From Lytechinus variegatus (taxonomy: Eukaryota; Echinodermata; Echinoidea; Temnopleuroida; Toxopneustidae), in the NCBI RefSeq assembly GCF_018143015.1, contig NC_054741.1, positions 64,020,697-64,084,696 on the forward strand: 64,000 nt of DNA. The letters run 5' to 3'. The notes under the pieces were generated by a model that saw only the letters and a list, made by a program, of their open reading frames with translations, was not told the origin of the DNA and did not search any database. The translations under genes and the position numbers were made by a program. Positions 1 to 64,000 of the stretch are shown here, piece after piece. Position 1 is the first letter of the stretch; each line of letters starts with the position of its first letter.

Positions 1-80
1 AATGAGTTGTAGAGTATTAGACCCTACTCTATACGACCTAACACTAAGTCATAACCAATCTATTCTGTTTATATTGGTAG

Positions 81-3000
81 CTCCCTGTTTCCAGATGTGG
101 TTAACTGCATGCAGACTGACAACCTTGAGCTCAAGAAACTGGTCTATCTCTACCTGATGAATTACGCTAAGAGTCAACCAGACATGGCCATTATGGCTGT
201 CAACACATTTGTCAAGGTATGAAAGAGTGTTATAAGCTACTGATATCTGTATCTGATTGGCGGAGAGCCAATCTGCGCATGAAAAATCACGTACAGTACA
301 GGTCACTTCATGAAACACTCAAGGGGTTGCTTGTCCAGCTTTGGCAGCTTTCGGTTTCAAATTTTAGCTTGGAGGAATTACTCCTCATTGTTAGCCTTCT
401 TACTGACGCTCTGGGATGATACTCATAGAAACTTGCAAACTCTCTAGAATTTTGCGATTGGATTGAGATTTTCTATTATGTATTCATCAAGTACTTGAAA
501 TACCTGCAATGTACATGTAGCTGTATCTTCACTGCTCGGCAAGCTGTACCTCCACACAAAGTCCTTCCCATGGATGATAAAGCATATCATGGCTTTGAAA
601 ATACTGTGAATAAACAATGATTCCATGATATATTGGCTATCAAAATATTATTAATAATTGAGGTATTACTCTGTTCCAGACAGGAAATCTGTCTTAAAAT
701 GTTAATGAAATCCAGACATTATTCCCATTATTCCGCAATCCTTTCCACAGGGGCCCAAGGCAAATGATTTTGCTATTCCCCGTCTCTGACATCTGACATC
801 TTGGCTGAAAAAAGGTGGTGTGCGAGCAGTTACTTGACAATATTTGACGGGTAATCATTTGGGACAATACATCCTGATACCCTAGTCTATGAGGTTGTGA
901 TGATCGAAATACCCAGCCATGCAATATCGTGCAGCCCCTAATGGGCAATATCTGTAACTGGGTGATGCCATATACATTAGCACCAACCAAACGGACTCCA
1001 AACCAACACACGATGTGCCATTCTGGACCTTGGTTGGGTCCAGCCAAATAAACATAATAGCTTTTGTCGGTCTGGAGTTAGCTATGTTGATGTGTCTGTA
1101 GCAATGATATGTAGTATGAATCATATTCCCAATGAATTTAATGCTTCTCAATCTTTGAAGCTAATAAATGCTTGATCCTGTAATGTTCCATTCCTGTTAA
1201 CCATTACAATCATTAGGACTGTGAAGACCCTAATCCGTTGATCCGTGCACTGGCCGTGCGCACCATGGGATGCATCCGTGTGGACAAGATCACTGAGTAC
1301 CTCTGCGAGCCACTCCGCAAGTGCCTCAAGGATGAGGATCCGTACGTTCAGAAGACAGCTGCAGTGTGTGTGGCCAAACTGTACGACATCAACCCAGTGC
1401 TGGTAGAGGATCAAGGATTCATTGATCTTCTGCGGGAATTGCTCACTGCATCGAATCCTATGGTGAGTGCCGGGGATAGTAATTACATAACACCCAACGC
1501 TTCCCTAAGGGACCACTAAGTGCTCTACAACACAGTTCCCTTGGCTTTATCAGAGTGGCTTTTGCACGCTCTACATGTCAGGGCCCTGTCATACAAAGAG
1601 TTACAATTGATCCAATCGATTGCAATTATGGAAAGCCAGCAACGTCAACATCTAAAATTACATGTTTTTTCAAAATATTTTTGAGAAATGATGTTTATTC
1701 ATACATTCACTGTTTTCTTGACAATCGACAATTCAGTACGGTATGCTTCTCTTTGTTTTCAAAGAACATTGAGCAAATTTCCTAAGTGAAAAATTATGAC
1801 ATTGATGGATTTACATATACTTGAGATTGATCGGATCAATCATAATTAAGACGGAGCCCTGTAGTGAATTCCTGCCTGGCCCCATTTACCTCACCAAAGG
1901 CCCTTTGCAGAAAGAGTTGCGTTAAAGTCAAACACAAGTCCCAAATACGCACACTAGTTGTTTGAAAATCAAGGTGCGTTTGATACTTGGACTTATTTTT
2001 GATTATTTTGATTACAACTCTATCTGTAACGGGCCCTTGGGCTGTTATTCTCTTACTCATTATTATTGATTATTATTTTTATTTAGCATTTACTCTTAAA
2101 TCACAAACCATATCAATTCTTAAAGTCAAAGTGTAGTATGGTTTACTTTTCAATCCTAGACACTCCATCACCTCATATGATGAAAATGCGTAATATTGGA
2201 GAGGGTTTTTTTGGGGGGGAGGTGTTACCATGCTATTTCTTTCCATTGCCTTTCAATATGTTGAAATTTGTGGTCATCCATTAATTATATTTTCCTGCAA
2301 ACCATAGGTTGTTGCTAATGCAGTGGCTGCCCTTTCTGAGATCAACGATGCCTCCCCAACAGGAAGTACTCTCTTTGACCTCAACTCGCAAACCATCAAC
2401 AAGCTTCTCACTGCCCTCAATGAATGCACTGAGTGAGTATTTATCTTTATCTCTGAGGGTATTTACAAACTTAAATGTTATGTTTAGCAGTGGTATCGAA
2501 AGGTATATAATTCAAAGATTTATTTTCAAGTAATATCATTGTATGAACTCATGGAAATATCCATGTAAGAGGTCTTCTGAGGCACTCCTCATAAATACAT
2601 TAAATCAATGTCTTGCTCAGTCCATCCCTGAATTCATGGCTATCACAGTTACCTGTATACTTATGTTAAAAACAAAATCTGTGTGCTTTTCATGATAGTT
2701 TTTACATCAAATACATCATATACATTTTACACTTTGTTCCTTTCATTTTTCAGAAGCTTGAAATACATGTCAATACTGTGTGAATACAGTATGAATAAAT
2801 AATTTCACATTTTAATTTGAATATAGTGTACATTTCTTGCTTAACCTAGTAAATATGATCAGAAAAATAAGTTTAAAAATCTTGGACCTAGCAGGATAAC
2901 CTGTCTTCTACTGCTGGCTGGGCAGGAACCCTACCCCTGGCTCTTGACCATGACACAGTCATAATGAGATTATGAGGAACAAATTCTTTAGCACCTCTGG

Positions 3001-6000
3001 TTTAATTCTAACATGTATTCACATTCCACTGTCTGAATATTGCTCTAAATCCCTGTAAATGCTTGCTATTGAAAGACAGGAGGTATGATACATCTGTTTT
3101 CAAATCATTTTCTTTATTTTTCTTTAGGTGGGGTCAAATTTTCATCCTGGACTCATTAGCTAACTTTGGTCCCAAAGACGAGAAAGAAGCTCAGAGCATA
3201 TGTGAACGGGTTACCCCTCGTTTAGCTCATGCCAATGCTGCTGTGGTCCTCTCAGCTGTGAAGGTATGTTTAGAGAAGTTAGTCAACCCTTACCTGGCGT
3301 AATTCTTTCAAAAGGATGCCTTCATGACCTTTTTTGTGATATGATGCCCCCTACGGCATGTTGCATTACTTCACATTCCTTTTGAAACCCCTGTTAATAA
3401 GCTATTCTAATTAGGACATGGTACATTCTTGCTGTGTTATAAATAAATGTGTCATAAATATCTTGATAATAACGTACAGTAATTCCTTTTTTTTTTAAGT
3501 TTCAAACTCTCAAATTTTCAAGCTATTAGTTCTTTTACATATCCATACATACAGAAATTTTACACATTCCTCCATTCAAGCTTCTACCAAATTCCTCCAA
3601 GTGTATCAACATGTAATAATCATCAATCAATCAATTCAAGGTTTATTAAAAGCATTAGTTGCAGCCAAATGGCTGAATTTAAAAGACTCATTACATATTT
3701 CCAAACATTCAAAAGCAGTAACTTTTGTTACTCACTTTACAGGTTCTGATGAAATTCATGGAAATGATGCCACCTTCAGGGGACTACGTCAGCGCCCTTA
3801 CCAAGAAGCTTTCCCCACCCCTCGTCACCCTGCTCTCCGCTGAACCAGAAGTCCAATACGTTGCTCTCCGAAATATCAACCTTATTGTACAGAAGAGGTA
3901 ATTATATCAAATGTAGTGCTACAGTGCCTCCCTCATTGGCAGGGTCATTCCTTGAGTATCCACTCAGAGACCTATGAAGAAATTCTAAAATAAGATGATG
4001 CATCATCTCATACCAATGAAGGCATGAAAGGTCTTGTCGAGAATTGAAGATTTTGAACAGCAGTTGTGTCTGAGATTCACGGTGAACAATGCATTTGAAA
4101 TAATCGTCGGATTAGATAGAACAAATAACTGCTTTTCCGCAACTTCATTTTTTGATGAAAATGAAATGAAAAAAATAAAATCCATATTTTATTTTTCGAA
4201 ATAGACATGAAATGAAATACTCCGAAAATTTGCTTGCCCAATTGATCGTGGGCCCGGCAGCCACCCTGCAGCGCCAGATCGACGAGGCTCTATCCCTTTA
4301 ATTGTTGAACGCCAAACAGGGTAGCAGCAACTCCCATCTTTTAACATCTTTTGGTCTGACACGGCCGGGTTTGAACCCCCGACCTCCCGGTTGTGAGACG
4401 GACGCTCTACCAACTGAGCCAACACACCAGTTGATACGGCTTGGCTGGTATCCTTTTGTGGAAATACTTCACTTTCTCTTCTTTGTGACTAACTTTGTGG
4501 CCCTTCAAACATTCCATCTTTCCCTTTTATTCTTTGATAATTTCAATTTCTTGTTTCATGATCTCCATGTGCAAAGGAATGTCAGTCATTTGGCCAGAAC
4601 TTGGCAATTTCACAACCTTCCAGTTTGCAATCATTTGGTCATTTGTCTGCATCACTGCTTGATGTTAGGGTATTTAAGATGTGACATGGTTTGTGGAATG
4701 CTCAATTTATATTTCATTTTTCCATGTATTCCATCTTTTTCGTATCGGGTTTGCAATCTACCCATCTCTGTGCAAAGTCAATTCAGACACTTCCTTTCCC
4801 ATAACCTGTTGCAGATGGAGTTGGGATCAAATTTCATACAGACTTGCGCATGATTTTTAAGTTGATTTTAAACTGAACTCTTTCTGCAAAAAGGCCCTGT
4901 CCAGATTTCAACCTGTTTAGTAGGAATAGGCAGCTTGTTATCATGATGGTCATTGTCAATGCACCTCTCATTTCTCCCAAAATATGTTTCATGATTTCCT
5001 TTTTAGACCTGATATCCTGAAGCATGAGATGAAGGTCTTCTTTGTAAAGTACAATGACCCAATCTACGTCAAACTGGAGAAGCTTGATATCATGATCCGT
5101 CTTGCATCTCAGGGTAACATCGCACAGGTCCTGGCTGAACTCAAGGAGTATGCCACAGAAGTTGATGTGGACTTTGTCCGCAAGTCTGTCCGTGCAATCG
5201 GGCGTTGTGCCATCAAAGTAGAGGTATGCTCGAATCTCATCCATATCCTTGATATGTCTTATTCAATTAGAATTGCGCCAATGCACTTATGTGCAGACCT
5301 AGGGCAAAACATGTACATGAATTTGTGAGAACTTGTTTGGTGAGATTGTTTCTAATTTTAATTTGAGTAATTTATGGATAATGTCAATTTTCAATGCCCT
5401 GGCTGACATTCATGACTTTACCTATATCAGAAAATAGGAGTATTTTGAATACCTGAATTTACATAGATGAAATACTCTGCCAGTTAATATTCATTTCATG
5501 ATTATGGCTAAGTATTTTACTTAAACCCAAGTTCATGAAATGTGTCACATAGAGTCTAGCCACACATTTCAGACCTCTTGATTGGTAGGTTGGCGATTTT
5601 TTTTTTGCACCATCATCTCAACTGCACCAATCTAGAGACTTCATTTATAAAGGTGTTTTGTTCTATTATAGGAATCTGCTGAGCGATGTGTAAGTACGCT
5701 GCTTGACCTCATCCAAACGAAGGTCAACTACGTTGTCCAGGAGGCCATCGTCGTCATCAAGGATATCTTCCGCAAGTACCCCAACAAGTATGAGAGTATC
5801 ATTGCTACTCTTTGTGAGAACCTAGACTCTCTGGATGAACCTGAGGCAAGGTAGGAACCAATAAGATTCTCTTTCACTTGTTTGTTTCATAATACTTGTG
5901 TCACCAACGTTGATTATCATAAGAGACTTGAGTTCACAACTAAGACTTCCAAGATAGTATGTTTTGCAAGTGGGAATTTAAAAATTAAAGAAATATTATG

Positions 6001-9000
6001 CTGAACAAGGAATCCCAAGCGCTAGGAAGAATAAACATTAATCAGTACAACTATATTTAATGTCCCAGGAAAACTAGTGCTTTTATAATTTTTTTTAGTA
6101 AAGGGCACTTGATGTGCTGTTCTATAACAGAATCACACAGATATTATAAGTTTTTATGTTAATGCACCTATTTGAAAAGTGTAACTCTGAAATCAGAAGA
6201 GATGATCTCTTTTAACCCTAAAATGACTGGTCTACTTGAGATGTATTGAAGGCTGGGGGAGGGGTCTCATGATGACCCCCCCCCTTCTGATACCAGGTGT
6301 GAATTGGCATGCAAAAAAGGCTGAATTTTAGCATGTTTTCAATAAAAGTGCATCTTTTAATCATTTTGTCCACAAATCACCAAGGTATTGAATGGGTACT
6401 TGTACTTTATGATGTGAAAGCCAATGTGATATGCCTAGCACATCTGCCTTAAACACTTACTGGAATGCTCCGTAGGGAGTGGATGAAGTCCGCTTCACAA
6501 CATGTATTCTATTTGTTTCAGAGCCTCCATGATCTGGATCCTTGGAGAGTACGCAGAGCGTATCGACAACGCAGAGGAGCTACTAGAAAGCTTTGTGGAA
6601 GGTTTCCATGATGAGAACACCCAAGTACAGCTTCAGCTTCTTACCTCCATCGTCAAGCTCTTCTTGAAAAGACCTCAGGATACACAGGACCTGGTGCAGA
6701 ATGTCCTCAGTTTGGCAACACAGGTTGGTAACATGTGTCCCATTTAACTTGTTGGAGACTGTTACTGCGTATATGCGGACTGGGGTCTGTAGAAAATAGG
6801 TTTTTGCATAGTTAGGGTTAACTGGTAAACTCATTCATTCTTTCATTTATCTTTGATTTGGAATCTGATCACAAAGTTTGAGGTTTCCATTACCAATTTG
6901 AGGACTTCAGTGATTACAATATTTGATTTAAAGAAATTAATCTTTCTCTATACATTGTTTGAATGTCCTTGTTCTATACAGGAATGCGATAACCCTGACC
7001 TGCGTGACCGTGGGTACATCTACTGGCGTCTGCTCTCTACCGACCCGGCCGCTGCCAAGGATGTCGTACTTGCCGAGAAGCCTCTCATTTCGGAGGAAAC
7101 CGATCTCATCGAGCCAACTCTCCTGGATGAGCTCATCTGCTATATCGGGAGTCTTGCCTCTGTCTATCACAAGCCACCCAGCGCCTTCGTGGAAGGTCGC
7201 ACTGCTACGAGGCGATTCCTTCCTACTCGTGCACCAGGGTGAGTAAGAGTACAATCAATGCAGATTTACCGCATTCTTGACAGTGTAAGTGAAATGTCGA
7301 TCCCTACTGAATCATACCAAAGAATTTAAATTATTCCTAGCCAGGCTCTCATCATACTAGAATGGAAAAGGGTAGTAATGACATATGTTATGCAGGTCCT
7401 GCTGCTGATAAAGCTAAAGTAGCAGCCCTGGGAAAATGATGTTATTTTCTCTTATTGTTGATGTTGTTGCAGTTGTTATTATTATAATCATCAATTTTCC
7501 ACCTTTGCAGGAGCTCTGGTTCTACTTCACCAGAGACGGAGCAAGCACCGACCTCTGTGCCCGAGACCACGGTCATACCCCAGCAGCAGCACTCTGGTGG
7601 CGACCTGATAGGGGACCTGCTCAGTATCGACCTGGGAGACAGCGGCATGGGCCAGCAGCCTGGCATGCCCATGGGTATGAGTATGGGCATGACCATGGGT
7701 GGGCTGGGTGGAGCCCCGCAGCCGGAGAACACTGGTGCCGTGGACCTCCTCGGAGACAACATGGAGAGTTTGGTAAGACAACCTTCAAAGATTGCTGTAT
7801 TTAGTATTAGTGATGAGTTGGAAATCAAAGCCAGTTTTGGAAATGTTCTCAAAATGATTCCAACCAGCATCCAATGAAGAGTTGTCATAGTGTCTAACCA
7901 AACTCAATGTCAGTTGATCTGAATTTCCTTCATAATTTGATATCAATCTCAGTTTGAGTTTTATTTGAATCTAGTGCAACTCTTTGTAAAGATGAAGTAC
8001 AGAGGCCTGTCTCATAAAGGACTTACTACTGATGTATAGTAACAGGGCTCAGCAGCCAATCTTAATCAAGGTTTCAGTGGTAGTTGCCGCAATAGCTTAT
8101 TTACAATAGTTGTAAAGTCTTTAGGATGCAGTTCCCAAATATACATGCACCATGATTTTACCAGAATGGATTTGTGACTTCAAATTTCCATTTCTCTCCT
8201 CTTCTCTCTTGGCTATTAGATCCTTGGGACAACCACCCCTACAGCAGCACCTGGGGCACCACCTCCGGGTCCTGGGGGTGCTAACATGGCAGCTCTTGGG
8301 GACATCTTTGGTCTAGCAGGTGGAGCATCAGAGGTCTACACGCCACCTAAGCAGGTTAGTTATTCATGCCCCTTCAAACCCACTTGCCCATAGAGTTTAA
8401 CTTTTTAATATGATGATTAGATGGAAAGATATGACTGAATGGATTAATGAAGGAAGGAACAATGGATGGATGGATGAATTAGGCAACTTTTCAAAGATAT
8501 GTGCCTTGTCGCTGTGAGGGTGCTATCCAGCTTTCATTACAGCATTCCTGCAGTCCCCATCATTTCGTCTATGATGACTGTGATCATTTGTAATGATGAC
8601 TGTGATCATTTGTAATGATAATGATAATGGTATATTTACCCAGGGTAGCCACTTCAGTTCCGAAAACTGTTTTCCTAGTGGGCCCTGCTATTATTATTAC
8701 ACCGGCTAAGCTAGGCTACCGATTCAGGTGCACACAGCTTTTTGAGGAATTACTTCCTGCCGGTACCCATTTACCTCACCTGGGTCGAGCAGCACACTGG
8801 ATGAATCCCTTGCTGAAGGAAACTACGCCATGACTGAGATTTGAACTCGCAACTCTCTGTTTTAAAGTTCAGAGACTAATCCACTGGGCCACGACGCTCC
8901 ATGATAAGCTGCTTGAAGGATTCGTGCGGAAAAGATATGCTGCTCTAACTTTTGACAAGATGCCTTAATGAATGTATAAATTTCTTTTAAATGAAGTAAG

Positions 9001-12000
9001 AAACAAAGTATAAATGGATAAACGGATCAGAGTGAATGGAATATGGGGTGAATGAATTTATTTCAGGAAATATTTTTTTATATTTTTTTTTCTTATATTT
9101 TTCTTTGATCGAAGTAGCATTTGTAAAACATTTTTTGAAATAAAACAATTTGATAGTGTCATCGCTGGTCAATGGTGCCATGGACATGCAGATAGTATGT
9201 AATTGGGTCTGATGCCCTTCTTAAAACTTCCTATTGAGTATCGTCTCCTTTTTTTTGTTAGATGTGGTTGCCAGCAAGCAAAGGAAAAGGTTTGGAGATC
9301 CTGGGCACCTTCAGTAGGAAGCAAGGCAACCCACAGATGGTCATGACATTCTCAAACAAAGCCATGCAACCAATGACTGGCTTTGCTGTTCAGTTCAACA
9401 AGAACAGGTTGGTGTGTAGTGAGAGAGAACTGGGGAGCGTTTCATCAACACTTCATTTGACAAGTTGTCAGGGGAGTGTTTCATCAACATATTTGTCCGA
9501 CAAGATGTTAAATGTGATATTTCACCTAGATTTTGATTTGCTGGGAAGCACTTGGTTAAAACGGGACTTGTCGGATACAACGTCAGCAGGTCATTTCATG
9601 AATCACTCCCCCGATCTGGCAACTTTCTCTGATTTTGATTGGCTGAGAAGCATTGTTACTATTGAAACAGGACCTTTCAGATAGAACATCTGACAAGTCC
9701 TTTAATGAAATGCTCCCCTGAACAACACTGTATTCTTTTATAGATTGTGTTTAACAGTCTTAAATCATAGCTTTTGATAGTACAGTGAAAAGATTGATTT
9801 ACAACTTTATTTGTGTAGAAAAAAAAATTAAATGTTTTGAGGATAAAAGTACTTAATTTGCTACTTGGCAGCATAAAAAAGTATTAGTGTAGTAGGTTTC
9901 ATGCTCCATCATGTATCTTTCTTGGGAAAGTGTTGGTCATACACGTACATGGTCATACAAAGGACCACCCAAACTCAACATTTCGACAAGTGTGTTCTTG
10001 TCGTCTTCAGAAGAATGGGCAGTTATTTGACTTATATGTCTACTTGTGCAGACTTGACTCTACCTTCTCTTTGTATGTACCCTTAGTATGATACCTGGGG
10101 AGCATTTCATCAACATTTTTGTCCTACAAGTTGTCAGATCTGACAACTTTCCCTGATTCTGATTGGCTGAGAGGCGCTGTTACCATGGTAAATGTCGGAT
10201 AAAACAGGATTTGTCAGATAATATCCTTTCATGAACGCTCCCATGGTTCTGCCCTCGCAATGTCCAGCCCATCGAGTCAAAGCCAGTCCATTGATACTAG
10301 TCTACCCCTCTGCCAAAAGCATCTTTCATCCACTATCAAGTCTACTACTCCATTAAGACAACTTCTGTCCGTGATGACTTTTATGACTTCCATATTTGTG
10401 TATTCTTTCTGTAGCTTTGGTCTGGTACCCGGGTCTGCCCTCACGATACCCAGCCCACTGAGTCCAAACCAGTCCATCGATACCACCCTACCCCTCAGTG
10501 CCAATGGGCCTATCCAGAGGATGGATCCACTGACCAACCTTCAGGTGGCTGTCAAGAACTGTATTGATGTCTTCTACTTCAGCACCACTGTCCCTATCAA
10601 TGTTCTCTTTGTGGAGGATGGTCAGATGGGTAAGAACCAGTTCCAATCTCTTCTTTTGCGGAATACACTACATGAATTAACTCTTAACATGCCACTCTCA
10701 CCAGTTGGCATCAAATAATATACATAAATCCCATTGGGTCATGCTTTAAGAGATAATCCATTCTTGAGAACACATTTGATTCATTCCAAGTCAAGGTATT
10801 TTTCAATGGTCATGGAATTTCAGAAATATTTGTCCTGAAGAAAAATGATAGGGAATACTTGGGAATTTGTTCAATCCCTTTGGAAGTCATGGAAAAAAAT
10901 AATTATCACCAAAATCACTCCCATCTTCATCACCAGAATCGCTACCATCATCACTATCATCACCATCATCATCATCATGGTCTTCATCATCATCTTCATA
11001 ATGTTCTTCATCATTATCATCATCATTATCGTCTCCATCATTATCGTCATCACCATCGTCACCATCATCACCAACATAACCGTTAGCATCATGGTCTTCA
11101 TCATCTTCATAATGTTCATCATTATCATCACCGTCTCCATTATCATCATCATGGTCATCACGTTGGTTGTTATTGTCACCATCTCCATACCTCAATAGCA
11201 CTGTCACAATTGATATCAACTTTTTAACAGTTCTTATCTTTCTCATTTAGAATATATTCAATGATGATAAAAATTAAAGCTTCTTTTCTTACCCTTTCTC
11301 CAGATCGTAAAGTGTTCCTGGCCACCTGGAAGGACATCCCTTCATCCAACGAGGTTCAGTCTCAAATCAGTAACTGCAATTTATCATCAGGTAACAAATC
11401 AGGGTGGATTCAATAGTTATTGGTAAAATTATACATAGCATTTGCAGGATGACTTGAAATATGCAGGGACATAACCCATCATTGCAGGTTTTCTCCTAAG
11501 GTTTAACATTACAAACTGTTCATGTATTAATTCATGCATTATATTAGTTGATGAGAGTGTATAAAAAACAATTGAAAATCCATATTTTATTTGAAACAGA
11601 AATAAAAAATAGAAATCCTCTGATAATTAATTTTTCTTGATTGATCATGGGCCCCGCAGCCACTGAGCAGTGCCAGATTGATATTGCTATATCCCTTAAA
11701 TTGTTGGCAAACGGGGTTGCAGCAACTCCCGTCTTTTAACGTCTTTTGGTCTGACACGGCCAGGTTTGAACTCCCGACCTCCCTGTTGTGAGACGGACGC
11801 TCTACCAACTGAGCCAACATACTGGTGCAAGATTCAATATTTAAATTTACCCAACATTTACACTGACTTAACCCTATCAAGGCCGGGGGGGGGCCTCCGA
11901 GGCCCCCCCCCAACAAATCGCGCGATATTTTCGCCGTGCGAAATTTTTTGACCGCGCCGCTCGCTGACTTTTTACTTTCAAGTCTTGCGCAACTTTTGAG

Positions 12001-15000
12001 ACCAATTTTGCGTCACCCGGGTATGTGATTCCGAAATTACGCAACATTATGTAAGTGCATGTCAGACCGAAAATTGCTCAAAAACGTGATTTCGTGTACA
12101 AAGTCAATGCAAATTGTGTTTTCAACCAAAATTCATAAATGTATGATTATTTTTAGGTTTGCTTGTCTAAATGTATTCATTTTATGCTTTTTATGATCAC
12201 AGAAGAGTCCCCAACAAATTTCATTGAAAAAAACAATGAAAAACAAAAGGTCAAAAAACAAAGAAATACATAAGAAATTGCAAAAAACAATATAATACAT
12301 AAGAAAACGATTTGATATCACAATTTTTTTCATGTACACTTGCTAAAGACACCACAAAGAGTTTCTATACCAAAAATTAGTACATTTGGAGCTTTATTTT
12401 GGGAGTTAGAGGAAAAAGTATGATTTCGCATACTAATTACGCATAAATTAGCATAATCACTTAATAACAATTCGCATTAAATAAATTACTATACGATCTT
12501 GTAGATTATGTCCCAGGCGACCCGCGTGCCAATTTTCGGCGCGATCGCGCGGTCGACGGCCGAGATCTTAGGGGGGGGCCTGGGAGGCCCCCCCCGGCCA
12601 TAGGAACTCCCAAAATACCCCGGCCTATATTCAAGAGTTAAATATGGAAAGCCAAATGTTTAGATCAAGGATGTTGAGGTCAAAGATCTTAGAGGTTACT
12701 ATATACATGAAAACCAGTTTTGTTTACAGTATGATTTAAAGAGCCCTCCTCAACACAAAATGAATGAATTAGGAATGATTGCCTTTGGGCAATTTCAGAA
12801 AAAATATATAACTCTTCGTGCACTGAGCCATGAACCCCTCTGTGCTGAATTATTTTCAGAGAAGGAATCGATGGATTGTTTGTTTGAGCATGAAATGTGA
12901 AGTCTGTGTGGCACCAAGTTCGGAAAGGATTAAACATCCAACCCCTTATATATGCGACTTTCCTGAGATGACTTGTTTATATTTTGTAGTTCATGAAAAG
13001 TTATGAGAAGTGTAATGCTCCCAATTTTTCATGGCTTACGCAGTTTATGAAGTGAAGTAAGAATGGAGAAAAAAAATGGGGGTCAAACATACATGAAGGT
13101 TGAGTACTCTAATGGTATTACTGTAAACGCTGTTATTTTCGCGGGATTAATTTTTCGCGCTCGGGCGGCTTCAAACATATTCGCGGGTTTTTAAATTCGC
13201 GCTGCACACTCCATAATCACAAAGTCACTTCCTTCTTGCCATCTCTGAATGGTTTTAATTAAAATTTCAGCAACGAAATTGTATTTTTTTATCATAATTT
13301 TAGCTCTAGGGCCGCATAATTCAGCATTGTTTTGATCTAATCATGAGCTTTGTGACATTTAGCGCAACTTTTCTTTGCGGGGCGGACATCGGGAAAGGCA
13401 AAATGGAGGCGCTGCTAGCTGCTGACCTGGGATAGACGGCCGAGCACCGGGTAAGGATCGGGGGGACTACGGCTATTAAAAGTGCATGGGATCAATCAAC
13501 AAACATGGGCGATCGACCCAACGTCTTCTCAAAAACTAAACAGATCTAAACACTCACCAATCAAATAGCAAAAGCAATTTATATTTCAACCAAAATCATA
13601 ATTTAAATACCGATCTGTGACTGTTAAAAAAATGATCGCGTTTTAAAACGAATTCTCGCGATGCACATGATATTGGAGCTCAAGCTTGCTTGCATTAATG
13701 CAGCCCTCTTTAGATCAAATTATGCAATCTCTTTGCCAAAACGATACATGCAGTTGATAGATGGTCATAAATTCGCGTGTTTTTAAATTCGCGCTCGCCG
13801 ATCTTTCCGCGAAATGCGCGAAAATTTCCACACCGCGAATATTTCCACTTTTACAGTACCCCTCTATTCATCCCTTTATAGAACAAGCAACAAGCAGGCT
13901 TCAGCGGAATAATATTTTCACGGTGGCCAACCGGAATGTAGATGGTCAGGACATGCTGTACCAATCACTCCGACTGACCAATAACATCTGGGTACTGTCA
14001 GAACTGAAGATGAATCCGGACAATCCCACAGTCCAAGTAAGTTTGCTCTCTCATTTCATCACTTGAAGCAGAGGGTGATTTGTAGTTGAGTGTTGGTGTA
14101 GGTGTAGATGCTGATGTAGAACCAAATTTAGATTACTGTCCCTAGCTTCAACATCTCATTTGAGTTTACCAATTATTCAAATCGCACTACTGAAAGCTTA
14201 ACATCAAGCAAGATTCATCCCAAGATGAACTTCTTCATAAACTTAGTGCTAGGTGTAGAAATTGACCCAACACCAACACAAAACAGGTCAACGCCAAACT
14301 TGAAGTCACCCAATGTTTCATACGGAATCGATACCATTCAGGGTGCTACATAACTTTTAAGAAGCATTTGCCAGAAAAAAAATCCTTGAAAAAAAAGAAG
14401 TTTTGCCTCTTCAAAGGAAAGTTTTGCAGTTATTTAAACCATTGAACATTTTCTCTTTGACATGAACTGATCTACCTTGTTATTGCATTTCTTTTTCCAT
14501 TTGAAGTGATTTTATCTTGCCTGCCATGACCAAAATTAGGGTCAATATCATATCGCCATAATTTTGGTCATTCTACTGTGAGAATTTGACTTGCCAAATT
14601 TGGGCAAGTAGTTTTGGTCTTTACTTCAAAACACTTGCCCGACTCTAACTTTTCCTTGCCCCTGGCAATCAGGCAAGTGCTTATGTAGCACCCTACCATT
14701 CAAGTGCATATCCAAAAAGCGGTGTTGTCCACCGCCTGCATATTTTACAGTCCAAGTAGTGTTGCTCTTTCAGTCCATTTCTTGCAGTAATGTTTTTATT
14801 GCGTTTTCTTGGGGAATTTCAATACTATTTATGGATTTGAGTCTTGAGATCCCGACAGAAAAAATGATGAAGATACCAATACCATTTAATATTCTGTATT
14901 AATGAATTGAGTGTCAATTCTTGTGTTATACAATATAGTACAATTTCATTATTTCAGTTCTTTTGTGTCATAGTTGTATTGTGACACTGTTCCCTTGAGC

Positions 15001-15115
15001 ATTATATCAATATAACTATCTGACTTCTGTTCTATTACAGCTCTCCCTCAAGACACGAGCCCTGGATGTGATACCATCTATCCAGAAAGCCTACAATGAC
15101 ATCATGCTGAACTAG
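81..15115 (+). CDS. AP1B1: AP-1/AP-2 complex beta subunit (beta-adaptin), 5'-partial, 16 coding exons
   Basis: Large beta subunit of the heterotetrameric clathrin adaptors that select cargo and recruit clathrin at the trans-Golgi/endosome (AP-1) and plasma membrane (AP-2). Exons read from splice sites and conserved protein: 81-216, 1217-1462, 2308-2432, 3128-3263, 3743-3897, 5007-5223, 5672-5850, 6522-6723, 6982-7238, 7511-7772, 8220-8354, 9262-9407, 10415-10629, 11304-11390, 13882-14036, 15041-15115 (stop TAG 15113-15115). All junctions are GT-AG and keep frame, giving 908 residues from [14 protein letters not shown] to the end ...YNDIMLN. By comparison with the vertebrate protein the first ~48 residues lie left of the window. 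The HEAT-repeat trunk (81-7238) is nearly identical to vertebrate beta-1/beta-2, e.g. [20 protein letters not shown] and [20 protein letters not shown]. Details such as MKFME, LLSAEPE and CYIG lean to beta-1; invertebrates usually have one beta gene serving both complexes, so the symbol is approximate. Confidence 0.96.
217..1216 (+). other. AP beta intron, no second gene seen
   Basis: This 1 kb intron holds short open frames on both strands but none has recognisable protein content or a repeat signature. I see no RNA gene in it. Confidence 0.6.
1897..2038. repeat. Short foldback MITE, family with ends near GGGCCCGTTGCAGAAAG (copy 1)
   Basis: The ends are inverted copies: AGGCCCTTTGCAGAAAGAG on the left and the complement of CTATCTGTAACGGGCCCTT on the right. 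A second copy of the same family lies at 38812-38958. It is non-coding and sits in AP intron 2 (1463-2307). Confidence 0.75.
4180..4431 (-). mobile_element. tRNA-headed SINE, family A (copy 1)
   Basis: Reading the - strand from ~4431, the element opens with a Pol III A box (TGGCTCAGTTGGTAGAGCG) and B box (GGTTCAAACCC) in tRNA spacing, followed by an unrelated body and an A/T-rich tail ending at the sequence that reads AATCCATATTTTATTT on the + strand. The same head, body and tail recur at 11577-11827. It sits in AP intron 5 (3898-5006). The tRNA-like head is too imperfect for a tRNA gene and is attached to a shared body, so SINE is the better call. Confidence 0.8.
7511..8354 (+). CDS. AP1B1: AP beta hinge exons 10-11 with clathrin box
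   Basis: Exons 7511-7772 and 8220-8354 encode the flexible hinge between the HEAT trunk and the C-terminal ear. The hinge carries a clathrin-box match, LLSID (in DLLSIDLGD), where vertebrates have LLNLD; this motif binds the clathrin heavy-chain terminal domain. It is followed by a Met/Gly-rich stretch ([11 protein letters not shown]), a second acidic-Leu motif (AVDLLGD) and a Pro/Gly-rich segment ending in DIFGLAG. The trunk is highly conserved but this part is not, as is normal for the family. Frame across both junctions was checked by exon lengths (257+262 and 135 bases). Confidence 0.9.
8626..8903 (-). mobile_element. tRNA-headed SINE, family B
   Basis: On the - strand a tRNA-like head with A-box-like GGCCCAGTGGATTAG and B-box-like GAGTTCAAATCTC is followed by a ~200 bp body running down to about 8626. 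The body differs from families A, C and D elsewhere in the window. It lies in AP intron 11 (8355-9261). Confidence 0.65.
9262..15115 (+). CDS. AP1B1: AP beta appendage (ear) exons 12-16
   Basis: Five exons (9262-9407, 10415-10629, 11304-11390, 13882-14036, 15041-15115) encode the beta appendage, a sandwich plus platform fold that binds accessory endocytic proteins. Recognisable landmarks are [75 protein letters not shown] and the terminal TLSLK-like [18 protein letters not shown]. The introns here are long and full of mobile DNA; the 13882 exon begins only 24 bases after a MITE and the MITE-rich intron after it begins at 14037. Confidence 0.94.
9434..9718. repeat. Nested copies of a MITE family with ends near GGGGAGCGTTTCATCAA
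   Basis: The block starts with GGGGAGCGTTTCATCAACA, repeats the same start at ~9471, and finishes with TTTAATGAAATGCTCCCC, the inverted end. Between them are internal landmarks (TGACAAGT, TTTGATTGGCTGAGAAGC) found in the other copies at 10097-10243 and 33927-34048. At least two copies appear nested or adjacent. The block begins 26 bases downstream of the 5' splice site of AP exon 12. Confidence 0.75.
10097..10243. repeat. MITE, GGGGAGCATTTCATCAA family (simple copy)
   Basis: A complete short copy: left end GGGGAGCATTTCATCAACA, right end TTTCATGAACGCTCCC, with a central CTGATTCTGATTGGCTGAG. It lies in AP intron 12 about 170 bases before exon 13. Confidence 0.8.
10895..11190. repeat. Degenerate ATC/ATT trinucleotide microsatellite
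   Basis: Roughly 300 bases of interrupted CATCAT/CATTAT/CACCAT triplets in AP intron 13 (10630-11303). The long open frames here on both strands (poly-Ile, poly-His, poly-Asp, poly-Met) are consequences of the triplet repeat and not genes. Confidence 0.95.
11577..11827 (-). mobile_element. tRNA-headed SINE, family A (copy 2)
   Basis: Same layout as 4180-4431: the - strand begins with GTTGGCTCAGTTGGTAGAGC, then the B box AGTTCAAACCTGG, a shared body (ACGTTAAAAGACGGGAGTTG on the - strand) and the same A/T tail. It lies in AP intron 14 directly left of a TTAA-flanked element. Confidence 0.8.
11872..12637. mobile_element. Non-autonomous DNA transposon with TTAA target duplication and G-rich palindromic ends
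   Basis: The element is flanked by TTAA at 11868-11871 and 12638-12641. Its ends are imperfect inverted repeats (CCCTATCAAGGCCGGGG and CTCTTGAATATAGGCCGGGG read inward). Each end then carries a G8-9/C8-9 palindrome around GGCCTCCGAGGCC or GGCCTGGGAGGCC, followed by CG-rich DNA. The interior is AT-rich and has no transposase. TTAA duplication is the hallmark of the piggyBac superfamily; the assignment is by this feature only. Confidence 0.75.
13119..13858. mobile_element. MITE with TACTGTAAA termini and TTCGCGC arrays
   Basis: Inverted ends TACTGTAAA (13119) and TTTACAGTA (ending 13858), with repeated TTCGCG/AAATTCGCGCT words just inside both ends (TTTTTAAATTCGCGCT occurs near both). Its middle is non-coding. 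It ends 24 bases before AP exon 15, leaving only a pyrimidine tract and TATAG between element and exon. Confidence 0.8.
14073..14311. repeat. MITE with ends near GGGTGACTTCAAGTTTGG (copy 1)
   Basis: Left end GGGTGATTTGTAGTTGAGTG and right end AACTTGAAGTCACCC are inverted partners; internal GTTGGTGTAGGTGTAGA is mirrored by ACACCAACA near the right side. A second copy is at 44250-44665 in DRG1. This copy starts 36 bases after the 5' splice site of AP exon 15. Confidence 0.7.
14341..14694. mobile_element. Non-autonomous hAT-like element with perfect 8-bp target duplication
   Basis: Inverted ends GGGTGCTACATAA and TTATGTAGCACCC(T) are flanked by the exact 8-base repeat ACCATTCA at 14333-14340 and 14695-14702. 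An 8-bp duplication is typical of hAT transposons. It is 354 bp long, non-coding, and sits in the last AP intron. Confidence 0.85.
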
Positions 15116-15441
15116 ACAATGATAGCCACCCACTCGTCAATCTTGTGTTAACCGTTTCATCAACTTATCTATTCAGTGTTGTATTGACGTACATTGTTGC
15201 ACTGTGATTATGATTTTAAAGCCAGCATAGCACATCCACTTTGAACAGCTCCCTCTCGAGTTATTGGAACATTACCCATTGTGCAACGTTTTGATATGCA
15301 GTCTTATAATATATGCCTACCAATTTAAACATCCATTATTCTTTACAAAATTCATATCACAGTATTTTCCAAGAAATCGATTATTTAAAGGTGGCTTTCA
15401 TTTATTCCTCAGTTTTCAAGAAAGGTTAAACTGAAATTCAC

Positions 15442-15447
15442 AATAAA
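15442..15447 (+). terminator. Candidate polyadenylation signal of the AP beta gene
   Basis: The first AATAAA downstream of the stop codon, about 330 bases into the 3' UTR. Later A/T-rich signals exist, so the true cleavage site is uncertain. Confidence 0.4.
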
Positions 15448-16482
15448 TTTCTGATTTTTATTTATTTTTTTTATGAAAGGGTGTATGTGTAAAGGCTAAC
15501 CTGATAGACATAGCTTCTGATCATTCACTAGCACTTCAGAATGATTAAAGTTCAAAATGGTATATATCTATAGCTGCAAATATTGTTCTCACTAGTCATT
15601 GTATAAATTTAGCCAATGGTGTTTGTCCAACATAATTTTAACTCCTGTGGCTTTTTCAGAAACCAAATTCAAGATGTATGGGAAACCCATTTTTTGTAGC
15701 ATAAAGGTGTACGTTTTAGCAAGATGTTGGCATTGATAATATTCCCTTCTTAAACATGTACCTCTCTCTCAAATATGTTACAGGAATATTTAAGTATATT
15801 GTAAAGATATGGTCTTTATAGACTTTTTATTATTATCAATAATAATCAACAAGTCTAATTGAACAAGAATTCATGAGCTCACTCCATCTGATGTTACAAC
15901 CCCGTATGCTAATCATCATGGCCCAAAGTAAATATAAGCTCACTGGAAACTACCAACAGAGTATTTTAACCAGCAGATTTTTCGATTGAAATTATATACG
16001 CATGGTCAGGTTAATTATGTTGTATGTTTAAGCAATTTCTGAGAGCTTATACATTACCTGAGCCTGTGGTATTATGGCTGTCTTTGTAAACAGGTGTATC
16101 GATTTCAGGATCCTTGATAAAAAAATTGATATTCCATAATAATGATCATGTTGATTTTTGCGCTCCCCCCTCCCTGGAAAAAAAATGAAGACCTTTTATT
16201 GGTTGAATCTTGCATATGCGGAAGATGTTGAATAGTCTGTACATCTTTATTGATTTTAAGAGATAATTTTAGTCACTAATGTAACCATTTTCTTTATAAA
16301 AAAGATAATAAGAAGAAGAGGATATACTATCATAATTTAAAAGTTTACCATCCTTTCCTCTACTCCACTTCTCACATGATTGCTATATACCTGTCACAAA
16401 CAATGTGTGTTTGGTATTTCCTCTTGAATTGGCAGGTAATTATCTCAAGGCAAATGATCATTGCTGGTACCATGGTGTCATA

Positions 16483-16636
16483 GGGGGTATTACAACAAAA
16501 CATTTGCAATCAATTTAGATTATACAAGAAGTAGACCACTGATCAATTGCAAATTTGCAATTGATCGCAAGACTTGTGATTGTTTTGGGGACCTAAAATT
16601 GACTTGCAAGCGATTGCAGGTTTCTTGCAACATTCC
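16483..16636. repeat. MITE with ends near GGGTGTTGCAAGAAA (copy 1)
   Basis: Left end GGGGGTATTACAACAAAACA and right end GGTTTCTTGCAACATTCC are inverted partners, with internal AAATTTGCAATTGATCGCAA and GCAAGACTTGTGATTG. The same landmarks occur in the same orientation at 34154-34370. Confidence 0.7.
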
Positions 16637-16672
16637 ATTAATCATACACCTGAAGAGAGGTAGTATGACCAT

Positions 16673-16800
16673 GGGCCCGTAACACAAAACTTAGTAATGA
16701 TCGTAGAACATTTTTCTATGATTGATTCCATTGACTACAATGTACAATCAATCGTGAAAATTAAGTGTACGATCAATTGCTAACCTTTGTGTTATGTGAC
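16673..16800. repeat. Short foldback MITE with ends near GGCCCGTAACACAAA (copy 1)
   Basis: Left GGCCCGTAACACAAAACTTA and right AACCTTTGTGTTATGTGAC pair as an inverted repeat around CCATTGACTACAATG. A diverged relative lies at 34049-34152, again beside a member of the GGGTGTTGCAAGAAA family. Confidence 0.65.
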
Positions 16801-17921
16801 ATACTCTTTGTAATTCTAGTTCATGAGGGAGTTGTCCTACCAGCAGAATTAAGTTGTATAATAACTTTTCATTGTGGTCATGTATGCTACAGCATCAAAT
16901 GAAATGGATTGTACCCAAAATCCACACCAACAGTTTCTTTTTAATCTGCTTCTTCAGCCTCTAATTAATTAAGTTATCGTTATTACGAGTCAAGCTCACC
17001 TTATATCAAATAAAATATATTTCTAGATAGACCACGCTATATAAGTGCATCTACTATTATCTGTGTTAGTATTAACCGTAAAGTTTGTTTTGTGATGCTT
17101 GTTTAGGTCTGAATTATAATGTGATAATCTTGTGTTTTCAAGACCAAAACAAATTATACATGCTCAGTATGACAGTTTCAACACTGGCCTGAGGCCTTGT
17201 CTAGCATATTAGTAATGGTTCTAATTATTTGAAGTAACAAATTGTTGAAGAGGTCATTTATTATATGTCTTGTATACTCACATGCAAGTTAATTTTATCT
17301 GTCTTATACATTGGATAGTATTTCTGATTTGATATCATGATTCAAAATTGAGTTTCTGATTTCTCTCACATATCATTATCAAATTACATTAAGTTAACAT
17401 AATAGTTGGAGTGAGGAACATTATGAATTATTGCAAAACTAATTGTTTATTAAATTTACCAGTCTACTCCAATTCACCGTAAATCAGTCATTATATCAGT
17501 GTTTTATGTGCATTTGTTTGTTAAGTTAACATGTTTTGGTATTATTAATGGATTTCCTTTTTCTGAGGAAATTGCAGCGTGCACCTATGTTGAAAGGTCA
17601 CAATGGATTGCAATATGATATTGTACAATAATTTTCAAAATTGAGAGAGAGGGCGAGGAAGAGAGGAGAGAGAGAAGAGAAAGTAAAAGACACAGGAAAA
17701 TGGGGAGAAGCGAAAGAGAGACAAACATAAAAAGACATGATACATAAAAGACAAAAGTACATCCGGGGACATTTACATGATGTGCAGTTCAGTTATTTCC
17801 AAAAAGATTCAAAAGACAATACCCAGAGAGATAAAAGGTTGGAATTAATGTTTCAGTGTTTGACTGGGCAAAGATAGTTATAATAGACCCCAGGGTTCCA
17901 TTTTATGATAATAAAAAAAAT

Positions 17922-18038
17922 GCGATGGTAGCGAATCTTGTTGGAATGTCAACTTTCATTGAAAGAGCCAATCAGGAAACATATTGTGCACTGTTGGCAG
18001 GGTAGTCGACATTCCACCAGCAAGAGTTGCTGTCATAT
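17922..18038. repeat. Short inverted repeat (hairpin) with arms CTTGTTGGAATGTCAAC / GTCGACATTCCACCAGCAAG
   Basis: Two ~30-base arms, separated by about 60 bases, pair with a few mismatches. No coding content. Probably a small MITE. Confidence 0.5.
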
Positions 18039-18736
18039 CAACTATTTATGAAATGGGGATCCAGAAGTGATTTAAACCTGAATTTGTTTTAATGAGTAGG
18101 TTTATAGTGGGAGCCATGTGGGATTTCTTTACTCTCTCGGCAGTCGTTCTGTTAACACTTTTTTTTAATGATTACTGGGGTGTTTGATAAATCCATACGT
18201 GTACATTTTATCTCTTTGAAAAGGCATATTATCTTCTCGCTCTTACGCTCTCTCTTCTTATCTTTCTCCCACTTAATCTCTCTCTCTACGCCCCCTCCCT
18301 TTTCTTAAAGAAAGAAATTGTCACACAATTAAATACGTTCCGATGTTTTTTGTTTTTAATACTGGAAATGGCATTATTCTCTATTTCATTAATTTTTTTA
18401 AGTACCAAAAAGGAAATGATGAAATGATGTGGAGAAAAAAAAACGTGAGCATAACTTCATTGCATAAACAGCTTTAATGCTTAGATATTAGTCACTCTGC
18501 CTCATGTTTTTTTTTCTTCTAGGTTTTATTTCAAAGCCACGAAAAAGAGCTTCCTGCGACGTGAAATATAAATCAGTCTTGTGACCTTGACACACCTGGC
18601 ATAACTTCCTATTTGACCTCCGCTTTAACCTCGGCTGGTTGGAACCCTTAACCACATTGTCATGTTCGTGGAAGCATACGCGTAGGATGGAGAAGATAAA
18701 TAAAATATTCGTGTGTGTAGACATGAAATGTGTATA

Positions 18737-19428
18737 GCACGGGCGTTAATCCCGGGGGATGGGGGATACATCCCACCAATTTTCGGAGAGGCGGGATAGC
18801 ATGTACAATCACCCCCCCACACACTTTTCAAGATAGAAAAAAAAATATTTTTCTAATCATCAAATGGTTAATGATACTATTAATGTGTGGATTCACCTTT
18901 AAATGCAGTCAAAGTGATTAAATTGGTCCAATTTTGCATTCGAAAAATGCAAAATTTCTCGCACAATTATATACATATAGCCCCGTGATGTGATAATTAC
19001 ACGCGTACACCACTTGAAAGTGAAAGTGGTTTGGGGGCAATTTTTTTTTCGTCCACCTACTGAAAATGTGCTCGCTCGCTATGCTCATTCGCCACATTGT
19101 CCATAATCACACTTCATGAAAGACGATTTTAGTCGTCATATCTTCCAACTACTGAAAATTTGCTCGATCGCTTCTCTCGCTCGCATTTGGATATTAACTG
19201 TAGTTCAGTAGTTTATAACACAACAATAATTTTTTATAGCAATTTGAAAAAAAATCCTTAAAGGCCTTTAACTGAAAGATAAAATGACTATGTATACAGT
19301 TACATATATCCCCTTATACATAGCCTTAGGTATGGGGGCGTCCCCCAAAATTTTAATTTACAGGTCAATATATTGCTTTACCCCCCCCCCCCCCGCCACC
19401 ACTGCTCGGATAGGATTTACGCCAGTGG
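18737..19428. mobile_element. Non-coding element with GGCGTTAATCC-type inverted ends
   Basis: Left end CACGGGCGTTAATCCC and right end GGATTTACGCCAGTGGTG form an inverted repeat, each followed inward by a G- or C-run. Inside are two copies of a unit with CTACTGAAAAT(G/T)TGCTCGCTCGCT. Similar GGCGTA-type termini bound the element at 23778-24981, so the two may be related. Confidence 0.55.
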
Positions 19429-20200
19429 TGTAGAGAAGAGGAAATAAGATGGCGGGAATGAGAAAGGGGATACAATGAAGGAGAAAGGAGGTTAGAAAGA
19501 TGCGAAGGGATCGAATCAAGACACGATGATGGGAAGAGAGCCAGGGTGGGCGGTAACTTGCTATCAGAGGAGGCAACACCCCCAAAACGTTGCGTCATAT
19601 TTTTTTCCACCATTGAATTATTGGGCTATTGTAAATTTACACGGCCCGGCTAGACGTCTCAGTTACCCTTCTTCCTTTTTCAATTACTCCCTCTCTAATT
19701 CCTTCCTCTTTTTTCAAACATCAAAAAATTATAAAAGGGGTGTCACCCCTTTTCCGCGCCTTTGGGGGAGAAATGGGGAGGGAGAATGGTAGAGAGGGTG
19801 GGGTAGAGGCGGAGACAAAGAGAGGGATAGTGTATTTCAAAAACATTATCTGGATCACCATTTGCATTTATACTTCGGGGTTGGGGTGAGGATCGATGGA
19901 GATTCTCGCTCATTGCGTTGCATCATAATAAAGAATTTTTATGGATTTTCCATGAATATATCCAACCGATTTAGTATATCAAAATACCAAACCTATGGCA
20001 GAATATCGAAAGACTTCAACTTCATTTTTATATTTTGTGGAATATATTTTTTTATAGTGCTCATATATTTTCCAAAACCGTATAAGCCGAAAACGGAAAT
20101 ATTTATCGAAATTGCCATAGTTTTTTTTTCTAAATTTGATAACAGGCCTGTGCCATTAGTATTTCCTGCAGTACATGTTCCGAATCATTTATTTCGACCT

Positions 20201-20369
20201 CATTAAAAAATGAAGTGCTAATTTAGCACTTAATGTCCTTGTATATAGTGACTGCTTTTTGAGTGCTGATTTTCTAGTTCAAATTTGAATGACTAAATCA
20301 GCACTCAAAGTGAAGTCACTATACAAGGACATTAAGTGCTAAATTAGAACTTCATTTTTTTTTAGAGTG
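20201..20369. repeat. Palindromic MITE, AGTGCTAATTTAGCACT family (copy 1)
   Basis: Almost the whole ~165 bases fold on themselves: GAAGTGCTAATTTAGCACTT...AATGTCCTTGTATA pairs with TATACAAGGACATT...AAGTGCTAAATTAG. A second copy at 24668-24828 lies on the other side of the TLR gene. The terminal 15-mer GTGCTAATTTAGCAC is itself palindromic. Confidence 0.85.
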
Positions 20370-20639
20370 TGCCATGTAGGCCCATATGCCATGATATCAG
20401 CACTATTGTATGAATATATGAATATTTTTTATATTTCAATATAAGAGTATATTATGACGATCGAAGGAGGTAGTCAATTGAACATTGAAATAAAGTTTGA
20501 TAAACTGCATGCGCATAGAGGGTGATCACTTTTACATCTGGGGTCATTTCCTTGTTCCAGGAGAAAAAAAACGCACTCTTCCAGTTTTGCACCTTGGCGC
20601 TCTCCTTATATACAGGCCATAATAATTTACTAAAAATCT

Positions 20640-21041
20640 GTCGAGACCGCCCCCGCCAAGCTGGCAAATGAGGTTTCATTTCTCCTACATAGGATAGTCA
20701 TTTGCAGCATAACGTTACGCATCAAGCGGCAGTCACACCATGAAACCAACTGAAGTCGAGAATAGTATCGTCACTGCCGAACCTGGAATCGTAAATGTTT
20801 TGTTTAGTGTGGCTGAGTTAAGCTGGGTGACTGTATATTCGTCGGCATCGAGCGGAAGGCTGAACTCACATCCGGGAGTGGGAATCAAAGTTCGAGAGGA
20901 GAAGAAGCAAAACCAACATTTCTTATCAATGCACTTCGTCTTCTCTCTCACTTCTGCCTCAATAATCTGGAAGGTATAGATGAAGGAGTATCATTTGATG
21001 TTTCATTTGATGTTAAGCAGTCTAAATTGTTTGCATACACG
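20640..21041 (+). promoter_or_regulatory. 5' flank of the TLR gene
   Basis: Presumed 5' UTR and promoter. I see no convincing TATA box or 5' exon. A 79-codon open frame (20740-20979) has no family resemblance and is probably chance. The MITE ending at 20369 bounds the unique sequence on the left. Confidence 0.3.
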
Positions 21042-23762
21042 ATGGCGATCAAGTGTTTGCTGTTGCTCATTTTTCTTTCCGACGTCGTTCAATCCATCGA
21101 CTACAATGGACGTCGATCTTACGATGAGGATGATGAGTTGAGCGATTATGATGAATGGTCGTTTGTCAACTGGCCGACATCGTCGCCGTCGGCGATGCCC
21201 ATGGATGCAACAGATGTGTGTGATTTCCAGAAATGGCAGAAATTCGTAAATTGCAGCGAACGAAATCTCACCGCAGTGCCGTATAATATCCCAGCCGACA
21301 CACAAATTCTTCATCTTGGGTTTAATCCTCTCTTTCGACTGCGAAATGATAGTTTTACCAATCTCACGCAGCTAAGGGAACTGTACGTCGAATCAGCTGA
21401 ACTTACAAATATTGAGAGTTCTGTGTTTGTGGATCTGGGTGAGTTAGAGATCCTTGATCTCCATGGAAACTCATTTTCCGATCTACCAGGTGATCTGTTC
21501 GTCAACAACTCTAATCTGATCGAGCTCAACCTTGGTCTCAACCGTTTCGATTCGATTCCTTGCGAGACACTCATGCCTTTGACTCGCCTGAGGAAGCTCT
21601 TGCTTTTCTGGAATAACATCAACAGGCCATACTGCGAACAATTTCCTAACCTCGCGAGCGGGGCCATTGTTAGCCTCAGTAGAAATAATATTCCCGTTAT
21701 GAGACGGGGTAATTTTCAGTTTCTGGAAAATTGTACGCTATCCGGTTTGTATCTTGGAGGGAATAGAATTACTGCGATTGATTACAGAGCTGTAGTTTCT
21801 TTAAAAACACAAGCATTGGATATGAGTTATAATCCGTTAAGTGAGATCGGCATAGCAAGCTTATTTTATGGTTTTCGGATGAATGACATGTTACGATCGA
21901 TGGAGTTACGATCATCTTTGATTAATTCAAACGATCCTTCAACTTTTATATTTCTAAAGAATAAAACGATAGACTATTTTGGGGTATCTTCAAATAAATT
22001 TACTTCTATACCACTTTGGTCGAATTTTCTAAATCGTGTAAGAAACTTGTCACTGGCCGACAATTCCATCTTTCGAATAAGCAACAGGGTTTTTCTCGAA
22101 ATGACTGCACTTGAGGAAATTAATTTGGAAAATAACCAAATACTACGACTGGAAACGTTGACTAATGAAACCCGATGGAATGCAACTCAGCTGCGCACTT
22201 TCAAACTGGCGCAAAACCGTTTGGATAATATCCCAGACAACGTTTTTCTTGGTTTAGAGAATTTGACATCACTAGACCTACACTCGAACCCAATCACTTA
22301 CTTAACCGTCGAGTCTTTGAACGGTTTGCAACAACTTGAAACCTTGGATCTGTCTGAAACAAGATTGACAAGTATTGCCAGTGGAACGTTCCAATTCGTC
22401 CCTAATCTTAAAATCCTTAATTTTCGAAATGCAGACTTGCGCCAAGCAAATCCTCGATATTTTCTTATTGATATACCAAATCTAGAAAGCATAGATCTCT
22501 CTGGCAATAGCCTTCAGACATTAGATTTGTGGAATGAATATTTTCAGGTTTCTATCTTCTCTGGAAATACACGCCTGAAAGAAATTCGACTTGACAACAA
22601 TCCATTTATTGTTGATATCCCCGCCAGAACGTTTGAGAACTTAACATCTTTGTCAATTCTGTCTCTAAATGTTTGTGGATTAAAGTCAATTCAAGCAAAT
22701 ATTTTCACCACTTTAGTCAATTTAACTTCACTTTCGCTCAACATGAATACCATTTCACAATTGCCTACGAATCTTTTATGGAATCTTAAAAGTTTAGAAA
22801 CATTCTCCGCCGCTGAGAATTCATTCACAACCCTCGATAGTTCTATTTTCAAACACACACTTTCTTTGCGTTATATATCTCTTCCTAACAATGCGATAAC
22901 ATTTATAGCAGGCGACTCCATGTCGCATCTTTCTGAGCTGAGGACGTTTGATCTCCATGGCAACCCGATTGCCTGTACTTGCGCATTGGAGCCTTTCTCT
23001 GATTGGTTGAAAGTAACTAATGCCTCGTTGATCGGCGAAGAGCGCACTCTTTGTTCACCCTCATCATTTGAGGGTGTCGTAGGAAAATCAATCCTTGACT
23101 TCGAACCAACTACCTTCTGTGGACCCAATATTGCTCTTCTGGTGAGCATTCCAGCTCTCGTCGTCGTTCTCATAGTAAGCGTGGCTTTATCGTTTCAGTA
23201 CCGGTATTGGATCCGATATAAGTTATTCATGCTCAAATTGTCCTTGTTTGGATACAGACGATACGAAGAGCGCGACGTCGACGATTACGAGTATCACATC
23301 AATGTCATGTTTGCCGCCGACGACCAGCCGTGGGTCGATGACTATCTCAAACCCATCATCATGGGTCATTTTCCAGAGAAAGACATCCACAACGATATGG
23401 TTTTCGGGGACGAGGATTTGATTCCCGGGATGTACTACTTAGACGCTGTCCACTACTCCGTCATTCACAGTTACAAAACGCTTCTTCTCCTCAGCTACGC
23501 GGCCATCCGTGATGAATGGTTCACAACCAAGTTTCGTTTAGCGCTTGAACACGTGAATGAAACGCAGGTTGAAAAAGTGGTCATTATATTCTTGGAGCAT
23601 ATTGATGATAAAGATCTTCCGTTTTTGGTTCGGGTGTTTTTAAGCAAAAATAAACCTTATTTGAGATGGACAGACGATGAAGCAGGGCGGGAATATTTCA
23701 AAGAAAGTCTCGTCAAATCTGTAAAAGTCAATATGCGTTGTGATAACACGATTCCGGTGTAA
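21042..23762 (+). CDS. Toll-like receptor, single exon, 906 aa
   Basis: Innate-immune pattern receptor of the plasma or endosomal membrane; no specific ortholog is claimed. The first ATG in frame (21042) precedes a good signal peptide (residues 1-18, ...LLLIFLSDVVQS); an acidic Tyr-rich spacer (DEDDELSDYDEWS) follows. Cys60 and Cys71 form an LRRNT-like cap, then roughly 20 leucine-rich repeats (e.g. LEILDLHGNSFSDLP, LTSLDLHSNPITYL) with many N-glycosylation sequons. The LRRCT has Cys645, 647, 671 and 693. One membrane span (~697-718) leads to a TIR domain (~749-895). TIR box 2 keeps the BB-loop proline (EDLIPG, Pro795) and box 3 the Trp876; box 1 reads INVMFAADD rather than YDAFVSY. The frame is fully open and of normal length for a sea-urchin-type TLR with a single LRRCT. 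There are no introns, as is usual for these genes. A transposon begins within ~16 bases of the stop. Confidence 0.95.
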   Translation: MAIKCLLLLIFLSDVVQSIDYNGRRSYDEDDELSDYDEWSFVNWPTSSPSAMPMDATDVCDFQKWQKFVNCSERNLTAVPYNIPADTQILHLGFNPLFRLRNDSFTNLTQLRELYVESAELTNIESSVFVDLGELEILDLHGNSFSDLPGDLFVNNSNLIELNLGLNRFDSIPCETLMPLTRLRKLLLFWNNINRPYCEQFPNLASGAIVSLSRNNIPVMRRGNFQFLENCTLSGLYLGGNRITAIDYRAVVSLKTQALDMSYNPLSEIGIASLFYGFRMNDMLRSMELRSSLINSNDPSTFIFLKNKTIDYFGVSSNKFTSIPLWSNFLNRVRNLSLADNSIFRISNRVFLEMTALEEINLENNQILRLETLTNETRWNATQLRTFKLAQNRLDNIPDNVFLGLENLTSLDLHSNPITYLTVESLNGLQQLETLDLSETRLTSIASGTFQFVPNLKILNFRNADLRQANPRYFLIDIPNLESIDLSGNSLQTLDLWNEYFQVSIFSGNTRLKEIRLDNNPFIVDIPARTFENLTSLSILSLNVCGLKSIQANIFTTLVNLTSLSLNMNTISQLPTNLLWNLKSLETFSAAENSFTTLDSSIFKHTLSLRYISLPNNAITFIAGDSMSHLSELRTFDLHGNPIACTCALEPFSDWLKVTNASLIGEERTLCSPSSFEGVVGKSILDFEPTTFCGPNIALLVSIPALVVVLIVSVALSFQYRYWIRYKLFMLKLSLFGYRRYEERDVDDYEYHINVMFAADDQPWVDDYLKPIIMGHFPEKDIHNDMVFGDEDLIPGMYYLDAVHYSVIHSYKTLLLLSYAAIRDEWFTTKFRLALEHVNETQVEKVVIIFLEHIDDKDLPFLVRVFLSKNKPYLRWTDDEAGREYFKESLVKSVKVNMRCDNTIPV

Positions 23763-23777
23763 ATGTGGGGGTACTAT

Positions 23778-24981
23778 AGTGGCGTACCGTGGGTAGAGGC
23801 ATGGGGGGGCAATCCCAGGAAAAATTTAAGTCACAATAGCCAGGTATACTGACATATTAGAGACATTTTAACATGTTTAAAACTGTGTCATTTAAACTTA
23901 TAAAGGATATGTACACTGTTAAACAACCCGTGATTTTACAGAGAAATAAAAGAAGATTTTGCAGAAAGCAAATACAGAATCATTCTGTAAATTCATAAAA
24001 CATGATTTTTTTTCTGCAATTTAACAGAACAGGTCTGTTTAAAAGGTGAAAAGACTGTTTTATTCAAGGAAATTTGTAAGATGCCATACACCAAATACCA
24101 ATTTCCTGTAAGATTACGCAATCTGTTAAGATTATAGGTGTTCTCGAGACTCTGCTGCAGGAACTTCTTTTATTTCAAGGATAAATTTTCTAACAGTGTA
24201 TCTCACTGATCAAATATTGCGCGCGCTAAGCGCGAGCTGATTTTTTTTATTCAGACCTATATAAGCAAATTTTTGTAATCATCATCATACGTACCTGTCT
24301 CAATAAAATAAATCTAAGGCTTGTTTGTAGAAATTAATTGATACTAATCATATTTACTAAAATAATGCGAGTACGGCAGCGAGATAAGAATTGTCGACAT
24401 TCACACCAGAAAAAAAAGGACATTTAAGGATTGTTTCGGAATTTATGAAAAGCAGACATCACCAATCCACTAATTGAACGTAAGCACGGACTGGAAATGT
24501 TTTATATTCAGACACTAAAATAGGGCAATCATTTTGAGTGGTCATGAAAAGAAGCAGATGTAACTACATAAAATAATAACAGCTCGAAGTGCAAGGAAAT
24601 ATATTTTGTGTATAAAATGGATCTTTTAGTACCATTATCCCTTTGAATGGGATTATTTATCTCATTTCATTCTAAGTGCTAATTTAGCACTTAATGTTCT
24701 TGTATAGTGACTGCACCTTGAAAGCTGATTTAATCATTCAAATTTGAACTAGAAAACCAGCACTGCGCAAAGTGCAGTCAGTATACAAGGACATCAAGTG
24801 CTAAATTAGCACTTTATATTTTAGAGTGTAAATGGACAATGCGAGAACCGAGAGTGATTAATGCATATACCCTAAAGTAAATTATGTTTCATAAAGTTAT
24901 GAAAAAAAATTATGTAATATTTATTTGGGGGGGGGGGTTGATTGGAGGTGGGGGCGTGTGGCCCTCGTATTTACGCCACTG
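23778..24981. mobile_element. hAT-like non-autonomous element abutting the TLR stop codon
   Basis: Ends AGTGGCGTA (23778) and TACGCCACT (ending ~24979) are inverted and flanked by near-identical TGGGGGTAC / TGGGGTAC, suggesting an 8-bp target duplication. CAGTGGCG-type ends and 8-bp duplications fit hAT. The interior is non-coding, has AGCGCGAGCT words near 24230, an AATAAA at 23943-23948, and contains a nested palindromic MITE (24668-24828). It starts ~16 bases after the TLR stop. Confidence 0.7.
24668..24828. repeat. Palindromic MITE, AGTGCTAATTTAGCACT family (copy 2)
   Basis: Same foldback as 20201-20369, with AAGTGCTAATTTAGCACTTA and AAGTGCTAAATTAGCACTT arms and a central TTCAAATTTGAA. 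It is inserted inside the hAT-like element downstream of the TLR. Confidence 0.85.
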
Positions 24982-25123
24982 TGGGGTACAGAAAAGGACC
25001 GACGGCAGAGTCAGTACTTGAAAAAAATATACTCATGTTAACTGTAGCCCAAATTTACATTAGAATCGTATAAATAAGGAAGTAGACCTCAAAGATTTTT
25101 TAAGTATTGTAAATAAGTTTTTC

Positions 25124-25203
25124 TCTTCTTCTTCTCCTCCTCCTCCTCCCTTTCTTCTTCTTCTTCCTCTTCTTCTTCTCCCACTTCTTTCCTCTTCCTC
25201 TTT
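25124..25203. repeat. CTT/CTC-rich simple repeat
   Basis: Eighty bases of TTCTTC and CCTCCT triplets, a pyrimidine run on the + strand. Confidence 0.9.
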
Positions 25204-26039
25204 GTGAATATGACAGAACACCACTCAATAACTAATCAACCGTCAAAAAGGGACTTATCATAATTGTATGATGCTTATTTTTTGCCTTGATTCCCTAAAT
25301 TTATTTTTGTTTTATAATCAAAGATCCATGGCAAATTTTGTATTTTCGGAAAGTAAATACGATACTACTGGCTTTCTGTTTATTGGAATTATGATTGCGA
25401 TCAGAGTCAAATATATTACTCTTTTTTTTAAGTTGAGTCACACCCTGAGATATTTCATCAAAAGATGAATTAACAAAATAAGTGGGTCAGAGGTCCAAAC
25501 AATAAATATGGACACTATTTGTTAAAAGCGCCTGGAATTTAATTTGATTATTCATATTAATGGAAACTTCTAATACATCATTAAAATATAATTTCAACTA
25601 AGTCTGAAAGAGGAGAGTAGGACTCCAACAAATTTAATATTTACAATTAAGGCATTCCAATTGTAATTTAGCAACGTGCAAATATTTGCTTGATGACGTC
25701 ATCATTTAGATGAAATAGATATAGACCTAAAAATATCATTTACTGTTGAAGGGTCGATTATAATCATAATTCGCTATGTCGTCTTCGAAACATCAAAACC
25801 ATGTTGACCCACAATTGAAGTGAAGGAAATTTGATTTGAATTCGCAACAAACAAAACTAGTAGTTTTTCCCCCGTTTTTTATTTCTTCAGCTAATAATGA
25901 TGTCAAAATTTTGTTGGTTGATTGGATATTTGAGAGGCGGATTATATATTTTACAATTTGTTTGTATATTTATCAAGAACTGGGCAACATTAACCCCCCC
26001 CCCATTATTTATGTAAAGGGTCTGACTCTGGGTGTGGTG

Positions 26040-27570
26040 TCACCAATTTGGTGACATTCGTAATTCCGGAGGTTCGTTATTCAGAAGGTTCGAATATTCA
26101 GAAGGTTCATTATTCCGAAGTTCGTCATTCCGAAGGTTCGTTAACCTGGAAAAAAATAATGAAAATGAATGTTCGTTAATCCGAAAAGTGAAATAATCTG
26201 TGGCGAAGCCGGGGGGGGGGGAGAGGCTGGGACGAGGAGGGGGGGGGGGGGGTTGAAGCACCGTTTCATTTTCAATTGTTATGAATGGAGGATGGGAAGG
26301 CAGGGGGTGGGCAAAGTCAAAAAGGGCATTGTGGTCATTTTAACCATAAGATTATCATCTGTGTTATGTCGCTGTATGTTTTTAATAATTAAGTTGAGCA
26401 AAGCCTTTTGAAGTGATTTATGATTATTATTATACATTAAGGCTTTTTACGCGGTTTGGAAAAATTTTCAAATCTGAAGTCTTAAAACTCGCTTTTTGGT
26501 CAATTATGGGGTTAATTAGGCCATACTGTTGAAAGGGTATCACGCGCGAGATGTTGCGAGCGCTTATCGCAAGCTAAAACTTGTGGAAATTTTAATAGGA
26601 AATGAAAATTAAATTCCGAGCAGTTCTCGTTATTATGAAAAAGATGTTTATCTAACATAGAGATGTATATATCTCTATGTTATCTAACCAAAGCATTAAC
26701 GCAAACACGATACGCGAGCTGAAAATTTAGGATATTCCATATAAATAGAAATTCTAAGCATTCAAGAAAAAGGATGAGTTCCATCAACATAATAATTGAG
26801 GAGAGCGTGAAGCGTGAGCATAAAAAAAAGAGATTTTCTAACCTGAAATTTATTATGTTGTACTTCAAAAAAGTATTTAGTTTAGAAAAGGGGCACATTT
26901 CATTTTGAATTTTAAAAAAGCATTTCCCCTTTTGAAAGGGCATTTTTTTTTAACATCACCATGCAGCAGAAGCTGATAAAAATGACATCCCTCCTCTAAA
27001 AAAATCCCCTAATCTTGTGGTCACATGTGACCAACATTATTCTTAATCCATTCGCTCGATCAAGCAGCAACATGCTTAGATCAATGAAAAATCAAAATTA
27101 AGATGTTTGATCCAAGTGCCAATTCTTGAAGCAATACAGTCAAGCTTGGACTACAAAATGCACATGCATAATCCTCCGTTGAAACTATTACTGCATTAAA
27201 TCATGTTATTTCTTAATTATAACACCGTTTTTGTTACAAAAATTAATTAACTTCATTTTCGGATAAACGAACCATTTTTGGACGAACTAACCTTCGGATT
27301 ATATAACGAACCTTATTTTGTTTTCGGACTAACGATCCTTTGGAATAACTAATCTTATTTCGTTTTCAGGTTAACGAGCCTTCAATATAACGAACCTTAT
27401 TTCGTTTTCGGATAAACGAACCTTCGGAAGAACGATCCCTATATTGTTTTCGGATTAACAAACCACTGATCTTTTTCGTATTAACGAACATCGAGGTATA
27501 GGCAATGTACCTGTTTTTTAGTCGGAATTACGAACACTCGAAATAAAGAACTTTCGAAATTACATTAGCT
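26040..27570. mobile_element. Foldback element built of GGTTCGTTATTCCGAA units
   Basis: The left part (26050-26190) has at least five ~16-base units of the form GGTTCGTTATTCCGAA in direct repeat. The right part (27250-27560) has about eight units in the opposite orientation (TTCGGA.TAACGAACCTTA). ATTCGTAATTCCG near 26055 mirrors CGGAATTACGAACAC at the right. The middle contains G-runs and AGCG/GCGAG words but no open frame. This is a long inverted-repeat, non-coding element. Confidence 0.65.
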
Positions 27571-28710
27571 TGATTAGAACAAGTACTTTAAACCTTTGTA
27601 GTTATGATGATTCATCTATTTTAAGCTAAACATTTTTAGTGTTGTAAAATGAATAATCTCTCTACATGTATATTATTTTAAAACATTGTTCATTTTAACA
27701 TTTCCGCTGACCATTGTGTAGCTAAAAGTTTCTGAATGGCGTTTTCGTTTCCTGTTTGTCTAGATAGCCTATATGAACCGAATCCAAGAGTGATTACTTT
27801 TGAATGGGAACATTTTCCTTATAAGAAAGATAATAATAGGTTTAGTCTGATAACTATATTTTAAAGTAAAAGAGGAAAGGAGAGCGAAGAAAACAATATG
27901 TTTAGTATTTGAAGAATATCATCGAGTATGTTTTCAGCATATTCACGATTTCCGATACTCGACAACTCTTTTGTTTTTTCCTATTATTGGTCGACATTTT
28001 GTACATTTTATAAAGTTGGAACGTCGATCAACAGTTGATCGACAAACAATTTTGTCGCACATTTTTACTCAGTCGTTCTGTCAATAAAAAAAAATCATTT
28101 TCGAACATATTTTAGGCGATGAATGTGTGATATAGAGGAATAACCCCCCTCCTGTTCGTTAATTGAATTGTGTAAATTAAGCAAGGCCTATATGATATGA
28201 TGTGCTTTATATTTTATTTTTCAAAACACCAAAGAATAGTTTGATGTGTATTCATGTCTTGTATTATGAAACTATATGACAATGTATTTTTCCTTATGTG
28301 CTTTAATTCTTTAATAGTGAAGTGAATAAATTAAACATGCAAGTGTAAAGGATAAAGGATTTCAAAGAGAGCACTGTATTCATCACTCTTAAATATGAAG
28401 ACGTCATAAGTTCTTCAAAATTACTAGTCTAGAAGTTGAGGATAGTTCATGAATACACTCTGTTTTTAATGTTTTCCAGATATAACTCTGTCTGTGTAGC
28501 AGGGGTATTGTCACTAAAGTGATTGTACATTTCATGAAATGATTCCCTGCGTTTGCGTCAATGGCAATCTGTCTTTTCGAAGATCGGATATTATTTCCAA
28601 CTTGGAATATAATAATCATATAATCACCACCATTTTCACCATCTCCACCGCTATCAACAACAAGATTATCTACAATGAGATGATATGATGATGATGATGT
28701 TTTAACTGAT

Positions 28711-28890
28711 TTCTAAGAAAGAATGAATGCTTGCAAGCAACCAGAGACGGACGGTTTAAGGTCCTCTCCGAAGGACCCTGTAATGAGGATTAATGCGTGT
28801 TACCAAAGGGCACTGGCGCACCAATTGGGAATCGAACTCGGGTCACCGGGATCCGAAACCCCGCTCTACCGACTGAGCTATTGCGCCTCG
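28711..28890 (-). mobile_element. tRNA-headed SINE, family C (copy 1)
   Basis: On the - strand the head is a tRNA-like GCGCAATAGCTCAGTCGGTA with B box GGGTTCGATTCCC-like GAGTTCGATTCCC, followed by GTGCGCCAGTGCCC and GGTCCTTCGGAGAGGACC, a shared body hairpin. The element matches 37161-37358, which lies in the opposite orientation. Confidence 0.8.
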
Positions 28891-30246
28891 AACAATATCA
28901 TCATCACCATCATCCTCTTCTTCCTAATCATCATCATCACTACCATACCTTCATCGTCACCATCTTTTTCTCAAACAGCATCATCTTCATCATCTTCATC
29001 ATCACCATGCATTTGTGACACAGGAGACTCAATTTCACCGATCACCTCGGCACCTATAGCCAACACAAGGGTACTACTGCTGAGGTAATTAGAGCGGGGG
29101 GGGGGGGGTCACTGGCATCATCATTCACCAACATCATCTTCATCCCGTTCAACACCACCCCTATCAATAGCAATATTTTTTTCAACATCATTGCAAAGAT
29201 ATTTATCCATATTCTAGCCAGCACTTTTCAAACTATAAGAATCAAAATGTGAAACAGGAATTCCCCTTTCGTGGTTTACAGGTATGCAGGTGTCGTTTTG
29301 CAATCACATGACTATTCATGATGAAACCAGAACACTTTCAGGTGACATGTAAACTACGTAATGTCTGTGTCAAATTAGGAGAATGTGGATTTAGGTGATA
29401 AATGTAATTGGGTTGAAATGTACATTGGATGTTCTACGTACACATCGTGAAATGGTATATTTTGAAAAATGGAAGAAATGAAAAAGAAATAAAGGAAAAA
29501 AGAAAGAATATCAAAACAACAAATAAAACTGACATATGAATAAATCTACGTCATACAAGAATGAATGTCCAATAACCATAAATATTTGTATATATGTTCT
29601 GTATTTTTATTGAAATTTGGACTCAAGATGCAGAGATCTTAAAAAGCAATATTAACAATTTATGACTAGCCATTCTTAATAATGCATTGTTATCAATGTT
29701 TTTTCCCCATGCCTAGCCAAAAATAAACATAACAATTGCTAGTACAATGGATACACGCAACAAAAAATGTGAGTGTTGAGGGGGTGGAGAGGAGTGGGGA
29801 GGCAACGACAGGGGTACCTTCGACCAAAAGTATTTGCCCTATTGCAATACAAGTTATGACATAGTAGTGTATGATCAGTTATCTCATTGAACAAACTGAC
29901 TACTTCGTGATTTATATCACTAATTACCTTTAGTGGAAGTCGTTAAGCAGGCCCAATTACCAATAAATTGACTTTTATTTCACTCATTGAAGTTAACCCA
30001 TCATTGTTGATTGAAAATCAGCTCAATGAGCTGTAAACAAACTTCATAAGACTTAGTGAACTCGTCTCTATAACTTTTCTTCACAGCTACAAGATCCAAG
30101 TCAGTGCTATCACTGCTTGATATTATCCTAGTCATCCTGTTCAATGTATTATACATATATAAAATTGCATCTTTACGGTGTTTTTGAAATGTTTATATAG
30201 AGAGATGGAATCTAATTAAAGTAATTTGGAATGAAACCAAAAAAAT

Positions 30247-30326
30247 ATATCTGAATAAGAAAATGAAAACAATTTGATATTGTATTATATCTGAATAAGA
30301 AAATGAAAACAATTTGATATTGTATT
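30247..30326. repeat. Perfect 40-bp tandem duplication
   Basis: Units 30247-30286 and 30287-30326 are identical (beginning ATATCTGAATAAGAAAATGA). Perfect identity suggests a recent event. Confidence 0.95.
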
Positions 30327-32689
30327 TAATGAGAGAGAAAAAAGTGAAAATTCATGAGTGCCAAAATGTAAATATAACAGTATTCTACCTTTTCTTGCTT
30401 CATTAAGGAATAACAAGGGAAGGTAGACATCCTGTTAATTTGACAATGGTACGTGTTTAGGGAAACCATGACAAGGTTAAGACTTCCTTTAAGAATTTCA
30501 ATTCATGGATTTTTTTTTTCAAACCACAATGATCATGAGATGTCGTTATTTCCTGTTCTCTTGAAATGCTAAAAGGAAGTTTATGACAAAGCTCACATTT
30601 CCACTGAGTAAAAAGCAAAATTTTCCTGTCATCCACTGTCATAATGAACTGTTCTTGTAGAGTGCATTATACCAATCAAAATGTCTCAATGTGTATCAGG
30701 AAAATTAAAGAAGAAAAGATGAGGGAAAGCTGATATGGTAATGCTCTGATGGGTACAGTTATCATTTCAATAAATGTTTTCAAAGCAGATTTGAATTGTC
30801 TAATTGTATAGACTTTCCTTAAAGTGTTCAGGATGTTATTCCAGAGTTCTGGCGCTTAATGCACAAACCTGTTTAGCTTTTCATATAAAACCAATACTAT
30901 GTCTTGCCCTACATATCTTTTACATAATGGCATGACAAGGCAAAAAAACTTAGTCAGCTGAGCTTTCGATTCCACGTAATATTTCAGAACACATTTAGAA
31001 TAGTGGTTTCGTGTTTTGGGTGTTTTTTTTATATAAAATGTTCATTTAATTTCATACCCAAGGCATGTAAAAGGACACAAATGGATAACATATTCAAGGA
31101 ACTGGATTACGATACTCATGTGTGTGATCTTGTAAGGACAAGTGTTCCTGCCAAAGACTTGGTTAAGAAGTCGAGCGCCCCTTTCATTAAGATGTGAAAA
31201 GTACCAGCAACTTATATTTGTATGGTGTTTCATTTGCTCCTATTTGCCATTGCAAGGAAGTATGTTACAAAGTCATGACTTCCTTCTAGCCTTATCTCAT
31301 GAAACAGACAATTGACCAAAACATGGATAATACAAATGATATCTATATCTGGCACTATTCCAAATTATCTCTCTGGAGCCAGCTTAAGCAAAAATGTTAA
31401 ATGGAATTTTAAAAAAAAATAGATCGGAGTCTAAAAATACAAAGCTCACCGTAGGGGCTATTTTCATAATTAACTAACGATTATGACACTTATTGATTTG
31501 CATTTACGTTTCCTTTTCCTCAGCCCAACATTTTGAAACACTCAATCATAAATGTTCTTCGCAAACACTTTCAAGGAGTCCTGTTTTTAACCTTTTTTGT
31601 GGCGCATGTTATGTTGACCTTGGAGTGGATAAGTTGGGAGCGCTATTCAAAATGACTATCGAGTTGTCATTTTGCATTTTTTTATCAAACCGGTACAGCA
31701 TCATTTAAAGACGCTTTAATAGAATCAATGTCACGTTTATGCTTCCCCAGAAACATAAACAATGATTTCCAATCAGAGCTTGAATAAAAATACGAGAGTA
31801 GGCAACGATAGTTTGAAATAGATATACATCAAAAGAATGATTTGAGCATGAAAAAAGGAAATGTAGACAACACTACAGACAGGTGGGCACTATAAACGCA
31901 GAGTGTTTAAAAATTTTCTACTTTTATTAATTTGCTTTCATACAATTAGCTTTTTACTATAGCTAAAGCACTAAATGGAGATAAGTGTACTATCAAAATT
32001 ATCTTCTACAAGTCTGTAACATGCCTTATATAAATCATGAGTGCAATATATGAGGATTTAAAATGAATTACAGTGTAGTGTATTAAATCATTTATGGAAC
32101 ATTCCATTACTTTTCTTGGGGGGTGTTATAAATAGTTTGCATGACCAAACAAACTGTTGTGGTCATAACTGACAGACTAGTAGAGAGGTACTGTGATGGT
32201 ATACTGTAGCTCTCCACACCACTTCAATCTGAAACTTGAGCTAGACTCGTCTCAAGACCCACTGCTGATAGCTATGTCAATTAGTGTCTGTATCTGCAGA
32301 CTAGGGAATAAACATGCCTCCCATCACCCAAGAACTTATAAAACATGGGCCTGAAGTAATGACGCAGTAAACTTCTTACGTCTTATCATAAACAATTGTT
32401 TGACGGGTCAAATATAATTGATCACACTTAACGTAATCAATTAACAAAAAAATATCATACATATAGCGTATCATTCAAAATACAATTTATTTTATTTTAC
32501 TAAGGAAATACAGAATGTATGCACAGAAAACAAATGAAAGAAACTTAAAGTGTACCAAGCATCTACATGTACAAATATAATTTCATATATTAGAACCTAT
32601 ACTTTACCTAAAAGAGCATTATCAAGCATTTTGGGGGTAATTAGATTACAAGGATGAATGAAGGACAAGTGGAATGCCTCTGGCGGTCT

Positions 32690-33185
32690 CACCTGCATCA
32701 CGCGATTCAATATAGCAGCAGTGCTGACTTTGAAAACTACTGTAACTCGCAAAAGATGTTCAGTGATACTTGGTTACTCTTATTTCCACGTTTTATGAAC
32801 TAGACCAATACACTTACAGAGATATGATGGTAATTCAACAAATACCCCCCAACGTGGCCAAAGTTCATTGACCTTACATGACCTTTGACCTTGATCATGT
32901 GACCTGAAACTTGCACAGGATGTTCAGTAATACTTGATTACTATTATGTCCAAGTTTCATGAATCAGATCCATAAACTTTCAAAGTTATGATGGTAATTC
33001 AACAGATACCCCCAATTCGGCCAAAGTTCATTGACCCTAAATGACCTTTGACCTAGGTCATGTGACATGAAACTCATGCAAGATGTTCAGCGATACTTGA
33101 TTAACCTTATGTATAAGTTTCATGAACTAGGTCCATACATTTTCTAAGTTATGATGACATTTCAAAAACTTAACCTTAGGTACTA
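32690..33185. repeat. Tandem ~160-bp repeat carrying TGACCTTTGACCT motifs
   Basis: Three diverged units share AGATGTTCAGTGATACTTG, AGTTATGATGGTAATTCAAC, CCCCCAA.GTGGCCAAAG and CATTGACC.TA.ATGACC. The two complete units each include TGACCTTTGACCT (32882-32894 and 33042-33054), followed by TCATGTGAC. The motif is two TGACCT half sites with a one-base spacer. Non-coding. Confidence 0.8.
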
Positions 33186-33188
33186 ACA

Positions 33189-33632
33189 TTGACGATTGGA
33201 TACCATGCATGACCAAAAAAACATTTTTGCTAGGAAAGCTACGTGTTCAGGGTAAAATTTGCGAGGGTGTAAAAATTAAGACTAAAATGTTCTAAAAGGA
33301 TGTACTTTTGCCCCAAGAGTCAACACTACGTGTTTAGAGTACGATCTGGGCAAGATGTGAGGTACGTGGGGCTGTACTAAACCCAATGCTGTGGGTGAAT
33401 TAGGTAGGCCGACGACCGACGTCTGTGACATAACAATAAAAATATCGCTGTACTTGTTTAGGGGGTCAATTCAGGGAACTTGCCAAGAGTATCGTTTTGT
33501 TTCCAATACATGTTAAGGGTATCGTTTCACACGCCAATACTTGTTAAGGGGTGCATTTTTAGAAACCTGAAAATACGTGTTTAGGTGCTTTTCGAGACCC
33601 CATGGTCGCGCATGGTATCCATTCGTCAATGG
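33189..33632. repeat. MITE with inverted ends near CATTGACGATTGGATACCAT
   Basis: Left CATTGACGATTGGATACCAT and right ATGGTATCCATTCGTCAATG are inverted partners (about 30 bases including GCATGACCA / TGGTCGCGC). The inside is filled with variants of TACGTGTTTAGGGT, at least six copies. No open frame. Confidence 0.75.
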
Positions 33633-33926
33633 AAGCTGCCCCCCCCCCTCCCCGGAGTTAAACATAATCCATCATGTAATAATTTTGATTTACAGGTTGT
33701 GTAGGGTCGAAATAATGCCATAAATTTGTCTCAAAACTCAGGAAAACTCTGGAAGTCATGTCAGGAGTTTTGAGGAAGAATGATCTGTGCTTGTGTGAGT
33801 ATCATCTTCATACCCTAAAATGAGAAACAAAAGAGAAGAAATGAAGTTTATTACCTTAAGTTAAGAAACATACAAATATTCTAATATCATACAATTTCTA
33901 GGCAAAGTTAAACAAAAAATACTTCA

Positions 33927-34048
33927 GGGGAGCGTTTCATGAAAGGACATGTCAGATGTTTTACCTGACAGTTACCATAGTAACAGTGCCTCTCAGCCAA
34001 TCAGAATCAAGGAAAGTTGTCACAAAAATGTTGATGACATGCTTCCCT
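33927..34048. repeat. MITE, GGGGAGCGTTTCATGAA family (third location)
   Basis: Left end GGGGAGCGTTTCATGAAAGG, internal CTCTCAGCCAATCAGAATCA, right end GATGACATGCTTCCCT; same family as 9434-9718 and 10097-10243, in opposite internal orientation. Confidence 0.7.
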
Positions 34049-34370
34049 GATCTCTGTAACACTTAGCCAAGCAATTGATGGTAGAACTCATTTTCACAAT
34101 TGATTACATTGACTACAATCAATAGAGAAAATCAATCAATACATCAGAGTCACAGGGGGTGTTGCAAGAAAATATTTGCGATCACTTGCAAATATTCTGT
34201 TGCAATTTTACAACTGATTTTACAACGTTAGCTGTAGCAAATCAGATTAAACTTCTTGTTTCAAGAAGCAAATTTGCAATTAACTGCAAGACTTGTGATT
34301 GATTCAGGGACCAAAAATAAACTTGCAATTGATCGCAAGTTTAGTTTCTTGCGACACCCTATTAGTTTTG
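34049..34370. repeat. Adjacent MITEs of the GTAACAC and GGGTGTTGCAAGAAA families (copies 2)
   Basis: 34049-34152 resembles 16673-16800 (CATTGACTACAATCAAT core). 34154-34370 resembles 16483-16636 (AGGGGGTGTTGCAAGAAAAT at left, AGTTTCTTGCGACACCCT at right). They lie just downstream of DRG1 and could be part of its 3' UTR. Confidence 0.65.
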
Positions 34371-34636
34371 TGTGTGGGACCCACATTGTTTTTTTTAATA
34401 AAAGTAGAAAATCAGAGAAACAACAATGAATGTCTGGTGAAAAAAATCAAATAAAAACAAAGTAAACAATTTTCAACTTAAATTTTGCGATGACACATGT
34501 GAGCTCCTACCCCTGGGATATAAAAATATGGTACATATCAAATCTGAATTCTATAAATTGTCATTCTGCATAAAAATTAGATAAAAATTAAATAAAATGG
34601 ACTAATTATATGATGATTTTGGCATCATTGATCTAC

Positions 34637-35888
34637 TCACTTTTTGACGATCTGTATAACATCCTCATCCTTTAGTACATGTTCTTTACCAACCTTCTGT
34701 GGGTTGTGCTTTACAGACGAGCCCCAGACTAGGGCACTGAGGAGAAAAAGAAGAGACATACATATGATAGTTTAAATTTGGCTTAAGTCAAATTGAAGTT
34801 TCTTCAAATTTATGCATGTCGTAACACATCTGCCACCAAATAGAGGATTGTTGGTTAACCATTTTTTTTCTAAAAAATACAAGATAGCACTCACCACAAA
34901 TAACTATTGATGAAATAAAGAAATATTTGATTGAAAGAATATTCTCTCTAATTTGACCTGTCGATTTTCTGTGACCCTCCACATACGCTAGTCCTTTACC
35001 TTTTTTCTATCATATTTCTAGAAAGGCAAACATTTCGTTTTCATTAACACTTTGTTAATGATTGTTTTCACCTAGTACGTTTTTGTTTTTTTACATTCTT
35101 TTTTATTCCTTCTTTTCTTTCTTTACTGGGCTGGAACATTAAAGATCCAACAGATCTTAAATGTCAGTCCAAACTCGAAGCCTGTTTTGTACATTATTTT
35201 ACTGTATTGTCATTTTTGTTAGTTTGCTTATCATTCTACCTTGCCATTATGTTATTTCTTATTTACCTGAATATATGTTATTTTAATCGAGAAATAAAAT
35301 GAAATGAATTGAATTGAACAAGATGAATACCAAATGCAGGGAAGAATAAAAATTAATCAGTAGAATAATAAGATCCCAATAAATCTGTAGTGTTTATATT
35401 ATCGTTATCACTTTGAAAGAAAAACACAGTGATTACTGCATGGTTTTGAATCTTGAGTACACTGTTTGTTGACCAATTTCTCATTATAAATTGCATATGA
35501 ATGACGTCACAATAATAGTGCAATCTGTGCACATGTATTTAAAATCCTAAAAATTTGTAAGTAGCATTTTCAGAACTCCCAATATTTCTAATGTAAAACG
35601 GGCTGAGTTTGGTCAAGATAAGGAAAGAAATTCAATTTCTCAATAGGAGTATGTAGTAAGATCGTTAAATAGGAAATAAGAAAACTGTGAAAAAGAAAAA
35701 AAAGAGCACACAATGGCTCAGAATGTTTCAGTGCAGGAGCACTGTTGAATGAATGGGTTTCTTACTGTTTAAGTTCTTTGAGGATACTCTTGTGAAGGTT
35801 GTTACAGAATTCTTCCACAGTGCAGTTTTCACTCTTGAGAACGATGGGAGCCTCATAATCTGGCAACTGACCTTTAGGCTTGGTGTAT
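34637..35888 (-). CDS. DRG1: DRG1 exons 10-11: TGS domain and C-terminus
   Basis: Exons 35888-35766 and 34736-34637 give [17 protein letters not shown], then [20 protein letters not shown] and EDVIQIVKK. This is the ubiquitin-like TGS domain that follows the G domain in all DRG proteins. The junction splits a His codon. The intron between them (34737-35765) contains a probable LINE 3' end (35100-35322). Confidence 0.95.
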
Positions 35889-38800
35889 CTGAAGAAGGGT
35901 TGAAGCAGAATAAGATTAATTTTATATGATATGGAGAAGGTAAACGGTTCACCATGTGTAATATGAAGAAGGGAAGGAAATACAGGCAGAAAGAGATCGA
36001 AATGGAAAGACGAGATAGGATGAAAAGAGAAAATTAGAAGCATTCTTTTCTTGAAAGTGAGTGAAGTCCTGAAAAGGAGCGTAAACCAGATGAGATGAGA
36101 TTATTATGACTTGAGTAGCGATGGAAGAAAAGAATACTTCTAATTTTTATCTTTTCATCCTATCTTGTCTTTCAATTTCAATCTTTCTGCCTGTATTTCC
36201 TTCTTCATATTACACCTGGTGAACCATAAACCTCCACGTTTTAAACTCCACCATGCAAACCTACAAAGATCAATTTTATGATAGCAAAATAATTCTAACA
36301 ATATATTCAGTGTTTGTATCATCTTCCTATAATACTAATTAATATAATGAAAATATTCCTGTTGTATCATCAGGTCGCATTGCATAAAAGTTATCATCTT
36401 TTCCATCCATTTGTAACTTCTATGATATTCTTGATGTTGATTAGCTTTTGAGCAATATTTCCATGGAAGATAGAAGTTACCATTCCATGTTAACACTTTC
36501 CTTATGGTAAATTCAATACAACTGACCTTGACCTCTTTCATCATCATTCACACCCTTTTTTACACAAATTCATAACATTGCAGTATCTGAAATTGGTAAT
36601 GTATCTACAAGAAATGGTAGCATTTTTACCAGGACAAAAATGTCATATGTAATTATACATGCCTCAGAGCAAGACTGACTATATAATAGTATTTTACAAG
36701 CTACACACAGGTTGATGGATGATGAAATAAACTTACATTCTTATCAGATTTAAATAATCCCAGATCTTTTCCAGAAGGTCGTCGAAGTTCCATTTATGAT
36801 GGGCAGAGATCGGCACACAATGTGGAATCTTATAGATGATATCTAATTCCTGTAGAGTTCAAATAATCAAGTAATCAAATCAAAGGTAGGTTAAGCTGAT
36901 ATAATGCTTCAAAATAGTCAAATAAGCCACACAGATGGGGAAATAATCATTAGACCCCCTCCTTTTTTTAAACTAATCTCACAAAAGGTATGGACTAATA
37001 ATTATTTCCAAAGCTGTATTCAGGAGAAATATTACAATATTCAAATTTGAATGTAAGCATTTGGGAAGGTTTCAAAATATTTCTGATAGGAATATCAAAT
37101 GATAAAATGGCTGATAGTACAACTGTTATCCAGACTTCTGAAAAGCTATCGGGCAACCAGAAGGCACGATAGCTCAGTCGGTAGAGCTGGAATTTTGCGT
37201 TCCGGTGACGCGAGTTCGATTCCCAATTGGTGCGCTAGTGCCCTTTGTTAAGGCATTTAAATCTTCATTACCCGGTCCCTCCGGAGGACCTTAAACCGTC
37301 AGCCTTCTGGTTGGTTACTTGCTTTTAGGCAATCATGCTTTCTTGGCAAAAAAAGTAAAAAAATCATTACATTTACCCCACCCCCCCTTCACCTATGCAA
37401 AAACCCCACAGATTAAAATAGTTCTTTTACAGAATGTAGTAAGACCTGAATTCCCCCAAATATGAAAATCAAGGACAAAGAATCTACAAGACCTTATGAG
37501 GTTCACTGTTTTATTGGCATGGCCTTAAGTGAGTGTTCAACACAGAGAAAAAAACATGGTTGTGTAAATAATAGTAAGGGTTCCCCAAATGCCTAAAAAA
37601 AATCAAGTTAAGGGCCCATGAACTTGTTTTGATTGAGAGAATACTCACCTCAATAGAAATTTGATCAATTTTATTGAGCACATAGATACATGGGATGTAG
37701 ACCCGGTTTCCTTCAATGATATCAATCAGATCATCAACACTAGAATCAGACCTGAAATCAAACATTATAAATCAAAATATTGAATCACTGATAATCAAGT
37801 TGGTTTGATTTTCTCCTTGAAGTTGCATTCTAGTTTCATACAGTAGACCTCAGGATCTGCTTGTGGCTCAAAGGGCAATTTTACCTCTAAAAATATTCCT
37901 TGGAAGATAAAAATTAGTCCCACATAAATTACTTCCTAGTTCAACAAAAGGTTGAAGTGAAAATGAACATAAAAATTGTCTTTATTATTCTTGAATTATA
38001 TGTCTTGCAGTGTTTGTATACACTTGTATAAATATTGTTGTAATGTCTTTGCAATTATGAAATATGGATACATCAAATCAAGTCAAATTGAATCAATTAC
38101 TATTGCACAATCACATACCATTTTTAAACAAAGACAAATAATATTTACAATTCCATAATAAACAAAGGCCATAAAAGTTGCTTGTAACAGGTAGAAGCAA
38201 TTCTTATTGCTTGTACCTGATAAATCTTATTACTGATAGTAATAATGTATGTATAATACGAGACCTGCCACCCAAAGCTAACAATAGGTCGCCTGGGAAG
38301 AATCTTTTTTAAAAGTAAAAATAATGATTTAGCTTTTGGAATGTAAAAAGTTAAAAATTAGAATATTAGCTTGCCTGAAATAGTAATTCTTCTTTGTCAA
38401 AATTTGAAGTTGTTAACTGAAATAAGAGACAAAATGTGAGGGGTTTTGACACAGTTTTATTCAGACTGACTGGAAATTTAATTGAGATTGCACTTTGTGT
38501 ACCTCTCACACTTGAGTGAACAACAAACTTCAAACATTTCTTTGAAGCTTGCTCTGGATTTCTTCTACAAGTACTTGTGATGGTTATTGTTTATCAATAT
38601 CAAGCTTGGGATGTGCTTTTTCAAACTCTATAAAAATCTCAAAATTCATATTATATTCATGTATACAAAGAGGGAGACAAGATACAGATATTAGCTCCAG
38701 AAATTCTTGATTTCCCCAAGGGGTGTTTCAGAAAGATTTAGGTCGGATTTTAAAAATTACACTTGAATTTCCCAGTTGCAAGTGGAAAATAATGCATTAC

Positions 38801-41800
38801 TGCATGGACCAGAGGCCCGTTGCAGAAAGAATTGCAATCAATCGCAACTCTAAAAATCATGCATAACTTGATATTCAACAAATCAACAGCGCACATTTGG
38901 GACTTGCGATTGATTTTTTACTTGCGTTTAAACGCAACTCTTTCTGGAATGGGCCCCTGATCACTCTCGTGGATACTCTACTGCTTATCAGTTAATGAGA
39001 TTGCACATGTGAATGTTAACACTGAACTATGACTTTCAGTCAGACCCAGCTCTTTGTGAAACACCCCCCCCCCCTTCCCTGTCTATGGTGTACCTTAGAG
39101 TGATGTCAGCATTGTGTATCTTGTACTCCGATAGGACTGTCCTCACGGTGTCTAGGTCAAGCACTGACTGAGGGCAGGTAGAGGTCAGATTGATTCCACC
39201 CTTGTCTTTCCTCTTGTATCCGATGTTTGGAGGAGCCTTGTTCAACCTGCAAATCAAACATTTTAAACCCTGTGTCAATGACAAGTTATAAGCTACTGTA
39301 ATCCTGTAATTTGATTTGTTAAGAGCAATTTATCTTTCTTTTGTATCCAATGTTTGGAGGAGCCTTGTTCAACCTGCAAATCAAACATTTTAAATATCAA
39401 TGACAAGTTATAAGCTACTGTAATCCTGCAATTTGATTGGTTAAGAGCAATTGGTCTTTTCTCTTGTATCCGATGTTTGGAGGAGCCTTGTTCAATCTGC
39501 AAATCAAACATTTTAAATATCAATGACAAGTTATAAGCTACTGTAATCCTGCAATTTGATTGGTTAAGAGCAATTGGTCTTTCCTCTTGTATCCGATGTT
39601 TGGAGGAGCCTTGTTCAATCTGCAAATCAAACATTTTAAACCCTGTATCAATGACAAGTTATAAGCTACTGTAATATTGTAATTTGATTTGTTTTAAAGA
39701 GCAATTGGTCTTTCCTCTTGTATCCGATGTTTGGAGGAGCCTTGTTCAATCTGCAAATCAAACATTTTAAATATCAATGGCAAGTTATAAGCTTCTGTAG
39801 TCCTGCAATTTGATTGGTAAAGAGCAATTGGTCTCTTCTCTTGTATCCGATGTTTGGAGGAGCCTTGTTCAATCTGCAAATCAAACATTTTAAATATCAA
39901 TGACAAGTTATAAGCTACTGTAATCCTGCAATTTCATTGGTTAAGAGCAATTGGTCTTTTCTCTTGTATCCGATGTTTGGAGGAGCCTTGTTCAATCTGC
40001 AAATCAAACATTTTAAATATCAATGACAAGTTATAAGCTACTGTAATCCTGCAATTTCATTGGTTAAGAGCAATTGGTCTTTCCTCTTGTATCCGATGTT
40101 TGGAGGAGCCTTGTTCAATCTGCAAATCAAACATTTTGAATATCAATGACAAGTTATAAGCTACTGTAATCTTGCAATTTCATTGGTTAAGAGCAATTGG
40201 TCTATCCTCTTGTATCCGATGTTTGGAGGAGCCTTGTTCAATCTGCAAATCAAACATTTTAAATATCAATGACAAGTTATAAGCTACTGTAATCTTGCAA
40301 TTTCATTGGTTAAGAGCAATTGGTCTTTCCTCTTGTATCCGATGTTTGGAGGAGCCTTGTTCAATCTGCAAATCAAACATTTTAAACCCTGTATCAATGA
40401 CAAGTTATAAGCTACTGTAATATTGTAATTTGATTTGTTTTAAAGAGCAATTGGTCTTTCCTCTTGTATCCAAAGTTTGGAGGAGCCTTGTTCAATCTGC
40501 AAATCAAACATTTTAAATATCAATGGCAAGTTATAAGCTTCTGTAGTCCTGCAATTTGATTGGTAAAGAGCAATTGGTCTCTTCTCTTGTATCCGATGTT
40601 TGGAGGAGCGTTGTTCAATCTGCAAATCAAACATTTTAAATATCAATGACAAGTTATAAGCTACTGTAATCCTGCAATTTGATTGGTTAAGAGCAATTGG
40701 TCTTTTCTCTTGTATCCGATGTTTGGAGGAGCCTTGTTCAATCTGCAAATCAAACATTTTAAATATCAATGACAAGTTATAAGCTACTGTAATCTTGCAA
40801 TTTCATTGGTTAAGAGCAATTGGTCTTTCCTCTTGTATCCGATGTTTGGAGGAGCCTTGTTCAATCTGCAAATCAAACATTTTGAATATCAATGACAAGT
40901 TATAAGCTACTGTAATCTTGCAATTTCATTGGTTAAGAGCAATTGGTCTTTCCTCTTGTATCCGATGTTTGGAGGAGCCTTGTTCAATCTGCAAATCAAA
41001 CATTTTAAATATCAATGACAAGTTATAAGCTACTGTAATCCTGCAATTTGATTGGTTAAGAGCAATTGGTCTTTCCTCTTGTATCCGATGTTTGGAGGAG
41101 CCTTGTTCAATCTGCAAATCAAACATTTTAAATATCAATGACAAGTTATAAGCTACTGTAATCCTGCAATTTGATTGGTTAAGAGCAACTGGTCTTTTCT
41201 CTTGTATCCTATGTTTGGAGGAGCCTTGTTCAACCTGCAAATCAAACATTTTAAACCCTGTATCCATGACAAGTTATAAGCTACTGTAATCCTGCAATTT
41301 CATTGGTTAAGAGCAATTGGTCTTTCCTCTTGTATCCGATGTTTGGAGGAGCCTTGTTCAACCTGCAAATCAAACATTTTAGATATCAATGACAAGTTAT
41401 AAGCTACTGTAATCCTGCAATTTGATTGGTTAAGAGCAACTGGTCTTTTCTCTTGTATCCTATGTTTGGAGGAGCCTTGTTCAACCTGCAAATCAAACAT
41501 TTTAAATATCAATGGCAAGTTCTAAGCTACTTTAATCCTGTAATTTGATTTGTTAAGAGCAATTTGTCTTTCTTTTGTATTAATTATCCATTGTTTAGAG
41601 GAGCCTTGTTCAAACTGGAAATCAAACATTAATAACATGTTTCACGAATCTGTTACATATCACTATAAGTTACAGGATTCCAGATTGGTGAAGATCAATT
41701 TTGACCTTTTTCTTCCATCCAACGTTTGGAAATAGGTTCAACAAGAATATCAAACACCTCAATGCTGTTTCATAAAGCTTACTGACATATTACTGTTATG

Positions 41801-44800
41801 AGCTCCTGAAATCCTGTAATTTGGTTGGCTCAGAGCAATTTTTGCTTTTCACTTGTATCCAATGTTTGGAGGAGCCTTGTTCAACATACAAATCAAACAT
41901 CAAAACCCTAGCCTTCGCCGTATGTGCTCCTAGGCTTTGGAATGCTCTCCCGGTTTACGTTCGTGATTCTCCAACAATTTCCACATTTAAGATTAGGTTG
42001 AAAACATACCTTTTTAATCAGTAATCTGTTTTGTTATTCCATGTATTTTTCATGCATTTTCCTTAATTTTTTGTAGTCTTTAAGTGTATATTATTCTGTA
42101 TTCTGTTACTTGTAATTTTTTGTCTATGTATCCAGCGCTTAGAAATAACGCGTATTAAGCGCTTTATAAATGTTGATTATTATTTATTTTATTTTATTTC
42201 ATGAAGATTGTTAACAATGGAAACTCATACATGCTATAGTTGAAAGCTACTGAAATCCTGCACTTTGATTGGTCAAGAGTACTTTCAGAACAGATTTCAA
42301 TTATTTGTTACAAATAAAATGTCTTTTGAAGCAGGGTCTATATTCAACAATGTTCATGGATAACCAGACATACCATTTCATGAATATATTTCAACATATT
42401 TGTAAACAACCCAAATGCTTATAGAGAAAGTTCATTTCAAACTTTATTTGGTCATCTAATTTTTTCAATTGACTTAAAATGAAAATGTGGGAAATTTACC
42501 TACATAGGTATGATCGTGAAGGGAGTATCAACTTTAATCATATATAACCCATGCTATTTTGCAAACGCATAGCCTGGGAGAGCCACAATAAATCAACATG
42601 TATAATTAATTTATCCAAAATTAGTCAAAATATGCATGAATTAGAATTCACCTTTGTGTCCTATGTCTAGGGGGCTAAATTTCCCCCACCCCCTCCAACC
42701 AAAATATATAAGGTAAGCATGATGGCTTACCTGATGCCAAAGCCTTCAAGTTCATGTTCAATGAGTTTCTTGTGCTTCAGGGGTTTGAGAACATCAAGTA
42801 CAATCAAGATCAAACTGCATGTCCTTGCCACTGGAAACAAAAAAAATACAATATGATAGTATACAAATAGCGAATAGGCATGAGTGCGATGGTGCGAGAT
42901 TTCGCATGAGGTGAAAGAAAGATGCTCTATTCAACGAGGCGTTAGCCGAGTTGAATAGAGCGTTTCTTTCTTTCACCGAATGCGAAATCTCGCACCATTG
43001 CACGAATAAGAATATTCGCTATTTGTGTTGTACAACGCCTCGGAATCTAGCGAAAATATGAAAAAAAACATGAGTTTCCCCTCCAGTAATCTATGAAAAG
43101 GGAGCAAAAATATTGAAAGCGAAAAGCAAATCCCACAAGCGCACATGATCTTGGACAGCATTGCGCATTTAGACAGCGGGATGTACGCGCATTTTACTCA
43201 ATGAAATCGCATTGTGACGTCACCTCCTAAAGCCGTGCAATGGTACATTTTGGATGGTACGTCTTGTGTGCAACGGTACGAATGTGTGACATTCAGCCTC
43301 CCATTTGATCGCGTACAGCAAGCTAAGAAGGCATTGTACAATAAGGAATTAATTGCAAGCCTCACTATTGATATGCTCTCCTTTAAAAAGGGAAAAGAAG
43401 TAAGAAAAATAATAACTTCTTGTGAAACAGTTAATAGGTCTTTCATTTACACAGACGTCCATGAACTACCACAATGGTTTATCTCGTAGAAGGATGAGAA
43501 TTGCCTAGAAGATATCTTAAATCTAAACACATTTTAAACATTATTTCAGATCATAATTATATTAATTTCATTTCCATTTAAATTCTAGCCAACATTAAAT
43601 TTTTGAATTCTACCTGAAAGATGGGGTAGGGGGACAGGGGAGCAAGACGTTGAATTGCAATACATGAGCCATCTATTATTATTATCATATTTATATTTTG
43701 TTAACTTTTGGACTCCTGTCATTTACAAACTTAAAAAAAAAGCTTTCTACAGGTGTTCCATTTTCCAATTATTTCTCTAACTTAAAAAAAATCTTAATTT
43801 GCTATGCTTATCATTTGATTTATTTTTTTGTATATACATGTACATTTCAACTGAACATATTTTGATGTTCTTAATGGGAAAGAATAAATGAATTAACACA
43901 GGATCTATATTCATGTAGGATATTCACCTGCAATAACCTGTCTTCCTCTTCCTTTACCATCTTTAGCTCCTTCAATGATACCAGGCAGATCAAGTAACTA
44001 AAACAATACGACAAAACAGATGACAATAACATCATTATAGAAGCATAATTGGGTCATTCTCAATGTCAGAGTAATCATTAAGCCTGTAGCCTCGAAATCT
44101 TGCACTATTTCTGTGACATTTGGTTGGGATAGTAACATGGATTGTGACCATGTTTGCATGATGACAAGCTTTCCCTACATAACTTGAATATGCCAAAGGA
44201 GTTTGCCATTGACAACATCGATATCCATGATAGAATTATGGGAAATACTGGGTGACTTCAAGTTAGGCATTGATTTCTGGTAATGGTGACCGTTACAAAC
44301 AACAAGTTGGAAATGTGTCTCGTGCTAAGAATCACGTTAAATGTAATTTGGTGTTGAGCTATATGTATCTCGAAAGTGACTAGTATATTTTGTAAATCAG
44401 GGGAGGGGTCACAAAAAGCTTAGAATACCTAAGAGTCATACACAAATGGTTTGCAACATGCAATCTTATTGATTAATACTCAGTAGTGCGTGTCCACTTT
44501 GCATGATTTGACCAATGCGATGATGCCTTTTATACCACACATTAATGGGAATATATGTGCGACTCCAATTCAAACTTAACTCTTTGTTAAACACCCCCCC
44601 CCCCATTTGGTGTTGGGAGTATATCCCACTCACATTCTACACCAACACCAAACTTGAAATCACTCATTGACAGCATACCTGAATCTTAGCACCCTTGTAT
44701 CTAATAACACCAGGTACTGTGGTGAGTGTAGTGAATTCGTACGCAGCTACCTCAGAGTAGACACCAGCCAAGTTACTGAGAAGGGTAGACTTGCCCACCG

Positions 44801-47800
44801 AGGGAAACCCTACCAACCGAACAAAAGAAAGAAAATTAAAATGTTAAAAGAAATAACACAAATAAACAATGTAATATTTCAGATAATGGGATAAAGAGTA
44901 AAAATGCTAAACCTTGAAAAGCACCAGTTACCGCACTGTAGTTTTTTTAAGGGTTAAAAGGGGTAGATTTTTTGTGAAAGGAAAAATCTGTACTTTAACT
45001 TAATCTAAAAGAGACATGTGTAGGAAACAAATTTTGACAAAAACCCTGTATCTTCCATTAAAAAATGCAAATCTTACCAACAAAGCCTATTCTTGCATCT
45101 CCAGTTTTGGCAACATCAAAACCTGTAGGAAAAAATTAAGAATACGGTTGAATTTTTAAAATACTAAGAGTTGCCAATGATATTGGACATAAAACAAAGC
45201 AAGCCATGTGACCTCCTGGGTAATTAGCAAGTGTGACTAAATTGCACCTAATTCCCAGTTGCTTACATAATAGGACACTGGACTCTACTGGATTTATGTT
45301 TAAGCATAAACTCACCTTCTCCTCCCCCTCCTCCTCCACCTCCTTTAGGAGTAATAAGTTCTCTTCTCAGCTTAGCAAGTTTGGCTTTCAGCATACCCAG
45401 ATGACCACTTGTCGCCTTGTTCTTCTGGGTTCTAGCCATCTGTAAATCCAAAAAAAGATATACATGTACAAGTCAAGTCCATTGTATTTTTTTTCTGAGC
45501 TGTTTTCCACTCCTCTGGGAATGGAGGACATTGTGTGCAAGCAACCAACGGTTTGAATCAAAAGAGAAGGATACAAAGAGTAAAGCGCTTTCACAATCAT
45601 ATCTATATTTATTTACTTGTTTGTTTGTAACTTCTGCTTTAGTTGTTGCTCAACTTGTTAATACTAGCACATCAATGATGTGGAGCTCATCCGGCATCTC
45701 GCAACACAATTTAACACAATTTTAATTTCAGCCCAGTTGACACTGTAGTGAATTATATTGGTGACATAAATTGAGGATATAGAATTGAAATTGATAAATA
45801 AATGACATAGAAGCATTTTTTGTGATCTATGATTAAATTTCATATGAATGAAGTATTAGTTATTATCTAGTCAAAATTTCTAAACTCTGTGTAGAACCTT
45901 GGTGAAACTAATGTAGCTCTCAGATGGAACAAAAATAACCAAAATCAATCGACAAATAAGTAGGCAATTTTTGTGAGTTTTGAAAATATATGAATAAATA
46001 GCAGAATCAATGACTTTCAAAATTCTATGTTTAAATTTTGTATCACCACCTCGAGCTATCATATAAAGCAAACAAAACTGAAATTGATCAACAAATGAAG
46101 AAAAAACATTTTTTGTTATTTATGACATACGACAGATGACGGACGACAGACGACGGACGCCACGCCACGGCATAAGCTCATCTGGCCCGAAGGGCAAGAT
46201 GAACAGGTTACGCTCACAATTTGGGTACTAACTCCTCCAATGGCCAAGACATCCCGGTTTGGGGTGGGATAAAGAATCCCAATGCAGATATGCATCCTAA
46301 AAAGGGGCTTGAAATTAAAGAAGCATATAATGATGATTTATGAAAAAAAGTGCTTTTATCACCTAATATCATTTATTAGCATATATCTTGACTACCTCAT
46401 GAAAACATGTCTTACATGTAAGTCAAAACTCCACTGTTCTTTTGAGGCACAAATTATGTTTTCCCTGAACATTTGCTGTTATAGTTCATATTGGATCGTT
46501 CCTACACCCCCTAGTTACATGTATGCCACTGTGCAAAGCGGAGCGTGAAGTCAGCAAAGTGTTGAATCTTTTTATTGTATAGACTTTGGTAGAACGTTTG
46601 TTGACAAACTGGCTTTGTTCAAGGCACATAGAATTTTCTATATTTTTGTTTCATGTGTCACCGCTTTATTATTATTATTTGTTTGGCGTCACCTGTGCCT
46701 GGGAGGCGAAAAGCGAACTGAATCACTATGACCCGTAGGTCTCTCCTCCCGATATAATTAATTGGGGGAATGCAGGTGGACCACTACACCAGGGTTTCCC
46801 CCTACTCTTATACGAATAGTGCAGTGGGTTCTTAACGTGCAAAGGTGGTGATTTTCCTCTACACGGGGCCTCAATTGAACGTCCAATCCGAGGGACGGAG
46901 TGTAACATAGCCTGCATCTATGAAACATGGGAGAGACGTTTACACACAACGCACTGGCTTCAGTCATCCACCCGGGGTGGACTCGAACCCACGATCTTTG
47001 GTTCGACGGGCAGACGCGTTACCGACTGAGCCAACACCGCTCTAAATGACTGTTTTCAAAAAAGTTTTATTGTCAGCAATAAAAATCTTCATTTGTTTTT
47101 TGAGTTATTGCATTAATTAGTGTCCATATTTCATCAAACAATCATAGGAATTGCGCATACATGTACAATGAATTTGGATAAAATACTGACGAGCTGTATA
47201 AAGGTTGTAAAATGTATTAGCACCACCAACGGCCTTCCTTTTATTTCTGTGGAAGAGACATGTATGCAAAGCCACTTTCCAGGCCGAGGTAAGCTATTTT
47301 GATTTTTTTTTATGTGCTTTTTATTATCAACAAATAATTAAAAATTTGAAAATGGATAGCCCGTCACCAAAAAGAACCCTGGTGAGTAGCAGAACACGTT
47401 TCGGCAAACATTATTCCTGTTATAAAGTGATGTTAACCAAAAACTCAAAAATCCATTGTGTAATCATGTTCTTAGTGCAAGGTTAGTATAGCATAGGGCC
47501 TACTAACCTCGCATACGTGCAGGGTGACCAGATGTCCCATATTTCCCGGGATCGTCCCGTATTTTGCTCCTTTGTCCCAGCGTCCCGACAAACCCTTCCC
47601 ACGATGAATCCAATCATAAGTGATAATGGTCCAGGAGTACTGTGAGTACCCATACATGAACATAAATAGTGTACCTATCAAACACATATAGTAAAAATCA
47701 CTCAAACCTCAATAGAAAATGGTACCCTCCTACATGTACATGTATATACCGTAAGTGGCACGATAAGTGCAGAAATACAACATTTATCTCAATAACGAAA

Positions 47801-50800
47801 GCATTTTAGGCAAGATGTACAAGAGTGAAATCCCATCAACCAAAAAACAAGCTTGATTACATAACAACTGCCTTCTTCAAAGTTGATAATGTGTCATCCT
47901 GATGATTTATTCTTGGTTTATCATGAACCTTATGTTCATATTTGCCCATCAATTCACATTCCCTTTACCATACCGCATTGTCACACTCGGGCTTCTACCA
48001 CTCTCCTCTTTGGAGGAGGCACTTGAAGGAGGTGTTATGTGGTCTTGGCATTGACATCAACTCAAACATTATTTTTGTCGCCTGATGTCATTCAAAACTT
48101 TAACTCTTTCTCCCTATCTGTATATGACAGTTTACAGGTTTACATTTCAGCATCCACAACTGATGGATTAATTTTTCCTTCTAAGAAAGGGGTATTCTCA
48201 ATAGTCACTTGCATCATCTTGCATGGTCTGGTAGCCAATGATGTCATGACTCCTTTTTCTTGAAATATTGGATAACAATATCATCCTCCTTTAATATATT
48301 AGGCATTGTCCAAATTAGACTTGGCAGCTTCAATGTCTCTTTTCACACACTGTACCAAACCACAGTTACTTGGCTGCACTTCAGACGGACTATTAGCAAA
48401 TCCTTCAGAAACTTTAATAGGGATCAAGTTCAAATCATCAAGCATTTCTCCTGAACACTGCTTGTATGTGGACCCTCGAAAGGCACTGTTCTTCAGAGCT
48501 ATGATTTTCAACAGGAATCTTGCAAGCTGCTTTTCATTGCTAATTATCATATTTGAACCAAACCATGAGTAATACATGGAAAGCCATGAGGTGAAAGATG
48601 CATAGTCAGTACCTGATTCTTGCAAAAAGCCACAGTACAGTCTGTTGGTATTACCTACAACTACAAGTCATTAGCCTTTCCTTTGCTGAGCCCTTGGATG
48701 TTACACTGAAATTTAATTCAGCATCCCCAACCATCAAATACTCCCCCTATAGCTCCATAGCTTTTCCCCAAGAGGTCCAGCTCAGTTCTAACCAGGGTAC
48801 CCCTCAAAAAAATTGTATCTAAATGAAAACATGGCAACTCACCAAAGTTGCTCAAATGCAAATTCTGTCTTGGTTGGGACTTGTTGGGACCTACATAATA
48901 ATTTACTTTATCATTTTGTTGTGTGTAATGCAAATCTGCTTTGAACCCACATCGGCCCGCTCAAGGTAGTTTGCTGGTCAGAACCCTAATTGGTATGAAT
49001 GGTGGCCATACAAAGAATGATTTTGAACCAGGCATGTAGCTACTTCAAGCAATATCCAAAATGCTCTTTCAAATCTCAGTACATTCTCACCTGAGAGGTT
49101 CTTGCAAAAAAATATTTATTTCATGTCCTCTAATACAAGCTTTGTGGCAAAAAAGGTTTATTTCATTTATTAATCAGAAGAAAAGAGTTTTTTTCTGATT
49201 TTGAAAGAATATTTGGTGTTCACCGAGATCTCTTCATACAATTTTCTACCATTAGAATATTTAATCTATAATTTCTTCAAATTTCAAAATATGATCCCTC
49301 ACCTTGCTAGCTTTAAACCTTTCTTAAAAAGTAATTGACAGAAATAACGTTGCTATAAAAAAGAACTTTGCTCATTTCCGTAAATGGAGACATACCTTTA
49401 TGACTTGAACCATCACCAACTCTTTATGCACTGTAAATACAGTCCGACCTCTCTTATCCGGCCTCCCCTTATCCGGATCTCTCTATTATCCGGACGCACA
49501 CTTGCCGAGATTTTTTTTTTTTAATCTAGTACAGGTACGTGAGGAAATGAGATTTCAATCTAAACTCAATCCTATACATAAACCCACTCTGATTACATAT
49601 ATTTCCCAACATAGTCACCCTACACCAAACATATTTTTCATGAAAATATCTCACCCAAATCACCAAAAGAACTTTAGGAATGATAATTTCCAGTAAATCA
49701 GGGTGCAGCGCAAACATTTCATCACGTTTCTCTTTTTGATTCGCGGGAAAAACAACACATGTCTTGCTAGCTAACTTTAGGCCTCAATACGGACAGCGCC
49801 ATCTATCATGTTTGAGCCTACAGTCAGTGGAACAATGGCTGACATTGCGAAGCTGCGATACCCGCCGCGATGATCTCATTTTAAAACTTGGTTTCATCGA
49901 GTCATTCACTTTCTTTCGAAGTATGCTCGATGTATACCTCAGTCATTTTAGCAGGTAAATTATCCAAGAGTTTTGGCCATCGATCGATTTCATTTCAATA
50001 AAAAACACTGCCTATAATTTGCACTGACTCTGCAGTGAATATTGTCTTTACCGTACGCCCACTACAATAGTGCAGTGTATATGTAGCTACCGCCGGTGGC
50101 CTGGGGAGGCAGCCGGCAGCGCAGCTGCGTGTATTTAATATTGGGTCTCCCAGATCCGGATAAATCCCTTATCCGGATTGGTGCTGGTCCCAACGTGTCC
50201 GGATAAGAGAGGTCGGACTGTATGTTCATAACTATGTATATCATACTGGTTTTCCTCTCGATATATTGCAATTTTGTGTTGATTATGTTGTTATGATAGT
50301 CTCAGTACATCATCAAAATTAAGAATTAGGACTCTGAGTCTTCACACCAATGGAAAGTTGTCAGGATTTTTTAAACCAAGGCGACCACGGAGAGGAAAGA
50401 AAATATATGAACTCAATGTCAAATTCAATATTTCCATTGATAGGGTTGAAGTTGGGAAAATGGAAAAAAATATTAGCCTTACATCGGCCTAAATGATGTC
50501 AGGAACAACATTTTGACTCCATCTCTGAATTTGAAAAAAGCAGTAAACTGCTTCAAAAATTATTCAATGTCCTTTTTTATACACAATATGAGACCGTGAG
50601 TTGACACGACATTGTGAGTGACACAACACAACTTTAACAGTTAATTTTAGCTTAACATTTAAAACACATTCAAGCAAGGTACTTTATATGCAATAAGGTA
50701 TGGGAAAACTGTATTTGCTCCTGTTCTGGGATAAATTAATTTTCAGAATACACGGCTCTAGAAAACTTTTTGTCTTTAAAACGTGAGTGACACGACAACC

Positions 50801-52478
50801 AGTTTTGAAAACTTTAAAGATCTACTTTTTTTCAGAAAAACACTTCAGATAATTTTTTTTTGTTATTTAGGAGTTAGATAGAATACAGAGTTTGTATCTT
50901 GCCAACAAATATGCTTCCAATACAAATTTTATATTGTGATAGGCAAAATGTGAATTTTAATGCAAAAATCAACATGTTGGAACATTAAATTTCACTTGCA
51001 CTAAATTTGCTGTATTTCAAGACACAATGAGTAATTTTATGTAACTGAAATGGAAAAACATACTTTAAGATGTCTAGTTTCAAAAGCCATTGAAGCCTAC
51101 TGATCTCTAGCAAGTTTTAATTTTCACCCCCATGTCCACTTTTGTTTGAAAATGACCAATTATATTATGGATTCTCAGATTACTGATTTGGAGATGTAAT
51201 CAGAGGAACAAGTTATTGAGTTTTTATAACTAGATCTAGTTGTTTCAGCTTTTATTTTGAGTCTTGTTGTGTGTATGATGTATGAAATAACCACCAAATA
51301 CAATGATTTTTTCTAAATGATTGGATTGTTTTTGTTTGCTTGAAGTTTAAACTTTTTTCCTTTTTCTTTCTTTTCTATCCTTCTTCCTTTTCTATCTTTT
51401 TTTCTTCATCCTTCTTGCTTCCCTTTTTTGTTCCATCTATCTTTATTTCCTATTTTTCTTTCCTGATCATTTCTCTCTTTGTTCATTTTTTTTCTTTCTT
51501 TCCTTCTTTCTTTTAGTCTTACCTGCCTTCTTTATTAAAATTTCTTTTTTAAAAGTTTTTTTCATTCTTTCTTTCCTTAATCTTTTCTTTGCTTCCTTTC
51601 TTTTTCTTTTCGTTCTTGTCTCCTTCCAACATTTTCTTTTTTCATTCTTTCCTCCCTCTATTTTTTCTTAATTTTTTTTCTTCCTCTCCTTTATTTTGTC
51701 TTTCACACATTTATTCATCTTCCCTTCCTTTCTATATTCAATTCAAAGAATGACAAAAACCTTTGTTGTTGACTGTTGTTGTTATTTTAGCTTATACGGT
51801 GTGTCATTCAGTAGTGAATGTTTGTGCAAGCATAATTTGCGGCAATTTTATTTTTATCTCTCTCTTATTCTTTCTTTCATCCTTCTTTTATTCTAATTTT
51901 CTTTTATTTTTTTTTCTTTCATTTCCACCTTAATTTTTTCTTTCTTTCTTCTCAATTGATCCTTTTCTATCTCTCCTTCATTCTTTCGTTCACCCTCCTG
52001 GTCACCCTGATATGTGTGAGTGGCAGACTCCCAGCTCCCACACAGTCCACCTCAAAATCAAATACAAATTCAGTCCCCTTTGGGCTTCGGCCTTACATTA
52101 TTACAGACTGTACAGTATTTATAATTTAGTAACGCGTAGATCTAAATCAGCAAGCACAAACACATTGACACACACAAGAGAGGTGAACAAATTATTAGGC
52201 CATCGTTTTTTGCCTGAACTGCCCATTTTGCCTTGAAAGACATGGTCTAACTTGTTACACATTTACCTCAGGCTCACTTTCACATCACATTCACACAATG
52301 CAGTGTCACATTGCTTGTGCAAGCTACAAAAAAGTAAACGGATGGGACCATGTAATAGAATGAATGAATTTGCACCAGTCTTCCGTCTTTTAGTATAAAG
52401 TACGGGCGCAACTGAGAGAAATCGGATTCAATCACAAACCTCTGCCTCTATTTCAGCAATCCTTTCCAGAATCCCCAT
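34637..52478 (-). CDS. DRG1: Developmentally regulated GTP-binding protein 1, complete, 11 coding exons
   Basis: Conserved cytoplasmic GTPase of the OBG-HflX family that acts with DFRP1/ZC3H15 on translating ribosomes. Coding exons on the - strand in order: 52478-52440, 45439-45316, 45122-45078, 44809-44679, 43997-43928, 42830-42731, 39246-39094, 37751-37649, 36849-36737, 35888-35766, 34736-34637 (stop at 34639-34637). All introns are GT-AG; exon lengths sum to 1101 bases, 366 residues against 367 in human DRG1. Residues: helical N-terminus with [11 protein letters not shown]1 70-77 (GFPSVGKS), Gly/Glu linker of eight Gly, switch [12 protein letters not shown]3 DLPG 116-119, S5D2L insert with KPPNIG-like [19 protein letters not shown]4 NKID 247-250, G5 SAH 270-272, C-terminal TGS domain (~293-366) ending [12 protein letters not shown]1 rather than DRG2 is clear from these strings. 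Introns hold abundant repeats, including an array of decoy acceptors in intron 6. Confidence 0.97.
35100..35322 (+). mobile_element. Probable truncated LINE 3' end
   Basis: The stretch ends in AATAAAATGAAATGAATTGAATTGAAC, described here by its short-word tail of TGAAAT/TGAATTG repeats, and starts after a pyrimidine-rich run. The shape (non-coding 3' UTR plus short-repeat tail) matches 5'-truncated non-LTR elements; no reverse transcriptase residue is left, so the family is unknown. Confidence 0.4.
35944..36232. repeat. Inverted repeat with ~100-bp arms in DRG1 intron 9
   Basis: 35944-36046 and the complement of 36133-36232 are closely similar: GGTTCACCATGTGTAATATG against GGTTCACCAGGTGTAATATG, AAATACAGGCAGAAAGA in both, GATAGGATGAAAAGA in both. 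The spacer is ~85 bases. The arms show no TIR or duplication signature of a known family. Confidence 0.85.
37161..37358 (+). mobile_element. tRNA-headed SINE, family C (copy 2)
   Basis: Head GATAGCTCAGTCGGTAGAGC (A box) and GAGTTCGATTCCC (B box) with tRNA spacing, then a body with GTGCCCTTTGTTAAGG and CCGGAGGACCTTAAACCG, and a 3' tail CTTTCTTGGCAAAAAAAG. Matches 28711-28890 on the other strand. In DRG1 intron 8. Confidence 0.85.
38812..38958. repeat. Foldback MITE, GGGCCCGTTGCAGAAAG family (copy 2)
   Basis: Left AGGCCCGTTGCAGAAAGAAT and right AACTCTTTCTGGAATGGGCC are inverted partners. Internal ACTTGCGATTGA and CGTTTAAACG. Same family as 1897-2038. In DRG1 intron 7. Confidence 0.8.
39094..39246 (-). 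CDS. DRG1: DRG1 exon 7 (true exon at the end of the decoy array)
   Basis: Encodes residues 171-220, [20 protein letters not shown] through HNADITL, part of the S5D2L insert. The acceptor TTTGATTTGCAG lies at 39258-39247 and the donor AG|GTACACC at 39094/39093. It is the only one of ~21 near-identical acceptor copies that is followed by a full exon and a donor. Confidence 0.95.
39247..41880 (-). repeat. Tandem array of ~20 units duplicating the DRG1 exon 7 acceptor
   Basis: Units of about 122 bases (spacing 121-130) run from the true exon 7 acceptor up to ~41518, with degenerate units to ~41880. Read on the transcribed (-) strand each unit contains ~80 bases of intron ending in AATGTTTGATTTGCAG, then the first ~42 bases of exon 7 (TTGAACAAGGCTCCTCCAAA onward through AAGAGGAAAGA), then non-exonic CCAATTGCTCTTAACCAATC. 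No unit has a donor after its exon fragment. Most internal units have A rather than G directly after the AG. Variation among units is a few bases, so the array is young or homogenised. It fills most of DRG1 intron 6 (39247-42730). Confidence 0.93.
41893..42200 (+). mobile_element. 5'-truncated LINE, 3' end with C-terminal ORF2 peptide
   Basis: The + strand encodes [20 protein letters not shown] followed by [18 protein letters not shown] and a stop at 42022-42024, the typical C-terminal tail of many non-LTR retrotransposon ORF2 proteins. The 3' UTR follows with AGCGCTTAGAAATAACGCG / TAAGCGCTTTATAAATG and an ATTTTATTTT tail near 42180-42200. It is inserted at the far end of the decoy array in DRG1 intron 6. 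It is heavily 5'-truncated. Confidence 0.75.
42863..43027. repeat. 165-bp near-perfect hairpin in DRG1 intron 5
   Basis: Arms ACAAATAGCGAATA...GGTGCGAGATTTCGCAT...GGTGAAAGAAAG...CTCTATTCAAC and their complement meet at a ~14-base tip (GAGGCGTTAGCCGA). The arms pair over ~75 bases with few mismatches. The outer edge is ~33 bases upstream of the exon 6 acceptor. Confidence 0.9.
43214..43489 (+). CDS. Unassigned 91-codon open frame in DRG1 intron 5
   Basis: Open from [17 protein letters not shown] to HELPQWFIS on the + strand, antisense to DRG1. The composition looks protein-like but I recognise no domain. It adjoins the hairpin 42863-43027 and could be a fragment of a mobile element or chance. 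No start-context or promoter evidence. Confidence 0.2.
   Translation: MTSPPKAVQWYILDGTSCVQRYECVTFSLPFDRVQQAKKALYNKELIASLTIDMLSFKKGKEVRKIITSCETVNRSFIYTDVHELPQWFIS
44250..44665. repeat. MITE with ends near GGGTGACTTCAAGTT (copy 2)
   Basis: Left GGGTGACTTCAAGTTAGGCA and right ACCAAACTTGAAATCACTC pair as inverted repeats; relative of 14073-14311. On the DRG1 transcript it begins 13 bases after the 5' splice site of exon 4. Its middle is enlarged by an unidentified segment with a C-run near 44594. Confidence 0.7.
44679..45439 (-). CDS. DRG1: DRG1 exons 2-4: N-terminal region, Gly linker, P-loop and switch
   Basis: Exon 2 (45439-45316) starts with the conserved [10 protein letters not shown] and ends in an eight-glycine run. 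Exon 3 (45122-45078) is 45 bases. Exon 4 (44809-44679) carries [10 protein letters not shown] and [20 protein letters not shown]. The Met at 45439 is internal in human DRG1; the upstream 13 codons are supplied by the distant exon 1. Confidence 0.96.
45775..46216. repeat. Repeat with GACGGACGACA tract and GGCCCGAAGGGC hairpin
   Basis: A ~50-base segment is present twice (GAATTGAAATTGATAAA near 45783; AACTGAAATTGATCAAC near 46076, both followed by CATTTTTTGT). The right end has GATGACGGACGACAGACGAC and the hairpin CTCATCTGGCCCGAAGGGCAAGATGA, given here as its core GGCCCGAAGGGC. Non-coding interspersed repeat in DRG1 intron 1. Confidence 0.6.
46664..47043 (-). mobile_element. tRNA-headed SINE, family D
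   Basis: The - strand begins with GGTGTTGGCTCAGTCGGTAA and B box GGGTTCGAGTCCACC, then a ~300-base body with CCAGTGCGTTGTGTGTAAAC running down to ~46664, where a TTATTATTATT tail is seen. Larger than families A-C. In DRG1 intron 1. Confidence 0.75.
48299..48625 (-). CDS. Unassigned 108-codon protein-like open frame
   Basis: Reads [20 protein letters not shown] to [14 protein letters not shown]; the frame is preceded on the - strand by [11 protein letters not shown], possibly after a TTGTAG|GTAATACC junction. The composition is that of a folded protein, but I recognise no family. It is on the same strand as DRG1 and inside the candidate hAT-like element, so a transposase or captured exon fragment is possible. 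Confidence 0.3.
   Translation of the reverse strand: MQESGTDYASFTSWLSMYYSWFGSNMIISNEKQLARFLLKIIALKNSAFRGSTYKQCSGEMLDDLNLIPIKVSEGFANSPSEVQPSNCGLVQCVKRDIEAAKSNLDNA
49440..50220. mobile_element. Non-autonomous pogo/Tigger-like element with TA duplication
   Basis: Ends CAGTCCGACCTCTCTTATCC and its exact inverse are flanked by TA on both sides (49438-49439, 50221-50222). Additional TTATCCGGA words repeat inside both ends. TA duplication and CAGT-start ends fit the Tc1/mariner-pogo superfamily. Length 781 bp; no transposase. In DRG1 intron 1. Confidence 0.85.
51340..52000. repeat. Long pyrimidine-rich tract (TTTC/TTCC), interrupted
   Basis: Three blocks of T/C-rich DNA (51345-51770, 51850-51910, 51910-51995) with TTTCTTTCTTTCC words. 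The DRG1 transcript copy is purine-rich. Confidence 0.9.
52440..52478 (-). CDS. DRG1: DRG1 exon 1 (13 codons)
   Basis: ATG at 52478 gives [13 protein letters not shown], matching the vertebrate N-terminus (..LAKIAEIEAE) immediately before MARTQKNK, and a GT donor (GTTTGT) follows at 52439. It joins exon 2 in frame. The intron is 7.0 kb, by far the longest of the gene. Confidence 0.9.
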
Positions 52479-52640
52479 GATTTAAATATAAGAGGTCCAA
52501 ACTAGTAAAGAAGGGCTCAAGATCAATAATAGCATCTGCCAGACGTCAATGTTTCGACCGGCCGGTTGCGACACACATGTGACGGTCGCAATGCAATGCG
52601 CGCGCGAGAAACGCTTCCGTTTCTCACTCTCTCACCAATC
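52479..52640 (-). promoter_or_regulatory. DRG1 5' UTR and likely promoter
   Basis: Upstream of the ATG on the - strand the sequence turns CpG-rich: GCGCGCGCATTGCATTGCG, an E-box-like CACATGTG, CCGGCCGG and a CRE-like TTGACGTC. The surrounding DNA is AT-rich. No TATA at a suitable distance from a defined start site. Confidence 0.45.
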
Positions 52641-53985
52641 CCTGCTTTCTGCTAATATTCCTTTTTTGGCCAAATCGTGGTTTAGGAAACCACTCATAGA
52701 TTTGTGTACGCGCATTTGTGTACAAAGTGAATGGAGGTGGAAATAGGGAACCGTGCGTGCGACTGAATAAAGCGCTGCTGTATGAAGTGAACGGTGGTTA
52801 CCTTTTTTCACGATAATGCCCCTTTTTTTTATAGGATGTTTTTTAATCTCTCACTTTTCCCTTCTCCCTCATCTCTCTTTCTCAAATCTCATCTCTTTAA
52901 TATTTTTGTTCACGTAGGCCTATAATCCTGTATGCATTATGTATAAGCAACAAAATAAAAAAAACATATGTATATGATGCCTATAATGTTTTATTCATTT
53001 GAGCGCGGCAAGCAAAAATGTTTTTAGCACAGAAATATAGGACGATTCCACACTAGAACTTCAAAACTATCAAAAAAAATTCAGCATGCTTTCAACAAGT
53101 CATAAGTAGTGTAATATTTTACTATGATACCTAAATTTTATGAAAATTATGAGTTTTAACCAAAAGGGAAATCAGATATATTTTTTTTTGGGGGGGCAAT
53201 GGAATTTTCAATTATTTTTCTGATTAAATCATCAAGTACAAACACTGCCTGAAACCCGTTGGCAAAGCACGAGAAGATTGAACATATTGCAGGTCAATGG
53301 AATAATGTATCATTGATGGTTCCAAATAATATCTACACATTTTCATGATCAGTAATAGGGGCAGTCCTGATTTTTCTGAACCTATTTTTTGGCAATGCCC
53401 CGTATACGACACATGAAAATGCAACAGTTTTTCCTACGCTTTTATATTTGATGATGCAATCTTACAATATGAGTTTCTCTATATTCGACCCATGCATGGG
53501 TGATCGATTTATCCTATATATATAAGAATCTTATTACCATATCATTTTTTTTAATAATTGTCCTAATAAAAGTTGTCCCGTATACGACGCACGATATATA
53601 CTGCATTCATAATTGCAGGATTTGGATTCAGAAACTATAAAAGGTATATGATTTGACATAAGTGAACTTAATAGGTATTTTTTATGATTCTGACCATTTT
53701 AACTGACTTCAAGTAGGCCTATTCTTTTGTGAATCCCTTCAGCTATACTGGTGATTTTCACTCAGAGCTGGTTAATTTGTTTGTCGTTGAGCATGAAAAG
53801 AATACCTGTATGATTAATTTACCCTAGCATGGAAAATGATTTCCGCTTGCATGCTATCGTGAAATTATTAATAGATGTAAAATATATATATATATATTTA
53901 CATATCTATCATCTATTTGGACCTCGACTGATGATCACTAACTTTTTTACATAAAGTATTGAAACTCCTTACTTTTCTCAAGTTG
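52641..53985. other. Intergenic DNA, nothing recognised
   Basis: AT-rich sequence with short runs and no supported gene or repeat family. Confidence 0.5.
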
Positions 53986-53989
53986 TTAA

Positions 53990-54590
53990 AGGGCAAGTCC
54001 ACCCCAGAAAAAGTAGATTTAAAACAATAGAGAAAAATCAGACAAGAATAACGCTGAAAATTTCATCAAAATTGGATGTAAAATAAGAAAGTTATGCTAT
54101 TTTTAAGTTTCGCTTATTTTTCACAAAACAGTTATCTGCACAACTCAGTGATATGCAAATGAGAGAGTTGGTGATGTAACTCACTCACTATTTCTTTTGT
54201 TTTTTATTGTTTAAATTATACAATATTCCAATTTTCACAGATTTGACAGTAAGGACCCTCTTGGTTGAACCATAAAATGTTAAAACAATGGTAATTGCAC
54301 ATGCTCATGGAGAAATAAAACTTTGTTTATCATGACAATGAGGAGAAAATGAAAATATATCGTATTTCATATAATAAAATACAAAAGAAATAGTGAGTGG
54401 GTGATGTCATCAGTCCCTCATTTGCATACTGACCAGGATGTGCATAACTGTTTTGTGAAAAATAAGCGAAACTTTAAAAAGTCATAACTTTCTTCTTTTA
54501 CATCCGATTTTGATGAAATTTTCAGTGTTATGCTTGTTTTATTTTTATTTTTTTATTCAAATAAACTTTTTGTTGGGGTGGACTTGTCCT
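53990..54590. mobile_element. TTAA-flanked MITE with AGGGCAAGTCCACCCC ends (copy 1)
   Basis: TTAA at 53986-53989 and 54591-54594. Ends AGGGCAAGTCCACCCC and GGGGTGGACTTGTCCT are inverted; much of the element is palindromic (AAAGTTATG...GATGAAATTTTCAG arms mirrored). Copies 2 and 3 are at 55009-55836 and 61734-62148. TTAA duplication suggests mobilisation by a piggyBac-type transposase. Confidence 0.9.
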
Positions 54591-55008
54591 TTAAAAGAAT
54601 TCGGAAAAAAAGACACACCCTGCCTGTTGTTTTTTCTTTAATCTGGAAAATAAGACAAACCATATGGTTTCATAAAATGTAGAAAAGTTTGACAGAAGTA
54701 AAATGGAATTTCTTTAGAAAAGAAATATATTTTGTGGAATTACAAGTGACAGTTGTGACAAATATTTTATATGAAAAAATCATAACATTTTAGCCCCATA
54801 ATTTATAAAAACAGTTTCGTTCATTCATGGTTTAAATAGTGTACAAGAAATCATCACTTAATTCACTAAAATTTAACTTCACACAAAACCTAAAGTTTTT
54901 TAGCTCTTAAAAATGTTGTGAACCATTATTTCCCATCATGACAAAATTGCTCCCAACTGTATACATAACGGTAGAATGAGGTTTATATCGTCCTGAATGA
55001 CTACTTAA

Positions 55009-55836
55009 AGGTCAAGTCCACCTCAGAAAAATGTTGATTTGAATCAATAGAGAAAAATCAGACAAGCACAATGCTGGAATTTCATCAAAATCGGATGTAA
55101 AATATGAAAGTTATGACATTTCGAAGTTTCGCTTATTTTTAACAAAATAGTTATATGAACGAGCCAGTTACATCCAAATGAGAGAGTCGATGATGTCACT
55201 CACTCACTATTTCTTTTGTTTTTTATTGTTTGAATTATACAAATTTCAATTTTTACGAATTTGACGATTAGGACCTCCTTGCCTGAAGCACAAAATGTTA
55301 AAATAATGGAATTCCATGTGTTCAGGGAGGAATGAAACTTCCTTTCACATGGCAATGACGAGAAAATAAAAATATTTCATATAATAAAATACAAAAGAAA
55401 TAGTGAGTGATGTAATCAGTTCAGAAATAGTGAGTGAGTGATGTAGTCTGTAATCAGTGAATCTCTCCCATTTCCATAGATACTTTTCATCTATCCAAAG
55501 TATATCATAATTTGTCTACAAAATGTTTCGTATTATCTTTATATTATCATGATTATCATTAATATATTGTAAATATTTGTTATAATGTAATAAAAATGAT
55601 TTGTATCAATATTTATGTCATTTCTGTTGGAAATAAATCGGAATCGGAATCTGAATCAGTTCCTCATTTGCATACCGACCGAGATGTGCATATAACTGTT
55701 TTGGGAAAAAAGCGAAACTTTAAAATGCCATAACTTTCTTATTTTACAGCCGATTTTGATGAAATTTTCAGGGTTATGCTTGTTGAATTTTTATCTTTTT
55801 ATTCAAATCAAGTTTTTGTTGGGGTGGACTTGTCCT
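55009..55836. mobile_element. TTAA-flanked MITE (copy 2) carrying an insertion
   Basis: TTAA at 55005-55008 and 55837-55840, the same ends as copy 1 (AGGTCAAGTCCACCTC left). Relative to copy 1 it is interrupted between ~55420 and ~55660 by an insert flanked by AATCAGTTC, plus a short duplication of AGAAATAGTGAGTGAGTGAT. Confidence 0.9.
55425..55657 (+). mobile_element. Probable LINE 3' end inserted into the TTAA MITE
   Basis: The insert ends in AAATAAATCGGAATCGGAATC with a GGAATC short-repeat tail, and AATCAGTTC occurs on both sides. This is the structure of a 5'-truncated non-LTR retrotransposon copy. No coding sequence is left. Confidence 0.5.
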
Positions 55837-55881
55837 TTAATAAGAGTTTACATGAAAAAGGAAGAATTTAGGGGCAATGCT

Positions 55882-56947
55882 CAGGCGCGGATCCAGGAGA
55901 AGGGGCCGAGCCGGCCCCGCCCCCCTATTTTTTGACAACCTGCAGAAAAAGTGTACTCTTTGACTTGATAGAAACTATGAAAAACAGAAATAAAAGCAAG
56001 AAAGAGGTATTATACCCATGATGTGTAATATACAGCCTCGTAACGGCCGGCCCGACCTCGAAAGAAAACAAGAAAAAGGGTGAGGGGAAGAATTGGAAAA
56101 TAGATATTATATGAAAATTTTCGCTCGCACTTCGCCCTCGCATTGCCTGTGTAATGAATCCTATTCAATAGGATTATAATACACTTAATATATCCAGTTC
56201 GGGAATCAATTTGCACACAATATTTTAGCTCGCACATCAAGCTTTCATTATTTTGTTTGATTTACACAAAATGTTATATCAAATGCACGCTCGCATTGTT
56301 TGATTTGTGAGATACCTATCCTCTTTGGAAATTCTTTCCAAAATTTGTCAAAATGCTCCTTTATCATGTCAGTATATAAAAAAATTAAACTCGTGCTTCG
56401 CGTTCGTATTAATTGTTTGAGACACACAGCTTGTTCTTTATTTAAATAAGAACGCGCTTAAACTGTCCAGTTTTCAGGTCGGAATATAAGAAATTTTGAG
56501 CTCGTGCTTCGCACTCTCATTATTTAATTGGTGATACTTAATATCCTCTTCATCAATCACTAAAACCAGTCCTAATTGAGTCCCTTTTCACGTTACTATG
56601 ATAAAATTTCGGTTCGCGCTTCGCGCTCGCATTGTTTATTTGGATATCTTTGTTCATGAATATAAAAAAAGTGATCACAATCTTCGGTTTTAAGGACATA
56701 AAATATCAAAGAATTTTAGCTCACGCTTCGCGCTCGCATATATGTACCACATGAGATACCTTATCTTGTTTATAACAATAAAATCTAACATATACTTAAA
56801 ACTTTAGTCTTTTGTTAGGACTACCCCCTGAAAAACCAACCAAAAATATCAGATTATAGCGGCCAAACGAAAAAAATTGTTGATGAAAATATTTTTCGCC
56901 CCTCCCCCCCCCCCCTCCTATTGGCGAAAGCTGGATCCGCCCCCGAT
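55882..56947. mobile_element. Element with GGCGCGGATCCAG-type inverted ends and ~105-bp internal repeats
   Basis: Left CAGGCGCGGATCCAGGAG and right CTGGATCCGCCCCC are inverted, each followed by a G- or C-run. Inside, a ~105-bp unit recurs about seven times, each with a variant of TTTTAGCTCGCGCTTCGCGC near 56120, 56226, 56390, 56497, 56610 and 56712. GGCGGATCC-type ends are common in hAT MITEs; assignment tentative because I see no clear duplication. Confidence 0.65.
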
Positions 56948-57556
56948 GCGAGCTCCCTTTCTGATTGATAAAAAGTTCATTGTATTATACAGGCTGTCCA
57001 GTCCAACACATGAGTGTCCCGTACGAAACAGTATTTTATTCATATATTAACAGAAATATTCAGCCAATACCCGTTTCTTACATAATAAATGTCTTTCATT
57101 TGATAGGATTATCATTATCATCAGCCAAATAAAGTGATTAAAGAAGTCAAAGGGAAATAAAGTAAGAAATTATTTTGGCTTCAATTTAGCGATACACATT
57201 TTGAGCCTAGTGTCCCGTATGCCACAATGCATTTTCTCGAAAATTTGAATTTGCTTTATTTATTCGTGAATATGTATGTAGTAGCTCATTTTTAGAGTTT
57301 TTTTCAACTTTCATCATTTATTTCATGATATTCTTCAGAAAAATCCTTTAACTCTGAAGTTCATCAAACGAACTGTCGATCTTTTCTTCCAACTTCATTG
57401 CCGGCAGCGAATATATTTTCCGTACATGGAAACGCTATGGGACATGATTTATTCATAAGTTGAGCTAAGAATGGACAAGCACACGTCTCACCGCTTTCTG
57501 AAGCTCATTTCTCTCTTCCCTTCTCTCTTGCAATCTCTCTCTCTTCCTCTCTCTTA

Positions 57557-58136
57557 AAGGGGGTATCTCACTGGGCTTGAAACTAGTTCGCGACTAGTTC
57601 GCGACTACAAATTTTGCTAGTTGCAGAGACGTCTCCGCGACATCTCTGAGACGTCTCATGAAAATTACAGAGTCTCCGAGGAGTCGCAAGAAGATTAAAC
57701 ATGTTTAATATTTTTGGAGACTGTTTCTAGTCTCCGCGACGTCTCCGAGAAGTCTCCATCAGTTGCTGCGACGTCTCGGAGACTAATGATATCCGCGACT
57801 GCTGAGACGTCGCCGCGATGTCTCCGCGATGTCTCAGAGACGTCTCAGAGACATCGCGAAGACCTGCTGGAGACCAAAAAAAATTATAATACATTGCGGA
57901 GACGTCTCCGCGACACTTCTTCACACTGTTTGACCCACTTCAGAAACCACGTGACTGATTGCGTGCTGATATCCCTCCTCGTGCTCCAAGTCAGGTGTAT
58001 GATCTTTCAAACGTTCCATCGAGACGTCTCCTTGGTGAGAGCGCAAGCCATTTTTGTCTCCGAGACATCTCCGCGACTGCAGCGACTGATAAGTTGGAGA
58101 CTGTCGCGGCGACGTCTCCGTTGGTGAGATAGGGCC
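57557..58136. mobile_element. TTA-flanked MITE packed with GAGACGTCTC palindromes
   Basis: TTA at 57554-57556 and 58137-58139. Ends AAGGGGGTATCTCAC and GTGAGATAGGGCC are inverted. The interior contains over a dozen GACGTCTC/GAGACGTC words on both strands. TTA duplication fits PIF/Harbinger. No transposase; the open frames here are by-products of the repeat. Confidence 0.8.
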
Positions 58137-58804
58137 TTAGCACACTCTCTCTGTGTTTATTTATGAATAATGATGAACTGACTCGCATAACGGTCCTCGC
58201 AACCCCCCGCCCTCTAATTAGTCTGCAGGCACAGACCCTCATTGGAACTTTGATCAACAAGTGTGCCTCCACGCAAAGACTAGCACATACAAAACTTGCT
58301 GTTCCCTTCAGTACACAAGGCATGAGTAGGCTGCACATTCAGACCCTTATTTCGAGTGAAGGGTTTGCCCAGCATACCCTCTAATGCTCTGTTCCTTATG
58401 CTAAGTTCACACCAACGGCGAATGCCACGCTTTAGATCGGCGATCAATTCGGCGTCATTTTTTTTTTACTTTAAAAAAAATCTCACGATCTCATCAGATA
58501 TGTTATGCTCTGATAAGCTCTGATACGCTCTGATACGAAGTTCGTTCCCGCTTTGTGCGACATATTATATCCCGAATCGCTACGGCTTCTCACGCTATGA
58601 TGCCGATTGATCAGGATCTATACGCTTTAAATCACGCTTTGATATGCTTTATTACTCTTTGATAAGCTTTGATAAGTTTATCAGGCTTTAAATGACGCTT
58701 TGATACGATTATCAAGATCTCTTGTGCATTGATATGGTATGTCAAGCTCTGTTACGCAATGACAAAATTCGAGATTCTGATTGCATCCCGCCTCTGATCC
58801 AGAG

Positions 58805-58812
58805 TATATAAA
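58805..58812 (+). promoter_or_regulatory. TATA box of the Harbinger transposase
   Basis: TATATAAA, 63 bases before the first ATG (58868) that opens MEVQYEPDYEPSYDVDM. Spacing allows a start site near 58835. That ATG frame closes at 58943-58945, before the transposase frame opens. Confidence 0.6.
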
Positions 58813-58952
58813 GATGCAGCAGATCGATACTCGAAATCATTATACATCTTTGGCAGAAAAACAAGATATGGAAGTTCAATATGAACCAGACTATGAACCA
58901 TCTTATGATGTAGACATGACCTTTGTCTCCCTGCTATATAACTAAATCATAG

Positions 58953-60212
58953 CCCTCGGAGCAGAGGAGAGAGAAAGAACAGCAAAGACAAGAGGAGATT
59001 GAACTACCAGCAGGAGGGAGAAGACCATTCATCAGGTGCTGCTGGACCAGGCCATGGCTCACCGAAGAAAGAAGACAGCAGTATGGCCAGTACAATATTC
59101 TCTTAGACACACAACCACGGTTAGAGGACCCTGTTGCCTTCACAATGTTCACCAGAGTAACCTCTGAGGTGTTCGATGAGATCCCTGCGAGAGCTGCACC
59201 AGTCATCCAGAAGCAAGAGACTAACTACAGGCACCCTTTGTCCGCTGGCCTGGCAATCACCTTGAGACATCTGGCGACTGGGGACAAATACAGATCACTG
59301 GCATATGGTTTCAGATGTGGTATCTCAACCATATCAGAGTTGATTCCAGGAGTGTGCAGGGCCATTGTAGAGGCGTACAAAGATGAGGTCTCCAACATAC
59401 CTACCACCCCTGAAGCATGGAGCACCCTTGCCCAGCAGTTTGAACAGAGATGGAATATCCCCCATGCAATAATAATTATTGGTACCTTGGATGGAAAGCG
59501 AACAGTCATTAAGAAGCCAGCAATCACAGACAGTCTCTACTACAACTATAACAACTATAAGGGCTTCTTCTCTATACCTCTGCTGGCATTGGTAGATGCA
59601 GAGTACAAGTTCATCTGGATTGAGCTGGGAGGTAAATGACACATGTCTGACTCTGAGCTTTTCGAATGCCTAGAAGATGGGTCCATAGGGCTGCCCCCAT
59701 CATGCCCCCTCCCTGGAGAAAATCATCTTGATATTCCTTACTTCATCCTGGGTGACGATGCTTTTGCCCCGAAGAGCTACATGATGAAGCCATACAGCAG
59801 AAGAGGGGTGACAGATGAACAGAGGATCTGCAACTACAGGATCTCAATGGCGAAAAGAGTGGTGGAGAATGCCTTTGGCATCATGACCAACAGGTTCAGG
59901 TGCCTGTTGGGAATACTGGAACAGAAGGTAGATAACGTCACAGAGTTGGTGGAGACTGCTGTGGTGCTCCACAACCTGCTGAGGAAGAGGGTGGCGCTGG
60001 CAGTCAATGCGGTGGACCACGAAGATGAAGAGCACAGCTTCGCACTAGGGGCCAGGAGAGGTGGACCTCACTGGGAAGACGTTCCGCAACCACCTGCGAG
60101 GGGAAACCTCGCCAATGTGGATGCCAGACATCAGAGAGATAATCTCAGAGAATACTCTCAAGTGGGTGCTGTTGACTGGCAACAAGTGAATGGCTGGCGT
60201 GGTACTTCCTGA
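58953..60212 (+). pseudogene. PIF/Harbinger DDE transposase, decayed
   Basis: One reading frame runs from 58953 to a TGA at 59637-59639 and resumes at 59643 to a stop at 60210-60212. It encodes the Harbinger landmarks: RPWLTEERRQQYGQYNILL, LAITLRHLATGDKY, GTLDGKRTVI (first catalytic Asp), YKGFFSIPLLALVDAEYKFI, DSELFECLEDGSIGLPP, GDDAF (second Asp), YRISMAKRVVENAFGIM (Glu) and TAVVLHNLLR. All three catalytic residues are present. At the break, the usual linker between ...IDVGA and NDSEL (GSASDAQIF-like) is missing and an in-frame stop is present. The 26-codon frame opened by the ATG at 58868 lies in another frame, so the N-terminus is also disrupted. The 5' Met at 59145 is internal to the domain. 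Confidence 0.9.
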
Positions 60213-61733
60213 TTGAGTCAAGAAAGGAGTGGCTCAGATATCGTTAGAAGCAATTGATGAAGATAAAGACTTTCGTGTCTGGAAATAAGAACATAATCCC
60301 ATATGCAAACTTCGTTTATTTTTAATACAAGTTTCAAATAATTTTGTATTGTGCGTACTTGTGAAGATGCAATTATCATTATTGATGTTATTGTTGTCAT
60401 GTATTTCATCTGCTTGTAAAAATATGAATACAGACTTTATTGATTTCTTACCCATGAAAAATCAGATAATACTACTATTGTAAATCAGGAGTGAAAATTC
60501 AAAGGAATCAAGTTGCAGAATTCGAAATTTAGATATGTGCGATTAAAAATTTTTAAATTACGCATTTTTTTTTTAATTATTATAAATTTAATTTCTTACT
60601 AATTAAAAAATAAGTAAGAAAATCAATTTTACATGTGAGATAAATAACCCTTATTGTAAAAGAGAAAATAAAACAAAGGAAATAAAATATAAAACATTAT
60701 AGAATTAAAAAATGAAATATACATGTAATTAAAAAAATAGAAAAAAAACTTTGTGGAAAACTTGGAGTTTTAAACAGAGTTTTTCTATTTATTCATTTTT
60801 TTATTCTATTGCCTTTTCTATTTTATTATGTTGTGTCCCATTAAAAAATGCCCGGAACACTTCTGGTCGTTTTTTTTTTATTTTTTGTTTCATTGAAAAG
60901 ACCAACTCTTCATTTAGTAACTGATCCACAAATACCAAAATCACAGTCAGTGGTTTTTGTGTTAAAGTACTTCTTGCAAAGGTCTGTAAGCGGTAAAAAT
61001 CGGGCTGAACGAATCCTTAACTGTAGGGCCTATGGGCAAAGTATCAAAAGTGGGGTCACCGCTTTGAACCAAGCTCTCTTAAACTCTGTTAAGCTTTCCT
61101 ACGACTTTGTTAAGCTTTGATAAGCTTTAATACGCTCTCCCCGCTTTTCTCAATCCGTGACAGATCGCCTCAAATTTTTAAACAGTTTAAAAAATTTTGG
61201 CGCTCTTGCCGAATGTCCCGAATTGCTCAAAGCTTTCTCATGCTCTATTACGGTCTTTACGCTTTAATGAAGCTTTGTTACGCTTTGCCGCCGCTTTGCA
61301 CGCCGCTTTAAAGCGCCATCAAAGCGGCGTTGGTGTGAACCTAGCATTACTGAACATGTCAGCCAAGTTCTCTCCCTCTGTTGCTCTCTCTCTCTTTCCT
61401 CTCTGTGGGTTGCTCTATTGCCTTCCTCTTTAGTGTCTTTGCAATATGAATTTTTGTTTTTGATCGACACCATGCGTTCGTTCATCTCACACCGCTATCA
61501 TTTTACCATCACTTAATATTTTTAGATGACCATGTCATCAGCGATCATCCTGCCCGTCGCACGATAGTGCAAACCCATTTCAGAGAAATTCCACGAAGGT
61601 TTATGCGGGACTTGAATTTCAATTGCATGCGGTATAATAACGCATCACCATATTGGTCAGGAGCCTGGATCATTATAAGTGTTACAATATCAAGTTTGCA
61701 ATAGCCGCAGTTTATAGCTACTGAAATCCTTAA

Positions 61734-62148
61734 AGGACAAGTCCACCCCATCAAAAAGTTCATTTGCATAAAAAGATCAAAATCCACAGGCATAACAATG
61801 AAAATTTCATCAAAATTGGATGTAAAATAAGACAGTTATGACATTTTAAATTACAATTACAATTTTTTTACATTTTATGGATCAGTAAAGTTGGCCTTCA
61901 AATCTGTGAAATTGAAATATTGTTTAATTCAAACAATAAAAAAAAAAGAAATAGTGAGGGACATCATCGAGTCTCATTTGCATGTGACTAAATTGTGCAT
62001 ATAACTATTTTGTGAAAAATAAGCAAAACTTTAAAAATGTCATAACTTTTTTATTTTACATCCAATTTAGATGAAATTTTCAGCATCATGCTTGTCTGAT
62101 TTTTCTCTATTGATTCCAATCAACATTTTTCTGAGGTGGACTTGACCT
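61734..62148. mobile_element. TTAA-flanked MITE with AGGACAAGTCCACCCC ends (copy 3)
   Basis: TTAA at 61730-61733 and 62149-62152. Ends AGGACAAGTCCACCCC and GAGGTGGACTTGACCT; internal ATGAAAATTTCATCAAAATT and AAATAGTGAGGGACATCATC as in copies 1 and 2. Shorter than the other copies. Confidence 0.9.
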
Positions 62149-64000
62149 TTAAATTTAAATGATTGATAGCAAACTTGTTACAGAAATTGTGCAATCTTCA
62201 TTATAACAAGCCTTTATGAAAAGGGACTCAGAACTTGCACACAAGACGTGAAGTACCGCGTATCATTCAATCAAGTTACAAGTTTGCGCACAAATATCTT
62301 GTGCGCATTGCCGTTTAAGCACGACTCTTAATCCCACTAATTGTGTAACATTCCCTAAATCCAGACAACTGTTTATATTAATGTCAAGGCACAAATGAAC
62401 AAAATACAAAGCTTATTAGTGATTGGTAAAAATTTCACTTGTATTCAAATTTACTTGCTTTTCAATTTCAACTAAAAATTCATACCAAAAATATCACAAT
62501 ATTTGTATACAGTAATTCATTGGAATCAGATTTTTTTTTGTGTTAATGTCCAATTAATGGTGTTTCTTCGAAATGATAAAAATAAGATAAGAACTCATGA
62601 ACCTGTCTTTTAAAAAGGAACAATAGTTAAAAAAAGCAGTTTAAATATAATTATGTAAATTTTTAAACCAAGGTAAAGTCTGTTAAATATATTTCTTTAA
62701 AAAAATGCACACGCATATAAAACACATCTAAACATTGCAGTTATAGTAAGTATATGTGCACCTTTTGGATAAGCACAGTTTTCAAAAAGTTTGCTTTGAC
62801 AAAGGATATGCTAGTGCAGTAAAATGGTACTACACACATCAATGTAAAAAGATATAAAGACATGTGTCTAGAGTAAGACACCATTCTCATTACAATTCTA
62901 AAACTATTTTACTGGAAACTAGTTTGTGGAAACGTGTAGTAATGAGATCGGTCAAAGCGGGCTTGGAAGCGAACTTCCAAACCGGTTCGGAAAACCACCT
63001 TGCGATGTAGTTTTGAAGATCGCTTTGCCTCATTAAACTGGTTTTAGCGTAAGCGAGGACACAACCATTCTTCAGGAAGCGATCTTCGCACATTTTGAGC
63101 GCACTACTCCTCAAACTATGTGTAGAATGTCTACGCTGCAGTTTTAAATTTCGCATGAAACGTGTCACCCCACTGAGAGCTTTCCCATAGCAATTAGACC
63201 GCTTTATATTACGTGAAGTGATTTTGAAAACCACTTTCGGGTGATCAAATGGAAACGCTAGCAAAGCGATTTTCCTAACTGGTTTTTTGAACCCGTTTTC
63301 AGTAAACTAGTTTTAGAAAGTGTAATGAGAACAGGGTCTAAGAGTCTAAAAAGGAAAGCAACATACTCAAAGATAAACAATAATTGTCACTATCATAAAA
63401 TAAATTCCAACAGAAGCCAACAAAGTACACATGAAGTATTTGTATATATGAATAAACAAGTACCTGTGCCGATGTGATTCTGGTATTAAATTAGTAATTG
63501 TTCGGTAAGCAACAAAACAAGCAAGGCATTGTGCAGACATGTCTTTTTCAAAAGGTAGAAAGATGATTTGAATTTTTCAGCATACTGGTAATCAGATTTC
63601 AACTGATTTCATTATTTCACAATGCTTGACTTGCACATACTACGTCAGAATTCAATCCATGATACAATACTAATTTTCCACCTGTATTTTCAAGACTATA
63701 TTATTGCTCATTGCGACTACTCTAGATTGGCTTAAATATTTTAGAGTCAGAGTATATAAAGTAACAAGGCACAGCATTATACAAAAGCATAATGATTATT
63801 TTGTGCATCTGCTAGCATTTTAAATTACAAAGTAATACAAGTGCACTTGTGCATCATAATTGAAAAAGACTCTTTAAGTAATACTGATAAATTTCTTATA
63901 CATATTACTATTAAACAAGTTGTCTCCCCTAACCCCCTCCCGAATATCCATTCTAAAATAGAAGTAAATTAATAGTAACAATCATTTCACATTTTTCCAT
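62149..64000. other. Right-hand flank, AT-rich, one MITE and no gene
   Basis: Apart from the inverted-repeat element at 62876-63339 I see no gene, RNA or recognisable repeat here. The 124-codon - strand frame at 62890-63264 lies entirely inside the MITE. Confidence 0.55.
62876..63339. repeat. MITE with ends near AGACCCTGTTCTCATTACA
   Basis: Left AGACACCATTCTCATTACAA and right TGTAATGAGAACAGGGTCT are inverted over ~45 bases (continuing TTCTAAAACTA.TTTACTG). Internal GAAGCGATCTTCG and AAAACCA.TT words repeat. Target duplication not clear. Confidence 0.8.

Follow-up and report, generated by a model that had tools for sequence, protein, structure and literature searches.

How can one acceptor be used correctly when the boundary that it belongs to is repeated many times over in the intron before it? 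The question is raised by intron 6 of a DRG1 gene in the window (the whole stretch of DNA that was analysed, 64,000 nucleotides), where a sequence-only reading had noticed about twenty tandem units of ~122 bp in front of exon 7, each repeating the acceptor and the start of the exon. We consider it probable that this array is a boundary minisatellite of the kind named 'mirage' in amphioxus, that it is neutral and is tolerated rather than selected, and that the normal exon 7 is still made.

The gene model leaves little doubt about the host gene. The product encoded by the joined CDS of exons 2–11 can be aligned over all of its residues 1–353 with Ribosome-interacting GTPase 1 (4a9a; E=2.6e-159), and fits Ribosome-interacting GTPase 2 more poorly (E=9e-115); its residues 273–353 also match 2eki, a solved fragment that bears the name Developmentally-regulated GTP-binding protein 1. 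Pfam finds MMR_HSR1, the MMR_HSR1 C-terminal extension and TGS in the same product. A tentative coding exon 1 was located with a search motif from the N terminus of human DRG1, and when it is included in the model the exon downstream of the array is exon 7. Thus both the name of the gene and the number of the exon given by the sequence-only reading are upheld, and the gene model likewise confirms 42731 as the end of exon 6. With 3484 nt, intron 6 is the longest of the nine introns tabulated (intron 1 is not among them), and intron 1 would be far longer than intron 6 if the tentative exon 1 is correct. Two other repeats lie near the coding sequence. At 42863–43026 on the minus strand there is an inverted repeat that is 81% identical to its own complement in a 168-column alignment and ends ~32 nt before exon 6; it resembles a small palindromic transposable element beside the exon-6 acceptor. 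A separate tandem repeat at 32753–33156, with a period of 163 and 2.5 copies, lies beyond the stop codon of DRG1.

A single array, at 39204–41630, is returned by Tandem Repeats Finder, with a period of 123, 19.5 copies, 93% matches and a score of 4041, and because of this score and copy number a chance origin is excluded. When the boundary sequence was used for scanning, 23 matches were obtained, namely 21 decoy copies of the intron-6/exon-7 boundary, in tandem upstream of the real exon 7, the real boundary itself, and an isolated weak match at 42698, which was left out of the decoy count. The exon-like starts of the decoys run from 41885 down to 39373, and the unit is 123 bp long in 14 decoys and 127–140 bp in the remaining seven, so the number and length of units first noticed were close to what both methods give; moreover, the scan places all units on the minus strand, as DRG1, which bears out the claim of sense orientation. 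The repeated segment is the last ~80 nt of intron 6 with its acceptor, together with the first 43 nt of exon 7. A remnant of the unit spacer lies apart from copy 1 (Table 1), and therefore the old array extended past the limits that were first assigned to it. An exact-pattern search with the DNA of the acceptor and the start of the exon had no match in genome_contigs and none in viral_contigs, as expected for animal DNA, and Rfam gave no match at gathering scores over 30000–48000.

Table 1. Positions of the DRG1 gene, the boundary array and its parts, numbered from the first letter of the window
Feature	Position	Strand	Remarks
DRG1 exons 2–11	34637..45439	-	1062 nt of joined CDS without a break before the stop codon; product of 353 aa
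Tentative DRG1 coding exon 1 (13 residues)	52440..52478	-	motif search
DRG1 exon 6	42731..42830	-	gene model; donor CAG/gtaagc (slash marks the splice point)
Isolated unit-spacer remnant	42238..42283	-	nhmmer E=1.5e-7 in the window; other sequence between remnant and copy 1
Decoy copies 1 and 2, decayed	41615..41885	-	AG gone from both
Decoy copy 3, diverged	41486..41614	-	acceptor TTTGATTTCCAG kept; in-frame stop within the exon-like part
Homogenised array, decoy copies 4–21 (18 copies, 123–131 bp)	39247..41485	-	each ~43 nt of exon 7 start and ~80–88 nt of intron end with acceptor
Higher-order repeat	39620..41111	-	six-unit block 41111–40366, then near-copy 40365–39620; 746 bp each, 8 differences
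Real DRG1 exon 7, 153 nt	39094..39246	-	gene model and translation; nt 1–43 are the part found in the repeats; acceptor ...TTTGATTTGCAG/GTTG, donor AAG/gtacac

The copies themselves record how the array has turned over. The two blocks of the higher-order repeat are copies 7–12 and copies 13–18, and copy 19 does not differ from copy 7, nor copy 20 from copy 10. By pairwise differences the edge copies 1–3 and 21 are among the most diverged and the interior is homogenised, with the exception of the internal pair 12/18, which is as far from the remaining copies as edge copy 21 is. Judged from these comparisons, the array has turned over as a minisatellite does when its edges are excluded, the pattern that PMC3087553 describes for the amphioxus globin gene BflGb6. 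Such an array would have originated in a tandem duplication across the intron–exon boundary and would presumably have grown by unequal exchange. Elsewhere in the window, a stretch at 228–269 on the minus strand resembles the unit spacer (E=0.00038), which hints, though suggestively only, that a dispersed repeat may have been the origin of the spacer.

Most decoys retain an acceptor that is hardly distinguishable from the real one. The AG is kept in 19 of the 21 (it is lost in copies 1 and 2), the motif TGTTTGATTTGCAG in 18, and 15 are identical to the real acceptor at all 20 intronic positions upstream of the exon, with one difference among these positions in copies 5, 9 and 15. When the 215 AG sites of intron 6 were scored with a matrix, three beat the real acceptor, decoy copy 3 being one of them. 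As a separate observation, the exon 8 acceptor (37752–37772, minus strand) can be aligned with the array unit in 22 columns that contain one mismatch and one gap; this score was reached by none of 1000 shuffles, and none of the eight other acceptors besides exon 7 stands out in this way. The codon split between exon 6 and the decoy is AG/A in 14 and AG/G in 4 of copies 4–21, both of which encode Arg, in agreement with the earlier claim that splicing to a decoy keeps the frame through the exon fragment. Joining exon 6 to any of the 21 decoys leads to a stop at codon 11–34, and at codon 28 in 13 cases, so the early stop that had been put at ~25 codons is real for every copy; copies 1 and 2, from which the AG is gone, offer no acceptor for such a junction. 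If an exon began at decoy 21, 20 or 19 and ended at the real donor, its length would be 280, 403 or 526 nt, respectively, and hence exon definition alone would not rule out the nearest decoys. Hiding of the acceptor by RNA structure was checked by folding a single unit length (copy 7), which was not more stable than shuffled sequences (z=+1.22, with 183 of 200 shuffles folding at least as well).

Much of what sets the real boundary apart would be found downstream of it. The sequence-only reading held that a downstream donor exists for the last copy alone, and this stands for copies 4–21 when the 80 GT sites of the array are scored with a 5′-splice-site matrix, the best GT in these copies reaching −3.39 compared with 0.04 for the real exon-7 donor. 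Evidence against it comes from copy 1, in which GT sites at 41757 (0.42) and 41782 (0.18) outscore the real donor, although both are upstream of every decoy that still has its AG; U1 duplex energy also speaks against it, since CAG/GTTGAA at the start of copies 4, 5, 6 and 21 has −5.6 kcal/mol and thus ties with the real exon-7 donor. The exon itself is weakly marked by the matrices, with the lowest-scoring acceptor among 10 and the lowest-scoring donor among 9, the other eight real DRG1 donors scoring 1.3–8.34 on the donor matrix. By U1 energy its donor is only the third weakest of the nine real internal donors, those of exons 9 and 10 being weaker at −4.9 and −4.5. Even so, the remainder of exon 7 stands behind the real copy alone, with its donor at the end of the 153 nt, and for this reason the normal exon 7 would still be produced. 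Any leak to a decoy would run into the early stop, and such mRNA would probably be cleared by nonsense-mediated decay. The close presence of a fair donor behind the real exon 7 alone is most likely why a neutral array could be tolerated here, and the open CDS of exons 2–11 fits such tolerance.

The sequence-only reading had left undecided whether the decoys are a dosage device or a neutral expansion, and comparison of the copies speaks mainly for the latter. Among copies 4–21 the exon-like part has a pairwise diversity of 0.047 and the spacer one of 0.053 (p=0.41), and among all 21 copies the values are 0.103 and 0.115 (p=0.32), alignment columns absent from copy 7 (insertions) being omitted throughout. 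In the last 20 intronic nt, diversity is 0.016 against 0.053 in the spacer for copies 4–21 (p=0.10), and 0.056 against 0.115 for all copies (p=0.018, uncorrected for several comparisons). Two AG losses are seen where 2.4 are expected from the divergence of the spacer (P of 2 or fewer, 0.56). The exon-like variants in copies 4–21, counted without copies 1–3 and the end of copy 21 past its one-base deletion, are four silent and four amino-acid-changing, where 24% silent would be expected (p=0.11). All of these selection tests are weak because the units share ancestry. Overall the copies give no convincing sign that the decoys are maintained for function, though the lower diversity of the acceptor could leave room for weak constraint. 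Neutral expansion fits best, with AG losses near expectation and exon-like part and spacer similarly diverse; the dosage device has little in its favour, as the exon-like part is without significant constraint and acceptors are lost at about the neutral rate, even if the acceptor columns are somewhat less variable.

A working role for the decoys nevertheless has to be weighed. U2AF and SR proteins might load on them, slow or divert intron-6 splicing and so set the level of DRG1, as with the decoy exons of OGT intron 4, for which the available text describes splice sites within the intron that are rarely used yet recognised, U2AF binding to decoy 3′ splice sites, and promotion of intron retention by the decoys. 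The exact copying of the acceptor in 15 decoys would suit such a device, as would the stop reached from every decoy, the low matrix scores of exon 7, the less variable acceptor columns (p=0.018 for all 21 copies), and a purine-rich stretch of the real exon (14 of 17 purines) that is repeated in most decoys. However, the OGT decoys need weak 5′ splice sites of their own according to that text, and copies 4–21 are without a fair one on the matrix, though this is less clear by U1 energy; OGT intron 4 has a single pseudo-exon, weak at both its 5′ and its 3′ site, for which a regulatory role has been shown, whereas the DRG1 array has many acceptors and a putative role. The rank of the exon-7 donor by U1 energy, the loss of the acceptor from the old copies 1 and 2 and the lack of significant constraint on the exon-like part also speak against such a device, which we regard as unlikely. 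Slightly less likely still is a tunable form of it, in which copy number would set both the amount of U2AF drawn into intron 6 and the leak from the last decoys to extended exons that contain stops, so that variation in repeat number would set the dose of DRG1.

The array could also assist the real exon rather than compete with it, as multiplied weak acceptors and purine-rich stretches would raise local factor binding and aid recognition of exon 7, the units multiplying exactly the 3′ signals of an exon whose matrix scores are the lowest among the exons scored; there is no clear constraint in the AG-loss and exon-like diversity tests, and we find this very improbable. The copy number comes from one sequence, and an assembly error in it is possible. 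Inflation by repeat misassembly or mixing of haplotypes would agree with 746-bp blocks that differ at just 8 positions and with the identity of some unit pairs, and according to the authors haplotype 1 of the BflGb6 mirage was apparently misassembled in the draft genome (PMC3087553). Yet the graded series of diverged copies (1, 2, 3 and 21) and the remnant at 42238–42283 would be hard to produce by misassembly, and we think it improbable that the array is an artefact of this kind. The neutral boundary minisatellite remains our preferred explanation.

The sequence-only reading knew of no described case like this array, but amphioxus 'mirages' are tandem repeats of intron–exon boundaries that include the acceptor and the start of the exon (PMC3087553, PMC3902484). 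As the available text of PMC3087553 reports, tandem duplications of intron end and exon start occur in BflGb6, with 6 and 3 units of 150–160 bp in two haplotypes, and boundary repeats had been reported earlier in amphioxus Adh3 and termed 'mirages'. Many of their units keep AG/GT signals, the interior is homogenised with the cluster boundary excluded, Adh3 data together with globin RT-PCR suggest that regular splicing is undisturbed, and it was proposed that new introns may arise from mirages (PMC3087553). Further amphioxus mirages are given in PMC3902484 for TnC and PGBD5. The DRG1 array resembles the mirages of Adh3, BflGb6, BflGb9, TnC and PGBD5 in its minisatellite-like tandem units over the intron–exon boundary, its homogenised interior and its many retained splice signals. 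It differs in size, having 21 copies, mostly of 123 bp and 18 of them with the full acceptor motif, compared with the 3–6 units of BflGb6. For the amphioxus mirages, splicing and length instability have been examined, whereas the DRG1 array is known from one DNA sequence alone.

Other repeats with splice signals are less close. The IFI6 / 6-16 minisatellite (Turri 1995) reportedly gives a transcript more than one splice site; going by the title of that paper, these are donors, whereas the DRG1 array multiplies acceptors. In the Rogers model of intron gain by tandem duplication, segments with splice signals are likewise duplicated, but no new intron is evident in DRG1, all copies being within an existing intron. 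The accessible part of a C. elegans minisatellite study ties minisatellite motifs to alternative splicing and not to repeated boundaries, and the accessible part of the amphioxus huntingtin paper has no mention of mirages. The mirage cases described in the available texts are from cephalochordates, and among the literature matches listed (titles and abstract starts, with most subscription papers outside this scope) there was no boundary array of such structure in an echinoderm.

Hence the DRG1 array looks like a large further example of mirages and not like a new principle, and it would indicate that one gene can carry a far larger mirage than that of BflGb6. It is moreover a natural test of how the spliceosome selects one acceptor among many near-identical ones, and since the 20 nt of the real acceptor recur unchanged in 15 decoys, much of the difference lies in the downstream sequence. 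Should the host lie outside the cephalochordates, mirages would be more widespread in animal genomes than the amphioxus cases in the published texts available suggest, and if it is an echinoderm, they would reach beyond cephalochordates.
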